This document shows positions 1 through 64,000 of a stretch of DNA of 64,000 nt, piece by piece. The position numbers and the translations under genes are program-made. Where the stretch lies: the NCBI RefSeq assembly GCF_001571005.1, contig NZ_BCST01000006.1, positions 186,001-250,000 on the forward strand. The letters run 5' to 3'. The notes under the pieces are model-generated. The model was not told the DNA's origin. It made no database searches and saw nothing but the letters and a program-made list of their open reading frames with translations. Source of the DNA: Herbiconiux solani NBRC 106740. GTDB taxonomy: Bacteria > Actinomycetota > Actinomycetes > Actinomycetales > Microbacteriaceae. Position 1 is the first letter of the stretch, and the number at the start of each line of letters is the position of its first letter.

Positions 1-46
1 CCCGGCTTGTCGGTACCACCGCCATCAATACGGCTAGGAGGTCTCC

Positions 47-775
47 ATGGAAGTCAATGTCACTGGAAGAAACCTAGGGATCACTGATCGCTTTCGCGAG
101 TACGCGAGCGAGAAGGCGGAGAAGGTCGCCCATCTGTCCGACAAGGCTCTCGCCCTCGAGATCAAGGTCTGCCGGCACAACTCGGCCAACGGCACCCAGA
201 GCGGGGACGACCGGGTCGAACTGACGCTGATCGGGCCGGGGCCGATCGTGCGGGCCGAGAGTGCGGCGTCGGACAAGTACGCCGCCTTCGACTTAGCCCT
301 CGCCAAACTCATGCAGCGCGTGCGGCGGGCGAAGGACCGCAAGAAGGTGCACCGGGGTCAGCACCGGCCCGTGTCGCTCCACGAGGCGAGCACGGGTGGC
401 TTCAGTCTGATCGACGTCGAGCCCGCGAGCCCCGACCTGATCGACGGGCGGCTGCGGAGCTCGTCCGAGGCGGCTTCGGCCGCGGGATCGGTGGATGCCT
501 CCGGCGAGGTCGACGCGACCGACACCGACGAGGAGTACTGCCCCGTGGTCATCCGCAAGAAGGTCTTCGGTGCCGCGCCGATGACGGTCGACGACGCGCT
601 CTACCACATGGAGCTCGTCGGCCACGACTTCTACCTGTTCATCGACGCGGAGTCGAACCGGCCGAGCGTGGTCTACCGCCGCAAGGGCTGGGACTACGGA
701 GTGATCGGGCTGGACGAGAACGCTGCGGCGTTCGCGGAGCTCGAATCCGAGACGGTCGGCCAGGCCGCCGGGTAG
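47..775 (+). CDS. hpf: Long-form ribosome hibernation promoting factor
   Basis: Binds the 30S subunit and pairs 70S ribosomes into inactive 100S dimers when growth slows. The 242-residue length fits the long two-domain form: residues about 1-110 match the S30AE/RaiA ribosome-binding fold (opening MEVNVTGRNLGITDRF), a variable acidic linker follows (about 135-175), and the C-terminal dimerisation domain starts near the EYCPVVIRKKVF stretch. The start is fixed by an AGGAGG Shine-Dalgarno at 35-40, seven bases before ATG. It lies just upstream of secA, the same neighbour as in mycobacteria. Identification is from family motifs and context. Confidence 0.95.
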   Translation: MEVNVTGRNLGITDRFREYASEKAEKVAHLSDKALALEIKVCRHNSANGTQSGDDRVELTLIGPGPIVRAESAASDKYAAFDLALAKLMQRVRRAKDRKKVHRGQHRPVSLHEASTGGFSLIDVEPASPDLIDGRLRSSSEAASAAGSVDASGEVDATDTDEEYCPVVIRKKVFGAAPMTVDDALYHMELVGHDFYLFIDAESNRPSVVYRRKGWDYGVIGLDENAAAFAELESETVGQAAG

Positions 776-901
776 CCACGGGGGTGCGGAGCTCTCCCAC
801 TGCGATCGCAGCGGATGCGCCGCCGACGTCCAGGTGTGAGCAACTAGTATGGCTTACGCTTGCGCGGAGCGCGCAGCACCGAATGCAGTGGGAGAGACTC
901 C

Positions 902-3856
<2,955 letters not shown>

Positions 3857-3872
3857 CCCTGAGGTCGTAGCG

Positions 3873-3916
3873 ATCGCCCCGGTCCGGCTCACCTCCGGCC
3901 GGGGCGATTCTCTTTT
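3873..3916 (+). terminator. Rho-independent terminator after secA
   Basis: ATCGCCCCGG (3873-3882) pairs with CCGGGGCGAT (3899-3908), extended inward by CCGG/CCGG, and is followed by TCTCTTTT. It lies 16 bp after the secA stop and also separates secA from the convergent gene at 3931. Confidence 0.85.
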
Positions 3917-3930
3917 CAGAGCATGTGCTG

Positions 3931-4398
3931 TCAGAGCACGTGGATGGCGCTCGCGCGCCAGCGCGTGCCGAGCATCTCGAGCCGGATCGCCACGGCCCGC
4001 GACCGCGCGCGGCCGTGGACGATCACGACGGCCTCGACCACGCCCTCCCGCGGCTCGCCGAGCACCGTGCTGCCCATCGTGAACGCGGGCCGGGTCGGCG
4101 AGTCCCCGCGCGTGTGCCGCGCCCGCCGCGACAGCACCACGCGCTTCGTCAGGTGCGCGTACACGTCCGACGACAGCCACCGGGCGATCTGGTCGAGCTC
4201 CCGCGTTCCGGCCAGGATCTCGACCACGCAGCGCGCCAGACTCTCCGCGAGCGGGCGCGGGTCCGGCCACTCCGGATGCTCCGCCCGCTTCCCAGCGTCG
4301 GGCCGGCCCTGCCGGTCCGGTCGCTCGTGGCGTTCCACGGCGGGCGGCAAGGTCGCCTCAGCGGGACGGACGGCGAACGTGGTCGAGGTCGCGGTCAA
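3931..4398 (-). CDS. Rv3235-family protein
   Basis: Small protein of unknown function conserved in Actinobacteria near secA. The recognisable core is a helical segment (LARCVVEILAGTRELDQI, then ARWLSSDVYAHL) followed by a basic beta-rich C-terminus with RSRAVAIRLEMLGTRWRAS. The N-terminal 50 residues are low complexity. I chose a TTG at 4398 because GAAGGAG sits five bases before it; an ATG at 4458 is possible but has no good ribosome binding site. Convergent with secA. Family assignment rests on the core motif plus neighbourhood; no biochemical role can be given. Confidence 0.75.
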   Translation of the reverse strand: MTATSTTFAVRPAEATLPPAVERHERPDRQGRPDAGKRAEHPEWPDPRPLAESLARCVVEILAGTRELDQIARWLSSDVYAHLTKRVVLSRRARHTRGDSPTRPAFTMGSTVLGEPREGVVEAVVIVHGRARSRAVAIRLEMLGTRWRASAIHVL

Positions 4399-4458
4399 CG
4401 GGGCTCCTTCGGTGCGGGTGAGCCCTCGCCGCGGCGCAGCTCTCGTGCAAGTAAGCAT

Positions 4459-4846
4459 TGCTCAGCAATGTGTCGAGGGCTGTTACTCAACCAGTGTCGG
4501 AAATCCTTGTCCAGGAGCGTTTGTGCCCTGTGGAATACGCACCGAGCGCCATCCTCATTAGGTGGAAATTGCTCATAACACCCCCGGGCCGGATGCTGAT
4601 GGACTGTCCTCACACAACAACACGAGTTTCCGACCGGGGTGCCCGTTCCCCCGACCTACCGCTACCCCGGTCGGAATGAAACGGCCCCCGTGATCGGTTC
4701 GTAGGGAAACGCGATCACGGGGGCCAGTCATGTCCCCCTCCAGTGACCTTGCGGGCCGCGTGATGCTCCCCGCGAATGCCGGCTCGGCCTGATCGCATCA
4801 CGTCCTCACATCAGAACCGCAGATCGACTCCCCGTAGGCTAGAACC
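4459..4846. other. Intergenic region with a long perfect hairpin
   Basis: Holds no convincing gene. It must carry the promoters for the divergent Rv3235-family gene and pdtaS. The main structure is a 13-bp perfect inverted repeat, GGCCCCCGTGATC (4683-4695) with GATCACGGGGGCC (4713-4725), around a 17-base loop. Read on the minus strand it is followed by GTTTCATT, weakly terminator-like; read on the plus strand it would sit in the pdtaS leader. A run of A/T-rich sequence lies at 4545-4580. Confidence 0.6.
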
Positions 4847-6340
4847 GTGTCAACTCTCAGTGATCTCGTCACCGCGCACGGCAGCTCGAATGAGGCCGAC
4901 GTCGAGTGGCTGCACCTCCTCGTCAGCGACTGCCAGCTCCTCGCCGATCTCGCCTTCGCCGACATCGTGCTCTGGGTGCCCACGCTCGACGACACCTTCG
5001 TCGCGGTCGCGCACTCGCGCCCCTCGAGCTCGGCGACCCTGTTCTACCGCGACTTCGTGGGCCAGACCATCAAGCCCGAGTGGCGCAAGCAGGTCACCGA
5101 CGCGTTCGAGAGCGCGCAGATCGTCGACACCGCGGCCCCCGACTGGTACGAAGAGACCCCCACCCGCGTGCGTGCGGTCCCCGTGCTCCGGCGCCTGTCC
5201 GTCTCCGAGCAGACGACCACCGAGCGCCCGATCGCCGTCATCACCCGGCACACCAACTTGAGCGAGGCGCGCACCCCGAGCCGCCAGGAGCTCACCTTCA
5301 ACGAGTGCGCCAACGACCTCTTCTCGATGATCGCCGCCGGCGACTTCCCCGACCTGGGGGCGCCGACCGGTCCGCGCCGGGGCGCACCCCGTGCATCCGA
5401 TGGTCTGATCCGGCTCGACGTCGACGGCATCGTCACCTTCGCGAGCCCGAACGGCCTGTCCGCGTTCAACCGGATGGGCTTCGTCGGCGAGCTCGAGGGC
5501 CAGTCGCTGGCCGAGGTCACGACCGGGCTGCTGGCCGGCCGCCTGATCGTCGACGAGTCCCTGCCCCTGGTCGTGACTGGCCGCGCGCCGTGGCGCACCG
5601 ACATCGAGGCCAAGGGGGTGACGGTGTCGCTCCGCGCCATCCCGCTCCGCACCCGCGGGCACCGCTTCGGCGCCATCGTGCTGAGCCGTGACGTGACCGA
5701 GCTCCGGCACCAGGAGCGCGAGCTCATCACGAAGGACGCGACGATCCGCGAGATCCACCACCGGGTCAAGAACAACCTGCAGACCGTGGCGTCGCTGCTG
5801 CGTATCCAGGCGCGCCGCACGCACTCCGACGAGGCTCGGGATGCGCTGACCCAGGCCATGCGCCGGGTCGCGGCGATCGCGGTCGTGCACGACACCCTCT
5901 CCGAGGGCCTCAACCAGCGGGTCGACTTCGACACCGTCTTCGACCGCGTGCTGCTGCTCGTCGCCGAGGTCGCGTCCGCGCACAACACGACGGTGCACCC
6001 CAAGTCGACGGGAAGCTTCGGCGTCCTCCCGAGCGAGTACGCGACCCCGCTCGCCCTCGCGCTGACCGAGCTCGTGACGAACGCGGTCGAGCACGGCCTC
6101 GCCGGTCAGGAGGGCGAGGTCGAGATCGCCGCGACGCGCTCGGAGGAGACGCTCACGGTCGAGGTGCGCGACAGCGGCACCGGCCTGCCCGAGGGCAAGG
6201 TCGGCTCCGGGCTCGGCACGCAGATCGTGCGCACCCTGATCCAGGGCGAACTCGGCGGCACGATCGACTGGCACACCATGGTGGGCAGCGGCACGGTCGT
6301 GACGATCGAGATCCCGTTCCGGTGGCTCAAGAAGCCGTGA
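4847..6340 (+). CDS. pdtaS: PdtaS-like sensor histidine kinase
   Basis: Soluble two-component sensor kinase. An N-terminal GAF-like sensing domain (about 1-150) and a PAS-like domain (about 180-290) precede a HisKA_2 dimerisation domain with phosphoacceptor His near 303 (EIHHRVKNNLQTVASLL) and a HATPase domain with N-box ELVTNAVEHG near 407 and G-box GSGLGTQIV near 453. No membrane segment is seen. The 497-residue length and the adjacent whiB1-like gene match mycobacterial PdtaS (Rv3220c beside Rv3219), whose partner PdtaR is an RNA-binding antiterminator; no such partner is in this window. GTG start at 4847, assigned by the onset of the conserved protein; no strong Shine-Dalgarno is visible. 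Confidence 0.88.
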   Translation: MSTLSDLVTAHGSSNEADVEWLHLLVSDCQLLADLAFADIVLWVPTLDDTFVAVAHSRPSSSATLFYRDFVGQTIKPEWRKQVTDAFESAQIVDTAAPDWYEETPTRVRAVPVLRRLSVSEQTTTERPIAVITRHTNLSEARTPSRQELTFNECANDLFSMIAAGDFPDLGAPTGPRRGAPRASDGLIRLDVDGIVTFASPNGLSAFNRMGFVGELEGQSLAEVTTGLLAGRLIVDESLPLVVTGRAPWRTDIEAKGVTVSLRAIPLRTRGHRFGAIVLSRDVTELRHQERELITKDATIREIHHRVKNNLQTVASLLRIQARRTHSDEARDALTQAMRRVAAIAVVHDTLSEGLNQRVDFDTVFDRVLLLVAEVASAHNTTVHPKSTGSFGVLPSEYATPLALALTELVTNAVEHGLAGQEGEVEIAATRSEETLTVEVRDSGTGLPEGKVGSGLGTQIVRTLIQGELGGTIDWHTMVGSGTVVTIEIPFRWLKKP

Positions 6341-6407
6341 GCAGGAGCCGATCGGGCTGTGCTGCCGGATAGAGGGCAGATGCGCTACCGGTCCCGAAAC
6401 GGCACGA

Positions 6408-6444
6408 AGCCCCGACAACCGGCGGAAGCCGGCCCATCGGGGCT
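6408..6444. terminator. Bidirectional terminator between pdtaS and whiB1
   Basis: AGCCCCGA (6408-6415) pairs with TCGGGGCT (6437-6444), with a nested CCGGC/GCCGG stem at 6419-6432. It lies between two convergent genes and can serve both. Confidence 0.75.
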
Positions 6445-6467
6445 CGTGGCGTGAGTGTTCGGGAAGG

Positions 6468-6716
6468 TCAGGAGGCGCGTCGGGCGCGAGCGGCCCGGCG
6501 CTTGAGGGCGCGGCGCTCGTCTTCGCTGAGGCCACCCCAGACTCCGGAGTCCTGTCCGGTCTCGAGGGCGTACTGGAGGCAGACCTCCGTGACGGAGCAT
6601 CGAGCGCAGACCGCCTTCGCTTTGTCGATCTGATCGACAGCAGGTCCGGTGTTTCCTACGGGGAAGAAAAGTTCCGGGTCAGCGGTCAGGCAGGCGGCTT
6701 TGTCGCGCCAATCCAT
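6468..6716 (-). CDS. whiB1: WhiB1-like Fe-S transcription regulator
   Basis: WhiB-family protein carrying a redox- and NO-responsive [4Fe-4S] cluster; in mycobacteria WhiB1 is essential and partners the primary sigma factor. All four cluster cysteines are present (Cys9, 37, 40, 46), followed by the GVWGG turn (58-62) and a basic DNA-binding tail (RRALKRRAARARR). Length (82 residues) and position next to pdtaS match WhiB1 rather than WhiB2/3. AAGGAG lies ten bases before ATG. A minus-strand promoter, TTGACT (6779-6784) and TAGGTC 17 bases on, is plausible. Confidence 0.92.
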   Translation of the reverse strand: MDWRDKAACLTADPELFFPVGNTGPAVDQIDKAKAVCARCSVTEVCLQYALETGQDSGVWGGLSEDERRALKRRAARARRAS

Positions 6717-6911
6717 AGCGGGAGCTCCTTATGTAGCGAGGGTGCTTCGGTCGAACGACCTAAGGGATTCGGGTGAGATAGTCAATGGCACGGTGGACGC
6801 TGCAATCAGAGGAGATTGCACCCGCTCACGTCACTGTGAGCAACATTGACCTCAGATATGTTTGCATACTGGTACATGCAAATCAAGGGTTTTCTACGGA
6901 GTACAGGCGTG
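6717..6911. promoter_or_regulatory. whiB1 divergent promoter region with two palindromes
   Basis: Contains TGCAATC/GATTGCA (6801-6820, 6-base spacer) and CTCAC/GTGAG (6824-6839, 6-base spacer) in tandem upstream of whiB1 and of the divergent gene at 6912. In Mycobacterium the whiB1 promoter is controlled by cAMP receptor protein; whether either palindrome is such a site is inference. Confidence 0.5.
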
Positions 6912-7355
6912 ATGGACGAGGCGAACGCAGGGCGAACATCCGGTGAAACCGGTGCGAACGGCACGCCCGGGCGCCCCCGTCGGCCCCTGCTCCTCATCCT
7001 GCTGGCCCTCATCGTGGGCGCCGAGGCGGTCGTGATGATCGGGGTGACGATCTGGCTGCTGCTGGAGGTCGTGACCGGTCAGCAGACCTCGATCGAGACG
7101 GCCCTGGGCATACTCGTTCTGTCGGCGGTCGCCGCGGTCTTCCTGTCGTTCGTGGCGATCCACACCCTGCGCGCCCGGCCGTGGACCCGGGCCGCCACCC
7201 TGGTCTGGCAGCTGCTGCAGATCGTGACCGCGTTCGCCTGCTTCCAGGGCCTGGTCGAGGATGCTCGGGTCGGCTGGTACCTGCTGGTCCCGGCGGTGCT
7301 CGCGCTGGTGCTGCTGTTCACCCCGCCCGTCGTCGCCGCGACCCGGCGCGACTAG
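6912..7355 (+). CDS. Four-helix integral membrane protein, Rv3217c-like by position
   Basis: 147-residue membrane protein: a hydrophilic N-terminus of about 22 residues, then hydrophobic helices at roughly 25-51, 60-82, 90-112 and 118-138, and a short basic end. No catalytic motif. ATG 6912 is chosen because upstream in-frame starts (6846) fall in the intergenic promoter zone; GTG 6909 is an alternative. Mycobacteria have an integral membrane protein at the same place beside whiB1, which supports a conserved but unknown role. Confidence 0.75.
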   Translation: MDEANAGRTSGETGANGTPGRPRRPLLLILLALIVGAEAVVMIGVTIWLLLEVVTGQQTSIETALGILVLSAVAAVFLSFVAIHTLRARPWTRAATLVWQLLQIVTAFACFQGLVEDARVGWYLLVPAVLALVLLFTPPVVAATRRD

Positions 7356-7412
7356 GCCCGCGCGACCCGGCGCGATCAGATCCGCGCGACCCGATGGGCC
7401 GCGCAGCCACGA

Positions 7413-7895
7413 CTAGGCGTCGATCTTCAGCTTCTTGCGCAGCGACGCGACGTGCCCGGTGGCCTTGACGTTGTAGAGCGCCAGGCTCACGACGCCCTCC
7501 TCGTCGATCACGAAAGTCGAGCGCAGCACGCCGGTGACGGTCTTGCCGTAGAGCGACTTCTCGCCCCAGGCTCCGTAGAGGCGGTGCACGGCGGCATCCG
7601 GATCCGACAGCAGCGTGAAGTTGAGGCCCTGGTCGTCGATGAAACCCTTGAGCTTGGCAGGCTGGTCTCGCGAGACGCCGAGCACGGTGTAGCCGGCGCT
7701 CTTCAGCGAGTTGAGGTTGTCGCGGAAGTCGCAGGCCTCTTTGGTGCACCCCGGCGTGCCCGCCTCGGGGTAGAAGTACAGGATGACGCGTCGACCGCGG
7801 TAGTCCTCGAGCGAACGGGAGACGCCGTCCTCGTCGAGGAGGGTGAACCCGGGCGCCGGCCGGCCGGCTTCGATGCGAACGCTGGTGTCGGTCAT
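7413..7895 (-). CDS. bcp: Bcp/PrxQ-type thiol peroxidase
   Basis: Peroxiredoxin reducing hydrogen peroxide and alkyl hydroperoxides with thioredoxin as donor, cytoplasmic. Peroxidatic Cys50 lies in YPEAGTPGCTKEACDFRD and the resolving Cys55 five residues later, the PrxQ pattern. The usual Phe/Tyr-Pro-Lys before the active site is YPEA here. 160 residues from ATG 7895, a normal length. Before phage insertion it lay directly downstream of tRNA-Lys on the same strand. Confidence 0.93.
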   Translation of the reverse strand: MTDTSVRIEAGRPAPGFTLLDEDGVSRSLEDYRGRRVILYFYPEAGTPGCTKEACDFRDNLNSLKSAGYTVLGVSRDQPAKLKGFIDDQGLNFTLLSDPDAAVHRLYGAWGEKSLYGKTVTGVLRSTFVIDEEGVVSLALYNVKATGHVASLRKKLKIDA

Positions 7896-7924
7896 GACTC
7901 CAGTATTTCGCATCCGGAAACCGA

Positions 7925-7954
7925 AAACGGCCCGGACGTTTGTCCGGGCCGTTT
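7925..7954 (-). terminator. Original host terminator of tRNA-Lys
   Basis: AAACGGCCCGGAC (7925-7937) and GTCCGGGCCGTTT (7942-7954) form a 13-bp perfect stem with a 4-base loop, ending in T-rich sequence on the minus strand. It abuts attL, so in the uninfected chromosome it followed the 3' end of tRNA-Lys. Confidence 0.85.
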
Positions 7955-7959
7955 CTCTC

Positions 7960-7997
7960 GGTGCACCCCCTGGGACTTGAACCCAGAACCCACTGAT
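7960..7997. other. attL core (displaced tRNA-Lys 3' end)
   Basis: 38 bp identical to 45925-45962, covering the anticodon-stem 3' side through the T-arm and acceptor of tRNA-Lys. Identity stops at 7998 (A against T). The fragment has no 5' tRNA half next to it, so it is the displaced host end. Confidence 0.93.
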
Positions 7998-8138
7998 AGC
8001 GAGTGCGGGTGCCGAAGACTAAGGGCTGATTCCGACTAGCCCGGAGTCGCGGGGGAGTAGCCGGTTTCGGGTTCCGGTGACTTCCGACGGATTCCGAACA
8101 ACTCGGATCGAAAGTAACGAGTAAGTAGCGGGCGCCGG
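7998..8138. other. Left attachment arm, no gene
   Basis: No coding region. Besides the arm-type repeat it carries two copies of GATTCCGA (around 8030 and 8090) and several TTCCG motifs that might bind integrase or excisionase. Confidence 0.4.
8110..8131 (+). repeat. Candidate integrase arm-type site, left arm
   Basis: 22-bp sequence beginning GAAAGTAACGAGTAAG, matching 20 of 22 bases of 45832-45853 at the other end. In the circular phage DNA the two copies would flank the att core on both sides, as arm-type sites of tyrosine integrases do. Confidence 0.6.
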
Positions 8139-8390
8139 TCAGGCATCGGACCGCATCAGCCTGGTCGCGCGCTCACGCATGCGCCGGTCACGGCGATCAC
8201 GGAGCCGGTAGAGCAGCTGCGGGTTCGCGGCTATCGCGTCCTCACGGTCGAGGAGACGGTGGAGGGCCTGCAGGTACTGGGTGTGCTTCATGCCCAGGAC
8301 GCGCTGCACGGCCATCTCCCGGCCCGCGAGGGGCTGGTCTATCCACTTCTCCTCGAACGCGAGGATCGCACTCTCATGGGCCGTCAGCAT
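8139..8390 (-). CDS. DUF3263-type phage protein
   Basis: 83-residue helical protein. The core, LTAHESAILAFEEKW followed by a helix-turn-helix-like segment (REMAVQRVLGMKHTQYLQAL) and LLDREDAIAANPQLLYRLRDRR, matches the DUF3263 family found in actinobacterial chromosomes and phages, suspected DNA-binding. ATG 8390 is chosen from the family start; upstream frame codes low-complexity sequence through a palindromic promoter zone. It is the last prophage gene before attL and is read toward the host. Confidence 0.75.
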   Translation of the reverse strand: MLTAHESAILAFEEKWIDQPLAGREMAVQRVLGMKHTQYLQALHRLLDREDAIAANPQLLYRLRDRRDRRMRERATRLMRSDA

Positions 8391-8409
8391 GTGTTCATGA
8401 TGCCGCGAG

Positions 8410-8442
8410 CCCCCGACACTTGACTTGGCGTGTTGTCGGGGG
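8410..8442. promoter_or_regulatory. Palindrome between divergent cargo and DUF3263 genes
   Basis: CCCCCGACA (8410-8418) pairs with TGTCGGGGG (8434-8442) around a loop containing TTGACT (8420-8425), a good -35 hexamer. Position between divergent genes suggests an operator/promoter for the plus-strand cargo genes; no matching -10 at standard spacing was found. Confidence 0.4.
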
Positions 8443-8497
8443 TCGTGCTTACGATCGTGCTGCGCGGGCCGGCGCGCTCCCTGAGAGAGGAGCACCG

Positions 8498-8767
8498 TTG
8501 GCCGAGTGGCACCCGATCGAGACCGTCCGCGCGAACTCGTGGATCTTCCCGAGGCCCGGCACCGACGAGCCGCTGGCTGAGATCCGGCATCTGTCCGTCA
8601 CAGTCGGCGACCGCCGCGTGTGGACCTTCCGTGCGGTGACGTGGTCCGAGCCGCGTGAGCTCATCGGGGCCGGCTACTTCGACACGTTGCGCGATGCCGC
8701 GTTCGCCTGTCATCGGTACGCGCTGCACGTCGCCATCCGGCCGCAGCTGAACGAGACAATCCGGTGA
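8498..8767 (+). CDS. Small phage cargo protein, unknown
   Basis: 89-residue soluble protein, rich in Trp and Arg, with a beta-strand-like middle (IRHLSVTVGDRRVWTFRAVT). TTG start at 8498 is set by GAGAGGAG five bases before it. First of three overlapping small plus-strand genes. I do not recognise the family. Confidence 0.6.
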   Translation: MAEWHPIETVRANSWIFPRPGTDEPLAEIRHLSVTVGDRRVWTFRAVTWSEPRELIGAGYFDTLRDAAFACHRYALHVAIRPQLNETIR

Positions 8768-8916
8768 GTAGAGTCGTCCGCATGATCGTGCGCGCCGGAT
8801 ACCTCGTCGACGGAGAACCACGCGAGGACCAGACTGAAGCGCCCACCTACGACGCCGCTCTGGCCGCCCTGCCCGTGCGCGAAGCGCAGCGTCTCTGGCT
8901 GAAGGTCGAGCGGTAG
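8764..8916 (+). CDS. Very small phage cargo protein, unknown
   Basis: 50 codons from GTG 8764, which overlaps the previous stop as GTGA, to TAG 8916, which overlaps the next GTG by one base. Predicted sequence starts VSRVVRMIVRAGYLVDGEP and is short and charged. The tight overlaps on both sides are the main support; an internal ATG at 8782 is an alternative start. Confidence 0.5.
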   Translation: MSRVVRMIVRAGYLVDGEPREDQTEAPTYDAALAALPVREAQRLWLKVER

Positions 8917-9134
8917 TGCTCCTGTTCCTCGCACGCGGCATCGAGAGCGATCACTACTGGATCGTGCAGGAAGTCGACGGCACGCTCGTCGAGACGCCGT
9001 GGCGGGTCGAGCACGAGTCGGACGGGTACCGGCTGAGTCACGCTGATGACTCCGCGCAGACCGCTCGGGTGTTCGCGCTCGGTGCTTTCGAGTTCCCAGA
9101 GCAAGCAGTCTCGGCCCTTCGCGACATCCTCTGA
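8916..9134 (+). CDS. Small phage cargo protein, unknown
   Basis: 72 residues from a GTG that shares one base with the preceding stop. Acidic, soluble, with alternating beta-type sequence (IESDHYWIVQEVDGTLVE) and no membrane segment. No family recognised. Third of three translationally coupled small genes ahead of the surface-modification cassette. Confidence 0.6.
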   Translation: MLLFLARGIESDHYWIVQEVDGTLVETPWRVEHESDGYRLSHADDSAQTARVFALGAFEFPEQAVSALRDIL

Positions 9135-9185
9135 GGCGCTCAGGGATTTACGCGCACGCAACAACCGTCAGCTACGCTCTGTCCC

Positions 9186-10340
9186 ATGGGGCGCGGGGAG
9201 ATCATCACATCGAGCCGGCCGCTGCTGGCTGGCCTGACCGGCATCCGTGCCCTCGCCGCGGCCTGGGTCATCCTCGAGCACTTCGAGAAACCGATCTACG
9301 CGCTACTGCCAGGCACCGTGCCGCTCGAGCCGTGGATCAACGCCGGCTACCTCGGCGTCGAGATCTTCTTCATCCTCAGCGGCTTCATCATCGCCTACAA
9401 CTACGCCGAGCGTTTCCGACGCTTCACGTGGGGGAACTACCGCCAGTTCCTCGAGCTCCGGGTCGCACGCATCTACCCTGTGCAACTGGCGACCCTCCTG
9501 CTGGTCGGTGTGCTCGTCATCGCGGCTGCTGCGGTCGGTGTCTCTCTCGAGGCGGCCGACAAGTTCACGGTCCCGAACTTCATCGCGAACGTCTTCATGC
9601 TGCAGGCCATCCCGCCGTTCGAGGCATGGAACGGGCCCGCCTGGTCGATCTGCGCCGAGTTCGGCGCTTACCTCGTCTTCCCACTAATCGCCCTAGGCGT
9701 CGCCGGGGTGCGGTCACCGCGCACCGGGTTCCTGCTCAGCGCCGCCATATGCGCGGTCACGGTCGTCGCGCTCATGCTGTACGGCACCTACGTCGACACC
9801 TCGCCGACCAGCTACGGGATGATCTGGCTCCGCATCGCTGGCGAGTTCTCCATGGGCTGCTTCCTCTACAGCGGGTGGCGCTACCTCGGCACCCGCCAGA
9901 CCGGCCGAGGCTGGGCCATCGCCGCCGGCGTATCCATCATCGCCATCGGCATCGTGATCGGCTTTTCGACCGAGAAGTACCAGTCGCTCCTCGCGCTACC
10001 CTTCATCGCTCTCTTCGTGCTCAGCTGCGCCGGAGCGACGGGCATCGTCGGCCGCGTGCTGCAGTCGCGCGTGATGATCTGGGGCGGAAAGGTCTCGTAC
10101 TCGTTCTACATGACCCACTTCATCGTCCTGATGGTGGTCGGGAAACTCCTCCCTTGGGAGTCCTTCGAGCAGTCGTCGCTCGTCGTCAGGATCGGTGTGC
10201 TCGTCGCCTACTTCGTGGGGGTCTACGTCGCGGGGACGGCGTGCTACTACCTCGTCGAAGAACCGGGGCGGAAGCTCATCCGACGCCTCGTCAAGAGGTC
10301 GCGCAAGCAGCCGCTTCCCACACAGGTGCGGTCCCTGTGA
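9186..10340 (+). CDS. Acyltransferase-3 family membrane O-acyltransferase
   Basis: Integral membrane enzyme that transfers acetyl or similar acyl groups from the cytoplasm to extracytoplasmic glycans (OafA/YrhL/NolL family). Opens with LTGIRALAAAWVILEHF, which holds the family's Arg and catalytic His (His32); GYLGVEIFFILSGFIIAY and RVARIYPVQ are further signatures, with about ten hydrophobic helices over 384 residues and no C-terminal SGNH domain. The ATG is only about 7 bases after a TACGCT -10-like hexamer, so the mRNA may be leaderless. Prophage cargo, opposite in strand to the late genes: likely lysogenic conversion by modifying the cell surface. Substrate unknown. Confidence 0.9.
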   Translation: MGRGEIITSSRPLLAGLTGIRALAAAWVILEHFEKPIYALLPGTVPLEPWINAGYLGVEIFFILSGFIIAYNYAERFRRFTWGNYRQFLELRVARIYPVQLATLLLVGVLVIAAAAVGVSLEAADKFTVPNFIANVFMLQAIPPFEAWNGPAWSICAEFGAYLVFPLIALGVAGVRSPRTGFLLSAAICAVTVVALMLYGTYVDTSPTSYGMIWLRIAGEFSMGCFLYSGWRYLGTRQTGRGWAIAAGVSIIAIGIVIGFSTEKYQSLLALPFIALFVLSCAGATGIVGRVLQSRVMIWGGKVSYSFYMTHFIVLMVVGKLLPWESFEQSSLVVRIGVLVAYFVGVYVAGTACYYLVEEPGRKLIRRLVKRSRKQPLPTQVRSL

Positions 10341-10552
10341 TGCGAGACGAATGGTGGCGTCTGTTCAAGAAGCCCTCCACCGCGTTCTGGCTCGGCGGCG
10401 CGGCAACCCTGCTGGGACTCTGCTTCCTCCCCTTCGCAGCCAGCGATCCCGACCTCGGGTTCAGCATGGCGGCGATGTTCCTCGTGATCGCCGCACTCCT
10501 GTTCCTGAGCGGTTACGCTTCGACCGTGTCCGACAGAATGCGTGACAAATGA
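10340..10552 (+). CDS. Small two-helix membrane protein in glycan cassette
   Basis: 70 residues starting at an ATG that overlaps the acyltransferase stop (TGATG) and ending in a TGA that overlaps the next ATG (ATGA). A basic amphipathic start (MRDEWWRLFKKPS) is followed by two hydrophobic helices (about 15-32 and 42-59). Perhaps an accessory or assembly factor for its two membrane-enzyme neighbours; no family recognised. Confidence 0.75.
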   Translation: MRDEWWRLFKKPSTAFWLGGAATLLGLCFLPFAASDPDLGFSMAAMFLVIAALLFLSGYASTVSDRMRDK

Positions 10553-11832
10553 GCACCACCTTCCACCGCTCGACCGAGGTCGCGCAGATGGAGAAGCAAG
10601 ACTTCGCCCTCAAGGCCGGGCGGGTGCTCCTCTACCTCGGATTGACCTTCGTCTCGATCACGGTGCTCCGCTTCGGTGAATCCGGGATCACCTTCGGCGA
10701 CATCTTCATCTTCGCCAGCCTGGTCTTCACGATCCTCTCCAGGCTTGATCGCAGCGACCTCTACACGCTGAGGCCCGGAGCGGTCATCATCACCGGGATG
10801 CTCGTAATCGGTGGCCTGCTGGCGACGTTCTCAGCGCTCAACCCCCTTGGGTCCGCGCTCGTCCTCGTCCGCATCCTCATCGTCGCCGTGATCCTGCCCT
10901 GGCAGGCGATCTACCTGCTTTCAGACACCCGCTTCCTCTACCGGGGCGCATTCGCGTTCGCCCTCGGCGGGGGCATCACCGGCGCCGGAACGATCGCCCA
11001 ATCCGTGCTCGGACCTGGCGTGATCCCCGGCACCGAGATCACGAACGCCGGCCGGTACACCGGCTTCGCGCAGCACGTGTCCGACACTGGCGGCATCACC
11101 AGTGCAGCGCTCATCGTCGCGTTCGGGTTGATCATCGCCGCGACCACCCGACGGCAGCGCTTCGGCGCGGCCGCAGTTGCACTCGGGGCGGGCATCGGGC
11201 TCATCCTCAGTGGCAGCGTGTCCGGTCTGATCGCAGTCGCGGTCGGGTTCCTCATCTTCGTCATTCGCAGAGCCATCCGCCCCGGCACAGCGGTCCTCAT
11301 AGCCGTGGCCGGCGCCGCTGTCTTCTGGATCGCATCGGCCATCCAGGCGGCGACCTCGAACGCGCTCGACCCCTGGCAGCGAATCCTCCAAACCCTAGGC
11401 CTCAGCGCGGGCGGCCGGTACGCGACCTCTGAGATCCGTGCATCCACCTACCAGACCGCGGTCGACAAGACCTTCCTCAACCCCTTCGGCTACGGCCTAG
11501 ACCCCGCCTCCTCGATCGTGGACGGAACCTTCCCGGCTCACAACCTGCTCCTCGCCGCGCTGTACCAAGGCGGCTTGATCTTCGCGATCGCCATCCTCGC
11601 GCTCATCGTCCGCCCCTTCCTGGGCAGATGGCTGCGCACCGACCCCTCCACCCTCACGACCGCGATTCTCGCGACTGCTGTGTCGGCGTTCGTCTTCGCG
11701 ATGACAGCGCCGAGCATGTACAACCGCTACTTCTGGGTTCCCATCGCGCTGCTGCTAGTTGCCCGGTCGCTCGCGGGAACGACGAAAGACCCCCTCAGGG
11801 CCAGCCCGAAGGCCAGCCCCAAGGGGGTCTGA
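10549..11832 (+). CDS. O-antigen ligase/polymerase-like membrane protein
   Basis: 427 residues with ten or more hydrophobic helices and the large outside loop typical of the Wzy_C/O-antigen ligase superfamily, here GGRYATSEIRASTYQTAVDK through NPFGYGLDP to the PAHNLLLAALYQGG motif. Such proteins polymerise or ligate lipid-linked glycans on the outer face of the membrane. ATG overlaps the previous stop (ATGA), so it is translationally coupled. In a Gram-positive prophage the likely targets are host wall or capsular polysaccharides. The exact reaction (polymerase or ligase) cannot be told from sequence. Confidence 0.82.
   Translation: MSTTFHRSTEVAQMEKQDFALKAGRVLLYLGLTFVSITVLRFGESGITFGDIFIFASLVFTILSRLDRSDLYTLRPGAVIITGMLVIGGLLATFSALNPLGSALVLVRILIVAVILPWQAIYLLSDTRFLYRGAFAFALGGGITGAGTIAQSVLGPGVIPGTEITNAGRYTGFAQHVSDTGGITSAALIVAFGLIIAATTRRQRFGAAAVALGAGIGLILSGSVSGLIAVAVGFLIFVIRRAIRPGTAVLIAVAGAAVFWIASAIQAATSNALDPWQRILQTLGLSAGGRYATSEIRASTYQTAVDKTFLNPFGYGLDPASSIVDGTFPAHNLLLAALYQGGLIFAIAILALIVRPFLGRWLRTDPSTLTTAILATAVSAFVFAMTAPSMYNRYFWVPIALLLVARSLAGTTKDPLRASPKASPKGV
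11787..11830. terminator. Possible terminator between convergent cargo and tail genes
   Basis: AGACCCCCT (11787-11795) pairs with AGGGGGTCT (11822-11830) around a repeat-rich loop inside the last codons of the ligase-like gene. No T-run follows, so strength is doubtful. Confidence 0.45.
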
Positions 11833-11849
11833 GGTTCCGCGTTACCCGC

Positions 11850-14243
11850 TCACGCGAGCGGGAGAGTGCGCACGCTCTCGTAGTAGCCGACTCCAGCGGA
11901 GTGAGCCACGCCGTGCTTCGTCGAAGCAGCCATGACTGTGGGCGTTCCTCCGGCCAGGCCGTCGACTGTGTCGTAGCCGGTCCAGATGCTCACTCCGTTG
12001 ATCCGGAAGTCGAGCGCGAGGCCGTTCCGGTAGCACTCGAGCACGTCACCGGCAGCAATCGTGACGGTGGTCGTCACCAGAGTGGCGACGGTCGTGCTTG
12101 CGGCCGCGCAACGCTTGACCAGACGGTAGTGGAGATCCGACCCCGACACGCGTGTGAGCGAGTAAAGGTTGGACCCGTCGACCATCCGTTCGCACAGTCC
12201 CGTAAATCCGGCTGAGCCTGGGTCCGCGACCACCACCCGGGTGATGCCGTTGAGGTGGGCGTCGTTGTAGGTCCAGTACACGACCCCGCTGGTGCCAGTC
12301 AGCTTGCCCTTGTTGCTCTCGATGGCGGCGGTTGATCCGCTTCCGGTCGACGCCCAGGGGAAGCCGCCGGTAGGAGTCGAGCCCCACCCCGAACCGTCCG
12401 ACCTATGGAAGTCGTCGAGGCCATAGATCGTGGGGTCCGGGTCAGGTGGCGGCGTGGTCGGAGACTTGCGCATCGAGTAGGTCTCGAACGGGATTCCCTT
12501 CTTGGCCGCCGCGGTCTGGGTGACCGAGAGGCTGAGGATGATCTCCGTGATGAGCATGATCGCGTAATGGAGTGCGCCGAGGTAAGTCGGGTGCGCTCCG
12601 TCGTCCCACATGAACCAGTCAACGGAACCGTCGAGCACGCGGTTGTTGCGCTTGCCCTGGTACTTCCCGTAGAACCACTGCTGCGTCCGGGGCGAGAACT
12701 GGGTCACGATCGAGCGGCCGGCCGCGGCGGCTTGAGCCTCCTGCTCCATCTGAACCATCCGAGCCTCGTTCGGGTCACCGATGGAGTACCGGATCTGCGG
12801 CGAGATCATGTAGATGGTGTCGAGGGTTGGGCACTCAGCGGTTAGACGGTCCAGGATGACACCGATCCCCGTCTGGAGGTCGCCGGCGGGGAAGGGGATG
12901 TCGTTGATCGACAGCTCGAAGATGAACTTGGTCGCGCCTGAGGCGTTGACCGCGTTGATGAGCGGAGTGAGTCGGACCGGGTCCTGGTAGTTCCGCGATC
13001 CGGCGGGGCCCGTGTTCAGCACACCGGTTCCGCCTTGGCCGCTGAACGAGAGGCCCCAGTTGAGCGCCTCGGCAGTGATCGTCGGCCAGTTGAACGGGAT
13101 TGGCGCGAACTTCCCGTCCGCCCACCAGGAGTCACCCACGCCCACCGCGAAGATCGGGCGCTTGGGAGGAGCCATGGCAACCGCGCCCGCGGAGACCGCC
13201 AGCTTGCCGAGGGTGCCGTTGACGGCCGTCAGGCGCACCCGGCGGACCTCGTCTCGGTCGAGCTTGAACCGGAGCCAGCCCGGCGCGGGAGTGCTCGTGG
13301 CTTCCTCGTTGGTGAGGAACATCTCCTGAGCGAGCTGATTGTCGAGCCAGAGCTGCACCCTCATGCTCGCGTTGTTGGGCCGGGCGTACACCGCGAATTC
13401 GGGCCCGCCGAGGATGCTCTCATAGTCGGAAACGCTGCCGGTGCTGCGGACGAACGCGCCGGTGCCGGAGGCGACGATGGCGCCGCTCGAGCTGATGTCT
13501 TCCCGACCGCCGCGGGTGAGCGTCCAGGCCGAACCCTCGGTGCTCTTGAGGTCGTAGATGGTGCCGGGCGCGGCCAGGCCGGTATCGCTGGAGGAGGCGA
13601 TCCAGTCGGCGTAGAAGCTCTTGCCGCTCTTGCCGTAGGCGCGGGCGACCAGCATCTCCGCGTACTCCGTTGCCATGTACCCACCGCGGTTCGGCGTGCC
13701 GACAGCCGAGCCCAGCGCAGCCTTGGTGAGGGCACCTGTGCCCACGTTGTTCGCGGTCTGCGCGTCGGAGGATGTCCCGACGGCGGCCGCAGCAACCGCT
13801 GCGGCTTCTGCCCTTTGCGCGGCTTCGAGCGCTTCCTGAGCGGATGCGAGGGCATCCTGAGCGGCCTCGAGCGCCTGGTCGGCGTAGGTCGGTCCGTACT
13901 CCGGAGGCTGCACCGGCTGAGTCTCCTTCATCGTGGAGTAGTCCACGGGGGTGCCCGTGGCGCCCTCGAAGGTGCGGAGCTCGACACGGGTGTCGCCGAT
14001 CTGACGATTCACGCTGTCGAAGTCGCGGAAGGCGAACTCCCAGACGAGCCAGTCACCGTCGTACGTGGTTTCCACGTTGTCGATCGTGACCTGCCCGTTC
14101 TCGAGCTTGAAGGTCTTCGCGATCGGCCAGTTGATCGTCGTGCCGTCGACGAACCGGTACGCCGGCTGCACGTCGACGGTGGTGTTCTTGTTCGCCACGC
14201 CGGGCCCGATGACGGACTTCACGAGCAGGGACTTCTTCGCCAT
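11850..14243 (-). CDS. Tail/baseplate protein with SGNH esterase domain
   Basis: 797-residue receptor-binding or tail-tip protein. Order: N-terminal baseplate-attachment-like beta domain (about 1-105); alanine-rich coiled coil (about 122-155, LEAAQDALASAQEALEAAQ); a beta domain; an SGNH/GDSL hydrolase domain (about 365-570) with block I GVGDSWW, block III SIND and block V DDGAHPTYLG carrying the Ser, Asn and Asp-His residues; then, after a Pro-rich linker (TTPPPDPDP), a C-terminal lectin-like beta sandwich. SGNH domains de-esterify polysaccharides, so it probably trims acyl groups from the host surface glycan. GAGGAG precedes ATG 14243. Confidence 0.85.
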   Translation of the reverse strand: MAKKSLLVKSVIGPGVANKNTTVDVQPAYRFVDGTTINWPIAKTFKLENGQVTIDNVETTYDGDWLVWEFAFRDFDSVNRQIGDTRVELRTFEGATGTPVDYSTMKETQPVQPPEYGPTYADQALEAAQDALASAQEALEAAQRAEAAAVAAAAVGTSSDAQTANNVGTGALTKAALGSAVGTPNRGGYMATEYAEMLVARAYGKSGKSFYADWIASSSDTGLAAPGTIYDLKSTEGSAWTLTRGGREDISSSGAIVASGTGAFVRSTGSVSDYESILGGPEFAVYARPNNASMRVQLWLDNQLAQEMFLTNEEATSTPAPGWLRFKLDRDEVRRVRLTAVNGTLGKLAVSAGAVAMAPPKRPIFAVGVGDSWWADGKFAPIPFNWPTITAEALNWGLSFSGQGGTGVLNTGPAGSRNYQDPVRLTPLINAVNASGATKFIFELSINDIPFPAGDLQTGIGVILDRLTAECPTLDTIYMISPQIRYSIGDPNEARMVQMEQEAQAAAAGRSIVTQFSPRTQQWFYGKYQGKRNNRVLDGSVDWFMWDDGAHPTYLGALHYAIMLITEIILSLSVTQTAAAKKGIPFETYSMRKSPTTPPPDPDPTIYGLDDFHRSDGSGWGSTPTGGFPWASTGSGSTAAIESNKGKLTGTSGVVYWTYNDAHLNGITRVVVADPGSAGFTGLCERMVDGSNLYSLTRVSGSDLHYRLVKRCAAASTTVATLVTTTVTIAAGDVLECYRNGLALDFRINGVSIWTGYDTVDGLAGGTPTVMAASTKHGVAHSAGVGYYESVRTLPLA

Positions 14244-14276
14244 CAGGCGCTCCTCACAGCAGGGGGACGGGCAGGA

Positions 14277-14630
14277 TCAGGCGTGCTTCGCGTCGTACGG
14301 TTCCGCCGGCGCGTTCGGGACCACGGCGACACCGATCGCGGCGAGGGCCGCGAGGAAAATCTGCAGCCACTCGGCGCCGGTCACACCGTCGGTGAGGACA
14401 CTCGCGAGGGCGGTCAGGGCGGCACCGAGGATGGCGACGATGAACTTGAAGTAGCGGGCCAGGCCGTCGTCGAGGTTCGGCACGAGGTAGACGCCGACGG
14501 CGGTGACGATCGCGATGGCGACGTTCACGAGCTCGGGCACGGTCACGACGTTGTCGGACAGCGCCGCGATCAGGATCGTGACGGCCGAGGCGATGATCGT
14601 GAGGATGGACTTCGCGTAGGTGGTGAGCAC
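14277..14630 (-). CDS. Phage holin
   Basis: 117 residues with hydrophobic helices at about 8-25, 30-50 and 60-105 and the VPNAPAEPYD tail seen in the r1t-type holin family of actinophages. Forms the membrane lesion that releases the endolysin and times lysis. GTG start, five bases after the preceding stop region. Placed downstream of the M15 endolysin, as expected of a lysis cassette. Confidence 0.8.
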   Translation of the reverse strand: MLTTYAKSILTIIASAVTILIAALSDNVVTVPELVNVAIAIVTAVGVYLVPNLDDGLARYFKFIVAILGAALTALASVLTDGVTGAEWLQIFLAALAAIGVAVVPNAPAEPYDAKHA

Positions 14631-14634
14631 GGTG

Positions 14635-15003
14635 TTACTCCTTGATGAGGTCGGGGTTCAGTTCCGGGTGGCGTCGAATCCACTGCGGCGGGATCGTGTC
14701 TTCGACTTCCGCAATGTCGGCGGGATCGAGGTTGGGTCCGCGCGGGTCGCCCTTCCACTGATCGGCGATGGCGCGAAGGATGCGAGCGAAGGCAGAGGCA
14801 CGCTTCACGGCAGCGTTCTCGACCTCGTCGAGGCGGGTGTAGACCCGGGCGAGTTCGCCGTCGAGACGGGCGTCGATCCGAGCGTCGAGGGCTGAGCGTG
14901 CGTCGGCCTGGGTCTTGCCCCGGGTTCCGAGGTACAGCAGGGCTGCGGCGATCGACGTGCCGATGACGCCGACGAGAGCGGGGAGGATGATGTCGGGGTT
15001 CAC
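14635..15003 (-). CDS. Membrane-anchored coiled-coil protein of lysis region
   Basis: 122 residues from GTG 15003, which overlaps the upstream stop (GTGA). One N-terminal transmembrane helix (ILPALVGVIGTSIAAALLYL) and a long charged helix (ARSALDARIDARLDGELARV) suggest an inside-anchored coiled coil similar to DUF2746-type phage proteins. Possible lysis accessory or spanin-like role; not proven. Confidence 0.65.
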   Translation of the reverse strand: MNPDIILPALVGVIGTSIAAALLYLGTRGKTQADARSALDARIDARLDGELARVYTRLDEVENAAVKRASAFARILRAIADQWKGDPRGPNLDPADIAEVEDTIPPQWIRRHPELNPDLIKE

Positions 15004-15467
15004 GCGTCGCTCTCCTGCTCCTTGTGGCGCTCCTTCCACTCCTCGCCGAGCATGGTGAGGCGGAACAGGGCGAGCGGGAGGCCGAAGCCGAGCATCGCGA
15101 CGATGAACCAGTTCGGGGTTTCGTCGGGCGATGGTGTCGGGTAGAGGATCACGGACGCCATGTAGGCGAAGACCATGCCGACGAGCAGCGACTTCCCGAC
15201 CATCTCGATCGCCCACAGCCGCGGGAACGCAACCGCGAGGAGGCACACCGCGGCGACCACGGTGAACGCGATCCCCACGAGGTCGAGGAGTTCTTCGCTG
15301 AGGAGCCGGTTGAGGAGCCTCGAACCGAACACGACGGCGTTGACCCCTGCCCACATGGCGAGAAGGTCGTAGAGCGGGAGCCACACCCGTTTCAGGTTGC
15401 GGTATTTCCACTCGTCGACGGGGATCGCCCCGTGAGCCCAGATGGATGCGGCGAACAGACGGCGCAT
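15000..15467 (-). CDS. Four-helix phage membrane protein
   Basis: 155 residues with about four transmembrane helices (roughly 30-50, 60-85, 88-108 and 120-138) and a charged C-terminus (EEWKERHKEQESDA). Lies between endolysin and holin, so a second holin or antiholin is possible. Family not recognised. Confidence 0.65.
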   Translation of the reverse strand: MRRLFAASIWAHGAIPVDEWKYRNLKRVWLPLYDLLAMWAGVNAVVFGSRLLNRLLSEELLDLVGIAFTVVAAVCLLAVAFPRLWAIEMVGKSLLVGMVFAYMASVILYPTPSPDETPNWFIVAMLGFGLPLALFRLTMLGEEWKERHKEQESDA

Positions 15468-15493
15468 AGTGTCCCCTCCCAGGGTCGAGGAGT

Positions 15494-16429
15494 TCAGACG
15501 GAGACCGTGATCGGCGCGTGCCCGTGCTCGACGCGGGTGCGGTTCGCCTGGTCGACGAGGAACAGGAAGTCGTCGCGGGACACGACGCGCTCCCCGAACT
15601 CGTTGTCCCGGGTGGGGCGCAGCAGGCCGAGATTCACCATGCGCTCACGCTCATCCCCGACGAGCTCGCGGACGAAGCCGTCAGCGATGCTGATTGCCCA
15701 CTGGCGCGGGGTGCCGTCGATCCGGTATCCGAGGATGTTCGTCGACGCGGCCGGCGTGAGCTTCAGGATCTCCTTGAAGATCAGCCCATCCGGGCCGGTC
15801 GCCGGGTTCTGGGTGGTCGCCTGGTCCATCTGCAGCCGAAGCCGGTACTCGAGCGTGTGGTCCTGGCCGACGGCGCCCTGGCGCAGGAAGGCGTCGAACA
15901 CCGCCTGCGTGGCGATCTTGAGCAGCTGCTCTTCGGTGTAGGGCATGTCGTCTTCCTCCTCGGGGAACGGGGTGAAGTCGGAGCTGGCCCAGTCAGACCA
16001 CCCGCCGACGTAGTTGAAGTGCCACGGCTCGCCCGACGGTTTGCCGACGAGCTCCCACGACCAGCCGAAGCGGGGCGCGTTCGCGACGAGCCAGCGGTGC
16101 CGGTCGGTGTTGCCGCCGTTGCCGTACACCCACGAGTTGATGTCGACCGCGAGACCCTGCCCGTGCGAGGACGTGCCCGGCACCGCCGCGACGTTGCCCT
16201 TCCCGGAGCGGTACAGGTTGTAGAGATACTGCTGGGTGGGGATGTCGCGGAACGCCTCGCTGATCGTGAACGCGACCCCGAAGGCCGCCTCGAAGGCCTC
16301 CGCGAAAGCACGCAGCGACCGGGCGGCGGCCGGCTGCAGGAAGTGGCCGAGCCCGTCGAAGTCGAGCATCAGCCGCTTCGCCGCGACGTCGCCGTTCTGC
16401 AGCTGCGGCGCCCACGGAATCGCGCCCAT
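15494..16429 (-). CDS. Endolysin, M15 (VanY-like) peptidase
   Basis: Cell-wall-cleaving lysin that cuts peptidoglycan cross-bridges as a zinc L,D- or D,D-peptidase. The catalytic domain (about 15-145) shows SSHGQGLAVDIN with zinc ligands His89 and Asp96, and EPWHFNY with the third ligand His137. The C-terminal half (about 170-311) is a helical domain of unknown fold that may bind the wall. ATG shares one base with the stop of the gene before it. Length 311 is usual for actinophage lysins. Confidence 0.92.
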   Translation of the reverse strand: MGAIPWAPQLQNGDVAAKRLMLDFDGLGHFLQPAAARSLRAFAEAFEAAFGVAFTISEAFRDIPTQQYLYNLYRSGKGNVAAVPGTSSHGQGLAVDINSWVYGNGGNTDRHRWLVANAPRFGWSWELVGKPSGEPWHFNYVGGWSDWASSDFTPFPEEEDDMPYTEEQLLKIATQAVFDAFLRQGAVGQDHTLEYRLRLQMDQATTQNPATGPDGLIFKEILKLTPAASTNILGYRIDGTPRQWAISIADGFVRELVGDERERMVNLGLLRPTRDNEFGERVVSRDDFLFLVDQANRTRVEHGHAPITVSV

Positions 16430-16659
16430 TAGGGCACCACCAGGAAGCGGGCGGTGAACGTGGTGTCTGCCACCGGGTCGCCCGTCGCACGGCTGCGGAG
16501 GACGCCACGGACGAGGGTGTCGTCGAAGCCGGTGAACTCCATGGCGAGGTTCTCGTCGCGCATGTCCGGGACGATCGTGGCCGGGCGAACGCTGAGCCCG
16601 TGAGGGACAGCGAACACCCCGGCCGCGTTGGTCTCAGTCGTGACTGTCGTGGCGTCCAC
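16429..16659 (-). CDS. Small phage protein between tail and lysis genes
   Basis: 76 residues, all-beta in character (GVFAVPHGLSVRPATIVPD), no membrane segment. Probably a small tail-tip or trimeric fibre-like component from its position, but not recognised. Stop overlaps the endolysin ATG by one base. Confidence 0.6.
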   Translation of the reverse strand: MDATTVTTETNAAGVFAVPHGLSVRPATIVPDMRDENLAMEFTGFDDTLVRGVLRSRATGDPVADTTFTARFLVVP

Positions 16660-16668
16660 GGCGTCCTC

Positions 16669-17811
16669 CTATCGGGTGCTGCGCGGCTTGTCGCCGATCT
16701 CGACCGACGTGTCACCGGTCTCGAACTCGACGTAGTTCGTGAGGTCGATCCAGTCGACGACCCAGGAGCCGTCGACCTTCACGAAGCGGCGGAAGTACAC
16801 GCCCATGCCCTGCCGCACCGGCCACGTGTAGCCCACGCAGCGGATGATCTCGGGGTAGATCGTGACGCCGCGGTAGTCGACCGGGTTGCTGAGGTCGCGG
16901 ATGCCCTTCAGCGGGTCGAACACCCACAGGTTGTCGCCGACTTCGACGTTCTGCCCGATGTCGTACTGGCGGGTGGTGAGCTTGATTTCCTCGTGGGGCA
17001 GCTTGTTCAGGTTCTGCAGGTTGTTCGCGTACTGCGCCTCCGACCCGACTGGGGCATCCCAGGACTCGTACCGCTGATCCATGCGCAGCACGGACCCGTC
17101 GGGCCCCCGGTAGGGGAAGTCGGCGTCCGACACTGTCGGCGTCGAGAACGTGACCGTGGGTGCGTCCTGGTCGCCCGAGTAGAGGTTCACGCGGCGCACG
17201 ATGTTCTTCACGTCGCGCGGGGCGCTCACGTCGCCGGGGATGCCCTGCACGTTGAGGTCGCGGCCGGCTTCGCTCTCCTTCGCCACGACGACGGCGACGG
17301 GGTCGACGCGGAACAGGTCCGCGCGCTTCCCGATGTCGAACGCCAGCGCGGGGGTGACGCGCCACTCGGCGCCGAAGTAGAGGCATACCTCATCGAGGGG
17401 GTCGCGGAGGTTCGTCCCGAAGTAGGTCTTCGGGAACCACCCGGCGATCGTCGACGTGATCCCGGGGGTCAGCTGCGCCGGCCGAAGCCGGGTGACCCAG
17501 TCCGCGAACTTGCCGTCCGGGGTCGAGAGCCCTTCCGCGTAGAAGGGGCCCTTGCCGTTGCTGTCGGCGACCCACATGTTCGGCCCGAGCCCGCCGAGCG
17601 ATACCCGGTCCTGCTCGCGGTACACGCCGGTGTAGCGGGCGATCGGGAGGATCGCGTCGCCGAGCGCGACGTCGACGGGGACGGGCGTGACGACGATGTG
17701 CCCGAACCCGGAAGTGCGCACGTCGAGGCGGTCGAGGACGCTGATCGGGGTGTCCTCGACGAGATCGAGGGACCACTGGCCGACACCCATGAGCCGTTCG
17801 GTGACCGTCAC
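16669..17811 (-). CDS. Minor tail protein, Gp37-like
   Basis: 380-residue tail-tip protein resembling the siphovirus Gp37-like family that follows the distal tail protein in actinophages. GTG 17811 overlaps the upstream TGA (GTGA), and the protein begins TVTERLMGVGQWSLDLVEDT, where the family begins. Mixed beta sequence with a central PALAFDIGKRADLFRVDP segment resembling the DNA-tail hub proteins. Function assigned by order and general similarity. Confidence 0.7.
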   Translation of the reverse strand: MTVTERLMGVGQWSLDLVEDTPISVLDRLDVRTSGFGHIVVTPVPVDVALGDAILPIARYTGVYREQDRVSLGGLGPNMWVADSNGKGPFYAEGLSTPDGKFADWVTRLRPAQLTPGITSTIAGWFPKTYFGTNLRDPLDEVCLYFGAEWRVTPALAFDIGKRADLFRVDPVAVVVAKESEAGRDLNVQGIPGDVSAPRDVKNIVRRVNLYSGDQDAPTVTFSTPTVSDADFPYRGPDGSVLRMDQRYESWDAPVGSEAQYANNLQNLNKLPHEEIKLTTRQYDIGQNVEVGDNLWVFDPLKGIRDLSNPVDYRGVTIYPEIIRCVGYTWPVRQGMGVYFRRFVKVDGSWVVDWIDLTNYVEFETGDTSVEIGDKPRSTR

Positions 17812-19121
17812 TGCGCCACCACCGTCTGCTTGTCCGTGCCCGCCCAGAAGTACTCGCGGATGGCCCGGTCGTAGGTCAGCGTGTCCGAGTTGAACTCGTC
17901 GGCGTGATTCGACATTCCGAAACCGAACGACCAACCGTCCGTTCGAACATGGACGCCGCCGGCGGCCGGCTTCACGTTGGCGTCAGGCCCTAGGTCCACA
18001 GGAATTTCTCCCGCCGCGGGGTGTGTCTCGTCCTCGAAGATGACCGGTGTCGGTGAGGCGAAGACGAGAACCTCGCCCGCGTTGCCGGGACCGAGCGTCT
18101 TCGTGTATCCGCCCGTCTTGGCGTCGGCACCGTTGAAGTCGCCAAGCCTGAGGGTCAGGTACACGCTCGCGAGTCCCTGAAAGTGGACCGCGGCGATGCG
18201 AGCGCCACGGCGAAGAGCAATATCGACGGTCACCGGACGCCGGGATCCGATGTTGTTCTCCCGAGCCGTTGTCACGAGCCGGATCACGACCATCTCAGGT
18301 GAGTTCCGGAGCACCGTGATGGTGTGCGGCTCGAACAGCTCGTAGAACGGCGGGAACTTCAGGGCCGAGCTGCCGATCCGGAGCGTGTGCCAGGTAGACC
18401 ACCCGTCGGTCTTCCACGCCCGGTATTCGAGAGTGAAGGACGAGCCCTCCTTGAGTCGGACCTGGAGGATGCCGTTCGAGAGCAGCCATTCCGTCGGATT
18501 GTTAGGCACCTGGCGGCCGGCGACCGTGCGACTCGCAACCTGCAGCGTCGAGGCCGCGTCGTAGTAGCGATCGGGCGCCACGTAGTACTGCACGACACAC
18601 GAGTCGGCGATACCGCTTTGGACGACGACGTCACGGCCATCCTCGCCCTTCCGGGTCTGGGCGGCTCCACCGAGCCCCGGGTCCCCATCCCGGTATTCGA
18701 TGAACGACCGGGCCGACGCGGGAAACCCGACCCAGGACTGGGCGAGGACGCCCAGAGCGGACGGCCGCGCAGTGCCAAGCACGACGTCCTCGATCAGCGG
18801 GGCGGCGAACCCCTGCACCCGGACGAGGGTGACGGAGAAGTTCAGGACGCCCGCCGGCGCGAGCCCGGCGACACCACCGACAGACGCGCCCGACACCCGG
18901 TAGAACCCGTCGATCTGCGGGGTCTCGTCCCAAGTGACGGGCACGAACGACTCATCGGCGTGATCGACGTAGCCGAGGATCTGCTGCTCGAGCGCACGCG
19001 CCTGCTCCATGTCGGAGTACGCGGTGCGGCCCGTGATCTTCAGGGTGCCGCCGTCCGTGTCGGTGGATGCGACAGTTCCGGCGGCGAGGTCGAGGCCGAA
19101 CCGTCCGATGGTGAGCGTCAT
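17808..19121 (-). CDS. Distal tail (Dit-like) protein
   Basis: 437 residues directly downstream of the tape measure gene, the standard place of the distal tail protein that links tube to baseplate. Begins MTLTIGRFGLDLAAGTVAST; beta-rich throughout with a carbohydrate-binding-like middle (YRAWKTDGWSTWHTLRIG). ATG 19121 overlaps the tape measure stop (ATGA). Longer upstream reading in this frame is antisense-free overlap with the tape measure gene and was not used. Confidence 0.72.
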   Translation of the reverse strand: MTLTIGRFGLDLAAGTVASTDTDGGTLKITGRTAYSDMEQARALEQQILGYVDHADESFVPVTWDETPQIDGFYRVSGASVGGVAGLAPAGVLNFSVTLVRVQGFAAPLIEDVVLGTARPSALGVLAQSWVGFPASARSFIEYRDGDPGLGGAAQTRKGEDGRDVVVQSGIADSCVVQYYVAPDRYYDAASTLQVASRTVAGRQVPNNPTEWLLSNGILQVRLKEGSSFTLEYRAWKTDGWSTWHTLRIGSSALKFPPFYELFEPHTITVLRNSPEMVVIRLVTTARENNIGSRRPVTVDIALRRGARIAAVHFQGLASVYLTLRLGDFNGADAKTGGYTKTLGPGNAGEVLVFASPTPVIFEDETHPAAGEIPVDLGPDANVKPAAGGVHVRTDGWSFGFGMSNHADEFNSDTLTYDRAIREYFWAGTDKQTVVAQ

Positions 19122-21265
19122 TCCAGTCCCTCGTTCCAATCGGCGACCGCGTAGGCGATCTCCTTCTTGTCGATCTGCACGCTGATACGCATCGGGCGCG
19201 CGGTGCTCTCGCTGCCCGCCCCGCTGATGTCCGGGTCGACGACCGCACCGGCCGGGAGTCGCAGCATCTCCGGGCCGTTCTCGCCAACGATGACGCTGCC
19301 GGACCGGAGGATCGTGCCGCCCGTGGCAAGCATCGGCAGGTGCGGGATCGAGATGTTCAGCCCGATCGCGCCACCCACCGCGCCGGCGACAGAGTTGATG
19401 CCGTCGATGACCCCGTTCACCGCAGACGAGATCCCGTTGATCACGCCGCGCACGGTGCTGACGACCCCGTCGAACGCGCCGCGCACGATGTCGCCGATTG
19501 CGTTGAAGACGTTCGAGAACGTCGTCTGCACGTTGCTGATGACGGACAGGATGCCGTCCCAGATGCCGCCGAAGAACGACGAGATCCCGGACCAGATGCC
19601 GTTCCAGATCGAGGCGATCGCCTGCCCGACCGCGGAGATGATCGACCACACCGTGTTGATGTAGTTCGCGACCGCGCCGACGATCCAGTTCCAGATCGAT
19701 CCGATGAAGTCGCCGATGCCCTGCCAGAGCCCGTTCCACCAGGTCGCGATTGCGGCGCCGATGATCTGCAGGCCGAGGAGGAACAGGTTGAAGGTGTCGG
19801 TGACCCACCCGATGAACCCGTTCCACACGTCGGTGACGAAGCCAATGAAGCCCGCCCACACGCCGTTCCACCAGCCGGCGAAGCCGTTCATGACTCCGGT
19901 GATCCAGCCGATGAAACCGTTCCAGGTGTCCGTGAGGAACGTGACGACGGTGTCCCAGTTCATGACCAGGAGCACGATCGCGGCGATGAGCGCGATGATC
20001 GCGAGCACGATCCATGTGACCGGGTTCGCGAGCAGCGCGACGGTCGAAGCCCAGATCGACACCGACCATGCGATGAACGCAGCGACCAGGGTCACGCCGA
20101 TGATGATGGCGAGGGCGATGAGAACCTGTTGGTTCTGCGACAGCCACGTGATGGCCGGTGCGAGGGCGCCGCCGAGAGTCTCGGTCACGGAGCGCTGCAG
20201 GGCGACGAAGGACTGCTCGAGGTTCGCGGAGTTCGAGACCGCATCCTCTGCCTTGGTGGAGATGTCCCCGATTCCTGCGGCGGCCTTGCTCGGGTCGAGG
20301 GCGAAGAGCGCGGACCCGAGGTCTTCTGCCTGGGTGCCGAACAGGGCGACCGCGGCGGCATCGCGCGCCACCGGGTCCTCGATCGCCTTCAGGGAGTCGA
20401 GCGTGGTCTGCAGGGCCGCGGATGCGGTAGGCCCGCCGGCGGCGATCTGAGCAGCCATGGACGCCGCATCCAGGCCGATCGCCTGGAACCCTGCCGCCGT
20501 GCTCTCGGAGCCATCGATCGCGCGGATCGAGAACTCCTTGATGGCGTCCGCGACGAGGTCGCTGTTCCGGGCGCCGGCCTGAAGACCCTGGTTCAGGAGA
20601 CCGAGCGCTGCGGGTCCCTCGAGGCCGAGCTTCTCGAACTGGACGCCGTACTCGTTGAAGGTGTCGAGGAGGTCGCCGCCGGAATTCGCGCCGGACTGGA
20701 ACCCCACGGTGATCAAGTCGATGGCCGACTCGATGTCCGGGGAGAGCCCTGTGCGGACCAGCTGCGACGCGGCAGTAATGGTGCCGTTGACGTCTTCGCC
20801 GAACGTGTCGGAGAGGACCATCGCCTGCTTCGTGACCTCGGAAAGGTCCGCGTCGGAGCCGAGCGACTCGAGCGCGCGCGACACGGTAGCCACGTCGGTG
20901 CCGACCGACTGGAGCGATTCGCCCCATCCGTCGCGGTAGATGGCGGACGCAGCGGAGGCGGCACCGGCGACGAGCTCGGTGTCACCCAGCTGGGCGGCGA
21001 GCGAACCCGAAAGATTGATCTGGCTGAACGCCGACTCGACCACCGACTTCACGCCGGCAGCTGCGATGGCCGCGACGACTACGGTGCCGAGAGCCTTGAG
21101 GGCGCCTCCGAACCCGTCCGAGAAGCGCTCGCCAGCCTTGCCGCCGGACTGCTCGGCATCCCCGGCCGCCTTCGCGGTCTCCTTCGCGACCGAATCCTGC
21201 ACGCCCTCAGCGGAGAACGTAAGGCGCACCCATGCGGTTGCGAGCTCGACACCGGATGCAGCCAT
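19118..21265 (-). CDS. Tail tape measure protein
   Basis: 715 residues. The N-terminal part (about 60-330) matches phage tail tape measure minor proteins (SGSLAAQLGDTELVAGAASA, VARDAAAVALFGTQAEDL). A hydrophobic middle (about 380-430) is followed by tryptophan-rich repeats of the WNGFIGWITG / WNGIWSGISSF kind (about 435-600). Length sets tail length; at about 0.15 nm per residue this predicts a tail near 105-110 nm. The C-terminus (GGTILRSGSVIVGENGPEML) is the usual conserved end. Confidence 0.92.
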   Translation of the reverse strand: MAASGVELATAWVRLTFSAEGVQDSVAKETAKAAGDAEQSGGKAGERFSDGFGGALKALGTVVVAAIAAAGVKSVVESAFSQINLSGSLAAQLGDTELVAGAASAASAIYRDGWGESLQSVGTDVATVSRALESLGSDADLSEVTKQAMVLSDTFGEDVNGTITAASQLVRTGLSPDIESAIDLITVGFQSGANSGGDLLDTFNEYGVQFEKLGLEGPAALGLLNQGLQAGARNSDLVADAIKEFSIRAIDGSESTAAGFQAIGLDAASMAAQIAAGGPTASAALQTTLDSLKAIEDPVARDAAAVALFGTQAEDLGSALFALDPSKAAAGIGDISTKAEDAVSNSANLEQSFVALQRSVTETLGGALAPAITWLSQNQQVLIALAIIIGVTLVAAFIAWSVSIWASTVALLANPVTWIVLAIIALIAAIVLLVMNWDTVVTFLTDTWNGFIGWITGVMNGFAGWWNGVWAGFIGFVTDVWNGFIGWVTDTFNLFLLGLQIIGAAIATWWNGLWQGIGDFIGSIWNWIVGAVANYINTVWSIISAVGQAIASIWNGIWSGISSFFGGIWDGILSVISNVQTTFSNVFNAIGDIVRGAFDGVVSTVRGVINGISSAVNGVIDGINSVAGAVGGAIGLNISIPHLPMLATGGTILRSGSVIVGENGPEMLRLPAGAVVDPDISGAGSESTARPMRISVQIDKKEIAYAVADWNEGLE

Positions 21266-21289
21266 GCGGACACCTCCCGGGTCGTCAGA

Positions 21290-22020
21290 TCAAGCCGCGT
21301 CCTGCGACTCCCACCACTCGTCGAACTCCGACACCGGGATCGGCTCGGAGCCGATCGTCTGTTGGCGGGACTTCAACTCCCACGGCCGCGGCGTGCGCTT
21401 CGGCTTCGGGGTGTTCTTCTTGCCTGCGCGCTGCCAGTTCGCGAGCCGCAGGGTGTCGAGCATCTCGGCGAGCAACTGCGCCTCGATCGACCAGATGATG
21501 CCGTGCACGGACTCCTGCGTGGCGGTGCCGGGCATCTTCTGCCACCGGCGCACCATCAGCAGCAGGTCCGGCCACGACAGCGCCTGAGTGCCGAGGTCGT
21601 CGAGGTTCTTCCCTCGTTCGAGCAGGTCGTATGCGACGGCCTCTCCGTGCTCCATCAGGAACAGGTAGAGGCCTAGGATTCCCCCAGCTGCACGCCCTGC
21701 TGCCCCTGGGCGGAGGCTTCCTGCCAGGCCCGGAACAGCTGCGCGAGCTGCTCACTGTCCACCAGAGCGCGGACGCCCGGGCAGTAGTGATCGAAGATCT
21801 CCTGCTGGATCGTCATCAGCGCGATCGCCTGCTCAGGCGTGGGCTTGCCGCCGGCCTCGACGATGGGCTTCAGGACGATCGCTTCGGCCTGGAACCGTCC
21901 GAGAAGCTCGGAGTTGATGTAGGCCTGCTTCGGGATCGACCAGGTCTTCTTCGTGCCGGGCACTTTGAACTCGAAGACGTTCTGCTTGATCGACGCTTTC
22001 GATGCGGGAACCTCGTACAT
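21290..22020 (-). CDS. Tail assembly chaperone, frameshifted G-T fusion
   Basis: Predicted -1 frameshift product of about 243 residues. After the shift at 21679-21685 translation continues ILGLYLFLMEHGEAVAYDLL, which joins smoothly onto a DUF5361-like T domain ending WWESQDAA. The T frame has no start with a ribosome site and is open from before the G stop, as required. An ATG at 21655 exists but lies inside the conserved domain. Order G-T-tape measure is universal in such phages. Confidence 0.8.
21673..22020 (-). CDS. Tail assembly chaperone, short (G) product
   Basis: 115-residue chaperone that coats the tape measure protein during tail assembly; lies between major tail and tape measure genes. 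Begins MYEVPASKASIKQNVFEF and ends QGVQLGES. A GGGGGAA sequence (21679-21685) sits in its last codons so that a share of ribosomes shift into the next frame. Confidence 0.82.
   Translation of the reverse strand: MYEVPASKASIKQNVFEFKVPGTKKTWSIPKQAYINSELLGRFQAEAIVLKPIVEAGGKPTPEQAIALMTIQQEIFDHYCPGVRALVDSEQLAQLFRAWQEASAQGQQGVQLGES
21679..21685 (-). promoter_or_regulatory. -1 slippery heptamer GGGGGAA
   Basis: Zero-frame codons are CTG GGG GAA TCC TAG; slipping back one base over G GGG GAA enters the open T frame and avoids the TAG at 21673-21675. Confidence 0.7.
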
Positions 22021-22061
22021 GGTGGGAACCTTTCAACTGGGTGGGAACCGGTATGGAGTGA

Positions 22062-22098
22062 GACCGGGCGGCGCGGGTTCCCGTCGCGCCGCCCGGTC
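22062..22098 (-). terminator. Hairpin after the major tail protein gene
   Basis: 14-bp perfect stem, GACCGGGCGGCGCG (22062-22075) with CGCGCCGCCCGGTC (22085-22098), 9-base loop, no T-run. Probably a partial terminator or 3' mRNA stabiliser rather than a full stop, since the operon must continue. Confidence 0.65.
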
Positions 22099-22107
22099 GT
22101 TCGTGGG

Positions 22108-22692
22108 TCAGGCGGAGAACACGCCGTCGTCGGTGTAGATGTAGATGTGCTTGCCCGCGGCGTCCGCGAGAGCGGCGAGGGTGACCGGGAGCATCACGGC
22201 GGCAGAGTTCACGAGCGAGATCTCGCCGCGCTCGGTGATGACACCGTGGGGCACGAAGACGACGACTCGGCGGGCACCGTCCTTCATCTTGAAGTAGTAG
22301 GCCTTCGCGCTGCCGTCGGCCTTCCCGAGGGCCATCCGGATCTGCTTGCCCTTCGTCGAGGACGCGGCCGACACGGCGACGTTGGCGTCCCCGAAGTAGG
22401 TTCCGCCGGACTCCGCGTTGAGCTCGAGGTGAGTCCACGACAGCTCGCCGGAGAACTCGGTGAGGATGCGGCGGATCTCCGCCCCCGACCAGTCCTTGAT
22501 CGACTCGTTCGAGTCGGACGGGGTGATCGTGACGCCGTCCTCGGACACGTACCCGGAGGAGAGCAGCGACGTGTAGACGAAGTCGCTGATCTGCGCGGGG
22601 ATGGTGTCGGTCTCGGGGCCGGTGAGGATCGCGCCGGTCGTCGCCTGATCGGGCGCTCCGACGAAGACGTTCTTGCTGGTGGGTGCACCCAT
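22108..22692 (-). CDS. Major tail protein
   Basis: 194-residue tube subunit that polymerises around the tape measure protein. N-terminus MGAPTSKNVFVGAPDQATTG and the following beta-rich body are typical of actinophage tube proteins; position between tail terminator and chaperone genes agrees. AAAGGGG precedes ATG. Followed by a strong hairpin, consistent with its high expression. Confidence 0.85.
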   Translation of the reverse strand: MGAPTSKNVFVGAPDQATTGAILTGPETDTIPAQISDFVYTSLLSSGYVSEDGVTITPSDSNESIKDWSGAEIRRILTEFSGELSWTHLELNAESGGTYFGDANVAVSAASSTKGKQIRMALGKADGSAKAYYFKMKDGARRVVVFVPHGVITERGEISLVNSAAVMLPVTLAALADAAGKHIYIYTDDGVFSA

Positions 22693-22763
22693 GTGCGTTG
22701 CCCCTTTCAGAAGGCATGACGAAGCGCCGGCCCGGTCGGGTCGGTGCGAGGGAAGGCGGGAAC

Positions 22764-23177
22764 CTAGACCGCTGCCATTCGCAGGTCAGCGGAAATCGTG
22801 AAGGTGTAGCGGCGCCGGTCTGGCACGAGGGGATTCGGGAGGTTCCCGGGGCGAGCGAACGACTGCGCCTGGTAGCAGGGCACGCCGCCCATCGAGCCGG
22901 CGCGGGCTGCAGCGAGGAGGACGGCGTGCGCTCGGGCGGCCATGCGCTCAGCGCGGGCCTCGCGGAGCGCGTACGCCTCGACGGTGATCGACGGGTTGTC
23001 GGTGACCAGGTCGCGGTCGGTGCCGCCTGTGACGATGACGCGGAAGAACTCAGGCGGCTGTGTGGCGGGGATGCTCGTCGCCACGATCGGGTTGACCTCG
23101 CCCGTGTCGGGAAGGCGCTGCTTCAACTCGGTGACCGCTGCGAGCTCCGCGTCCTCGGCGACGATGATCTCTGTCAT
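22764..23177 (-). CDS. Tail terminator protein
   Basis: 137 residues, assigned as the ring that caps the tail tube and joins it to the head. The alpha/beta pattern (MTEIIVAEDAELAAVTELKQ, then SITVEAYALREARAERMAAR with YTFTISADL near the end) matches the small tail-terminator/completion fold. ATG overlaps the upstream stop (ATGA). Assignment by order and fold-like pattern. Confidence 0.7.
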   Translation of the reverse strand: MTEIIVAEDAELAAVTELKQRLPDTGEVNPIVATSIPATQPPEFFRVIVTGGTDRDLVTDNPSITVEAYALREARAERMAARAHAVLLAAARAGSMGGVPCYQAQSFARPGNLPNPLVPDRRRYTFTISADLRMAAV

Positions 23178-23443
23178 CGGCCGGCTCCGATCGCGCGGGT
23201 GAGCTTCCGATCCTCGGCTTCGGCCTTGCGACCCTTCCGGGTGGCGGTAGTCACGAAGCCCATCGCGCGGCCGAGCTTGCTCGAACCTTGACGCACCTCG
23301 ACGCGGGCCTTGAAGTCCGGTTCCCCGCCAGCCGCGTTCGCGATGGCGCGAGTGCGCTTCTGAAGGTCAGCCTGCACTTCGTCGGACTGGAGAATCTGTC
23401 GCACGGCGCTCGAGGAGACCTTGATTTTGGTGACCTTGGCCAT
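23174..23443 (-). CDS. Head-tail connector protein, HK97 gp10-like
   Basis: 89-residue basic protein (MAKVTKIKVSSSAVRQILQS, GRAMGFVTTATRKGRKAEAE). Position between stopper and tail terminator genes matches the gp10-like neck or minor tail component. Start shares one base with the previous stop; end overlaps the next ATG. Confidence 0.65.
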   Translation of the reverse strand: MAKVTKIKVSSSAVRQILQSDEVQADLQKRTRAIANAAGGEPDFKARVEVRQGSSKLGRAMGFVTTATRKGRKAEAEDRKLTRAIGAGR

Positions 23444-23772
23444 CAGCCCTCCCAAGTCTTCAGCAGGATCACGGTGTGCTTCACAGCGGGGCTGCCTGGC
23501 CATCGCGCCGGCTTCCCGTCGACGGCGTACGTCTCGCCCTGGTACTCGATGTCGTCGGTTGCGGTCACGTCGGGGTGGCCGGGTGCGAATACTGTCCACT
23601 GCACGAGTGCGCCATCGCGGTTCTGCAGGTCCTCCTGAGTCGCGCCGGGCTGCACGTCGCACCCGGGGATCGGGAGGATGTCTGGGTTGGCGCCGCGATC
23701 GCGTTCTTGGCCGCCGTGGCCGTCGTCGATGAGCGGGTACCGCTTCCGGATGATGGTCTCGCGGTCGATCAC
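23443..23772 (-). CDS. Head-to-tail stopper protein
   Basis: 109-residue beta-barrel-type protein: opens MIDRETIIRKRYPLIDDGHG and carries DIEYQGETYAVDGKPARWPG, characteristic of small gp16/gp9-type stopper proteins that plug the portal after packaging. Overlaps both neighbours by 1-4 bases in the connector block. Confidence 0.72.
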   Translation of the reverse strand: MIDRETIIRKRYPLIDDGHGGQERDRGANPDILPIPGCDVQPGATQEDLQNRDGALVQWTVFAPGHPDVTATDDIEYQGETYAVDGKPARWPGSPAVKHTVILLKTWEG

Positions 23773-24347
23773 GGCAGCCTCGCGATTCGGTACTCAGCGA
23801 GTGCGTCCTTCTCGTGTGCGAGGAGCACGGTCCCGCCGGCGACGCCCTGAGCGGTCAGGGAATGCGAGACGGACCGTTGCCCGGACTGCTCACGCGTGTA
23901 CCCGAGCGGGGCACCGAGCGCGCGCGAGGCGATCATGAGGGTGAGATCGACGATGTCCTCAGGGATCTCGTCCAGGTCGTCTTCATCGCTGTTCGTGTCC
24001 GGGATGGAATACCCGTGGGTGAATGTGATGGCGACGTCGCAGCCGGCCGTGTTGGACCACCCGGTGTCGGGGTCGAAGGTGACGGGGTTCTCGTCGAGGT
24101 CGACGGGGGTCCCGCGCGAGGTCAGCGAGTCGATGCTTGCGATGTGCAGGGACGGGAGAAGCAGCTGGCCGCCGGTATCTTCGCGGTAGCGGAACACGGT
24201 CTGTATCACGGGGGCGATGTGCCAACCGCAGCTATTCCTGATCAGGCGTGATGCCGCCCGGAGCGAGAGCTCGAGGAACGGAGTGTCGGCGGGGATGGCG
24301 CCGCGCGAACGGTCGGCCATCTGCTCTTTGCTTGCGAACGACTTCAT
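23769..24347 (-). CDS. Head-to-tail adaptor protein
   Basis: 192 residues. A conserved C-terminal helical part (DEIPEDIVDLTLMIASRALG, PLGYTREQSGQRSVSHSL) is typical of the adaptor (HK97 gp6-like) that docks on the portal. First gene of the overlapping connector block. Contains an unusually long middle insertion compared with the roughly 110-residue family. Confidence 0.7.
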   Translation of the reverse strand: MKSFASKEQMADRSRGAIPADTPFLELSLRAASRLIRNSCGWHIAPVIQTVFRYREDTGGQLLLPSLHIASIDSLTSRGTPVDLDENPVTFDPDTGWSNTAGCDVAITFTHGYSIPDTNSDEDDLDEIPEDIVDLTLMIASRALGAPLGYTREQSGQRSVSHSLTAQGVAGGTVLLAHEKDALAEYRIARLP

Positions 24348-24360
24348 CCCCGCCTCCCCT

Positions 24361-24519
24361 CTAGTTCGTTGCGGGCGCGGGCGCCTGCTTGTTCTGGGGG
24401 GCCGGGGCCTGCTTGGCCTTGACCTCCTTGGCGTTCTTGTACTGCTTCACGTCCTCGTCGGACAGCTGCAGCGTGTGGTTGATGCCGTTGATCTCGACGT
24501 CGTACTGCTTGAGAGCCAT
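24361..24519 (-). CDS. Small phage structural-region protein
   Basis: 52 residues: a beta-type start (MALKQYDVEINGINHTLQLS), a helix, and an Ala/Pro/Gln-rich tail with three KQAPAP-like repeats. AAAGGAG seven bases before ATG makes expression likely. The position just after the capsid gene suggests a head accessory protein; in many actinophages a small protein of this kind precedes the adaptor gene. Function unknown. Confidence 0.7.
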   Translation of the reverse strand: MALKQYDVEINGINHTLQLSDEDVKQYKNAKEVKAKQAPAPQNKQAPAPATN

Positions 24520-24545
24520 TTGTGCTCTCCTTTCGGGGTGAGGGT

Positions 24546-24573
24546 GGGCGGGGCCGCTTGAGCAACCCCGCCC
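24546..24573 (-). terminator. Hairpin after the major capsid gene
   Basis: GGGCGGGG (24546-24553) pairs with CCCCGCCC (24566-24573) in the gap between capsid and the next gene. No T-run; likely a partial terminator or mRNA 3' protector. Confidence 0.55.
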
Positions 24574-24583
24574 GTGGGAACTG

Positions 24584-25807
24584 CTAGGAGAGGACGACCT
24601 TCACGACCGCCGAGGGGATGCGCGCGGCGAGTGCCAGGCGCTCCTCGATGCGGGTCGTCACGATGTTCTTCGTGAACTTCCCGAGGTCGCTGTTGGTCGA
24701 CTCGACGCGCACGCCGCCCTTGCGGTAGACGGTCGCGGCCGCCTTGAACGCGCCGACGACGACGGTCTTGGCGGGCACCGCGGCGGAAACCACGGTGGGG
24801 ACGCCCCAGAGCGGCGGCTGGAACGAGAGGCCGCCGTTGCCGTACTCGCCGGAGAAGAAGCCTCCGCCGAAGTACTGCCCGTTGGCGTCCTTCGACAGGC
24901 GCAGCGCCTGGTAGTCGGCCGGGTTGATGATGATGCCGTCGGCGGTGAGGCCGGTAGCGGTCTGCACCGCGGTCAGAGCGCGGAAGACCGCGTCCTGTGC
25001 GCTCTCACCGGTGAACCCGGTGGAGGCCTGCGTGACGACCTGCACGCCCGATCGGTTGAGGAGACCGGTCAGGTTGCTACCGGTGCCGTCGCCGGAGAGC
25101 AGCTGGGCTTCCTCGGCGAGGGACAGCAGGTAGGTGCCTCGGTTGTTGATCTCCGACACCATGAAGGGGACGTCCTCAATCATCTCGTCCGAGGTGTCGA
25201 ACCACGCGGCGATCTTCTTGAGAGCGTCGGTGACGGCGGTCGGGTTGATGACGTGGATCTGCGGCTTCTGCCCGCCTTCAGCCACGGTCGCGAACGCGCC
25301 TTCGACAGCGCCCTCGACGTAGTAGGTGATGGAGGAGCCGTTGATGGTCCCGACGCCAAGCAGGTCGGACACGACCGGGCGACGATACGCCTGGACGATG
25401 GTCCGGTCCACGTCGGTGACGACCGCGCCGAAGGCGGAACCGACCGTGTTGGGATCGGTGTTCGCCTTGAACTCAGGCGCCTCGACGGTGCGTCCGCGGC
25501 TCTTGAGCGACGCGAAGCCGTCCTGACCGATGGCCTTCGCGAAGTGCTCACCGAGCGACTTCGCCTGACCCGCGGTCGGTTCGGTCGAGCTGGGCTCGCT
25601 GTCCGACTTCATGCCGCCGATGGACTCCATCAGCGCGGCGGACTTCTCCGAGCGCTCGATCTTGCCCTTGAGCTCGAGCGCCTCGCTCGACTTGGTCTCG
25701 AGGAGAGTGACTTCCTCATCGGTCAGCTCGCGCTCGGCCGCCTTGGCGCCGTTCACGATGTCCTGGCACGCCTTCTGCAGGGCTGCCAGCTTTTCCTTCG
25801 GGTTCAC
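24584..25807 (-). CDS. Major capsid protein, HK97 fold
   Basis: 407 residues. An N-terminal helical delta/scaffold region (about 1-100, EKLAALQKACQDIVNGAKAA) is followed by the HK97-fold shell domain (VDRTIVQAYRRPVVSDLLG, AAWFDTSDEMIEDVPFM, WGVPTVVSAAVPAKTVVVG). The delta domain is expected to be removed by the protease encoded next to it. GTG 25807 is chosen because AGGAAGGGG lies just before it and the family begins NPKEKL; an upstream extension would overlap the protease gene. Confidence 0.93.
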   Translation of the reverse strand: MNPKEKLAALQKACQDIVNGAKAAERELTDEEVTLLETKSSEALELKGKIERSEKSAALMESIGGMKSDSEPSSTEPTAGQAKSLGEHFAKAIGQDGFASLKSRGRTVEAPEFKANTDPNTVGSAFGAVVTDVDRTIVQAYRRPVVSDLLGVGTINGSSITYYVEGAVEGAFATVAEGGQKPQIHVINPTAVTDALKKIAAWFDTSDEMIEDVPFMVSEINNRGTYLLSLAEEAQLLSGDGTGSNLTGLLNRSGVQVVTQASTGFTGESAQDAVFRALTAVQTATGLTADGIIINPADYQALRLSKDANGQYFGGGFFSGEYGNGGLSFQPPLWGVPTVVSAAVPAKTVVVGAFKAAATVYRKGGVRVESTNSDLGKFTKNIVTTRIEERLALAARIPSAVVKVVLS

Positions 25808-25829
25808 GGTGTGACCCCTTCCTCGCTCC

Positions 25830-26603
25830 TCAGAGCGTCTGGATGTACTGGTTGACTGCCAGTGCTCGGGCGGACGGGCTGACACCGGACTCCTCCGACT
25901 TGGCCCGCTGGGGCTCCTCGTCGTTGGTCACGGCTTGACCGCTGGCCTTCTCCTGGTCATCGCCTGCCTCGATCTGAGACAGGACGTTCTTGAGTGCGGA
26001 GCGGGTCGAGTCGAGCGACTCGATCGCACCCCGCAGGGTCTCCTCGTTCTTCGCCGACAGCACCCGGCCCGCCTTCGCCGCGGAGGCGAAGTCCTCTGCC
26101 ATCGCCTTGATCGCGACGATCGAGGTGTCCTGGTTGGCGCCGATGGGCACGAACGAGAACTCGTAGACCTTCAGCTTTCGGAGCTCGTTGACCTTGCGGC
26201 CGTCGTCGAGCTGCACGGCGCCTTCTTCGAGCACGTCGTACGCGAACGACAGCTGCGCGAGCCGCCCCGACTTCGCGAGCCGGTACGTCTGCGGGCCCTT
26301 CGGCGACTCGAGGTCGAAGGCGCCCTTGACGCGCCACCCGATCTCGTCTTCCGCCATGTCCGCGCCGACGGCACCGCCGACGAAGAAGTCGGGGTCGTCC
26401 ATGCGGTGCCCGTACAGGGCGGGCATCGTCAGCCCTGAGGCGGTCCACTCGGCGATGGTGTCGGCGAACGCCCCCGGGGCGACGATGTCACCGTAGGAGT
26501 CGGGCTCCTTGATGAACGTCGAGGGGTAGACGATGAACTCGCCTTCGAGCAGCCCGTCATCAGGGCCGGCCTTGATGCGCACCGGCATCTGCTTGGTCTT
26601 CAT
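25830..26603 (-). CDS. Prohead (HK97-type) maturation protease
   Basis: 257-residue serine protease of family S78/U35 that matures the capsid. The conserved strand EGEFIVYPSTFIKEPDSYGD, catalytic His in ALYGHRMDDP and the Ser-containing segment RLAQLSFAYDVLE are visible. ATG 26603 begins MKTKQMPVRIKAG. The acidic C-terminal third (AGDDQEKASGQAVTNDEEPQ) may act as scaffold. Gene order portal-protease-capsid is canonical. Confidence 0.88.
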   Translation of the reverse strand: MKTKQMPVRIKAGPDDGLLEGEFIVYPSTFIKEPDSYGDIVAPGAFADTIAEWTASGLTMPALYGHRMDDPDFFVGGAVGADMAEDEIGWRVKGAFDLESPKGPQTYRLAKSGRLAQLSFAYDVLEEGAVQLDDGRKVNELRKLKVYEFSFVPIGANQDTSIVAIKAMAEDFASAAKAGRVLSAKNEETLRGAIESLDSTRSALKNVLSQIEAGDDQEKASGQAVTNDEEPQRAKSEESGVSPSARALAVNQYIQTL

Positions 26604-26617
26604 TCCGATCCCTTCGG

Positions 26618-28582
26618 TCAGGTGGTGATGCTGATCTCGACGTCGCAGCTGCAGCCAGCGACCTCGTCGACGTCGAGCGCCGAGGAGTCGCCGGGCCAGT
26701 TGGCGCCGTTCGAGAAGGTGGAGTCCATCGGCACGGTCTCCCCGTTCAGGGAGGCGTGAGACGGACGCGGATTCGAGGAGGTGACGACCCACGTCTTCTC
26801 GGCGCCACCGTTCTGGCGGCCCACCTCGACCGTCGAGAACGCGGTGACGGTCGTGACGAGCGTGAGCCCGGCCTTCGCAGCGCGCTCACCCTCGGCGAGG
26901 TCGAAGACATGGCCAGGACCGTCCGCGTCTTCGGGGCCGTCGCCGTCGAGGATGGCGATGATCTGTTCACGGGTCGTGCCGTTGATGGCGTCGGCCCGCT
27001 TGTCGGCGATCGCGCGAAGGAACGCGTACGTCTGCTCGGCGTTGTACTGGTCGGCGTCGAGTCCCGCGCGAGCGAGCACCGACTTCGCGACGTCCAGCGA
27101 CACGGTCGCCGACAGCGCATACAGGTCGTCGGAGAGTTCCGAGTTCCACCGGTCCTCGTCCCACCACTCAGGCGCCTTCGATCCCAGCCGAGCCAGGACA
27201 GATGCGCGCTGCCGCTTGAAGAACGCGCGCAGCACCTCCTCGGCTTTCGCTACGTGGTTCGGGTTCCGCTGCGCCTTCACCCGACGGGTGGGCGCCTTGA
27301 TCTGCGGCAGCTCGCCGAGATCCTTCGGGCCCTCGTTTTGGGTTCCCGAATCGCGAGGTGACGCCTGCCCGCCGATGAGCACGTTGAGGGGCACCACAAG
27401 TTCGCCAGCGTTTCCACCGAGCGCCGGCATGTTGAACCGCGCACGTGCCTCGTCGGCAGTCATCCAGGGGCGCCCGGTCGAAGTCGAGATGACGGCGGCC
27501 TGTTCCTCGAAGTCGCCCTGCAGCTTCTCCGCGATGTTGAACTCGACGTAAACGGATTTCTCGCCCACGAGGCGGGGCACGAGGAAGGCGTTGATGCGGT
27601 CTTCGATCATCGCGAGCGTCGGTCCGAGGGTCTCGGAGTAGAGCATCTTCCGGAACTCTTTGGTGTTCGAGAAGTTCGCGTTGTCGAGGATGCCGACCAT
27701 CACGGGGTTGACGTGGTAGACGCCGGCGATGGTCCCGAGGGACAGCTTCGATACGGCCACCCACTCTTCCTCGCGAGCAGAGAAGCCGAGCCGCTTGAGC
27801 TCCATGCCCTCTTCGAGGATCGGGGTGCCGCCGGCCTTCGCGCCGTCGATGCCCGTCCACCGCTTCTTCCACTCCTCGGCGAAGTTCTTCCGGGCGGTAT
27901 CGGACCATGCGGCGCCGGCGGGGCGGGTGAGGTACGCACCGACGCGGCCGCCGCGCTGCCAGATCTGCTCCCGGTAGGACCAGGCCTGCACCTGCTCGGC
28001 GAGTATCTGCTTGAGGGTGTCGATCGGGGACGCGCCATGCTTCGGCCGGCCCGGGTTCCAGCCGTGGAACGCGAGCATGCTCTCGGCGGGGATCTCGGTG
28101 CGGGTGCCGTCAGGGTTCTGGATGAGGTATGCGGAGGGGGCGAAGAAGTTGCCGCCGCGCTGCTCGACCACCCACGATGCGGGGATCGGCTGCACCGACC
28201 ATCCAGCCGCAGCGTTGGCGTCCTCGTAGAAGAACCAGTAGGCGCAGTCGTACAGGCCGAGGTCGGAGACCAGCGACTCGAGCAGCTCGTATCCGGTCAT
28301 CGTCGCGTTCGGCCGCTTCAGCAGCATCGCCAGAGGCCCCGTGCGCACGCGGCGGCGGTCGTTCTCGCCGACCCGCTCGAACGCCTGCAGGCCGAGGTGG
28401 GCCACGTTTCGCGCCACGAACGAAAGCACGATGCGCAGGTGCGGCTGGGTGCGGTACAGCTCCTCGGGGGTGAGGCCGAGGATCATGCTGCGGAACGTCG
28501 GGCCGAGGTACTCGATGTTCGGAGTCCCGTTGATCCCCACGAGTGAGGCCAGAGCTTCACGTACGCCCACTGTGGCCTCCAT
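26618..28582 (-). CDS. Portal protein fused to MuF-like head protein
   Basis: 654 residues. The first 430 are a portal of the HK97 type (LRIVLSFVARNVAHLGLQAF, NVLIGGQASPRD at the end), forming the dodecameric DNA gate. The remainder resembles Mu gpF/SPP1 gp7-type minor head proteins: RAFFKRQRASVLARLGSK, then NPRPSHASLNGETVPMD and a terminal CSCDVEI. The two are separate genes in most phages, so this is a fusion with no internal stop or start. ATG 28582 starts 5 bp after the terminase stop. Confidence 0.88.
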   Translation of the reverse strand: MEATVGVREALASLVGINGTPNIEYLGPTFRSMILGLTPEELYRTQPHLRIVLSFVARNVAHLGLQAFERVGENDRRRVRTGPLAMLLKRPNATMTGYELLESLVSDLGLYDCAYWFFYEDANAAAGWSVQPIPASWVVEQRGGNFFAPSAYLIQNPDGTRTEIPAESMLAFHGWNPGRPKHGASPIDTLKQILAEQVQAWSYREQIWQRGGRVGAYLTRPAGAAWSDTARKNFAEEWKKRWTGIDGAKAGGTPILEEGMELKRLGFSAREEEWVAVSKLSLGTIAGVYHVNPVMVGILDNANFSNTKEFRKMLYSETLGPTLAMIEDRINAFLVPRLVGEKSVYVEFNIAEKLQGDFEEQAAVISTSTGRPWMTADEARARFNMPALGGNAGELVVPLNVLIGGQASPRDSGTQNEGPKDLGELPQIKAPTRRVKAQRNPNHVAKAEEVLRAFFKRQRASVLARLGSKAPEWWDEDRWNSELSDDLYALSATVSLDVAKSVLARAGLDADQYNAEQTYAFLRAIADKRADAINGTTREQIIAILDGDGPEDADGPGHVFDLAEGERAAKAGLTLVTTVTAFSTVEVGRQNGGAEKTWVVTSSNPRPSHASLNGETVPMDSTFSNGANWPGDSSALDVDEVAGCSCDVEISITT

Positions 28583-28587
28583 GTTGA

Positions 28588-30273
28588 TCAGTCGAGGAAC
28601 ACGAGCCCCCGCGTCTCGTAGACGCTGACGGTCGGTTCGGGGTTCGTGTTGAGTAGGCCGATGGCGCCGATTGCGGCCACGAGTGGTGCGGCGTCCTCGG
28701 GGGACTTGTCCCGGTCGATCGCCCACCCGTCGCCGAGCGCCTTGATGCGGGCGGAGGTCGCGGCGAGGTCGAGGACGGGCTGGATGCCGTGCGTGAGGGT
28801 GAGCTCGCCGCCGTCGGCCTCGTCGTCCATCGAGCGGCGGATGCCGTCATAGAAGACACCGGACCAGCGGGCCAGATCAGCGCCACTCCACGGAGCAAGC
28901 TCGATACCGGCCTGCTCGAACTCGGCGACCATCGACGAAATCGGGGCGCCATTCGTCTGCAGGGTCACGTGCTCGGGCTTCACCTTGCGGGCCGGCGACA
29001 GCAGCCAGGGGATGATCCACTCGGTGCCGGCGCGTTTCGCGACGATCTCCACCCGCCGTCGGCCCTCGGTGTCCCAGAACGCCAGCGCGATGTACGCCAT
29101 CTGCCGGTTGTGGGACAGGTCGACGCAGTACGCGGCGGGCCGCGCGGTGTCGCGCTGCACCCTCGGCACGGACGTCTTCTGCCACGACCCGTTCGGGAAC
29201 GGACCCTGCCCGGCCATGTTCACGAACTGGCACAGCACCTCAGTGCGGAACTCCCAGTCCGGGTCGGAGAACGCGGCCGCAGCGATCGCGCGCTCGTCGA
29301 GCTCGGAGTAGCCCATCGACGGGTTCGCTTCCGCCCACCCCTCGCGGTCCCACTTCGACGTCGGCATCCCGTTGCGTTCCTCGGCCGCCGACCACTCGAA
29401 CAGGCCGATCGAGTCGAGGTCGACCTCGGCGAGGATCTCGTCGGGGATGCCCTCGGGCGCTTCCCCGTTGATGCCGGCCAGCGCGACCGTGCGCAGATGC
29501 CGCAGCACGACCGAGGTCGAGTCGCCAGCGTTCGAGACACCCCACACCTGGGCGCGGGCCCGGGCCATGGTCGTCTTCGACGTCGCCGACCACGCCTTCC
29601 AGTCCTGATGCTCGCGGAGCTCGTCGAAGATGACTAGGTCCCCGCGGAAGCCGCGGCCGCCGCGACGGTTCGCCGACGCGATCTTGAACATCTCGCCGCC
29701 GTCGAGCCACAGCAGCTCGGAGCCCTTGCCCTCGTTGACCTTCTGGATCTCGTCGGCGAGTTCCGGGATGGCCTCAGCGATAGCGACCGCTTCGAGCCAC
29801 GCCTGCTTCGCGTGATCAAGGGACGCGTGCGTCTCCATCACCATGCGGGCGCGGTCCTGGAACATGCGCCACAAGATCAGGACGGTGAGCAGGACGCTCT
29901 TCCCGTTCTGGCGGGCCACCAGCAGCAACACCGTCCGGAACCGGAAGATCGCGCCGGGCCGGTCGAGGAGCTCGAGCGCGTGGATTAGCAGCCACCGCTG
30001 CCACTCGAGCGCCCGCGGGATCAGACCCAGGTAGTCGGTGTCGTCCTCCGGGGTGCGACCGGCGTCCAGTTCCTCGAGGCGGTCCCGCATCCAGTCCCAG
30101 AACTCGATCACCTCAAACCCGAGGGACGTGTCAGGGGTCAGCGGCCGAAGCGGCGGCGTGAACAGGCGCGGAGTCTGGCAGCCGAACCGCTTACCGTGCG
30201 CGCTTTTCCGGGCGGCGGAGCGCCGTGACGTTGCCGCCGGCCGACGACCCGCCTTCGCTGCTGCCTTCGCCAT
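28588..30273 (-). CDS. Terminase large subunit
   Basis: 561-residue packaging motor and nuclease. ATPase domain: Walker A-like VARQNGKS (about 120-126) and Walker B DLVIFDE (about 212-218). The C-terminal nuclease domain includes YCVDLSHNRQMAYIALAFW with its first catalytic Asp. ATG 30273 overlaps the small terminase gene by 83 bp, which is normal here; upstream in-frame extension would read low-complexity sequence antisense to nothing and lacks a start signal. Confidence 0.94.
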   Translation of the reverse strand: MAKAAAKAGRRPAATSRRSAARKSAHGKRFGCQTPRLFTPPLRPLTPDTSLGFEVIEFWDWMRDRLEELDAGRTPEDDTDYLGLIPRALEWQRWLLIHALELLDRPGAIFRFRTVLLLVARQNGKSVLLTVLILWRMFQDRARMVMETHASLDHAKQAWLEAVAIAEAIPELADEIQKVNEGKGSELLWLDGGEMFKIASANRRGGRGFRGDLVIFDELREHQDWKAWSATSKTTMARARAQVWGVSNAGDSTSVVLRHLRTVALAGINGEAPEGIPDEILAEVDLDSIGLFEWSAAEERNGMPTSKWDREGWAEANPSMGYSELDERAIAAAAFSDPDWEFRTEVLCQFVNMAGQGPFPNGSWQKTSVPRVQRDTARPAAYCVDLSHNRQMAYIALAFWDTEGRRRVEIVAKRAGTEWIIPWLLSPARKVKPEHVTLQTNGAPISSMVAEFEQAGIELAPWSGADLARWSGVFYDGIRRSMDDEADGGELTLTHGIQPVLDLAATSARIKALGDGWAIDRDKSPEDAAPLVAAIGAIGLLNTNPEPTVSVYETRGLVFLD

Positions 30274-30667
30274 CGGAACCTTCGCTCTTCGTCGTCGCAC
30301 GCAACGAACGCAGCTCGTGCTGCATCCGCACCGTCGGAGTCCCGCCCAGATCAGCGAGCACACGCGACAGCGCGCGCTGCGCCGACAGCGCCTTCGTCGT
30401 CTCCCCGGCATGACGCAGCAGGTCAACGTCCTCCGCGAGCATCCGAGCCTGCGCCTTCGACGCCCGATCCGACTCGACCAGCCACTTCATCGCAGCGATC
30501 GCAGCCTCGACCTCGTCGCGCATCGTCGTCGGCGCGGACGTGTCCGGAGTGTCCGCGCCGACGCGTCCGGTGGCCTTCACTGCAGCCGCCTCGGCTCGCT
30601 GCTCGGCACGCCGCCGACGCTTGCGCTCAGCATCCCGAGCGCGACGCTCATCTTCGCTGGTCGGCAT
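30191..30667 (-). CDS. Terminase small subunit
   Basis: 158-residue DNA-recognition subunit. Basic N-terminus (ERRARDAERKRRRRAEQRAE), a helical middle (TMRDEVEAAIAAMKWLVESD) and a Gly/Ser-rich end. Assignment rests on position immediately before the large subunit and helical oligomerisation pattern; sequence is not strongly conserved. ATG 30667 is used because the frame upstream runs through the tRNA-like element. Confidence 0.8.
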   Translation of the reverse strand: MPTSEDERRARDAERKRRRRAEQRAEAAAVKATGRVGADTPDTSAPTTMRDEVEAAIAAMKWLVESDRASKAQARMLAEDVDLLRHAGETTKALSAQRALSRVLADLGGTPTVRMQHELRSLRATTKSEGSDGEGSSEGGSSAGGNVTALRRPEKRAR

Positions 30668-30714
30668 CGCGATCCTCCCGGATTCACTAGGGCCGCGAGG
30701 CACACCCAGAGCCC

Positions 30715-30787
30715 CGCCGCCGCCAGGAATCGAACCTGGGACTTCGCCGCGCCATGTGACGTACTCTCCCACTGAGTTACGGACGAC
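30715..30787 (-). tRNA. tRNA-like element before terminase genes, degenerate
   Basis: The T-arm CCAGGTTCGATTCCTGG and D-arm ACTCAGTGGGAGAGT are well formed, and the acceptor can pair fully (5' GTCGTCCG with 3' CGGCGGC) only if one C is bulged. The anticodon arm is poor: stem CGTC/GGCG and a loop without the invariant T33, so no amino acid can be assigned. Either a decayed phage tRNA or a tRNA-shaped element with another use. No CCA is encoded. Confidence 0.6.
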
Positions 30788-30980
30788 GGGGTTGGTCTAA
30801 AGAGGGTCTCACGCGGACGCGGACACCGTGTTTTGGAGAACTCACTCACCGATGGGGGAAATCACTGCCGGCGGAATGCCCTGGGTGGTGTGCTGCAGCG
30901 ATTTTGACCCCCCTGCCCCTAGGTGTACCCATTTGGGGTCGGAAAGTGGCTTAGGCGGGCGTATAGCGCCGCGTGGGTGG
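30788..30980. other. Non-coding gap, candidate cos/packaging region
   Basis: No gene. A C-rich run with an inverted repeat GACCCC (30906-30911) and GGGGTC (30935-30940) lies just upstream of the terminase genes, where siphoviruses keep cos. No direct evidence of cleavage. Confidence 0.35.
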
Positions 30981-31124
30981 TTAGGCGTTGATGAGTGCGC
31001 GGGTGATGGTGGTGATGCAGCCCACGAGGGCGATGGCTACCAGGGTGATGACGAGCAATCCGAGGAGGACGCCTGCGGTGTACCCGTGGCGGTAGGTCTT
31101 CGTGGTCTTGTCGATGCGGCGCAT
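30981..31124 (-). CDS. Small single-helix phage membrane protein
   Basis: 47 residues: basic N-terminus (MRRIDKTTKTYRHGYTAG) then one long hydrophobic helix (VLLGLLVITLVAIALVGCIT) and a short tail. ATG 31124, reading minus strand, ends at TAA 30981. Function unknown. Confidence 0.6.
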   Translation of the reverse strand: MRRIDKTTKTYRHGYTAGVLLGLLVITLVAIALVGCITTITRALINA

Positions 31125-31141
31125 GGTGGGAACCTGCTCTG

Positions 31142-31411
31142 CTACTCAGGGGTGTCGGCGGTGGGCGCGGGCTGCTGCTCGAGCACGGTGACCTCGGCAG
31201 TGCCGACTTCGGGTGTCGGGGTATCGGGCTTCGGCTTGCGGGGCGGTCGCGGCTTGGCCTTGGCGGGCTCCTCGTCGGGGTGCCAGGGTGCGTGCTTGGG
31301 GCCGACCGTGTAGTGGCCGCCGTCGACGTTGATGTCGAGGCGGGTGGTGTCGTCGGGTACGTCGTACTCGTTGCCGGCGAGGGGGCCCTCTTCGATGGTG
31401 ATGCGCTTCAC
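31142..31411 (-). CDS. Phage protein with Pro/Lys-rich tail, unknown
   Basis: 89 residues. An N-terminal beta domain (KRITIEEGPLAGNEYDVPDD ... HYTVGP) is followed by a disordered Pro/Lys/Thr-rich tail. GTG 31411 is set by CAGGAG seven bases upstream. Lies between the HNH gene and the terminases. No family recognised. Confidence 0.65.
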   Translation of the reverse strand: MKRITIEEGPLAGNEYDVPDDTTRLDINVDGGHYTVGPKHAPWHPDEEPAKAKPRPPRKPKPDTPTPEVGTAEVTVLEQQPAPTADTPE

Positions 31412-31464
31412 GGTGTCTCCTGTGTTCGGGTGGTAGGTGGCTGCGTGCTTGTCGTTGGCGCCCA

Positions 31465-31740
31465 TCACCATTCCTCGCTGGTCATGCCGAGGTCGGGGAC
31501 GGTCTGCCCTGCACCCTTGTGCCGGTTACACCTGTGGTGGGTGGGGCGTGCGTTGGAGGGTTCGAACTCGAGCTCCGGGTAGTTCACGCGGGGCAGCTTG
31601 TGGTCGAGCTCGAAGGAGTCGGGCTGGTTCTTCGGCCCGTCCCAGTCGATCGTCGCCTGCCCGCACTCAGCGCATGGGGCGTTGATCGGTTCCCACTGGG
31701 CCTTCATGTCGTCGCGGAACTGCTGGGTGCGGTTCGCCAT
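31465..31740 (-). CDS. HNH endonuclease next to terminase
   Basis: 91 residues with zinc-knuckle CAEC, the HNH core FELDHKLPRVNYPELE, a conserved Asn in PSNARPTH, and HHRCNRHKG. In HK97-like phages an HNH protein beside the terminase is needed for specific DNA cleavage during packaging, so a packaging role is more likely than homing. ATG 31740. Confidence 0.85.
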   Translation of the reverse strand: MANRTQQFRDDMKAQWEPINAPCAECGQATIDWDGPKNQPDSFELDHKLPRVNYPELEFEPSNARPTHHRCNRHKGAGQTVPDLGMTSEEW

Positions 31741-31859
31741 CAGTCGTTGGGGTCCAGTGGGCCGGGGTCGGCGGGTGAGAGTCGCAGTGAGTAGAGCGCG
31801 GCGAGGACCGCGAGCTTCATGAGGAACAGGCCGACGAGGAGGACCGGGAGCGGGCGCAT
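31740..31859 (-). CDS. Tiny phage membrane protein
   Basis: 39 residues, one transmembrane helix (LPVLLVGLFLMKLAVLAALY) then a Pro/Asp-rich end. ATG shares the TGATG overlap with the ubiquitin-like gene stop and its own stop overlaps the HNH ATG by one base; this tight coupling is the main support. Confidence 0.55.
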   Translation of the reverse strand: MRPLPVLLVGLFLMKLAVLAALYSLRLSPADPGPLDPND

Positions 31860-32077
31860 CAGGACACCGTGGTGCTCTTGCGTGCGGTGATGAACTGGGC
31901 GCCGTCGCGCAGCTGCAGGGGCTCGTTCCGCACAGCGTGGTCGCCGTTGCTCATCGGCAGCGCGAGGAGGTCGTAGCGTTCCGGGGAAGTGATTCCGGAT
32001 GCGCGCATGAGCGTGCTCGGCAGGACCGGTCCATCCCCGACCTCGAGGGTTTCGCCGTCAACAGTCACGGTGGTCAT
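31859..32077 (-). CDS. Ubiquitin-like (multiubiquitin-type) single-domain protein
   Basis: 72 residues. The pattern VDGETLEV ... ASGITSPERYDLLALP ... VRNEPLQLRDGAQFIT follows the bacterial multiubiquitin/beta-grasp domain (beta hairpin, helix, xYxL strand, then the DGxxF strand). Only one domain is present and no Gly-Gly end: it stops at TARKSTTVS. No E1, E2 or JAB-type gene is recognisable in the prophage. GAAGGAGAC precedes ATG 32077. It heads the late gene group. Fold assignment is from pattern only; function unknown. Confidence 0.6.
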   Translation of the reverse strand: MTTVTVDGETLEVGDGPVLPSTLMRASGITSPERYDLLALPMSNGDHAVRNEPLQLRDGAQFITARKSTTVS

Positions 32078-32474
32078 CGGTGTCTCCTTCGACGTGGTTG
32101 CCGCTCCGGTCACCGCGCCGCGTGTCAGGCGGGCTGGGTGAGGTACACGGCCGAGAGGTGGACGGATGCTCTCCGGTGGACGAGTTCGGCAGACGCCCAT
32201 GTCCAATGCTGCCCCTGGCTAGGCCACTACGACCCGAGCTCGGCATCCGTCCGGCTGTTGGGGGCGGCCGGAGAGATGCGCTCCCAGGCCGGCCGCCCAG
32301 TGACGAGTTCGCACCCCCAGGTGCCAGGTTGTCGCCCTGTATCGCCTACCGGAGAGAGTCGGTGGCGGGTTCGTGATGCACGGCACCCACCGGGAGAAGG
32401 TCTCGAACCGGTGGGTGTGGAAGTGCTTACCTTGTAGTGAAACTGTGCAATGCCGTGAGCGTCAAGTAGCGGAC
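32078..32474. other. Non-coding region with hairpin, likely late-operon leader
   Basis: 397 bp with no convincing gene between the early genes and the late operon. It holds a 10-bp perfect inverted repeat, CACCCACCGG (32384-32393) and CCGGTGGGTG (32408-32417), with GAGA/TCTC pairing inside the loop. On the minus strand a TTGACG lies shortly before it. The late promoter and an early-operon terminator are both expected here. Confidence 0.5.
32384..32417 (-). terminator. Hairpin between early and late phage genes
   Basis: Nested stems described above; no T-run on either side. Could end early transcription after 32475 or act as an antitermination-controlled block before the late genes. Confidence 0.5.
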
Positions 32475-32678
32475 CTAATCTTTTTTCGTGAACTGGTGGA
32501 GGCGTTCGTTGTGGATCCTCACGCGGAGCATCTTGAGGAGGTCGGCGTGGGCGATGTAGCGCCGGCCCCCGATCAGTTGGAACGGCATCCCGTGGCGCAT
32601 CCAGTAGTAGATCGAGCGGCGCGAGCGCTTCACCCGGCGCGACGCGCTCCGGATGTCGTAGAGCTCGCGGTCTTCCAT
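32475..32678 (-). CDS. Small helix-turn-helix DNA-binding protein
   Basis: 67 residues with a winged-helix/excisionase-type domain: SASRRVKRSRRSIYYWMRHG, then MPFQLIGGRRYIAHADLLKM, the usual HTH_17/MerR-like arrangement. Very basic. Last gene of the early group and next to the late leader, so a late activator is possible. Start shares one base with the preceding stop. Confidence 0.75.
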   Translation of the reverse strand: MEDRELYDIRSASRRVKRSRRSIYYWMRHGMPFQLIGGRRYIAHADLLKMLRVRIHNERLHQFTKKD

Positions 32679-33058
32679 CAGTCTCGGTTTCCCCACTCGG
32701 TTCGGCGGCAGTCGCGGCAGAGGCGGCGCGCATCGCCGTCCTTGTACGTGCGCGGGTTGAAGACGATGCCGCAGGTCAGGATGACCACGTTGAACGGGAC
32801 GCCCGTGCTCGGCGCGGTCACCGAGTAGCCGCAGCCGTCGCAGGTGACCGTCGGCGGGTCGAGCGTCAGGCCGTGCACGAGCGGGCGCTGCTCGTCGACG
32901 CGGTGCCCCGCGCGCACCCATGAGGTGACGCCGCTGTCCCGCGCGAGCTCTGCGCTCATGGGGGTGCGCGAGAACGGGGCTCGTGCGGGCATCTGCGCGT
33001 ACTCGAGCGCGACCCGGGCGGGGCGGTCGTCGTCGAGGTCGAAGAGCGTCGGCTGCAT
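32678..33058 (-). CDS. Phage zinc-ribbon-like protein
   Basis: 126 residues. Four cysteines in CDGCG and CRDC suggest one zinc-binding ribbon in the C-terminal half; the N-terminus starts MQPTLFDLDDDRPARV. No family recognised. Overlaps both neighbours by one base. Confidence 0.62.
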   Translation of the reverse strand: MQPTLFDLDDDRPARVALEYAQMPARAPFSRTPMSAELARDSGVTSWVRAGHRVDEQRPLVHGLTLDPPTVTCDGCGYSVTAPSTGVPFNVVILTCGIVFNPRTYKDGDARRLCRDCRRTEWGNRD

Positions 33059-33414
33059 CAGCGGTTCGCAATCCGCAGCAGCACTGCTCCATGGCAGTGG
33101 TCGGGCTCGCCCTCGGCCGGCACGGGGCACCAGCACGCGAGGTCCCTGCCCGCGAGCTCGGCCCTGATGGTCTCGACGCTCGGGCGGTCGGCGGCTTCCG
33201 CGCCGAGGTAGTCGGTTCGCCCGTCGGCGTACCGGCCGTCGCGGAGGGAGTTGCTGAGCCAGTTGGCGAAGAACTGCACGGCCTGCTCTCGGTCGTCGGC
33301 TCCATGACCCACCACGAACGGGTTGCCCCACTTCGACGGTCGGGCGACAATCACCGCGTCGGGGTTGTCGGCCCGCCACGGGCGCTGTCTGCTCATCTGG
33401 ATGCGCTTCGGCAT
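33058..33414 (-). CDS. DUF4326-family phage protein
   Basis: 118 residues matching the DUF4326 pattern: ARPSKWGNPFVVG near the N-terminus and ACWCPVPAEGEPDHCHGAVL at the end. Common in phages and sometimes next to DNA-modification genes; function unknown. ATG overlaps the upstream stop as TGATG. Confidence 0.85.
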   Translation of the reverse strand: MPKRIQMSRQRPWRADNPDAVIVARPSKWGNPFVVGHGADDREQAVQFFANWLSNSLRDGRYADGRTDYLGAEAADRPSVETIRAELAGRDLACWCPVPAEGEPDHCHGAVLLRIANR

Positions 33415-33707
33415 CACTTCACCTCCCGGATCTCGGCGGCACGAAGGTCGGCCTGCATCCGGAGCGACCCAAGGATGTTGCGCGCGGTGAGCGCCGGCCG
33501 ATCGTCGACCATGGCCTGCACCCTCTCAGCGGCTTCGCGCCATGCTTCGGCTGCGGCTTCCCTCTTGACCCTGGCAAGCCAGTCATCGAAGACTTGGCCC
33601 GCTATCGCCTTCTCCTCGTCGGCGCTACGGCTCAGTACGGGCATGCCGCTCGTAGCGCTCAGCGTGTAGATCTGCCGAAGCCGCTCGGTCTTCAGTTCGT
33701 AGCTCAC
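33414..33707 (-). CDS. Helical phage protein, unknown
   Basis: 97 residues, mostly helical and charged (FDDWLARVKREAAAEAWREA, SLRMQADLRAAEIREVK). No motif. ATG overlaps the upstream TGA by four bases. Confidence 0.6.
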   Translation of the reverse strand: MSYELKTERLRQIYTLSATSGMPVLSRSADEEKAIAGQVFDDWLARVKREAAAEAWREAAERVQAMVDDRPALTARNILGSLRMQADLRAAEIREVK

Positions 33708-34210
33708 TGGTCGCCTCCTGCCCGGTAGGGGTTCTCGGACTCGAGGACGCGGTTACCGATCGGGCGGTGCTCCCATTGGGCGGTGACGCCCGCCCACCAT
33801 GCTTCGGCCTTGACGCGAGCAAGCACTTCCTGTGATCGGGTTGACTCGAACGCGGTTCCGATCCACTGAATCATCTCGGCATCGGTCGAGCCCAGAATGC
33901 TTGTGGCCTCCATGAGGGCGACAACGACGGCTTCTGCTTCTGCCGCCCGGGCCTCAGCCTGGATCGCGTCTGCCGCGTTGTTGTTCGCCTGATCCTCAGC
34001 TACCCGCAGTTCAGCTTCGAGTTCGATGATCCGTTCGTCGCGGGACCGCACCGCAGCCACCAGGGCAGGGACAGCCGCACGAAGTTCCACCTGCGCGCGC
34101 TTGCGGGCCTGAAACACGTCCGACAGCTCTCCGATCCGCCATTCGCCGGGGACCGCCCTGCGTGCGAGTTCTTCGATGCGGGCCAGGTCGTCAGGGGTGA
34201 GAGCGGTCAC
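33704..34210 (-). CDS. Coiled-coil phage protein, unknown
   Basis: 168 residues. A long Ala/Glu-rich helix (about 55-100: RDERIIELEAELRVAEDQAN) suggests a coiled coil, flanked by a short N-terminal domain with LARIEELARRAVPGEWRIG that is frequent in phage accessory proteins of the Ea22 kind. Function unknown. Confidence 0.65.
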   Translation of the reverse strand: MTALTPDDLARIEELARRAVPGEWRIGELSDVFQARKRAQVELRAAVPALVAAVRSRDERIIELEAELRVAEDQANNNAADAIQAEARAAEAEAVVVALMEATSILGSTDAEMIQWIGTAFESTRSQEVLARVKAEAWWAGVTAQWEHRPIGNRVLESENPYRAGGDQ

Positions 34211-34554
34211 GAGCGGGCCTCCTGAGCCTTGTCTAGGTCGCGGAACACCCGAAAGACCCGGTTGCTGTCGGCTATGCGCTGGTCTTCATCGTTGGCCCGC
34301 AGCTCGGCGGCGACCATCACGTCTCGGCTGGTGAGGCCGGATAGCTCCGACACCAGGCCGACGATTGCGAGACGTTCGGCAGCAGTAGTGCGCCATGTCA
34401 GGTAGCCGATGCACGACTCGTGGTAGACCTTCCCGTCGCGGTTGCCGAAAGAGAAGCGGTAGTCGCGCTTCCATCGGAACCGGTGGCCGCAGTGCTCACA
34501 CCGCAGAGTCGACCAGCGCTTCACCTCGCGTAGGTCCATCCATTTCGCGGTCAC
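34207..34554 (-). CDS. Phage zinc-finger protein, unknown
   Basis: 115 residues. CEHCGHRFRWKRDYRF followed by YHESC forms a likely zinc site (Cys, Cys, His, Cys) in the first 50 residues; the remainder is helical with VSELSGLTSRDVMVAAEL. Probably nucleic-acid binding; not recognised. Confidence 0.65.
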   Translation of the reverse strand: MTAKWMDLREVKRWSTLRCEHCGHRFRWKRDYRFSFGNRDGKVYHESCIGYLTWRTTAAERLAIVGLVSELSGLTSRDVMVAAELRANDEDQRIADSNRVFRVFRDLDKAQEARS

Positions 34555-34769
34555 GAGGGATCACCTTCCATCGACGCCTTCAGCACCTTCTCGAGCTCGT
34601 CAGCCATCGCCGTCTCCCAGCCGCGTGAGGCGATGTGAACGCCGTTGAGTGCGTCCTGGATGATTTGCAACTGCTCGCGGCTCATCTGGACAGTGATAGG
34701 GGTGTCGCCGAGCGGGTGCCAGATCCGATGCACGTGCTCGGCTTCGGTCTTCTCTTCGTTCTCGTTCAT
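34551..34769 (-). CDS. Small acidic phage protein, unknown
   Basis: 72 residues, acidic start (MNENEEKTEAEHVHRIWHPL) and helical end (TAMADELEKVLKASME). GAGGAGG just before ATG 34769 gives a clear start; an upstream extension has none. Function unknown. Confidence 0.65.
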   Translation of the reverse strand: MNENEEKTEAEHVHRIWHPLGDTPITVQMSREQLQIIQDALNGVHIASRGWETAMADELEKVLKASMEGDPS

Positions 34770-34779
34770 GGTTGCCTCC

Positions 34780-35904
34780 TCAGGCTGCTCGGTGTTCGTG
34801 GTGGCAGTCGCATGGGCACTCGGCCCACCCGCACTGCTTGTGCTTGCCCTGCTCGCAGGGAAGCGAGATCGTGACCGTCGCGGCCCGCTCGGCGGCCTTG
34901 AAGTCGGGTGCGTGCTCGGCGGCGTCGATGACGGTTCCGCAGTGCTGGCACCACACGTACAGCTGGTGCCCGAGGCCCACCTCGGCGGCGACGGCGTACT
35001 CCTCGCACTCGGGGCACCGGCGGGGCGACACGACCCGTTCACGGGGCGCGGTGAGCTTGTAGCGGCCCCGGAACTCGCGTCCGATGTCGGCGATGTCCTC
35101 CGTCCACGCCTTCACTGTGAGCGGCGGGAGCCCGGACACGATGCGGCGCTCGTGGGTCTCGTACCAGGCGGCGAGGTCGGTCATCACGAGGCGGGCGGCG
35201 TACTCGTCGGCCCAGAAGTCGGGCAGCCGCTCCCCGGACCGCCGGTACCAGGTCAGCATCACCAGCGACGCGCCGAGGCCGAGGGACTCGTCGAACTGGG
35301 CCATCCACTCGTTCACCCGCTGGAACAGGTCGTGGGAGTCCTCGACCGCCTGAGCGTTCAACGGGATCGGCGCCTCACGCGTCCCCGACACGCGGGGGCC
35401 GCGCGCCGACTCCATCGACGGCTGCACCTGCGACCGGATGAACGGCAGCACCTCGATGAGGTCTCGCAACTGCCGGCGCGCCCGACCGAAGCACGGCCCG
35501 CACAGGTGCCCGAACTTCGCCAGCGCCGGCTCGATGCCGCACACCTCGTCGGACTCGCCGGTGCGCTTCCAGAAGTGGTTCACGCACGTCTTCACGCACG
35601 GCTGCACCTCCGGATCGTGCCCGGCGGGCAGTGAGCAGTTCCACCGCCCGGAGAGTGTGCATTCCCGGGAGGCCACAGCGGCCTCCACGGCGTCGATAGC
35701 GGCCCGAATGGACTCCCGGGCATCCGGGGTGCCGTTCGCCGCCTCACGGGCCGCCTGGGACGCCATGACCTCGGCTGACTCCTCGTCGATACCCATCGCG
35801 AGGTAGTCCTCGACGGTCAGGACGGCCCGCACCTCCGTGAGTGCCCGGTCGACGCTGTCAGCGAAGGCGCCGATCGTCGGCCAGGTGGTGGTTTCGTCGG
35901 TCAT
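34780..35904 (-). CDS. Large cysteine-rich phage protein, unknown
   Basis: 374 residues with at least three metal-site candidates: a middle group (CVKTCVNHFW ... CGIEP ... HLCGPCFGRA), a ribbon (RRCPECEEYAVAA ... VWCQHCGTVID) and a C-terminal CGWAECPCDCHHEH. Helical body between. Perhaps a DNA-binding replication accessory, judged by its place just downstream of the helicase gene. No family recognised. ATG 35904 overlaps the upstream stop. Confidence 0.7.
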   Translation of the reverse strand: MTDETTTWPTIGAFADSVDRALTEVRAVLTVEDYLAMGIDEESAEVMASQAAREAANGTPDARESIRAAIDAVEAAVASRECTLSGRWNCSLPAGHDPEVQPCVKTCVNHFWKRTGESDEVCGIEPALAKFGHLCGPCFGRARRQLRDLIEVLPFIRSQVQPSMESARGPRVSGTREAPIPLNAQAVEDSHDLFQRVNEWMAQFDESLGLGASLVMLTWYRRSGERLPDFWADEYAARLVMTDLAAWYETHERRIVSGLPPLTVKAWTEDIADIGREFRGRYKLTAPRERVVSPRRCPECEEYAVAAEVGLGHQLYVWCQHCGTVIDAAEHAPDFKAAERAATVTISLPCEQGKHKQCGWAECPCDCHHEHRAA

Positions 35905-36212
35905 GACTGGTCCTCCCGGATCTCGATTGCGTGCCTGTCGATGGGCAGGTCGTCGATGAGGTTGTGCTCCCACTGCGCGAGCGGTGCGGCGTCGATGCGC
36001 TGCTGCGCGACCCGGTTGTGCTCCGCGAGCATCTCGATCGCCTCAGCGGCAGCGACGGTCAGTTCCGCGGCGAGTTGCTGAGCCTGCTCAGGCGAGTAGT
36101 CCGTGCACTTCCGGATCTGCCGCAGCTCGATCCGGTAGCCGTCGTTCACCTCGACCTCCGCGATCGTCATGGGGGTCTGTTCGATCACACTCATCTGCTT
36201 TCCCTTCGTCAT
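35901..36212 (-). CDS. Helical phage protein after helicase gene
   Basis: 103 residues from ATG 36212, which overlaps the helicase stop (ATGA). Contains PEQAQQLAAELTVAAAEAIE and HNLIDDLPIDRHAIEI. Function unknown. Confidence 0.6.
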   Translation of the reverse strand: MTKGKQMSVIEQTPMTIAEVEVNDGYRIELRQIRKCTDYSPEQAQQLAAELTVAAAEAIEMLAEHNRVAQQRIDAAPLAQWEHNLIDDLPIDRHAIEIREDQS

Positions 36213-37399
36213 TTGCTTGCTTCCCACGGCCACGTCGATCCGCGCCACAGCGTCTTCGGCCACGGCCTATCCCTGTCCCGGCCGCCGCGCCACGGCACGA
36301 CGTCGACCGCCTGCCCCGGCTTCCCGATGTGCGACGGCTTCAGCCCGAGCCCGAACTCCGGCCACCCGAGGAGGGCCGCCGACCCGCGCGGCCTGAGGTC
36401 CCGGTCGCCGTTCGCGCCGGCCGCCTTGCCGGCGTGCGCCTCCATCACCAGGGCGAGGCCCCGGTCGCGGAGCGAGTCGAGGGCCACGATCAGCGGCGCG
36501 GCGTCGTCGTCGTTCGTGATCGCCCCCTGCACGAGCTTGTAGAGCGGCCCGATGTAAAGCAGGTCAGGCTTCTGCGCGTCCACCAGCCGGTGAATGTCCG
36601 CGAGGTCCGGGCCCGACGTGATGTCGATCCGGGACCCGGCCTTGATCTGGATGAAGTCCTGCGGGTCGCGGACACCGTGGTGCTTCGCGCCGTCGATGAT
36701 CCACTTCACCTCGCGCCGCCACTGCACCTCCGTGTTCTCGGCGTCGACGACGAGGACCCGCGCCGGCGTCATGGGCGCGAACGTGATCGGGTGGATGCCC
36801 GCGGCCGCCAGGATCACGAGCTGCCGGGAGAGCGTCGTCTTACCGAGGCCCTCGGCGCCGGTCAGGATCAGCCGGTCGCGGCGCTCGAGCAGGTTCGGGA
36901 TCACCCAGTCGTATTCGTCGGTCCCGCCCTCCATGACCTCGCGGAGGGTCTTCGTCAGCATCCGGCCCGACGAGCCGCCCTCGATGACCTTCGTGAGCTG
37001 CGACAGGACGCTGGTGGCGACGTCCGACGGTGAGCGGCCCTGCTGCAGCTGCCCGCTGATCGTCGAATTGACCGTGCCCAGCGCCCGACGCATCGCATCC
37101 GTCCGCACCGTCCGCGCATACTCGCCCGCCGCGTACGCGACGGTCATCTCCGCGTCGATCCAGTCGAACTCGGCGCCGGCCTCGATGCCACGGATTCCCC
37201 ACTCGGGGAAGTTCGTCGACACCGTGCCGATCGGCACCGGCGACCCTGCCGCGGCACGCTCGAGCATGCGGGCAAAGATGATGCCGAGACGCTGATCCTC
37301 GAAGTCCGTGCCCGACACCATGCCGTGCACCGCCCGCGCCTGAGACGGATCCAGAAGGATCGCGCCGAGGAGGGACCGCTCGGCCCGCGACCCGGTCAT
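36209..37399 (-). CDS. Replicative helicase/RepA-like AAA ATPase
   Basis: 396 residues. N-terminal DnaB-like domain (about 1-110, AERSLLGAILLDPSQARAV) and a RecA-type ATPase with Walker A GAEGLGKTT (181-189) and Walker B DLLYIGPLYK, plus EAHAGKAAG as a sensor. DnaB-family replicative helicases have both parts, but this ATPase is closer to RepA/AAA_25. Located one gene after the HTH initiator, so it should be loaded at the iteron origin. ATG 37399 overlaps the nuclease gene stop. Confidence 0.85.
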   Translation of the reverse strand: MTGSRAERSLLGAILLDPSQARAVHGMVSGTDFEDQRLGIIFARMLERAAAGSPVPIGTVSTNFPEWGIRGIEAGAEFDWIDAEMTVAYAAGEYARTVRTDAMRRALGTVNSTISGQLQQGRSPSDVATSVLSQLTKVIEGGSSGRMLTKTLREVMEGGTDEYDWVIPNLLERRDRLILTGAEGLGKTTLSRQLVILAAAGIHPITFAPMTPARVLVVDAENTEVQWRREVKWIIDGAKHHGVRDPQDFIQIKAGSRIDITSGPDLADIHRLVDAQKPDLLYIGPLYKLVQGAITNDDDAAPLIVALDSLRDRGLALVMEAHAGKAAGANGDRDLRPRGSAALLGWPEFGLGLKPSHIGKPGQAVDVVPWRGGRDRDRPWPKTLWRGSTWPWEASK

Positions 37400-37923
37400 G
37401 CGAGCCACCCCCGCGCCGTCGTCCGGATGCCGGTCTTCTGGATGGCTCGAGCGAGCCCGACGGTCATCGGCCACGGCAGCGGCAGCCGGTCGATCTTGCG
37501 GGCCTGCTTCGTGACGCGGAGCACCCCAGATTCGCTTCGGACCATCAGGCCCCAGCCGGTCGGGAGCTCGTCGAGCTTCGCGACCCGCGCGTCCGACGCC
37601 ACGAGCCACCAGTAGTCGCAGTAGGGCCGGAACGCCTCGGCCTTCTCCGGGTCGCGCAGCTCGGTGAGCCAGTCGGACCGCGAAACCTTCACCTCGTGGC
37701 CGTGGACGACGTGCCGCTTCGACTCCCATCCGTCGATCGCGATGAAGTCGGCAGTGCGGAGCGGGCCGGCGCAGCGTCCCGAGAGCTGGTCATAGCCCAT
37801 GAAGCCCGTGCCGTTGCGGACGTGCTCGGCGCGGATCCACCGGTCACCGTTGCCACCGTCCGACGTGTACCGGCGGGTGAGGGCATCGAGCATGTCGCGC
37901 TCGGTGACCTTCGCCCCGGTCAC
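37396..37923 (-). CDS. MmcB-like PD-(D/E)XK endonuclease
   Basis: 175 residues. RTADFIAIDGWESKRHVVHG followed by EVKVSRSDWL has the Asp and Glu-X-Lys of the PD-(D/E)XK fold; PYCDYWWLVASDA agrees with MmcB-family DNA-repair nucleases. GTG start overlapping the initiator stop (GTGA). Probably acts on phage replication or repair intermediates. Confidence 0.78.
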   Translation of the reverse strand: MTGAKVTERDMLDALTRRYTSDGGNGDRWIRAEHVRNGTGFMGYDQLSGRCAGPLRTADFIAIDGWESKRHVVHGHEVKVSRSDWLTELRDPEKAEAFRPYCDYWWLVASDARVAKLDELPTGWGLMVRSESGVLRVTKQARKIDRLPLPWPMTVGLARAIQKTGIRTTARGWLA

Positions 37924-38624
37924 GACTGCATCCAAGCGTCAGGGTTCGCCACAGGCTGTTCAGTCGCTCGAGCCGGCAGCGGTTCGTCGTCCCACCGACC
38001 GTGGCTCAGCCACGTTGAGGGGTGAGGGATGAACTGCTTCTCCGGAAGGTTCGGATCCGATGCGAACCGCTGTGCACCAGCGATGATGTCGGCGGGATCG
38101 GTCTTCTTCGACGCGGCAGCGAACGCCTTCCGCGCAGCCTCCTTGCCGACCTTCCTCGGGTAGGCCATGTAGAACTCCGCGAACGACCCAGCACCGGTCG
38201 AATCCGCCGGAATATCCAGATCGAACATGTCTGGTGATTCATGGTGATTCTTACTGGTGATTACCCCCGCACTGTGCGGTGTGAGATCCGTGCCATTTGC
38301 GGTGTGAGGTGCCAGTGGTTGCGGTGTGAGATTCTTAGGCCGCATATTGCGGTGTGAGGATCCGACCCGCAACCGGTAGCGGTCTGAGGTGCGGTATCCG
38401 TCGTCCCGGCGCCGGGCCTGTCGCTCGATGTATCCGTCCTCCTCGAGCGACTTCAGCGCCCGCTGCACGGTGTCGACCGATGCGCCTATCATCCGCGCGA
38501 GACGCTCCTGACCGGGGAAGCAGGAGAACTCCTCGTCCGCCATGTCAGCGAGCGCGATCAACGTGAACTTCCTCGTCGTCGGGAGGTCGAGCTCCCATGC
38601 CCAGTGCGTCGCTTTGTACGCCAT
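37920..38624 (-). CDS. Helix-turn-helix replication initiator
   Basis: 234 residues. An N-terminal winged-helix domain (KFTLIALADMADEEFSCFPG, ERLARMIGASVDTVQRALKS, LEEDGYIERQAR) is followed by a linker containing the iteron DNA and a C-terminal domain (FAEFYMAYPRKVGKEAARKA) typical of phage replication proteins that recruit helicase. Immediately precedes nuclease and helicase genes. Its own coding DNA holds the repeats at 38232-38388, the arrangement seen in lambda O. Confidence 0.85.
   Translation of the reverse strand: MAYKATHWAWELDLPTTRKFTLIALADMADEEFSCFPGQERLARMIGASVDTVQRALKSLEEDGYIERQARRRDDGYRTSDRYRLRVGSSHRNMRPKNLTPQPLAPHTANGTDLTPHSAGVITSKNHHESPDMFDLDIPADSTGAGSFAEFYMAYPRKVGKEAARKAFAAASKKTDPADIIAGAQRFASDPNLPEKQFIPHPSTWLSHGRWDDEPLPARATEQPVANPDAWMQS
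38232..38388. other. Putative phage replication origin with iterons
   Basis: Five copies of TGCGGTGTGAG (38275, 38298, 38320, 38348, and a degenerate one at 38378) spaced 22-30 bp, next to three copies of TGGTGATT (38232, 38242, 38255) in a locally AT-richer stretch. Iterons plus an unwinding element inside an initiator gene is the classic arrangement. Confidence 0.8.
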
Positions 38625-38764
38625 CAGTCCTTCACCTCCTCTTCGTCGAAATCTCCGCGCTTGATGCGCGCTATCAGGCCGTCGTAGATCGCCCCGTGCA
38701 CCGCGTTCTCTGTCTGTGCCCGCTGGCCCAGCCAGGTGAGCAGGGCGACCTTGTCGACGCTCAT
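38624..38764 (-). CDS. Small phage protein before initiator gene
   Basis: 46 residues, helical (MSVDKVALLTWLGQRAQTEN, YDGLIARIKRGDFDEEE). Stop shares one base with the initiator ATG and its ATG shares one with the stop before it. Function unknown. Confidence 0.6.
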   Translation of the reverse strand: MSVDKVALLTWLGQRAQTENAVHGAIYDGLIARIKRGDFDEEEVKD

Positions 38765-39192
38765 CAGGCCCACCGCTTCCGGTTGAGCTCGGCCGACCAT
38801 CGGGCCCACTCGTCGCCGTAGACGAACTCCATGAACTCCGCCACCTTTGCGGCCGACACCTCGTACCGCTCGCCGTCCGGGGTCAGCCGCCACCACGACA
38901 GCTCGGGGGTGTAGAAGACGGGCACCTTGTCGGCGCCGTACCGTGCCGGCACCCATCGGCGCACCTTCCACCCCGAGAACAGCGCCTGCGTCTGCAGGTC
39001 AGCTTCCGCGCGGGCGTTGCAGCTCGAGCAGAGCATCAGTCCTTCGGTGACGAGCGGCGGGATCTTCGACCCGCCCTGCCCGACCGCGGCCCGGTGCTGG
39101 AACTCGAGCGGACCGCGCGCACCGCAGGCCACACAGCGGTCGTTGTCACGATCCAATGTGAGGAGCCGCACCGAGGCGGTCGGGGCAGTCAT
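38764..39192 (-). CDS. HNH-like nuclease, early region
   Basis: 142 residues. CVACGARGPLEFQHRAAVGQ with CSSCNARAEADLQ gives the zinc-knuckled HNH pattern, although the usual first His-Asp is Gln-His (FQHRAA). Second HNH-type gene of the prophage; common beside phage replication genes. The C-terminal half (WWRLTPDGERYEVSAAKVAE) is unrelated. Confidence 0.75.
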   Translation of the reverse strand: MTAPTASVRLLTLDRDNDRCVACGARGPLEFQHRAAVGQGGSKIPPLVTEGLMLCSSCNARAEADLQTQALFSGWKVRRWVPARYGADKVPVFYTPELSWWRLTPDGERYEVSAAKVAEFMEFVYGDEWARWSAELNRKRWA

Positions 39193-39494
39193 GCGCGCAC
39201 CTCGGCCCCGAGGATGTCCCGGATGCGCAGGATTCGACCGGCAGCTGCCACACCGAAGTCCATTGGCTCGACGACGATCTCCTCGATGAGGGCCAGCTGC
39301 TCCTCGAGCTTTACCGCGAGCTCCCGAGCACGGTCACGCTCACCGAGTGCGACCTCGAGCGCTTCGGATTTCGCCGCGAGCTCGGTCGGGACCGTGACGC
39401 GATGTCCGAGCGAGCACTCGTAGATCTCACCGTTACGGTCGAGGCCGACGAGTCCCAGGAGCAGCCCGCAATCCTCGCAGCGTCGGGCGTTCAT
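39189..39494 (-). CDS. Zinc-binding coiled-coil phage protein
   Basis: 101 residues: CEDCG and a later CSLGH form a likely zinc site in the first 35 residues, followed by a heptad-like helix (ELAAKSEALEVALGERDRAR). Function unknown. Overlaps the next gene by four bases. Confidence 0.6.
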   Translation of the reverse strand: MNARRCEDCGLLLGLVGLDRNGEIYECSLGHRVTVPTELAAKSEALEVALGERDRARELAVKLEEQLALIEEIVVEPMDFGVAAAGRILRIRDILGAEVRA

Positions 39495-40078
39495 GCGCTC
39501 TCTCCCTGCGTCTTGGGAGCGAGTTCGTACCAGGTCTTCGAGATCAGATTCACGACGACAGGGTCGGCGTGAGCCGCCTTCGCTTCGACGCCGAGGGCAC
39601 CGACGGCGGCCTGGTCGATCTTCGCCGCGTCGGCGAGTTCGGTGAGCCAGTCTCGACCGGACTCGTCCTTCAAAGCGGCCGGCGGCGGGGTGTCGATCGG
39701 AAGAACCTCGTGCGGTGCACGCTTCCCCCTCGCGACGGTCAGCTTCACACTGAGGGTGTCCCCGATGTGGGACATGTGCGAGATCTGGATCCCGCCGACC
39801 TCTTCGCCGCCGAACTTGATCTTCGGGTTGCGGAACAGGGTCAGCTTTCGGCCGGCGTAGGCGTCGGTCTCTGCGCCCCACGCGGTCACCAGCACGCGCC
39901 TCATCGACTTCGACGGCTTGTACGGGCGTCCGTTGCCGAACTCCTCCGTGAAGACGCTCACGGGCTGCTCAGGGGTTCCCTTTCGCACCTCGACGATCGT
40001 GACAGTGACAGGCCCCGCGATGAGGTCGTCGGCGTTGAGCTGGTCCGACTTCGGGACGATGCTCTCTGTGAGATTCAT
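39491..40078 (-). CDS. Phage recombination-associated protein, unknown
   Basis: 195 residues. N-terminal beta-rich part (GPVTVTIVEVRKGTPEQPVS, RRVLVTAWG, GRKLTLFRNPKIKFGGEEVG) looks like an OB-fold-type single-strand DNA binding domain; the C-terminus is helical. It is directly coupled to the RecE/Cas4-type nuclease gene, where phages keep a single-strand annealing or ssDNA-binding partner. No RecT or Erf motif is seen, so the role is inference. Confidence 0.6.
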   Translation of the reverse strand: MNLTESIVPKSDQLNADDLIAGPVTVTIVEVRKGTPEQPVSVFTEEFGNGRPYKPSKSMRRVLVTAWGAETDAYAGRKLTLFRNPKIKFGGEEVGGIQISHMSHIGDTLSVKLTVARGKRAPHEVLPIDTPPPAALKDESGRDWLTELADAAKIDQAAVGALGVEAKAAHADPVVVNLISKTWYELAPKTQGESA

Positions 40079-40923
40079 TCGATCATTCCTTCGTTGAACA
40101 TCAGCCACGTGGGCGGCTGGATCGGATCGGGGTCGAGGTCGTAGCCGGGCCACACGCCGGACGCGGTGCACTCGGCGTAGGTCTCGAGGGCTTCCTTCAC
40201 GCGGTCGCGGCCGATCTCGGCGTACTCAGCCGCGAGCGGATACACACCGACCAGGTGCGGGGGCGCGGTCTCGACGACGATGAACTTCATCCGCCCGGAG
40301 AAGTCACCAGTCGCGAGGCCCAGCGCGTGCAGGTACCACTCCTGCTGCACGTGGTAGCCGTAGTTGGCTGCGGTCCGGGAGAAGTCCTCCGGGTGCGCCG
40401 ACTTCGACGTGGTCTTCAGGTCGACCGTCCATGGCTCGGACTGGGCCGCGTTGGGCAGGTAGTCGAAGCGGGCCCGCATCCGGACGCCCGTGGCCGGGTC
40501 GGTGACGAACACAGAAGCCTCCGCGTCGCCCTGCTGCTCGAGCATCGCCCGCGCCCTGGGATGATCGAGGATCGCCTCCGCCATCGCGTCGACCTTCGCC
40601 ATGTCGTCGGGGCTGATCGGCGCCAGACCGACCGCACGCTGCTTCGCAGCCCACTCGACGGTTTCGGCTCTCGTCGACACGTTGCCCGACTTCGTCAGAT
40701 GCTCAGCCGGGTAGGCGATCACACCGGTGCCGACTCCGAGGACTTTCGCGTGAGCGACGTGCCCGACATCGAAGGCCTTCTTCCCGGGCTGCGGGTGCTC
40801 GACGTAGTGGCGGTACACGGCCGGGGCGAGGAGCAGCTTCCGGGCGCCCGTGGATGACAGCTCGGGGCCACCGTGGTAGACCTCGTCGGGCATGTCGAGG
40901 ACGATGCCGTCGCGGCCGCTCAT
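40075..40923 (-). CDS. RecE/Cas4-type PD-(D/E)XK exonuclease (DUF3799-like)
   Basis: 282 residues. SSTGARKLLLAPAVYRHYVE at the start, GHVAHAKVLG, and the nuclease core RARFDYLPNAAQSEPWTVDL followed by KTTSKSAHPEDFSRTAANYG with motif Asp...Asp-Leu-Lys, then YHVQQEWYLHALGL. This matches the phage putative exodeoxyribonuclease family that resects dsDNA ends for recombination. ATG 40923 overlaps the upstream stop (ATGA). Confidence 0.88.
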   Translation of the reverse strand: MSGRDGIVLDMPDEVYHGGPELSSTGARKLLLAPAVYRHYVEHPQPGKKAFDVGHVAHAKVLGVGTGVIAYPAEHLTKSGNVSTRAETVEWAAKQRAVGLAPISPDDMAKVDAMAEAILDHPRARAMLEQQGDAEASVFVTDPATGVRMRARFDYLPNAAQSEPWTVDLKTTSKSAHPEDFSRTAANYGYHVQQEWYLHALGLATGDFSGRMKFIVVETAPPHLVGVYPLAAEYAEIGRDRVKEALETYAECTASGVWPGYDLDPDPIQPPTWLMFNEGMIE

Positions 40924-41159
40924 GACCACACCTCGTCGACGACGTACTCGCGGGAGTCGCCGGCGCCGAACAGGCTTCGCTCCCCGAACTCGTGGTTCAT
41001 GCGGTCGGCTTCCGCTTCCGCGGCCACCTCGCTGTCGAACGTCTCGTGCACCGTCGACGTCTGCAACCCGTCACGGTCCTCGACGAGCTCGACGACGTTG
41101 TATTCGACGGTCAGCCCCGACGCCTGAGGGTCGGGTGCAAGCGTCGGGGCCGCGCTCAT
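40920..41159 (-). CDS. Small acidic phage protein, unknown
   Basis: 79 residues with a beta-strand-rich middle (LTVEYNVVELVEDRDGLQTS) and acidic helix. No motif. Overlaps neighbours on both sides by four bases. Confidence 0.6.
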   Translation of the reverse strand: MSAAPTLAPDPQASGLTVEYNVVELVEDRDGLQTSTVHETFDSEVAAEAEADRMNHEFGERSLFGAGDSREYVVDEVWS

Positions 41160-41401
41160 ACGTGCACCCGGCGACCGTTGTCGTCGCGCTCGATCACGTT
41201 GCGGAACGTGGGCTTGCCGTAGATGGGCTCGAGCGGCGTCCTGATCCCGTCAGCACCATGCCGCGGCTTCTTGTCGCCGACGATCGGTCGTGACGCCAGG
41301 AGACGCTCACGGAGCACCGGGAACACCTCACGGGCGCCCGGCTGAAGGTGCGCCGAGCGGAGGCGAGCCTCGTGCTGCTGTCGGGTTGTCAGCTTGCTCA
41401 T
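41156..41401 (-). CDS. Small basic phage protein, unknown
   Basis: 81 residues, basic (TTRQQHEARLRSAHLQPGAR, GDKKPRHGADGIRTPLEPIY). No motif recognised. Confidence 0.58.
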   Translation of the reverse strand: MSKLTTRQQHEARLRSAHLQPGAREVFPVLRERLLASRPIVGDKKPRHGADGIRTPLEPIYGKPTFRNVIERDDNGRRVHV

Positions 41402-41694
41402 TCGTCGTCACCCCCGTCGAAGTCGAGTTCGGTCTCGCCCGAACGCACCTGGTAGGCCGACACGAGCAGCTCGCGCGCCTCCTCGGCCGCATCACCCGTC
41501 AGGACCTCGACGTGCTGCAGACCGGCCGTCGCCGTCCAGTCGCCGCCATCGTTCTTCCCGATCGCGTGACGCTTCACAAGCGCCACCACGACCACGGGCT
41601 CCGGCTCGATCTCGGGGCGCGTCCACTCGCCCTCGAGGTCCTGCAGCGCATCCTTGTTCTCGTCGGGCTTCTTCGACGTGTACTTCACGGTCAT
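41398..41694 (-). CDS. Small acidic phage protein, unknown
   Basis: 98 residues with acidic end (ETELDFDGGDDE) and a central alpha/beta segment (VVVVALVKRHAIGKNDGGDW). No motif recognised. Confidence 0.58.
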   Translation of the reverse strand: MTVKYTSKKPDENKDALQDLEGEWTRPEIEPEPVVVVALVKRHAIGKNDGGDWTATAGLQHVEVLTGDAAEEARELLVSAYQVRSGETELDFDGGDDE

Positions 41695-41855
41695 CGGCTC
41701 TTCCTCTCGAATCCGCGGGTGATCTTCTTCGTCTCGTTGCGGAACCCGAGCAGGCTCACGACGAAGACGGCGACGAAGAGCACCACCCCGATGCCGGCGA
41801 GGACCACGAGTCCCCAGATCACGAACCAGATGATGTCGAGCACTTGCTGTTCCAT
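41691..41855 (-). CDS. Small phage membrane protein
   Basis: 54 residues: one long hydrophobic helix (IIWFVIWGLVVLAGIGVVLF, extended by VAVFVVSLLG) and a basic tail (RNETKKITRGFERKSR). ATG shares one base with the RuvC-like stop. Function unknown. Confidence 0.65.
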   Translation of the reverse strand: MEQQVLDIIWFVIWGLVVLAGIGVVLFVAVFVVSLLGFRNETKKITRGFERKSR

Positions 41856-42460
41856 CACTTCTCTCTCTTCTCTCTCGTCGGCCACGGCACCTTGCTCATG
41901 GCCTCGTTCTGCCCTGCATGCGTGGGCCCCTCGATCGGGAACCCCGCCCACCACGCACCCGCGGCCGCCATGGCCAGCGCGTCCGCCTGGTTGTCGTCCG
42001 AGACCCGCGCCTCGGGAAATCTCTCGCGCATCCGCGCCTTCACCTGCGGCTTCTTCGCCGCCCCCGAACCGGTCGCGAGCATCGCCCGGTGCGAGTTGTT
42101 CACGACCACGACCACGCAGCCGCGCCGCTTCATGAGGTCGTAGATCCGACCCCACAGCCACGCCCGCTCGATGACCTTCCCCGCGGTCGCTTCACCCCGA
42201 GGCACGAACATCTCCTCGATCAGCACCAGCGACTCCGGCGGCGTGAACACGGCCACCGGACCGGCGATCTCACGGACCCGGGACCAGTTGCCCTCCCACC
42301 CCTCACGGGACGGGGACGCGACAGCCTTCGTCTCGACCTCGCCGGTCACGCTGATGCGTGCCAGGCCGGTGCCGCTCAGCGACGGGTCGATGCCGACCAC
42401 GTCACGGAAGCCGAACCCGGCACCCGGGGCGATCTCACGGAACGCATCCTCGATGCTCAC
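41855..42460 (-). CDS. RuvC-like Holliday junction resolvase
   Basis: 201 residues with an RNase H-like fold: VVGIDPSLSGTGLA supplies the first catalytic Asp (Asp25), LVLIEEMFVP the Glu, and SDDNQADALAMAAAG the C-terminal Asp pair. Resolves branched DNA before packaging. GTG 42460 overlaps the preceding stop (GTGA). The purine-rich 3' end (EKREK codons) may double as the ribosome site for the next gene. Confidence 0.85.
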   Translation of the reverse strand: MSIEDAFREIAPGAGFGFRDVVGIDPSLSGTGLARISVTGEVETKAVASPSREGWEGNWSRVREIAGPVAVFTPPESLVLIEEMFVPRGEATAGKVIERAWLWGRIYDLMKRRGCVVVVVNNSHRAMLATGSGAAKKPQVKARMRERFPEARVSDDNQADALAMAAAGAWWAGFPIEGPTHAGQNEAMSKVPWPTREKREK

Positions 42461-42735
42461 GAACGGCCGCCGATCGGGATGAACCGAATGAACTTGCTCG
42501 ACAGCCGGGGCGTGCTGCACTGCTTACAGACCGACGTCTGCCCGCCCGCCTGCTTCACTCCGAGGTGCTCGGCCAGCGTGTCCTTATGCACCTGGCAGAC
42601 CATCGACACGACAACCGAGCAGCACATCATCTGGATCGCGAAGTTCGCAGGGCGCTTGCACGTGCCGTTCACGAGCGTGCAGACCGGGTGGAAGTCGAGC
42701 CCGGCGAGGACCGTCTCGCCTTCGAGGGCGCTCAC
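42457..42735 (-). CDS. Cysteine-rich phage protein, unknown
   Basis: 92 residues from GTG 42735, overlapping the upstream stop. Cys pairs at CTLVNGTC, MMCC and CKQC, with a His nearby, suggest one or two zinc sites. No family recognised. Confidence 0.6.
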   Translation of the reverse strand: MSALEGETVLAGLDFHPVCTLVNGTCKRPANFAIQMMCCSVVVSMVCQVHKDTLAEHLGVKQAGGQTSVCKQCSTPRLSSKFIRFIPIGGRS

Positions 42736-42911
42736 CGTCGCACCCCCGTTTTTGCCTCGAGCACGAACAGTGCCACGCCGGATGCGGCCATCACGACCGC
42801 GAAGACGAGGAGCAGACCGTTGACGCCGAACGCGAAGGACAGGAAGACGATCACCACCGCCGACCCGATGAATATCCCGATGAGGGTGTCCCTCAAAGCC
42901 AGCGCCTTCAT
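42732..42911 (-). CDS. Two-helix phage membrane protein
   Basis: 59 residues with two hydrophobic helices (LIGIFIGSAVVIVFLSFAFG and LLLVFAVVMAASGVALFVL) and a short basic tail. Both ends overlap neighbours by four bases. Function unknown. Confidence 0.65.
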   Translation of the reverse strand: MKALALRDTLIGIFIGSAVVIVFLSFAFGVNGLLLVFAVVMAASGVALFVLEAKTGVRR

Positions 42912-43144
42912 GACGCCACCGCGCGGAGACGGAGCTGCGGGTGGGCCGGGACCAGCGGCTGGCCGGTCCAGATCGTGGCGAGCGACTCGAAGTCGCAGTA
43001 CACGACGCCGGCCTGGATCTGCGACACGATCGTGTGGGCGAGCCGGAACCCGTCCTGACCGGGCCCGCAGGGGATGACTCGGCGGGAACCGTACCGGCCG
43101 ACGACGATCTGTCCGCCGTACCGGAACACCTTGAAACGGTGCAT
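42908..43144 (-). CDS. Small phage protein, unknown
   Basis: 78 residues, beta-rich start (MHRFKVFRYGGQIVVGRYGS). A purine-rich GAAGAGAGAAGAGAGA stretch precedes the ATG as ribosome site. No motif recognised. Confidence 0.6.
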   Translation of the reverse strand: MHRFKVFRYGGQIVVGRYGSRRVIPCGPGQDGFRLAHTIVSQIQAGVVYCDFESLATIWTGQPLVPAHPQLRLRAVAS

Positions 43145-43232
43145 CGATCTCTCTTCTCTCTTCGATGGGGATGCCGCGCCCGCCCGGGTGGGTGTACCGG
43201 TGGGGGATGCGAACGCGGCAGTTCGTGGGGGG

Positions 43233-43427
43233 TCAGGCCGACTGCTTGACCGGGACCTGCTGGGCCTTCATGTAGTCGTCGACCTCGGCTTCCGAGTACC
43301 GGATCAGCCGGCCGATGCGTGAGTAGGGGAGGTTGACGCGCTTCCCGCGCCAGTCCTGGAGGGTGCCGACCGGGATGCCGGTGAGCTCGGAGCACTGCTG
43401 CTCGGTGAGCCACTTCGTCGCGGTCAT
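43233..43427 (-). CDS. Excisionase-like helix-turn-helix protein
   Basis: 64 residues of the HTH_17/Xis type: WLTEQQCSELTGIPVGTLQD, then RIGRLIRYSEAEVDDYMKAQ. Second gene of the leftward early operon, the usual place for an excisionase or Cro-like control protein. ATG overlaps the upstream stop (ATGA). Confidence 0.82.
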   Translation of the reverse strand: MTATKWLTEQQCSELTGIPVGTLQDWRGKRVNLPYSRIGRLIRYSEAEVDDYMKAQQVPVKQSA

Positions 43428-43645
43428 GCCGCCTTCCCCTTCCGGGGGGCGTTCTCGGCGATGGCGCTGGCGGCGATGCGAGCCACGTGACCGATCCACG
43501 CGTCGCTCGGCTCGGTGACGCCGTTCTCTACACGAGAGAGGTACGACTCCGAGACGCCCGCACGATCCGCCAGCTCCCTTGCTGTGATCCCGGCCCGGTC
43601 CCGCAGGACCCTGATGACCTGTCCGGGTGATTCTGTGCTCTGCAT
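43424..43645 (-). CDS. Cro-like XRE-family regulator
   Basis: 73 residues with a HTH_3 domain (QVIRVLRDRAGITARELADR, AGVSESYLSRVENGVTEPSD). First gene of the leftward lytic operon, divergent from the larger repressor, hence Cro-like. ATG 43645 sits only 7 bases after a TAATGT -10 element, so its mRNA is probably leaderless. Confidence 0.85.
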   Translation of the reverse strand: MQSTESPGQVIRVLRDRAGITARELADRAGVSESYLSRVENGVTEPSDAWIGHVARIAASAIAENAPRKGKAA

Positions 43646-43758
43646 AGGAAAGACATTAGGCACTCTTTCCGGTGTTAAGCAAGTTAAGTTCGGAAAGACA
43701 TTCGAGATTCAGCCTCGGTATTGCCTATTCAGCGGAAATACCCATACGATAACTACCC
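43646..43758. promoter_or_regulatory. Genetic switch: divergent promoters and operators
   Basis: AT-rich against its surroundings. Leftward promoter: TTGCTT (complement of 43677-43682) and TAATGT (complement of 43653-43658), 18-base spacing. Rightward promoter: TTGCCT (43721-43726) and TACGAT (43745-43750), 18-base spacing. Operator candidates: GGAAAGACATT at 43647-43657 and 43692-43702, with an inverted TCTTTCC at 43664-43670 lying inside the leftward promoter; TTAAG repeated at 43675 and 43684. Confidence 0.72.
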
Positions 43759-44286
43759 GTGACCAATGACACTGACCGGAAATTCCCGGAACTCACATCT
43801 CAGGCGATCAAGGCCGCGACACAGCAAGAGCGTTTGTCGTACGGGCCACTGGTGAAGCAGCTGCGCACGCAGCAGGGGCTTCGCCAGATCGAACTCGCCG
43901 AGGCTGCCGGGACGACCGAGCGCACGGTCCGCAACATCGAGGGCGGCTCGACTGCGGGTCAGGCCGCGATGCTCATCAAGATCTTCCGGGCGCTGAACGT
44001 CGAGCTCGAGCACCGCGACTACGCGGCAGACGTGCAGAGCTACCTCGCCATGGTCGCGCCGCTGATCGAGCAGATCGAGCCGGCGAACAGACTCCGGGTC
44101 ATGACCCGCGTGATCGGGCTTCTGAGCGACGCGGTCGCCGAGGGTGCCGTGCCCACTGTCGGGGGTGCCGCTGATACTGATGCCACGCCGCAGGAGATCA
44201 CCGAGAAGGCACGCGAGGCATGGGCCCGCGGAGAGGGCCGCCGGGCTGCGAAGCGTCGAACGAAGAAGGACACCGAGGAGGAGTGA
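43759..44286 (+). CDS. Phage immunity repressor, XRE family
   Basis: 175 residues with HTH_3 (LVKQLRTQQGLRQIELAEAA, GTTERTVRNIEGGSTAG) after a 30-residue lead, and a C-terminal helical domain ending in a charged tail. Maintains lysogeny by blocking the leftward early promoter. GTG 43759 is eight bases after the TACGAT -10 element: probably leaderless, as lambda cI from its maintenance promoter. Coupled to an ImmA-type protease, so regulation by repressor cleavage is likely. Confidence 0.85.
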   Translation: MTNDTDRKFPELTSQAIKAATQQERLSYGPLVKQLRTQQGLRQIELAEAAGTTERTVRNIEGGSTAGQAAMLIKIFRALNVELEHRDYAADVQSYLAMVAPLIEQIEPANRLRVMTRVIGLLSDAVAEGAVPTVGGAADTDATPQEITEKAREAWARGEGRRAAKRRTKKDTEEE

Positions 44287-44726
44287 TGTTGCAGCTGGTG
44301 GGGGAGGCTATGCGGCTGGGGGTCCGCATCCACGTCGCACATCTCGATCAGATCGAGGAGGGCCTGCTCGGGTTCTACGACCACGACGAGAACACGATCT
44401 ACGTCGACATGAACCTGACTCGGGCCGAGCGGAACGAGGTCGTCGCGCACGAGCTCGGGCACGCCCAGTTCTGCCACACCTGCGACAGCGAGGTCGGGGA
44501 GCGGCAGGCGAACCGGTACGCGGCCGGCCTGCTCGTCGACCCGGCCGAGTACGCACGCGCCGAGGCGATGTCGACCGACGTCGCGTTCATCGCTGAGGAG
44601 CTCGACGTGACCCCGCAGATCGTCGTCGACTACCGGCGGTATTGCCTCGAGCGGATCGGTGTCACGACGTACGCGTCGCCTCACATGGGCTCCGGGCAGT
44701 GGTCGGCGCGGTACGCGAATGCCTAG
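44286..44726 (+). CDS. ImmA/IrrE-type metallopeptidase
   Basis: 146 residues with the zinc motif HELGH (55-59) and downstream Glu in VGERQANRYAAGLLV, the ImmA/IrrE (M78) pattern. Such proteases cut a partner XRE repressor after DNA damage, causing induction. ATG overlaps the repressor stop (TGATG), so the two are made together. Confidence 0.9.
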   Translation: MLQLVGEAMRLGVRIHVAHLDQIEEGLLGFYDHDENTIYVDMNLTRAERNEVVAHELGHAQFCHTCDSEVGERQANRYAAGLLVDPAEYARAEAMSTDVAFIAEELDVTPQIVVDYRRYCLERIGVTTYASPHMGSGQWSARYANA

Positions 44727-45846
44727 GCCGCCGATGCCCCTCGAGACGTGGGGGAAGATTCGCCGCACGGTCGTCGGCGGGAAGCCGACGGCGGTCACCT
44801 ACTACCGGAACTCGACCGGGAAGCGGCTCGTGATGCAGCGCTCTGGGAAGTCGCACGCGCAGGCCGAGCGGGCCCTCCTCGAAGCGCTCCGAGCGGCCCT
44901 GTCCGAGGATCCGTCGGAGGCGCTGCTGTCGCCTACGTCGACGGTCGCCGAGCTCGCGCACGTGTGGCTCGAGGAGCGGAAGCTGAAGGGCACCACGGCG
45001 GGCACGATCAACACCTACCGGAACTCGATCCGCGCCCACATCGAGCCGGGCCTCGGCAGTCTCCGCATCCGGGAGGCGACGACCCCGCGGCTCGATAAGT
45101 TCATCCGCGGCCTCATGCGCTCGAACGCGACCGCGCGCACCGCCCGCACCGTGCTCATGCAGATGTTCGCCCTCGCCGTCCGCCACGGCGCCGTCCAGAC
45201 GAACCCGGCCGCCGGCGTCATCGCGGTCACGGCGACGAAGAAGCTCGTGAAGGTCGTCGGCGCGGACGAGCTGCGCCTCATGCGCGACCTGTTCCGCGAG
45301 TACGACAAGCACCACGTCTCCGAGCTCTACGAGATCGCCCAGGTCCTCACCGCGACCGGCGCCCGCATCGGCGAGGAGCTCGCCCTCGACTGGGACACCG
45401 ACACCGACCTCGACAAGGGGCGCGTGTTCGTGAACAGCACCCTCATCACCGACGGGGGCCTCGTCCGCCAGGACCACCCGAAGAGCTTCGCCGGCCACCG
45501 CGGCCTCACCTTGCCGCGCACGGTCCACACGATGCTGCTCGAGCGACGCGTGCACGCCGAGTACGAGATGGTCTTCCCCTCGTCGACGGGAACGTACCGG
45601 TGGCCGGCGAACGTGCGCCGGCAGTGGCGGGATGCGCTGAAGGGCACACCGCTCGCCGGGAAGACGCCGCGCGACTACCGGAAGGCCGTCGCGACGCACC
45701 TCGACCGGAAGCTCGGTGTGAAGGCTGCAGCAGCCCAGCTGGGGCACGGCACGGAGGACATCACGATCGAGTACTACATCGAGAAGCAGGAGACGATCTC
45801 GGACTTCTCGGAAGTCATCGAGACCCTGTTTGAAAGTAGCGAGTAA
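44719..45846 (+). CDS. int: Tyrosine integrase
   Basis: 375 residues: short N-terminal arm-binding region, core-binding SAM-like domain (STVAELAHVWLEERKLKGTT) and catalytic domain with Arg216 (ATGARIGEEL), Lys in the KSFAGHRG hairpin, Arg321 in PRDYRKAVATHL, His343 (LGHGTEDIT) and nucleophile Tyr352. The box II His is replaced by Arg318. Overlaps the ImmA stop by eight bases. Ends 78 bp from the att core, recombining into tRNA-Lys. Confidence 0.93.
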   Translation: MPRPPMPLETWGKIRRTVVGGKPTAVTYYRNSTGKRLVMQRSGKSHAQAERALLEALRAALSEDPSEALLSPTSTVAELAHVWLEERKLKGTTAGTINTYRNSIRAHIEPGLGSLRIREATTPRLDKFIRGLMRSNATARTARTVLMQMFALAVRHGAVQTNPAAGVIAVTATKKLVKVVGADELRLMRDLFREYDKHHVSELYEIAQVLTATGARIGEELALDWDTDTDLDKGRVFVNSTLITDGGLVRQDHPKSFAGHRGLTLPRTVHTMLLERRVHAEYEMVFPSSTGTYRWPANVRRQWRDALKGTPLAGKTPRDYRKAVATHLDRKLGVKAAAAQLGHGTEDITIEYYIEKQETISDFSEVIETLFESSE

Positions 45847-45853
45847 ATAGCGG
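45832..45853 (+). repeat. Candidate integrase arm-type site, right arm
   Basis: 22 bp starting GAAAGTAGCGAGTAAA that match 20 of 22 bases of 8110-8131. It covers the last four int codons and the stop, so part of the likeness could also reflect shared integrase ancestry. Confidence 0.6.
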
Positions 45854-45886
45854 ATCCGGCCGTTCGGCTGACTCTCCGGTTAACGC

Positions 45887-45919
45887 AAAAACGGCCCAGA
45901 TCCGCAGACCTGGGCCGTT
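45887..45919 (-). terminator. Phage-borne replacement terminator for tRNA-Lys
   Basis: AACGGCCCAG (45890-45899) pairs with CTGGGCCGTT (45910-45919), followed on the minus strand by TTTTTGCG. It lies 5 bp after the tRNA CCA end, at the same place and with nearly the same stem as the displaced host terminator at 7925-7954. Confidence 0.85.
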
Positions 45920-45923
45920 CGAG

Positions 45924-45999
45924 TGGTGCACCCCCTGGGACTTGAACCCAGAACCCACTGATTAAGAGTCAGTTGCTCTGCCGATTGAGCTAGAGGTGC
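45924..45999 (-). tRNA. tRNA-Lys (CTT anticodon)
   Basis: 76 nt with encoded CCA. Acceptor GCACCTC/GGGGTGC (one T-G pair), D-arm GCTCAATCGGCAGAGC, anticodon stem ACTGA/TCAGT with loop CTCTTAA, and T-arm GGGTTCAAGTCCC. All arms fold, so the gene is functional after integration. Confidence 0.97.
45925..45962. other. attR core within tRNA-Lys
   Basis: 38 bp identical to attL. The phage supplies the 3' half of the tRNA gene, so an intact tRNA is rebuilt on this side. Confidence 0.93.
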
Positions 46000-46040
46000 G
46001 CGGCTCTTGGCGAGCCAGTCGTCAACATTAGCATGCCTTT

Positions 46041-46328
46041 TCAGGGTGCGCGAACCGGGTCGACGACGTCCCCCGGATCGCCGTTCTTGGTCAGGCGGAC
46101 GGTCGCCACGACTGTGATCACGGCACCCAGCGCGGTGAAGCAGAAGGCGATCAGGGCGCCCCATTCGACCAGGCTCGCGGCGGGCCCGTGCTCGTCGACA
46201 TCGCCGGTCTCGCTGATCTGCACGAGGGCGATCGCGCCGCCCACGAGGAGGTCGAGCACGAACAGGGCGGCGCCGATCAGGTAGGCGAGTCGGAGCAGCA
46301 GCACGAGGCGGGCCGTTCTAGCGTTCAC
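46041..46328 (-). CDS. Two-helix membrane protein, unknown
   Basis: 95 residues from GTG 46328. Two hydrophobic helices (about 8-35 and 55-78) separated by an acidic outside loop (ISETGDVDEHGP). Host gene just upstream of tRNA-Lys on the same strand. No family recognised. Confidence 0.65.
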   Translation of the reverse strand: MNARTARLVLLLRLAYLIGAALFVLDLLVGGAIALVQISETGDVDEHGPAASLVEWGALIAFCFTALGAVITVVATVRLTKNGDPGDVVDPVRAP

Positions 46329-46364
46329 GGCTCAACGATACGGGTACGCATGCCGCTGGGGGAG

Positions 46365-46448
46365 CCACTACGTATCGCTTCCTCGGCCACTACGTAACCC
46401 GGGGTCGGAGCCCGGATTCGGGTCGAAAAAGTGAGTAGAACCTACTCA
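46365..46448. promoter_or_regulatory. Repeat cluster upstream of the LuxR gene
   Basis: CCACTACGTA occurs at 46365-46374 and 46387-46396, 22 bp apart (two helical turns); TACGTA is itself a palindrome. A perfect inverted repeat TGAGTAG-AAC-CTACTCA follows at 46432-46448. Together they look like binding sites for a LuxR-type regulator, possibly the adjacent gene product itself. Confidence 0.6.
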
Positions 46449-46542
46449 AGGCCCGGCATCCGGTGAGAGCGGATGCGGCGCCGGACCGCAGTCGCCGACG
46501 ACCCACCCGCCTGTCGGCGCCGAGAGAAAGCACCCGCAGCGC

Positions 46543-49227
46543 ATGACAACCCGCAGAAACGCACCCGTCCTCCCCGGCGGTCAACGGCTCCACGGCCGCG
46601 ACCGGCAGTTCAAGCAAGCGCTGGCCTGCCTCGCCCGACGCGAGGCGCGAGCGCTCGTCGTCGTCACAGGCCGCCCCGGCGTGGGCCGGACGGCCTTCGC
46701 GGAGGCCCTGGCAGCCGCCCTGGAGCCCGAACGGCGGGTCCACCTCATCCGTGGACGCGCCGATCTCACCGGCGTGCCGTTGGGCGCGCTGGCGCCCGCC
46801 CTCGCCGTCCTGCCGGTCCAGGATGCCGCCGGTTCCGCGATCGTCGAGTTCCACCGGTCGGTGAACGACCCCGACGTGGTCCTCCTCGTCGACGACGCCC
46901 ACCTCCTCGACTCGGCGAGCCTCTGCGTGCTCGAGCAGGTCATCGACGGGGGCGTGGCCTCCGTGGTCCTCACCCGCACGACCGGCTCGGAGAGCACCGG
47001 CCCGCTCGGGTCGTCCGGCCGGGCGCCCAGCGCGCTGATCGAACTCACGGCCCTGTCGGCATCGGATGCGCACACCCTCGTGAAAGACCGGCTCGGCCCC
47101 AGCGTCGGCCCGGTTGCCGCCGAGGAGATGGTCCGTCTCTCGGCGGGCAGCACCCGCACCCTCTCCGAACTCGTCGACGCCGCCGTCGGCGCGTCGGACC
47201 TCTGCGACGACTCGGCCTCCTGGCGCGAGCGCTGGCCGTACCTGTCGAACGGCGTGATCGCTTCCCTCCCGGCCGATCCGCTCGACACCGATCCGCTCGT
47301 CGTCGACCTGCTCGCGGTGCTCGCGGTCGCGGGCGACCTGCCGGTCGAGCAGGGGGGCACCTCGGGCGTCTCCGAGCGCGGCACGCAGCGCGCCGAGGCC
47401 CTGGGGTTCGTGACCACGCGGCAGCACGACGGGCGCATCTGGGTGTCCCTCGCGCATCCGCTCTACGCCGCCGTGGTGCTCTCGACGGTCTCGGGCCTCT
47501 GGCGCGCGAGCTTCTGCGCCGCGGGTGCCGACATGCTCGACGGCTACCCGGCCCACCGGGTTCGCCGGGCCCTGCTGCAGCTGGCCGCGGGTCAGCCCGT
47601 GCCGCCCGCGCTCCTGGTCGACCTCGCCCGGCGTGAGCTGAGCGAGCAGCGCTACACGACGGCGATCCGCCTCGGCGAGCACGCCGTCGCCGGCGGAGGC
47701 GCCGACCCGACTCTCCGCTCGGCGGGGGAGTACGTGCAAGCGCAGGCGCTCTCGCAGGTGGGCCGGATCCGAGAGGCCTCGGAGCACTTCGACGCGGCCT
47801 GGCGCGCGGCGGCGGTGGCCGAGACCGGGGGCGACCTCGACGAGGGCTTCCTCGCCTCGCTCGCGCAGGCCGAGGGCAATCATCTCGCCTTCCGGATGCT
47901 GCGGCCCGACCTCGCGCTCGCCCGGGTCGAGCCGGTGCTCCGACGGCTCACCGATCCGGTGCACCGCTCCCTGGTCGAGTCCGACCTCGTCAAGTGGCGG
48001 CTGATGGCGGGCCAGGGCATCACGACCGACCTCGAGGCGCTCTCGGTGCTGGGCCCGGTCGAGACGCCCGGTGACCTCAACCTGCTCATCATGACCGCGA
48101 CGCTGCACACGATGGGCGGCAACCTGTCGCTCGCCGGGGAGGCCGTCGAGCGCGGGCTCGCGGAGTGCGACCGGTTCCGCGACGTGCTGCCGAACGCCCG
48201 CGACCTCCTGCAGCTCTCCGAGGTGCTCGTGCTCTCGTTCACCGGCCGGTTCGCCGAGGCCCGCGCCGCGGCGCGCGCCAACCTCGCCCGGGCCGAGGAG
48301 GCCAACCCGAGCGCCCGCGGCGTCTGGCGCTTCGCCCTCGCGATGATCGAGCTGCACACCGGCTCGCCGGCACGCGCCTGGAAGCTGATCTCCGAGGGCC
48401 GACGCGACCTGGTCTGGCGCGACATCGCCGGGCTCCTGCCCACGGCGGATGCGCTCTCCGCGGCGATCGCGGCCCGCACCGGGCGCTTCGCGATCGCCCG
48501 CAGCTGGCTCGACCAGCTCACCCCCGCCGAGGTGCGCGATCCGAAGGTCGAGCTCTACGCCTCGCTCGCCCGCGCCTGGGTCTCGGCCTCCACCGGGCGG
48601 CCCGGGTTCGCGATCCGCAGTCTCGGGCCGGCGCTGCACAAGGCCGCCGACGGCGGGCAGCGGTATCTCGCGGCGCTCGTCGCCTACGAGGCCATCCGGA
48701 TCGAGCCGGTCGTCGGCGCGACCGTCATGCTGCCGCACCTGATCGCGGCCCGAAGTGCGTTCCCGCTCTGCGAGTCCCACGCCCACGCGATCATCGCCCG
48801 CGGCGACGTGCTGCCGATCGCCAAGCAGCTGGCCGAGGCCGGGCTCCTCGGGCCGGCGATCGATGCGGCGCGCTGGGCGGCCGACACCGCCGGGACGGAT
48901 CTCGCCCGCGCCTCGCTCGCGCACCGGCTCGCCGACTCGTGGACGGTGCGCACCGGGGTCGCGATGTCCCACCGGCGCCGCCAGTCGCATCCGCGGGTCA
49001 CCCCGCTGACCGACCGGGAGTGGCAGCTCGCCTCGGGCGCCGCCTCGCACCGCACGAGCGCCGAGCTCGCCGCCGAGTTCGGCATCTCGGTTCGGACGGT
49101 CGACAACCACCTGGCCCGGATCTACAAGAAGCTCGGGATCGCGGGGCGGCGCGAGCTGAGTGCAGAGCTCAGCGAACTCCAGCTCGACGGGCCGTACGAG
49201 GGCTACCCGGCTCAGCAGAACCGGTAG
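46543..49227 (+). CDS. Large ATP-binding LuxR-family (LAL) regulator
   Basis: 894-residue transcription factor of the LAL type: N-terminal STAND-like ATPase with P-loop GRPGVGRTAFA (the usual Lys is Arg) near residue 44 and Walker B VVLLVDDAHLLDSA near 106, a long TPR-like helical middle (about 330-790), and a C-terminal LuxR/GerE helix-turn-helix (LTDREWQLASGAASHRTSAE, FGISVRTVDNHLARIYKKLG). Such proteins integrate a metabolite signal with ATP binding. Matching palindromes lie before and after the gene. Inducer and targets unknown. Confidence 0.9.
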   Translation: MTTRRNAPVLPGGQRLHGRDRQFKQALACLARREARALVVVTGRPGVGRTAFAEALAAALEPERRVHLIRGRADLTGVPLGALAPALAVLPVQDAAGSAIVEFHRSVNDPDVVLLVDDAHLLDSASLCVLEQVIDGGVASVVLTRTTGSESTGPLGSSGRAPSALIELTALSASDAHTLVKDRLGPSVGPVAAEEMVRLSAGSTRTLSELVDAAVGASDLCDDSASWRERWPYLSNGVIASLPADPLDTDPLVVDLLAVLAVAGDLPVEQGGTSGVSERGTQRAEALGFVTTRQHDGRIWVSLAHPLYAAVVLSTVSGLWRASFCAAGADMLDGYPAHRVRRALLQLAAGQPVPPALLVDLARRELSEQRYTTAIRLGEHAVAGGGADPTLRSAGEYVQAQALSQVGRIREASEHFDAAWRAAAVAETGGDLDEGFLASLAQAEGNHLAFRMLRPDLALARVEPVLRRLTDPVHRSLVESDLVKWRLMAGQGITTDLEALSVLGPVETPGDLNLLIMTATLHTMGGNLSLAGEAVERGLAECDRFRDVLPNARDLLQLSEVLVLSFTGRFAEARAAARANLARAEEANPSARGVWRFALAMIELHTGSPARAWKLISEGRRDLVWRDIAGLLPTADALSAAIAARTGRFAIARSWLDQLTPAEVRDPKVELYASLARAWVSASTGRPGFAIRSLGPALHKAADGGQRYLAALVAYEAIRIEPVVGATVMLPHLIAARSAFPLCESHAHAIIARGDVLPIAKQLAEAGLLGPAIDAARWAADTAGTDLARASLAHRLADSWTVRTGVAMSHRRRQSHPRVTPLTDREWQLASGAASHRTSAELAAEFGISVRTVDNHLARIYKKLGIAGRRELSAELSELQLDGPYEGYPAQQNR

Positions 49228-49237
49228 CGGCGAGAAC

Positions 49238-49252
49238 GAGTAGAAACTACTC
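49238..49252. promoter_or_regulatory. Palindrome downstream of the LuxR gene
   Basis: GAGTAG-AAA-CTACTC, the same half-sites and 3-base spacer as at 46432-46448. Lies 11 bp after the LuxR stop, ahead of the dehydrogenase gene. Confidence 0.6.
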
Positions 49253-49407
49253 ATCACGCTGGTGGGGCGGGATGCCGGAGACTTACCGTGGCGCACAGCC
49301 GGGTCATCCGGTACGCGCTCTCGTGTTGCACAGCGCTTGGTTCACTTGTCAGTCCCAGGCCGCCCGAGGGCGTTCGGTGATCCACGACCAGAGGTGGCCT
49401 TCGGGTG

Positions 49408-49499
49408 GTCGCCTCTGGTCGTCCCGGCCAGCCGCCTGCGGTCGTCCCGGCCAGCCGCCACGGGTCGTCCCGGCCCGTCGCCTCTGGTCGTCCCGGCCA
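49408..49499 (+). repeat. Four 23-bp tandem repeats
   Basis: Four head-to-tail units sharing GGTCGTCCCGGCC with a variable 10-base part; the first and fourth units are almost identical (begin GTCGCCTCT). A partial fifth copy starts at 49500. No spacers, so not CRISPR. Confidence 0.85.
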
Positions 49500-49539
49500 G
49501 TCGTGTGCGGCGATCTTCGAGCGCACTACTGTGAAGAAC

Positions 49540-50916
49540 ATGACGCAACGGGTCGACACTCTTCTCATCTTCGGCGCGAGCGGAGACCTCACCGCACGCC
49601 TCCTCCTACCGGGGCTCGCCCAGCTCCTCACCTCCCAGCCAGAGCGCCGCCTCGAGCTGATCGGGGCGGGTGGAACCGAGTGGACCGACGAGGAGTGGCG
49701 TTCGGTCGTCACCACCTCGTTCGCCGAGGTCAAGGCCGACGGAGCCGCGGTCGAGAAGCTCGTCGCGAGCACCCGTTACGTGAACGCCGACGTCACCGAT
49801 CCCGCCGAGCTGCAGAAACTGCTCGGCATGGCGAAGGGCACGCCGGCGATCTACTTCGCCCTGCCGCCGGCCGTCGCCGCGAAGGTCGTCGTGGCCCTGC
49901 AGTCGGTCGACTACCCGTCCGGGCTCACGCTCGCCCTCGAGAAGCCGTTCGGCATGGATGTCGCCAGCGCCGAGGCCCTGAACGGCGAGCTCGCGAAACT
50001 CGTCCCCGAGAACCAGGTGCACCGCGTCGACCACTTCCTCGGCCGATCGACCGTCTTCAACTTCCTGGGTCTGCGCTTCGCCAACAGCATCTTCGAACCG
50101 CTCTGGAACGGCGAGCACATCTCGCGCGTCGACATCGTCTACGACGAGCAGCTCGGACTCGAGGGCCGGGCCGGCTACTACGACAAGGCCGGTGCGCTGG
50201 TCGACATGATCCAGAGCCACCTGCTGCAGGTCATGGCCGTGCTCGCCATGGAGCCGCCCGCGACCCTCGGGCAGAACGACCTGCGCGACGGCAAGGAGCT
50301 CGTGCTGCGCGCGACCCACCTCTGGGGCGACGACCCGAAGACCGCGAGCCGCCGCGCCCGCTACACGGCCGGCACGATCGACGGCCGCGAGCTGCCGAGC
50401 TACTCCGACGAGCAGGGTGTCGACCCCGAGCGCGAGACCGAGACGCTCGCCGAGGTCACCCTCGAGATCGCCAACTGGCGCTGGAAGGGCGTGCCGTTCA
50501 CGCTGCGCTCGGGCAAGGCGCTCGGCACCCGGCGCCGCGAGAGCGTCGTGACCTTCACGCCCGCCCGGCAGGTGCCGGTGGGCCTGACCGGAGCGAACAC
50601 GCCGTCCGTGCTCCGCATCTTCCTCGCGCCGGACGCGATGTCGCTCGAGATCGACATCAACGGCCCCGGCGACCCCTACGAGCTGGAGCGGGTGAGCCTG
50701 GACGCGACCTTCGGCGACGGCCAGCTGCTGGCGTACCGCGAGGTTCTCGCGGGCATCCTCGACGGCGACCCGACGCTCAGTGTGCGCGGCGACTCCGCGG
50801 TCGAGGGCTGGCGCATCCTGGCCCCCGTGATCGAGGCGTGGAAGGCCGGAGACGTGCCGCTGGACGAGTACCCCGCGGGCAGCGAGGGCCCCGAGGGCTG
50901 GGCTCCGATCGGCTGA
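49540..50916 (+). CDS. zwf: Glucose-6-phosphate dehydrogenase
   Basis: Oxidises glucose 6-phosphate to 6-phosphogluconolactone with NADP+, entry to the pentose phosphate path. 458 residues: Rossmann motif FGASGDLTARLLLPGL, catalytic EKPFGMD and HRVDHFLGR with the substrate Lys/His, then the large beta domain. It stands alone, without opcA, tal or devB neighbours, and is a little shorter than the usual 480-510, so it may be a second isozyme. ATG 49540; reading further upstream would run through the tandem repeats. Confidence 0.9.
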   Translation: MTQRVDTLLIFGASGDLTARLLLPGLAQLLTSQPERRLELIGAGGTEWTDEEWRSVVTTSFAEVKADGAAVEKLVASTRYVNADVTDPAELQKLLGMAKGTPAIYFALPPAVAAKVVVALQSVDYPSGLTLALEKPFGMDVASAEALNGELAKLVPENQVHRVDHFLGRSTVFNFLGLRFANSIFEPLWNGEHISRVDIVYDEQLGLEGRAGYYDKAGALVDMIQSHLLQVMAVLAMEPPATLGQNDLRDGKELVLRATHLWGDDPKTASRRARYTAGTIDGRELPSYSDEQGVDPERETETLAEVTLEIANWRWKGVPFTLRSGKALGTRRRESVVTFTPARQVPVGLTGANTPSVLRIFLAPDAMSLEIDINGPGDPYELERVSLDATFGDGQLLAYREVLAGILDGDPTLSVRGDSAVEGWRILAPVIEAWKAGDVPLDEYPAGSEGPEGWAPIG

Positions 50917-50965
50917 GCCGGGCACGGGGGTATAACGCCAGGCCGGACTCAGCGTCAGCCGAGAC

Positions 50966-51511
50966 CTAGTTCGCGACGGTCCAGTCGGCCTCGGCGGCCT
51001 TCTTCGCCGATGCCTCGGCCACCTCGCGGTGGTGGGCGACAAGCGAACGAAGCGCCTCGTCCTCGAGCGGATCGGAGGCCACGGCCGCCGGGCGGGGCGC
51101 GAAGGGCTTGCCGAGGGGCGAGGCGAAGCGCTCGACGGGTGCGAGCTCGGCGCGAGCGGCGACCGGGGCGAGCGAGGCCCGCTGCGGCAGCGGCGCGACC
51201 GAGGAGCGACCCATCGATGCGGAGGGGATCGAAGCGGGTGACACCGAGGCCACAGCCGGCGCCGCCTGCCCGAGGTTCTCGCGCACCGTGATGCCGTGCT
51301 CGGCGAGGTTCGCGACGATGTCGCGGGCCACCGAACGGGCGAGAGCCGTGTGGAAGATGTCGTCGGTGTCGGACACCTTGCGACGGGTGATCGCGAACGA
51401 TCCGAGGGGCCCGAAGTTCTCCATCAGGGTCTGGTTGACGAGCTCGTAGAGACGTTCAGCGCTCACCGTGCTCTCCCGTTGAGCCTTCGCGCGTCGTCTC
51501 CAGCCGATCAT
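50966..51511 (-). CDS. Conserved-looking protein of unknown function
   Basis: 181 residues. N-terminal helical domain (SAERLYELVNQTLMENFGPL, DDIFHTALARSVARDIVANL) and an Ala/Pro/Ser-rich linker before a C-terminal helix (LRSLVAHHREVAEASAKKAA). No membrane segment. ATG 51511 begins MIGWRRRAKAQRE. Not recognised. Confidence 0.7.
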   Translation of the reverse strand: MIGWRRRAKAQRESTVSAERLYELVNQTLMENFGPLGSFAITRRKVSDTDDIFHTALARSVARDIVANLAEHGITVRENLGQAAPAVASVSPASIPSASMGRSSVAPLPQRASLAPVAARAELAPVERFASPLGKPFAPRPAAVASDPLEDEALRSLVAHHREVAEASAKKAAEADWTVAN

Positions 51512-51671
51512 CGCAACGTCCTTCCGGTCACCCTCGTGAGAACAGTGTGCGGGCTGGGCATTCCCGGGGCCCAATCGACACGCCGGAGCGCGCCCTCCAA
51601 TGGGCTGATTAGGCTGGAAATTCGTCACCCGCGGCTCCATCCGCCTCCGCGACCTCCCGGAAAGGCACCTC

Positions 51672-52865
51672 ATGCTCATCGAACGCAGCTGGATCGCCTT
51701 CGCGATCGCCGGCGTCTCGGCCCTCGTGATCGCCCTCGCCCTCACCGCGATCATCGCCCTCGTGTTCCGCCTGGCCGCCCGTCGGCAGGGCTGGGCGAAG
51801 TCCCTCATCCGCCGTGCGCGCATCCCGTTCCGGCTGTTCCTGCTCGTGGTGCTGCTCTGGATCGCGACCGATCTCACGATCCCGTTCGGCGAGGGTCAGC
51901 CGGTGATCGACCAGCTGTTCCTGATCGCGACGATCGCGCTCGGTGCGTGGCTGGTCTGCGCGCTCGCCCTGGTGCTGGAAGACGGGGCGCTCAACCGTTA
52001 CACGATCGACCGGCCCGACAACCGGATCGCCCGGCGCGTGCGCACCCAGGTGCTGATCCTCCGCCGGCTCGCGATGGTGATCGTCATCGTGCTCGCGGTC
52101 GGCGCCATCCTGCTCACCTTCCCCGGCGCCCAGGCCGTGGGCACGAGCGTGCTCGCCTCGGCGGGCGTGGTGTCGATCGTCGCCGGTCTCGCGGCGCAGT
52201 CGACGCTCTCCAACGTCTTCGCGGGGATGCAGATCGCGTTCAGCGACGCCGTCCGCGTCGACGACGTGGTGATCGTCGAGGGGGAGTGGGGGCGGATCGA
52301 GGAGATCACCCTCACCTACGTGGTCGTGCACATCTGGGACGACCGGCGGATGGTGCTGCCGAGCACCTACTTCACCTCAAAGCCGTTCCAGAACTGGACG
52401 AGGCGCACCTCCGAGCTCCTCGGCTCGGTCGAGTTCGACCTCGACTGGCGGGTCACCCCCGCCGAGATGCGGGTCGAGCTCGACCGTATCCTCGCGCGGA
52501 CCGACCTCTGGGACCGGAGGGTCTCGGTGCTGCAGGTGACGGATGCGACCGGCGGCTACGTGCGCATCCGCATCCTGGTCACGGCGATCGATGCGCCGAC
52601 CCTGTTCGACCTGCGCTGCTACGTGCGCGAGGAGATGATCGCGTGGCTCTACCGCACGAGCCCGCAGTCGATCCCTCGCACGCGCGTCGACATGATCGAG
52701 CCGGAGGCGGACATCTCGCACCGTGCCACGGCCGGCGACCCGGACTCGGGCGGCCTCTTCCACGGCGACCGGGGCGCGGAGGGGCGGGCCAGCCTGTTCA
52801 CCGGGCCCATCCAGGCCGGCGGCTACATCGACGACGAGCCCGAGGAGCGCCAGGGGGGCCGCTAG
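51672..52865 (+). CDS. MscS-type mechanosensitive channel
   Basis: Membrane channel that opens under hypo-osmotic tension. 397 residues: four hydrophobic helices in the first 170 residues, pore helix with SVLASAGVVSIVAGLAAQST, then the MscS beta domain (QIAFSDAVRVDDVVIVEGEW, VVHIWDDRRMVLPSTYFTSK) and a disordered acidic tail. Neighbouring otsAB suggests an osmotic-stress grouping. Confidence 0.92.
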   Translation: MLIERSWIAFAIAGVSALVIALALTAIIALVFRLAARRQGWAKSLIRRARIPFRLFLLVVLLWIATDLTIPFGEGQPVIDQLFLIATIALGAWLVCALALVLEDGALNRYTIDRPDNRIARRVRTQVLILRRLAMVIVIVLAVGAILLTFPGAQAVGTSVLASAGVVSIVAGLAAQSTLSNVFAGMQIAFSDAVRVDDVVIVEGEWGRIEEITLTYVVVHIWDDRRMVLPSTYFTSKPFQNWTRRTSELLGSVEFDLDWRVTPAEMRVELDRILARTDLWDRRVSVLQVTDATGGYVRIRILVTAIDAPTLFDLRCYVREEMIAWLYRTSPQSIPRTRVDMIEPEADISHRATAGDPDSGGLFHGDRGAEGRASLFTGPIQAGGYIDDEPEERQGGR

Positions 52866-52877
52866 CGCGGAGCCTGC

Positions 52878-53072
52878 TCAGTCGTCGCCGAGCTCGCGCG
52901 CATCCTCGTCCTGCTGCAGCACGCTGCCGATGGCGAGGGCCACCGTGATGCCCCAGCTCACCCACATCAGGATGAGGCGCCAGTCGCGGGGGCCCCTCCG
53001 GGTGGTCTGGATCACGCCGAAGGCGCCGATGACCGAGCTGATGATGCTGGTGTTGAGGATGTACTTGCGCAC
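52878..53072 (-). CDS. Small membrane protein, unknown
   Basis: 64 residues from GTG 53072: two short hydrophobic segments (TSIISSVIGAFGVIQ and LILMWVSWGITVALAIGSVL) and an acidic C-terminus. Divergent from otsA, convergent with the MscS gene. Not recognised. Confidence 0.6.
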   Translation of the reverse strand: MRKYILNTSIISSVIGAFGVIQTTRRGPRDWRLILMWVSWGITVALAIGSVLQQDEDARELGDD

Positions 53073-53151
53073 GTCGTTCCCGTCTCTTCACGTCGTTGGG
53101 TCCAAAGCTACCCCGGGCCACGCGCAGGTGCCGCTGGTAGTTTGAGGAGTC

Positions 53152-54747
53152 ATGCCCTCATCAGACAGTTCCTCCGCACCGCTCGCCGGCGAGTTCGACT
53201 TCGTGGTCGTCTCGAACCGGCTGCCCGTCGACCGGATCACGGACGAGAACGGGGAGCCCTCGTTCCGCACCTCGCCGGGGGGTCTGGTCACCGCGCTCGA
53301 GCCCGTCATGCGCGAGGCGGACGGCGCCTGGATCGGCTGGACGGGATCGGCCGACGACCACGCCGAGCCGTTCGAGCACGACGGCATCCACCTCCTCCCG
53401 GTCGCCCTGTCGGACACCGACATCGAGCTCTACTACGAGGGCTTCTCGAACGACACCCTCTGGCCGCTCTACCACGACGTGATCGCGCCCCCGGCGTACC
53501 ACCGCGAATGGTGGGAGCGGTACGTGATCGTCAACCAGCGCTTCGCCGACCGCGCCGCCGAGGCCACGGCCGAGGGCGGCACCGTGTGGGTGCAGGACTA
53601 CCAGCTGCAGCTCGTGCCGAAGATGCTGCGCGAGAAGCGGCCCGACCTCACGATCGGCTTCTTCAACCACATTCCGTTCCCGGCATACGGCATCTACTCG
53701 CAGCTGCCCTGGCGCACCCAGATCATCCAGGGCCTCCTCGGCGCCGACGTGATCGGCTTCCAGCGCACCGCCGACGCGGGCAACTTCTCGCGGGCCGTCC
53801 GCCGCCTCCTCGGCTACCAGGCCAAGGGCACCGTGATCGACGTGCCCGTCGAGGCGGAGTCGGATGTCGCGAGCGCGAAGCACCGCATCTCGAGCGTCGG
53901 CCGCGCCGGCGGTGACAAGCTCGTCCGAACCGTCGTGGCCAAGGCCTTCCCGATCTCGATCGACGCGGCCCGCTACGAGGAGCTCGCGCGGCGCCCCGAC
54001 ATCCAGGCCCGGGCGAAGGAGATCCGCGACGGTCTCGGCAACCCCAAGGTCGTGATGCTCGGCGTCGACCGGCTCGACTACACCAAGGGCATCGGTCACC
54101 GCCTCAAGGCCTTCGGCGAACTGCTCGCCGACAAGACCATCGAGGTCGAGGACGTGACGCTCGTGCAGGTCGCGAGCCCCAGCCGCGAGCGTGTGCAGAC
54201 CTACCAGACGCTGCGCGACGAGATCGAGCTCACCGTGGGGCGCATCAACGGCGACTACTCCACGATCAGCCACACGGCGATCAGCTACCTGCACCACGGG
54301 TACCCGCGGGAGGAGATGGTGGCGCTCTACCTCGCCGCCGACATCATGCTCGTCACCGCCCTCCGCGACGGGATGAACCTGGTCGCGAAAGAGTACGTCG
54401 CCTCCCGCTTCGACAACGACGGCGTGCTCGTGCTGAGCGAGTTCGCCGGGGCGTCGGACGAGCTGCGCACGGCGTTGCGGGTGAACCCGCACGACATCGA
54501 GGGCCTCAAGGAGGCCATGCTGCAGGCTACGGCCATGACGAAGGCCGAGCGCTCGCGGCGGATGCGCGCGATGCGAAAGCGCGTGCAGGAGAACGACGTC
54601 GCACGCTGGTCGTCCTCCTTCCTCGCCGCGCTCGCCACCCCGTCGGACGACCTCGCCCTGCCGAAGGCGAACCTCAGGATGCAGACCCGGTCCGAGGCGC
54701 GGCAGGACGAGCGCACCGAGGCGCGCGAGATCGAGGAGACCCAGTGA
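53152..54747 (+). CDS. otsA: Trehalose-6-phosphate synthase
   Basis: GT20 enzyme making trehalose 6-phosphate from UDP/ADP-glucose and glucose 6-phosphate; osmotic and desiccation protection. 531 residues: start VVSNRLPVDRI, VWVQDYQLQLVPKML, FFNHIPFPAYGIY, LGVDRLDYTKGI with the catalytic Arg/Lys, and DGMNLVAKEYVA near the end, all canonical. The C-terminal 50 residues are a charged extension. Stop overlaps the otsB GTG. Confidence 0.96.
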   Translation: MPSSDSSSAPLAGEFDFVVVSNRLPVDRITDENGEPSFRTSPGGLVTALEPVMREADGAWIGWTGSADDHAEPFEHDGIHLLPVALSDTDIELYYEGFSNDTLWPLYHDVIAPPAYHREWWERYVIVNQRFADRAAEATAEGGTVWVQDYQLQLVPKMLREKRPDLTIGFFNHIPFPAYGIYSQLPWRTQIIQGLLGADVIGFQRTADAGNFSRAVRRLLGYQAKGTVIDVPVEAESDVASAKHRISSVGRAGGDKLVRTVVAKAFPISIDAARYEELARRPDIQARAKEIRDGLGNPKVVMLGVDRLDYTKGIGHRLKAFGELLADKTIEVEDVTLVQVASPSRERVQTYQTLRDEIELTVGRINGDYSTISHTAISYLHHGYPREEMVALYLAADIMLVTALRDGMNLVAKEYVASRFDNDGVLVLSEFAGASDELRTALRVNPHDIEGLKEAMLQATAMTKAERSRRMRAMRKRVQENDVARWSSSFLAALATPSDDLALPKANLRMQTRSEARQDERTEAREIEETQ

Positions 54748-55526
54748 GCGCGCTGCCCTCCGATCTCCGTGAGGCCGTGCAGCGGCTGGCCGAGACGCCC
54801 GAGCTCCTGGTCGCGCTCGACTTCGACGGCACCCTGGCGCCCGAGGTCGACCGGCCCGACGACGCCCGCGCCCTGCCCGAGGCCCAGGATGCGGTGCTGC
54901 GCCTGCTCGAGCTGCCCGCGACCCATGTGGCCTTCATCTCGGGCCGGGCGATGGACAGCCTGCGGCACGTGACGGGGCTGCCGGAGTCGGCCCTCCTCGT
55001 CGGCTCGCACGGCGTCGAGGTGCGCGTGGACGGCCGCACCGCGATCGACCTGGACGACGCCGAGCGGGCGCGCCGGGACGAGCTCGGTCGCACCCTCGAG
55101 GCGATCGCCGACGGCATCGACGGCGCCTGGGTCGAGGAGAAGCCGGCCGGCTTTGCGCTGCACACCCGCCTGGCCGACGACGCCGGAACCGAGGAGGCCA
55201 CCTCCCGCGCTCTCACCGAGACCGACCCTGAGGGCAACGGGCTGACCGTGCGCAGCGGCAAGAACGTGCTGGAGTTCTCGGTGCGCAGCACCACGAAGGG
55301 CGAGGCCGTCGCCCGGCTGCGCGAGCAGACCGGCGCCACCGCCGTGCTCTTCGCCGGCGACGACGTCACCGACGAGGACGGGTTCGCGGCGCTGGGCGAG
55401 GGCGACCTGGGGCTGAAGAGCGGCAAGGGCGAGACCCGCGCTTCTCATCGGGTCGACGGGCCTGCGGACGTCGCGGCGGTGCTGGCGGCGCTCGACGCGG
55501 CGCGGCGGGCCGTAGGGAGTGCATGA
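54744..55526 (+). CDS. otsB: Trehalose-6-phosphate phosphatase
   Basis: HAD-superfamily phosphatase releasing trehalose. 260 residues: LDFDGTLAP with nucleophile Asp, ISGRAMDSLRHV, VGSHGVEVR, and FAGDDVTDEDGF for Mg2+. GTG overlaps the otsA stop (GTGA), so the two are translated together. Confidence 0.95.
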   Translation: MSALPSDLREAVQRLAETPELLVALDFDGTLAPEVDRPDDARALPEAQDAVLRLLELPATHVAFISGRAMDSLRHVTGLPESALLVGSHGVEVRVDGRTAIDLDDAERARRDELGRTLEAIADGIDGAWVEEKPAGFALHTRLADDAGTEEATSRALTETDPEGNGLTVRSGKNVLEFSVRSTTKGEAVARLREQTGATAVLFAGDDVTDEDGFAALGEGDLGLKSGKGETRASHRVDGPADVAAVLAALDAARRAVGSA

Positions 55527-55556
55527 GCACCCCTTCGTCGGTTCTAAACTCGTAAC

Positions 55557-57251
55557 ATGCCGGAAATAGACATGAAGCCGCGGAGCCGCACCGTCACCGA
55601 TGGAATCGAAGCCCTCACCTCGCGCGGCATGCTCCGCGGCGTCGGCATGGGCGACGGCGACTGGGAGAAACCCCAGATCGGCATCGCGAGCTCGTGGAAC
55701 GAGATCACCCCCTGCAACCTCTCGCTCGAGCGCCTCGCCCGCGCGTCGAAGGAGGGCGTGCACGCCGGGGGAGGGTACCCGCTGCAGTTCGGCACGATCT
55801 CGGTGTCGGACGGTATCTCGATGGGCCACGAGGGCATGCACTTCTCCCTGGTGTCGCGCGAGGTCATCGCCGACTCGGTCGAGACCGTCATGATGGCCGA
55901 GCGCCTCGACGGCTCCGTGCTGCTGGCCGGCTGCGACAAGTCGCTGCCCGGGATGCTGATGGCCGCGGCCCGCCTCGACCTCGCCTCGGTCTTCCTCTAC
56001 GCCGGCTCCATCGCCCCGGGCTGGGTCAAGCTCTCCGACGGTACGGAGAAGGACATCACGATCATCGACTCCTTCGAGGCCGTCGGCGCCGTGCGTGCCG
56101 GCCGCATGTCGATGGAGGACGCGCACCGCATCGAGTGCGCCTTCGCCCCCGGCGAGGGATCGTGCGGCGGCATGTACACGGCCAACACCATGGCCAGCGC
56201 CGCCGAGGCGATGGGCATGAGCCTCCCGGGCTCGGCCTCGCCCGCCGCGGCCGACCGCCGCCGCGACTACTTCGCGCACCGCTCCGGCGAGGCCGTGGTC
56301 AACATGCTGCGCCTGGGCCTCACCGCCCGCGACATCATCACCAAGAAGTCGCTCGAGAACGCGATCGCCGTCGGCATGGCCTTCGGCGGCTCGACCAACC
56401 TCGTGCTGCACCTGCTCGCGATCGCCGCCGAGGCCGAGGTCGAGCTCACCCTCGCCGACTTCAACAAGGTCGGTGACAAGGTGCCGCACATCGGCGACCT
56501 GAAGCCCTTCGGCCGCTTCGTCATGAACGACGTCGACCGCCACGGCGGCGTGCCGGCCGTCATGAAGGCGCTGCTGGACGAGGGCCTCCTGCACGGCGAC
56601 GCGATGACCGTCACCGGCAAGACCGTCGAGGAGAACCTCGCCGAGATGGACATCGCGCCGCTGGACGGCGAGGTGCTCCGCCCGCTCTCCAACCCCATCC
56701 ACAAGTCCGGCGGCCTCACCGTGCTCACCGGGTCGATGGCGCCCGAGGGTGCGGTCGTCAAGTCGGCCGGCTTCGACGCCGACGTCTTCGAGGGCCCGGC
56801 CCGCGTCTTCGAGCGCGAGCGCGAGGCGATGGACGCCCTGACCGAGGGGCGGATCAACGCCGGCGACGTCGTCGTCATCCGCTACGAGGGCCCGAAGGGC
56901 GGCCCCGGGATGCGCGAGATGCTCGCGATCACGGCCGCCATCAAGGGCGCTGGCCTCGGCAAGGATGTACTACTATTGACCGACGGCAGATTCTCAGGCG
57001 GCACAACCGGCCTGTGCATCGGCCACATAGCACCCGAAGCGGTGGACGCAGGTCCCATCGCCTTCGTGCGCGATGGTGATCTAATACGGGTCGATATCGC
57101 AGCTCGCTCGCTCGACCTACTGGTGGAGCCCGAAGAGCTTGCAGCTCGCCGAGACGGCTGGGCTCCGCTTCCTCCGCGCTATACCCGTGGCGTTCTCGCG
57201 AAGTACTCCAAGCTCGTGCACTCCGCTGCGGAGGGCGCGATCACCGGGTAG
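55557..57251 (+). CDS. ilvD: Dihydroxy-acid dehydratase
   Basis: Fe-S dehydratase of valine/isoleucine synthesis. 564 residues: start [20 protein letters not shown], three cluster cysteines in [14 protein letters not shown] and [11 protein letters not shown], and the C-terminal [13 protein letters not shown] motif. A TAAACT -10-like hexamer ends 6 bases before ATG, so the mRNA may be leaderless. From about position 56965 to the end the codon choice changes sharply (GTA CTA CTA TTG, AGA, TCA, ATA, CTT) while the protein stays conserved, unlike the CTC/GTC/ATC-rich upstream part. Confidence 0.95.
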
Positions 57252-57295
57252 CTCCGCGCATCCATCAACCGTGCTTTTCTGACTGAGGAATCACC

Positions 57296-59122
57296 ATGAC
57301 CACGGACGCTTTCCCCGTGCCGACCAAGAAGACTCCGACATCAACGACCATCGCGGCCGCTCCGGCGGCCGACGAGCCTCTCATGCTCACCGGATCGGGC
57401 GCGGTCCTCCGCACCCTCAAGCTCCTCGGCGTCAAGGACGTCTTCGGGCTGCCGGGCGGCGCGATCATCCCGTTCTACGACGAGCTGATGGTGCAGGACG
57501 ACATCCGCCACATCCTCGTCCGTCACGAGCAGGGCGCCGGCCACGCGGCCGAGGGCTACGCGGCCGCCACCGGCAAGGTCGGCGTCGCGATCGCGACCAG
57601 CGGCCCCGGCGCGACAAACCTCGTCACCGCGATCGCGGACGCCTACATGGACTCGGTGCCGCTCCTGGCGATCACCGGCCAGGTGTTCTCGCACCTGATG
57701 GGCACCGACGCGTTCCAGGAGGCCGACATCGTCGGCATCACGATGCCGATCACGAAGCACTCCTTCCTCGTCAAGCGCGCCGAAGACGTGCCGGCGACGC
57801 TCGCCGCCGCCTACCAGATCGCCTCCACCGGCCGCCCCGGCCCGGTGCTGGTCGACATCACGAAGGATGCGCAGCAGAACCTCGCCGAGTTCGTCTGGCC
57901 CCCGAAGATCGACCTGCCCGGCTACCGCCCGATCACGAAGGCGCACGGCAAGCAGATCCAGGCCGCCGCGCAGCTGATGGCCGAGGCCAAGAAGCCGGTC
58001 TTCTACGTCGGTGGCGGAGTCATCCGCGCCGAGGCGACCGCCGAGCTCCTCGCCCTGGCCGAGGCCACGGGCATCCCGGTCGTCACGACCCTGATGGCCC
58101 GAGGAGCCTTCCCCGACTCGCACACGCAGAACCTCGGCATGCCGGGCATGCACGGCACCGTCCCCGCGGTGCTCGCGCTGCAGGAGAGCGACCTGCTGAT
58201 CTCCCTCGGCGCCCGGTTCGACGACCGCGTCACCGGCAAGGCGGCCGACTTCGCGCCGCACGCCAAGGTCGTGCACGTCGACGTCGATCCGGCCGAGATC
58301 TCGAAGATCCGGATCGCGGACGTGCCGATCGTGGGCGACGCGAAAGACGTGATCGCCGACCTGATCACCGCCTACGGCGACGTGGCCGGCGGCAAGCCAC
58401 TCGACCTCGCCGACTGGTGGACCTACCTCGACGGGCTCCGCGAGGAGTTCCCGCTCGGCTACACCGAGCCGAGCGACGGCCTCCTGGCCCCGCAGTACGT
58501 GATCCAGCGGATCGGCGAGCTCACCGGCCCCGAGGGCGTCTTCGCCGCGGGCGTCGGCCAGCACCAGATGTGGGCGGCGCAGTTCATCAAGTACGAGCGC
58601 CCCAACTCCTGGCTCAACTCCGGCGGCGCCGGCACGATGGGCTACGCGGTCCCCGCGGCCATGGGCGCGAAGGTCGCCCAGCCCGACCGGGTCGTCTGGG
58701 CGATCGACGGCGACGGCTGCTTCCAGATGACGAATCAGGAACTGGCCACCTGCACGATCAACGACATCCCGATCAAGGTCGCGATCATCAACAACTCCTC
58801 GCTCGGCATGGTGCGCCAGTGGCAGACGCTGTTCTACGACGGCCGCCACTCCTTCACCGACCTGAACACCGGTCACGAGACGCGGATGGTGCCCGACTTC
58901 GTGAAGATGGCCGACGCGTACGGCGCGCTGGGCATCCGTGTCACGAAGGCCGAGGAGGTCGACGCGGCCATCAAGCTGGCCCTCGAGACCAACGACCGCC
59001 CGGTCGTGATCGACTTCATCGTCTCGGCCGACGCGATGGTGTGGCCGATGGTCGCGCAGGGCACGTCCAACAGCGAGATCCAGTACGCCAAGAAGCTCGC
59101 ACCCGAGTGGGAAGAGGAGTAG
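57296..59122 (+). CDS. ilvB: Acetolactate synthase, large subunit
   Basis: TPP enzyme condensing pyruvate to acetolactate or with 2-oxobutyrate. 608 residues: [20 protein letters not shown] with the catalytic Glu, central FAD-type domain, and the TPP motif [16 protein letters not shown] with [18 protein letters not shown] precedes ATG. Followed 3 bp later by the regulatory subunit gene. Confidence 0.96.
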
Positions 59123-59125
59123 ACC

Positions 59126-60732
<1,607 letters not shown>

Positions 60733-60789
60733 GTAGTCCGCACGCGGACGCTGTGCTGGTCAGTTCGGATGCGCGAGCGCATCCAAACG

Positions 60790-60819
60790 CCGACGGCAGC
60801 GCCGCGCGCTGACCTCGGT
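60790..60819 (+). repeat. Direct repeat, copy 2 (downstream of ilvC)
   Basis: Second copy of the 30-bp ilvC 3' end, 87 bp after the first. Not in an open gene. Confidence 0.8.
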
Positions 60820-60844
60820 CGCGGCGCTCAGGCGCTGCGATGAC

Positions 60845-60878
60845 GAAGGGCCCCGGGACGAGAGTCCTGGGGCCCTTC
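60845..60878. terminator. Bidirectional terminator after ilvC
   Basis: 15-bp stem GAAGGGCCCCGGGAC (60845-60859) with GTCCTGGGGCCCTTC (60864-60878), one G-T pair, loop GAGA. Ends the ilv operon and the convergent gene at 60910. Confidence 0.85.
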
Positions 60879-60909
60879 GGCGTTGTCGAGGTTGCGGCGG
60901 ATGCCGGGG

Positions 60910-61287
60910 TCAGGCAGTGCGGATGAAGTTGGTCAGGATGCCGGCGTTGGTCAGCGCCGTGCCGATCGCGGTGTCGAGCTCGAGGAAGGTGGCGCTCGAG
61001 CGGCTGATTCCGATCGCGCCGCCCATCATCCCCGTTCCCGACTCGCGGTAGAAGCGCGCCACGAGCGAGCCGTCCTCGGCGGTGAAGAACTGCATCCGGT
61101 AGATCAGGCGCTGCCTCGACCCGGCGAGACCGCCGAAGAGCACGGTCATGGCCTGGCTGCCGCGGGAGACCTCCCAGTTGCCGGCAGCATCGGGGGTCAC
61201 CCCGAAACCCTGACCGTCGAGGGCTGAGGTGATGACCGCTTTGGCGGCCGTGGGATCTCCGGAGACGAAGTAGTCGACGCTGGGCAT
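60910..61287 (-). CDS. Small soluble protein, unknown
   Basis: 125 residues, alpha/beta with a Gly-rich end (MPSVDYFVSGDPTAAKAVIT, RFYRESGTGMMGGAIGISRS). No membrane segment or known motif. Convergent with ilvC across the terminator. Confidence 0.75.
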   Translation of the reverse strand: MPSVDYFVSGDPTAAKAVITSALDGQGFGVTPDAAGNWEVSRGSQAMTVLFGGLAGSRQRLIYRMQFFTAEDGSLVARFYRESGTGMMGGAIGISRSSATFLELDTAIGTALTNAGILTNFIRTA

Positions 61288-61342
61288 GGGCCGAGCCTAC
61301 TGGGGTCGGCGCGGCGGGCAGCACGCGCAGTAGGGTGAAAAC

Positions 61343-61879
61343 ATGAGCGACCGCCGCGACGACGACGAGGCCCTGGGCTGGGCCGGGGACGACGACCCCA
61401 CCCTCAGCCCGGAGGGGCTGCCGGCCCGCGAGGCGGACGCGGAGCAGCCGACGCGGCTGACGGATGGCCTTGCGGCGCCCGCCGCATCCACCGCATCCAC
61501 CGTTCCCGCCCGCCCCACGGTGCTCGACGAGGCCGAGGATGCGGAGGACCGCGCCGCCGAACGCGAGCTCGCCGACGCCGAGACCGCGGGCGCCCAGCTC
61601 AGCTCCGCCGCCCTGATCGGCCTCGGCGTGCTCGGTGGCATCTACCTGCTCTACACGATCGGCTGGATCGTGAGCTTCTCGCGCTACCAGACCCCGATCA
61701 CCGTCGACTTCTCGGTCGTCACCTACCGCATCGCGCAGAGCCTCGCCGTCGCGGCCTCGCCGCTGTGGTTCGTCAGCACGCTGCTCCTGACCCAGCGACG
61801 GGATGCGCGCTACCGCTTCCTCTGGCTCGTGATCGGCGTGCTCGTGCTGGTGCCCTGGCCCTTCCTGATGGGATTCTGA
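61343..61879 (+). CDS. Membrane protein with acidic N-terminus, unknown
   Basis: 178 residues. The first 90 are disordered, Ala/Asp/Glu-rich; three hydrophobic helices follow (about 90-112, 120-147 and 158-176) with YLLYTIGWIVSFSRY between them. Overlaps nothing; the next gene starts 2 bp later, so the two form a pair. Confidence 0.75.
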   Translation: MSDRRDDDEALGWAGDDDPTLSPEGLPAREADAEQPTRLTDGLAAPAASTASTVPARPTVLDEAEDAEDRAAERELADAETAGAQLSSAALIGLGVLGGIYLLYTIGWIVSFSRYQTPITVDFSVVTYRIAQSLAVAASPLWFVSTLLLTQRRDARYRFLWLVIGVLVLVPWPFLMGF

Positions 61880-61880
61880 C

Positions 61881-62249
61881 GTGACGGACGCAGCGGGCGC
61901 GGGACGCGCATCCACTCTTCAGCAGGAGAAGCCCGCCAAGCGCGGCTTCTCGACCTTCGGCCGCTCGGGCTGGGCGATCGCGGTGCTCTTCGCCTTCCTG
62001 TACGCGTACCACCTGTGGGGCGGGCTCGCGAACCTCGTCGGGGTCGTCTCGACCTTCTCGAGCTTCGGCGTCGAGATGGGCGGCAGCGTCTGGACGCTGG
62101 TGATCGCCTACGCCGCCGTGCCGATCGTCGTCTACGCCGCGGCGCTGCTCGTGGGCCGCACGCTCCGCAACGGGGAGCGCGCCGTCGTATTCGTGGTGGG
62201 CTTCGCGGTCGTCTCGGTCATCTCGCTGGGCATCCTCGCGATCGCCTGA
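61881..62249 (+). CDS. Membrane protein, partner of the preceding gene
   Basis: 122 residues from GTG 61881. Three hydrophobic helices (about 28-48, 63-85 and 98-120; SGWAIAVLFAFLYAYHLWGG). No family recognised; cotranscription with the preceding membrane protein suggests a two-part membrane unit. Confidence 0.72.
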   Translation: MTDAAGAGRASTLQQEKPAKRGFSTFGRSGWAIAVLFAFLYAYHLWGGLANLVGVVSTFSSFGVEMGGSVWTLVIAYAAVPIVVYAAALLVGRTLRNGERAVVFVVGFAVVSVISLGILAIA

Positions 62250-62265
62250 GCGACTGCCTCGCCCG

Positions 62266-62676
62266 TCAGAGGAACGCGACGACGAGCACCAGCGCGGCCA
62301 GCACGACCTGCCCGACGAGCCTCGGCCAGAACGGGATCGCCAGCGCCCCGAACTTCTCGCGGCGCCCGGCCGCATAGGCGTTCGCCGGGAAGACGCAGGC
62401 CAGGAACAGCACGAGCGCGATGCCGGCGGCGATCCGCGTCGGCGGGAACAGCAGCCCCAGCCCGCCCGCGATCTCGCAGACCCCGGTGAGGTAGACCAGC
62501 GTCAGCGGGGTGACCCGGCCGTCCGGCCGGAGCCACGGCGGGATCATCGCCGCCATGGTGCGCGCCGACCGGGGGACGAAGTGATTCACGCCCATCCCGA
62601 TGAACACGACGGCGATCAGGATGCGGAGGATCGTGACGACGACATCGAGCGTCACAGAGCCGGTTGCGGAGTCCAT
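62266..62676 (-). CDS. DoxX-family membrane protein
   Basis: 136 residues, four helices, with the DoxX pattern ILRILIAVVFIGMGVNHFVP, VYLTGVCEIAGGLGLLFP and FPANAYAAG. Members link membrane thiol or quinone redox in other bacteria; role here unknown. Divergent from serA. Confidence 0.85.
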   Translation of the reverse strand: MDSATGSVTLDVVVTILRILIAVVFIGMGVNHFVPRSARTMAAMIPPWLRPDGRVTPLTLVYLTGVCEIAGGLGLLFPPTRIAAGIALVLFLACVFPANAYAAGRREKFGALAIPFWPRLVGQVVLAALVLVVAFL

Positions 62677-62740
62677 GCCCTCATTCTCGCTGCACTACAG
62701 TTGAGAAGTTCCCCCGCCGAAGAACCGAAGGACCCGTCTC

Positions 62741-64000
62741 GTGTCGAAGCCGGTCGTGCTGATCGCCGAAGAACTCTCTCCCGCCACCGTCGACGCCCTC
62801 GGGCCCGACTTCGACGTGCGCTCCGTCGACGGGACCGACAGGCCCGCCCTGCTGGCCGCGCTCGCCGATGCGAACGCCATCCTCGTGCGCTCCGCGACCA
62901 AGGTCGACGCCGAGGCCATCGCCGCGGCCCCGAAGCTGCAGGTCGTCGCCCGCGCCGGAGTCGGCCTCGACAACGTCGACATCAAGGCGGCCACCACCGC
63001 CGGCGTCATGGTGGTCAACGCGCCCACCTCGAACATCGTCTCGGCGGCCGAGCTCACCGTCGGCCACATCCTGAGCCTGGCCCGCCACATCCCCGCCGCC
63101 CACGCCGCGCTCGCGCAGGGGCAGTGGAAGCGGTCGGCCTACACAGGTGTCGAGCTGTTCGAGAAGACCGTCGGCATCATCGGCCTCGGCCGCATCGGCG
63201 CGCTGATCACCGCGCGCCTGCAGGCCTTCGGCGTGAACGTGATCGCCTACGACCCCTACGTCACCGGCGCCCGCGCCCAGCAGCTCGGCGTCACCCTGGT
63301 GACCCTCGACGAGCTGCTCGAGCAGAGCGACTTCATCACGATCCACATGCCGAAGACGCCCGAGACCACGGGCATGATCTCGGACGAGCAGCTGGCCAAG
63401 ATGAAGCCGACCGCGTTCATCGTGAACGTCGCCCGTGGCGGCCTGATCGACGAGGATGCGCTCTACCGCGCCCTGACGAACAACGTGATCGCCGGAGCCG
63501 GGCTCGACGTCTTCGTCTCCGAGCCGCCGAAGGACTCGCCGCTGCTCGCGCTGCCGAACGTGGTCGTCACCCCGCACCTCGGCGCCTCGACCGACGAGGC
63601 TCAGGAGAAGGCGGGCGTCTCGGTCGCGAAGTCGGTGCGCCTCGCGCTCTCCGGCGAACTGGTCCCGGATGCGGTCAACGTCGCCGGCGGGGTCATCGAC
63701 CCGTACGTGCGCCCCGGCATCCCGCTGATCGAGAAGCTCGGCCAGGTCTTCTCCGGTCTCGCCGAGAGCCCCCTGACGAGCATCGACGTCGTCGTCAAGG
63801 GCGAGCTCGCCGACTACGACGTGAGCGTGCTGAAGCTCGCCGCGCTCAAGGGCGTCTTCACCAACGTCGTGAGCGAGAGCGTCTCGTACGTGAACGCGCC
63901 CCTGCTCGCCGAGCAGCGCGGAGTGACCGTGCGGCTGATCACCGACCCCGTGTCGGAGGAGTACCGCAACGTCATCACCCTGAGCGGTGCGCTCAGCGAC
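62741..64000 (+). CDS. serA: D-3-phosphoglycerate dehydrogenase (partial, runs off the window)
   Basis: First step of serine synthesis. 420 codons are visible, open to the window edge; the family is about 530 residues. NAD site VGIIGLGRIGALITARLQAF, catalytic Arg in VNVARGGLIDEDAL, Glu in VSEPP, His in PHLGASTDEAQEK, then the extra allosteric-substrate-binding domain; the ACT domain would lie beyond. GTG 62741 fits the family start (KPVVLIAEELSPATVDAL). Presence of the intervening domain indicates the long actinobacterial form. Confidence 0.95.
   Translation, partial: MSKPVVLIAEELSPATVDALGPDFDVRSVDGTDRPALLAALADANAILVRSATKVDAEAIAAAPKLQVVARAGVGLDNVDIKAATTAGVMVVNAPTSNIVSAAELTVGHILSLARHIPAAHAALAQGQWKRSAYTGVELFEKTVGIIGLGRIGALITARLQAFGVNVIAYDPYVTGARAQQLGVTLVTLDELLEQSDFITIHMPKTPETTGMISDEQLAKMKPTAFIVNVARGGLIDEDALYRALTNNVIAGAGLDVFVSEPPKDSPLLALPNVVVTPHLGASTDEAQEKAGVSVAKSVRLALSGELVPDAVNVAGGVIDPYVRPGIPLIEKLGQVFSGLAESPLTSIDVVVKGELADYDVSVLKLAALKGVFTNVVSESVSYVNAPLLAEQRGVTVRLITDPVSEEYRNVITLSGALSD

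Follow-up and report, generated by a model that had tools for sequence, protein, structure and literature searches.

The Pseudomonas phage D3 (NC_002484) carries a seroconversion unit between its tailspike gene and its lysis and att region: an O-acetylase of the acyltransferase-3 (AT3) family, the tiny peptide Iap, and the polymerase Wzy-beta. According to the portions of two accounts consulted here, this unit changes the surface polysaccharide and blocks superinfection (PMC4815439, PMC11436027). Iap is described as a small peptide inhibitor of the host polymerase; a paper listed among the references of PMC4815439 calls it, in its title, a mimic of Wzz.

Two further examples come from prophages of Gram-negative bacteria. 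The Acinetobacter genes wzy1Ph and wzy2Ph encode a polymerase that is reported to change the capsule linkage; by the authors' speculation, this bars relatives if the tail enzyme fails to recognize the new form (PMC13228068, in part). There the polymerase accompanies a tailspike depolymerase, not an AT3 gene and an SGNH tail. Klebsiella prophages often encode SGNH receptor-binding proteins, and often acetyltransferases too, the latter in 5-30% of prophages per K-locus, and an interplay of adding and removing groups has been proposed; the available part of that report describes neither a fixed pair nor a Wzy unit (PMC13123978). Ideas similar to those considered below have already been published: on adding and removing groups in Klebsiella (PMC13123978), and on swapping polymerases in Acinetobacter (PMC13228068).

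The window analyzed here, 64,000 nucleotides of the Gram-positive Herbiconiux solani NBRC 106740, contains a 38-kb prophage, apparently complete, that is integrated in a tRNA-Lys gene of this Microbacteriaceae genome (Table 1). Its genes include those for terminase, portal, protease, capsid, connector, tape measure, replication, a regulator, and an integrase. Three genes form a cassette between attL and the last tail gene; they encode, in order, an AT3 protein, a 70-aa membrane protein with two helices, and a Wzy_C protein. The earlier note had described this plus-strand operon, placed between attL and a tail gene, and the sequence bears it out: the two junctions, CTGTGATGCGA and CAAATGAGCAC, are TGATG and ATGA overlaps. 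The cassette shares its strand with the regulator and integrase; the tail genes occupy the other strand, so that the last of them converges with the operon.

Table 1. Positions of features within the window
Feature	Positions	Strand	Remarks
attL	7960..7997		38 bp, exact match to attR 45925-45962
AT3, 384 aa	9186..10340	+	PF01757 101 bits (cut-off 31 bits); phrog_3333 'O-acetyltransferase' 157 bits; phrog_6705 'O-antigen acetylase' 74 bits, E 1e-20
70-aa membrane protein	10340..10552	+	two predicted hydrophobic helices
Wzy_C-family protein, probable polysaccharide polymerase	10549..11832	+	PF04932 39.8 bits (cut-off 31.7 bits)
inverted repeat	11787..11830		20-nt arms, 80% complementary; 3' end of wzy, between convergent genes
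tail fibre gene, 797 aa	11850..14243	-	final gene of the minus-strand tail module
probable SGNH esterase domain of fibre	12588..13145	-	residues 367-552; blocks I, II, III, V
VanY-type endolysin	15494..16429	-	PF02557 61 bits; tail/lysis module adjoining the cassette slot
tyrosine integrase	44659..45846	+	phrog_1 144 bits; cassette strand, opposite end of prophage
attR	45925..45962		inside tRNA-Lys(ctt) 45924-45999

Might the cassette be passenger DNA, unexpressed and without function? No sigma-70-like promoter was found for it (0.3 would be expected by chance, so this result is little informative), and no second phage with the cassette was found in the collections searched. However, the three overlapping frames are all open, their GC3 of 0.80-0.90 is that of normal coding sequence, and the AT3 motifs are conserved; we consider this explanation very improbable. 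Recent capture from the host's own capsule-type locus was considered and rejected, the genes of that locus having a GC3 of 0.63-0.78 compared with 0.80-0.90 in the cassette.

The third gene was called ligase- or polymerase-like in the earlier note. Its family (PF04932) stands, but its relatives favor the polymerase. The nearest one found, 44-46% identical, is a Wzy_C protein of Compostimonas suwonensis (NZ_PGFB01000005.1), whose gene lies in a capsule-type locus between those for a Wzx flippase and an AT3 protein. In a 19.5-kb Compostimonas stretch no polymerase candidate other than the Wzy relative was seen, and it stands beside Wzx. The phage protein is thus best read, from its sequence relatives, as a polysaccharide polymerase (Wzy). 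At present the assignment is at family level only: PF04932 above cut-off, and a relative in a Wzx-containing locus. A fold model (pLDDT 38) was too poor for structure searching, and a home-made Wzy profile proved too narrow, giving 3 matches and missing the D3 Wzy. (The latter also falls below the PF04932 cut-off, at 21.9 bits, unlike the prophage protein.)

To our knowledge, Gram-positive bacteria lack LPS; for this reason, and from the locus context of the Compostimonas relative, an O-antigen ligase function was rejected. A related explanation makes the Wzy_C protein a ligase, or other transferase of glycans, and not a polymerase; the AT3 protein would then modify a different wall polymer, peptidoglycan or teichoic acid. 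The title of PF04932, 'O-Antigen ligase', speaks for it, as does the count of AT3 matches in the host genome (10, including that of the prophage), so that AT3 substrates may be many. The Compostimonas context argues against it, and we regard it as quite improbable.

The Compostimonas AT3 and Wzy genes resemble the cassette in order, in an ATGA overlap, and in the roughly 45% identity of Wzy, but this pair is not in a phage and has no small ORF between its members. Furthermore, its AT3 is not detectably close to that of the prophage (no blastp match at E<1), so AT3 and Wzy were not obviously co-imported from such a locus. The next Wzy relative lies within an AT3-Wzy-AT3 cluster. Hence AT3 and Wzy genes are adjacent in both of the other loci that carry a Wzy relative, and both are ordinary exopolysaccharide genes. 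These points favor a cargo of general benefit to the host, altering exopolysaccharide for stress, biofilm formation, or colonization; phage exclusion would be a side effect or would not occur. The location of the cassette speaks against this, because D3 has its superinfection-blocking genes in the corresponding slot, from the tail end to att (PMC4815439, as far as that account was available). On balance such a benefit seems unlikely to be the explanation.

The host has a locus of the corresponding type (C2:81.6-100.4 kb), with genes for a Wzz/kinase, an initiating transferase, Wzx, and glycosyltransferases. In the Wzy position, at C2:93784-95136, is a 450-aa membrane ORF without a Pfam match: a candidate for the host's own Wzy, dissimilar to that of the phage. 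The phage gene is the sole Wzy_C match in the host genome, and no other host ORF matches it at E 1e-5.

The prophage AT3 contains residues R21, H32, V58-EIFFILSG-F67, and R92-VA-R95. Both conserved AT3 motifs, V-x-x-FFx[IVL]SG[FWY] and RxxR as given in the accessible part of PMC9558356, are therefore present. No SGNH domain is fused to it, whereas the D3 AT3 has one (PF19040). A search of genome_contigs for AT3 relatives yielded 17 stretches and 0 confirmed relatives.

Other genomes of this family encode an approximately 136-aa membrane protein, whose C-terminal half the 70-aa protein resembles. The cassette thus includes a small membrane protein, but its likeness to the host Wzz is not significant: mimicry was rejected because 391 of 1000 local shuffles score equally well. 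Given this, and its resemblance to a different membrane protein, an Iap role is unsupported; Iap itself is of another kind, and only 31 aa long.

By analogy of content and position, the D3 unit is nonetheless the best match to the cassette. Besides those already given, there are several differences: D3 genes are on mixed strands, whereas the prophage genes form one overlapping operon; the D3 tailspike is pectate-lyase-like, whereas the prophage fibre probably has an SGNH domain; and D3 infects Pseudomonas, the prophage a Gram-positive host. To judge from its sequence, the likeliest role of the cargo is to convert a surface polysaccharide in the lysogen. Specifically, we propose, with a probability of roughly 0.6, that the cassette is a D3-like conversion module, acting on an exopolysaccharide or capsular polysaccharide produced by the Wzx/Wzy route. 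Outside the membrane of the lysogen, AT3 would add acyl groups to lipid-linked repeat units or to chains. Host repeat units would be polymerized with a different linkage by the phage Wzy, replacing or working alongside the host Wzy; the 70-aa protein may assist, or may interfere with the host complex (the weakest step). The changed coat would then hinder adsorption of other phages. Separately, the SGNH domain of the tail would de-acylate a surface glycan at entry; the acyl group removed would probably be a native one, distinct from that added by AT3.

What of the tail itself? The earlier note's SGNH tail gene has been upheld in its motifs: catalytic blocks I, II, III, and V occur in the usual order, as GDS (from residue 367), GQGG (from 401), SxND (from 442), and DGAH (from 547). 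Yet at E 0.1 the fibre has no match to the Pfam GDSL and SGNH models (PF13472/PF00657). The blocks, once seen, were turned into a motif pattern, which occurs in 3 of 603 ORFs compared with 0.15 expected from shuffles; it is strict, and misses the known GDSL tail protein of the Arthrobacter phage Kukla. A profile of four GDSL proteins aligned with blocks I-III at E 2e-4, with a probability of only 46%. The single match in a PDB search was meaningless (E 0.82), a single-sequence model of the domain (pLDDT 36) was unusable, whether to judge a flavodoxin-like fold or to search with, and a home-made SGNH profile, with 5 matches, was too narrow to include the fibre itself. From its motifs, then, the fibre probably carries an esterase that strips acyl groups from sugars during entry.

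Other parts of the fibre are more widespread. Its N-terminus is common to fibre-like ORFs elsewhere, its one match among phage records covers the C-terminal part only, and its matches in 7 of 299 family genomes (its own included) come through the N-terminus or through parts from residue 537 on. No match in these 299 genomes covers the SGNH core, except the fibre itself. Curtobacterium is a member of the same family as the host. Most of the depolymerases predicted in its prophages could be deacetylases, according to the part of that study seen (PMC9862828); esterase tails may thus have a high base rate.

Does the arrangement recur? Searches of viral_contigs for close relatives of Wzy, AT3, and the fibre returned 0 loci each, and 0 for the Wzy alignment. 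A 72-aa ORF on the attL side was surveyed as a slot marker in 20 stretches, two of them short contig ends and all outside G036 and the prophage's own C1 region: none has a Wzy relative and 1 has AT3. This ORF occurs in many contexts, and hence does not mark a phage slot. The nearby minor tail protein has relatives in 2 of 398 genomes, one being its own; in the other the gene lies near a contig end, with the slot beyond view.

Isolated Arthrobacter phages offer more. Three of five inspected combine AT3 with a tail-end protein of an esterase family: Kukla (GDSL), Hum25 (GDSL), and MrSmee (SASA). The AT3 gene itself led to Kukla and Hum25, however, and of their integrase relatives inspected (TripleJ, Pitbull, and MrSmee) only one has AT3. 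All three combining phages share with the prophage the order of regulators, integrase, small genes, AT3, and tail-end esterase family. AT3 converges with the tail gene in Kukla and Hum25, as in the prophage, but is on the tail strand in MrSmee; Kukla has a separate GDSL protein, and Hum25 an AT3-SGNH fusion. Unlike the prophage, none has an annotated Wzy in the stretches of about 19 kb viewed. The TripleJ tail has a GDSL score of 31.1 bits (cut-off 32.9) and a slot lacking AT3, an absence that refers to the annotated slot (tblastn also missed the MrSmee AT3). The Pitbull tail protein has no Pfam match; the prophage fibre likewise has no GDSL match, so this lack speaks neither for nor against an esterase in Pitbull.

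The earlier note inferred that one phage encodes both the removal and the addition or rebuilding of the same decoration, and asked whether the cassette is confined to phages with SGNH fibres. A rule tying AT3 to esterase tails was rejected: the D3 AT3 adjoins a pectate-lyase-like tailspike, and GDSL proteins make up 4 of the 131 neighbors of AT3 genes scanned in IMG/VR contigs. (This survey comprised 47 loci, several near-identical, with 230 neighbors, 179 after removal of near-duplicates, and 131 scanned once short proteins and some others were dropped. Neighbor families are the best 25 of 43 and the best 25 of 34; single Wzy_C neighbors are possible.) Thus one phage does have both a glycan-modifying cargo and a probable esterase tail, but an esterase tail without AT3 (TripleJ), together with AT3 beside another tail type (D3), leaves a specific pairing unproven.

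A matched pair, in which AT3 adds the very group that the tail removes, would overlap with lysogenic conversion, the odds of the two not being exclusive. The three Arthrobacter phages, and the interplay suggested by the Klebsiella authors (PMC13123978, in the part available), are in its favor. Besides TripleJ, D3, and the possible frequency of esterase tails, there is a logical objection: a tail that removes the added group is not excluded by it. Only phages lacking the esterase would be kept out, so a pair acting on the same decoration works against excluding phages with the same tail. We think such a pair unlikely, about as much so as a cargo serving mainly the host.

A wider version of the conversion proposal has two parts, and we consider it less likely than not. 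First, D3-type seroconversion would occur in a Gram-positive bacterium: a prophage Wzy, related to the capsule-locus Wzy of another genus, would replace a dissimilar host Wzy and switch the linkage, with AT3 acylation on top. Second, the slot running from regulator and integrase through att and cargo to the tail end would, in temperate phages of actinobacteria, be a recurring home for acyl-adding cargo beside an acyl-removing tail tip, with tip and coat change evolving and moving as one unit.

Polymerase-swap seroconversion by prophages is documented in Gram-negative bacteria. A Gram-positive, actinobacterial case, if true, would mean that Wzx/Wzy-made coats there also are rewritten by phages, and part of their diversity would be explained without change in the capsule locus. 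Exclusion through a changed coat would become directly testable in actinobacteria; and the Arthrobacter phages with an acyl-enzyme slot, being isolated phages on the laboratory strain B-2979, are suited to the question of adding and removing groups.

Beside attL, the Herbiconiux solani prophage carries a cassette that is best explained, on its gene content, as a Gram-positive conversion unit like that of Pseudomonas phage D3. Its three genes encode an acyltransferase-3 (AT3) protein, a 70-aa membrane protein and a Wzy_C-family protein. They overlap at TGATG and then ATGA junctions, a few small ORFs separate them from attL, and the end of the wzy gene carries an inverted repeat. The AT3 protein has the motifs V-EI-FFILSGF and RVAR (defined in the available text of PMC9558356). 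The feature described in the earlier note is real. The cassette shares its strand with the regulator and integrase genes, and the tail genes lie on the other strand. Once the phage is circular, the cassette would come after the integrase, across att.

Positions of the prophage features discussed
Feature	Position	Strand	Remarks
attL	7960-7997		38 bases identical to attR; prophage start
72-aa ORF	8916-9134
AT3	9186-10340	+	first cassette gene
70-aa protein	10340-10552	+	second cassette gene
Wzy_C protein	10549-11832	+	third cassette gene
Tail fibre	11850-14243		797 aa; convergent with cassette; blocks GDS, GQGG, SIND, DGAH in residues 367-552
tRNA-Pro(tgg)	30714-30788		adjoins terminase end
attR	45925-45962		38 bases as attL, inside tRNA-Lys(ctt); prophage end

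The prophage (~38 kb from attL to attR) looks intact, with genes for terminase, portal, protease, capsid, connector, tape measure, VanY endolysin, replication, regulator and integrase; the host genome comprises 3.85 Mb in 18 contigs. GC3 of the AT3, 70-aa and Wzy_C genes (0.90, 0.80 and 0.87) is near that of the phage fibre, tape measure, capsid and portal genes (0.86-0.90), and higher than in the host's capsule-type locus (0.63-0.78 at C2:81.6-100.4 kb; L030, L031). The 72-aa ORF belongs to a family with six matches in the host's own genome; of 398 family genomes, 14 (own included) have matches, and 10 of those belong to the same genus.

In D3 (NC_002484), the order of features is tailspike gene, iap, O-antigen acetylase gene, wzy-beta, lysis genes and attP. 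The acetylase is an AT3 protein with a fused SGNH domain, Wzy-beta matches Wzy_C below threshold, and the tailspike is pectate-lyase-like. According to the available text of PMC4815439 and PMC11436027, D3 lysogens have altered O-antigen linkage and resist superinfection. The cassette corresponds to this unit function for function, save for Iap, a peptide inhibitor of the host polymerase, which the sequence does not bear out. An Iap-like 70-aa protein would be expected to resemble host Wzz, but the likeness it shows lacks significance, being matched by 391 of 1000 local shuffles. The protein, with two predicted helices, instead matches the C-terminal half of a ~136-aa uncharacterised membrane protein: a profile built from five such proteins gives it 23.4 bits, and the highest score among 500 local shuffles is 15.0. 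Matches at E<=0.01 occur in 14 of 249 genomes, own included, several with the ~136-aa protein; no clear relative was found among phages or in Pfam (best E 0.013).

Matches to the Wzy_C protein occur in 3 of 299 family genomes, own included. The closest (44-46% identity) is in Compostimonas suwonensis (NZ_PGFB01000005.1), like the host a member of the Microbacteriaceae, Actinomycetota; a search of genome_contigs returned only this same locus. There the gene lies between a Wzx flippase gene and an AT3 gene, near an initiating sugar transferase, glycosyltransferases and a CpsD-type protein (named by eye). AT3 and Wzy overlap at ATGA, in the phage gene order. The remaining relative, at 28%, is part of an AT3-Wzy-AT3 cluster. 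The phage pair does not obviously stem from simple transfer out of a Compostimonas-type locus, since the two AT3 proteins show no detectable closeness.

The host's capsule-type locus (genes named by eye, or from Pfam where that was applied) shares with that of Compostimonas an initiating transferase, a WcaI-like glycosyltransferase, a hexapeptide acetyltransferase and Wzz/kinase. It also has Wzx and, in the Wzy position, a 450-aa membrane ORF without any Pfam match (C2:93784-95136; L030:13785-15137, plus strand), possibly an undescribed Wzy family. The phage gene is the sole PF04932 match in the host genome; the phage thus seems to add a second polymerase, dissimilar to the host's candidate, in a cell that probably makes repeat units already. 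GC3 is low in the capsule-type genes of the host and in the Compostimonas Wzx, Wzy and AT3 genes (0.53-0.55; L020:7415-11058), against about 0.8-0.95 in many neighbours, which suggests that such loci are exchanged horizontally.

The tail fibre, which the earlier note took for an SGNH esterase, is probably one. The catalytic blocks are present; however, Pfam finds no GDSL match, and comparison with a GDSL profile is suggestive only (E 2e-4, probability 46%). A motif pattern, composed after the fibre's blocks had been seen, matches 3 of 603 ORFs, against 0.15 expected from shuffles. Its other matches are a GDSL cargo protein of Arthrobacter phage Kukla and the Hum25 tail esterase; Kukla's own GDSL tail protein escapes it.

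A second prophage-like region of the host genome (C1, about 107.5-127.7 kb; L022, L024), with an integrase remnant, has the same small attL-side ORFs and a related fibre N-terminus (33%). Its fibre has GDSL-like motifs by eye, called by neither the pattern nor Pfam. Its slot holds other cargo, Fic-like and membrane proteins (named by eye), and a search of part of the region gave no AT3.

Among Arthrobacter phages, Kukla has a tail-end GDSL protein followed by convergent GDSL and AT3 genes; Hum25, a tail-end GDSL protein and a convergent AT3-SGNH gene; and MrSmee, a tail-end SASA (PF03629) protein with AT3 on the same strand. Thus AT3 lies beside a tail-end esterase family in 3 of 5 phages inspected, plus the window's prophage, or in one of the three picked by integrase alone, Kukla and Hum25 having been discovered via AT3. 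Acyl-acting cargo in the slot between tail end and integrase varies: TripleJ (L130) has a GDSL hydrolase and no annotated AT3 there, with a GDSL tail at 31.1 bits, just below the 32.9 cut-off, and Pitbull (L131) has a hexapeptide acetyltransferase, with a tail protein without Pfam match. No Wzy is annotated within the ~19-kb stretch viewed in each of the five.

Narrow Wzy and SGNH profiles and a strict motif, all insensitive tools, matched none of 47 IMG/VR loci with AT3. Pfam found GDSL in 4 of 131 IMG/VR AT3 neighbours scanned (of 179 deduplicated); it placed 9 others in Baseplate_J, 7 in Gp48 and a few in beta-helix or pectate-lyase families. An AT3 gene near the tail end is thus a recurrent arrangement, and one not confined to esterase tails. 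The pairing of AT3 with an esterase tail could be chance co-occurrence, because the depolymerases predicted in Curtobacterium prophages could for the most part be deacetylases (PMC9862828, available text).

The earlier note had the tail remove the very group that AT3 adds. Such a putative matched pair would not keep out phages bearing that tail, only others. Self-exclusion would require a change beyond the tail's reach, either a different linkage in the backbone, through Wzy, or acylation at another place. We infer that a D3-like cassette is favoured over strict writing and erasing.

Related cases come from published work. Klebsiella phages have SGNH receptor-binding proteins, and 5-30% of prophages per K-locus encode acetyltransferases; the authors suggest that acetylation with deacetylation may serve host recognition as well as competition (PMC13123978). 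An Acinetobacter prophage Wzy alters capsule linkage; its authors speculate that depolymerase plus Wzy guards against relatives (PMC13228068). In the accessible portions of the open-licence literature searched, neither a prophage Wzy nor an AT3-Wzy prophage unit was described for a Gram-positive. A Gram-positive precedent for phage-borne surface modification is TarP, which acts on wall teichoic acid (PMC9650247, available text).
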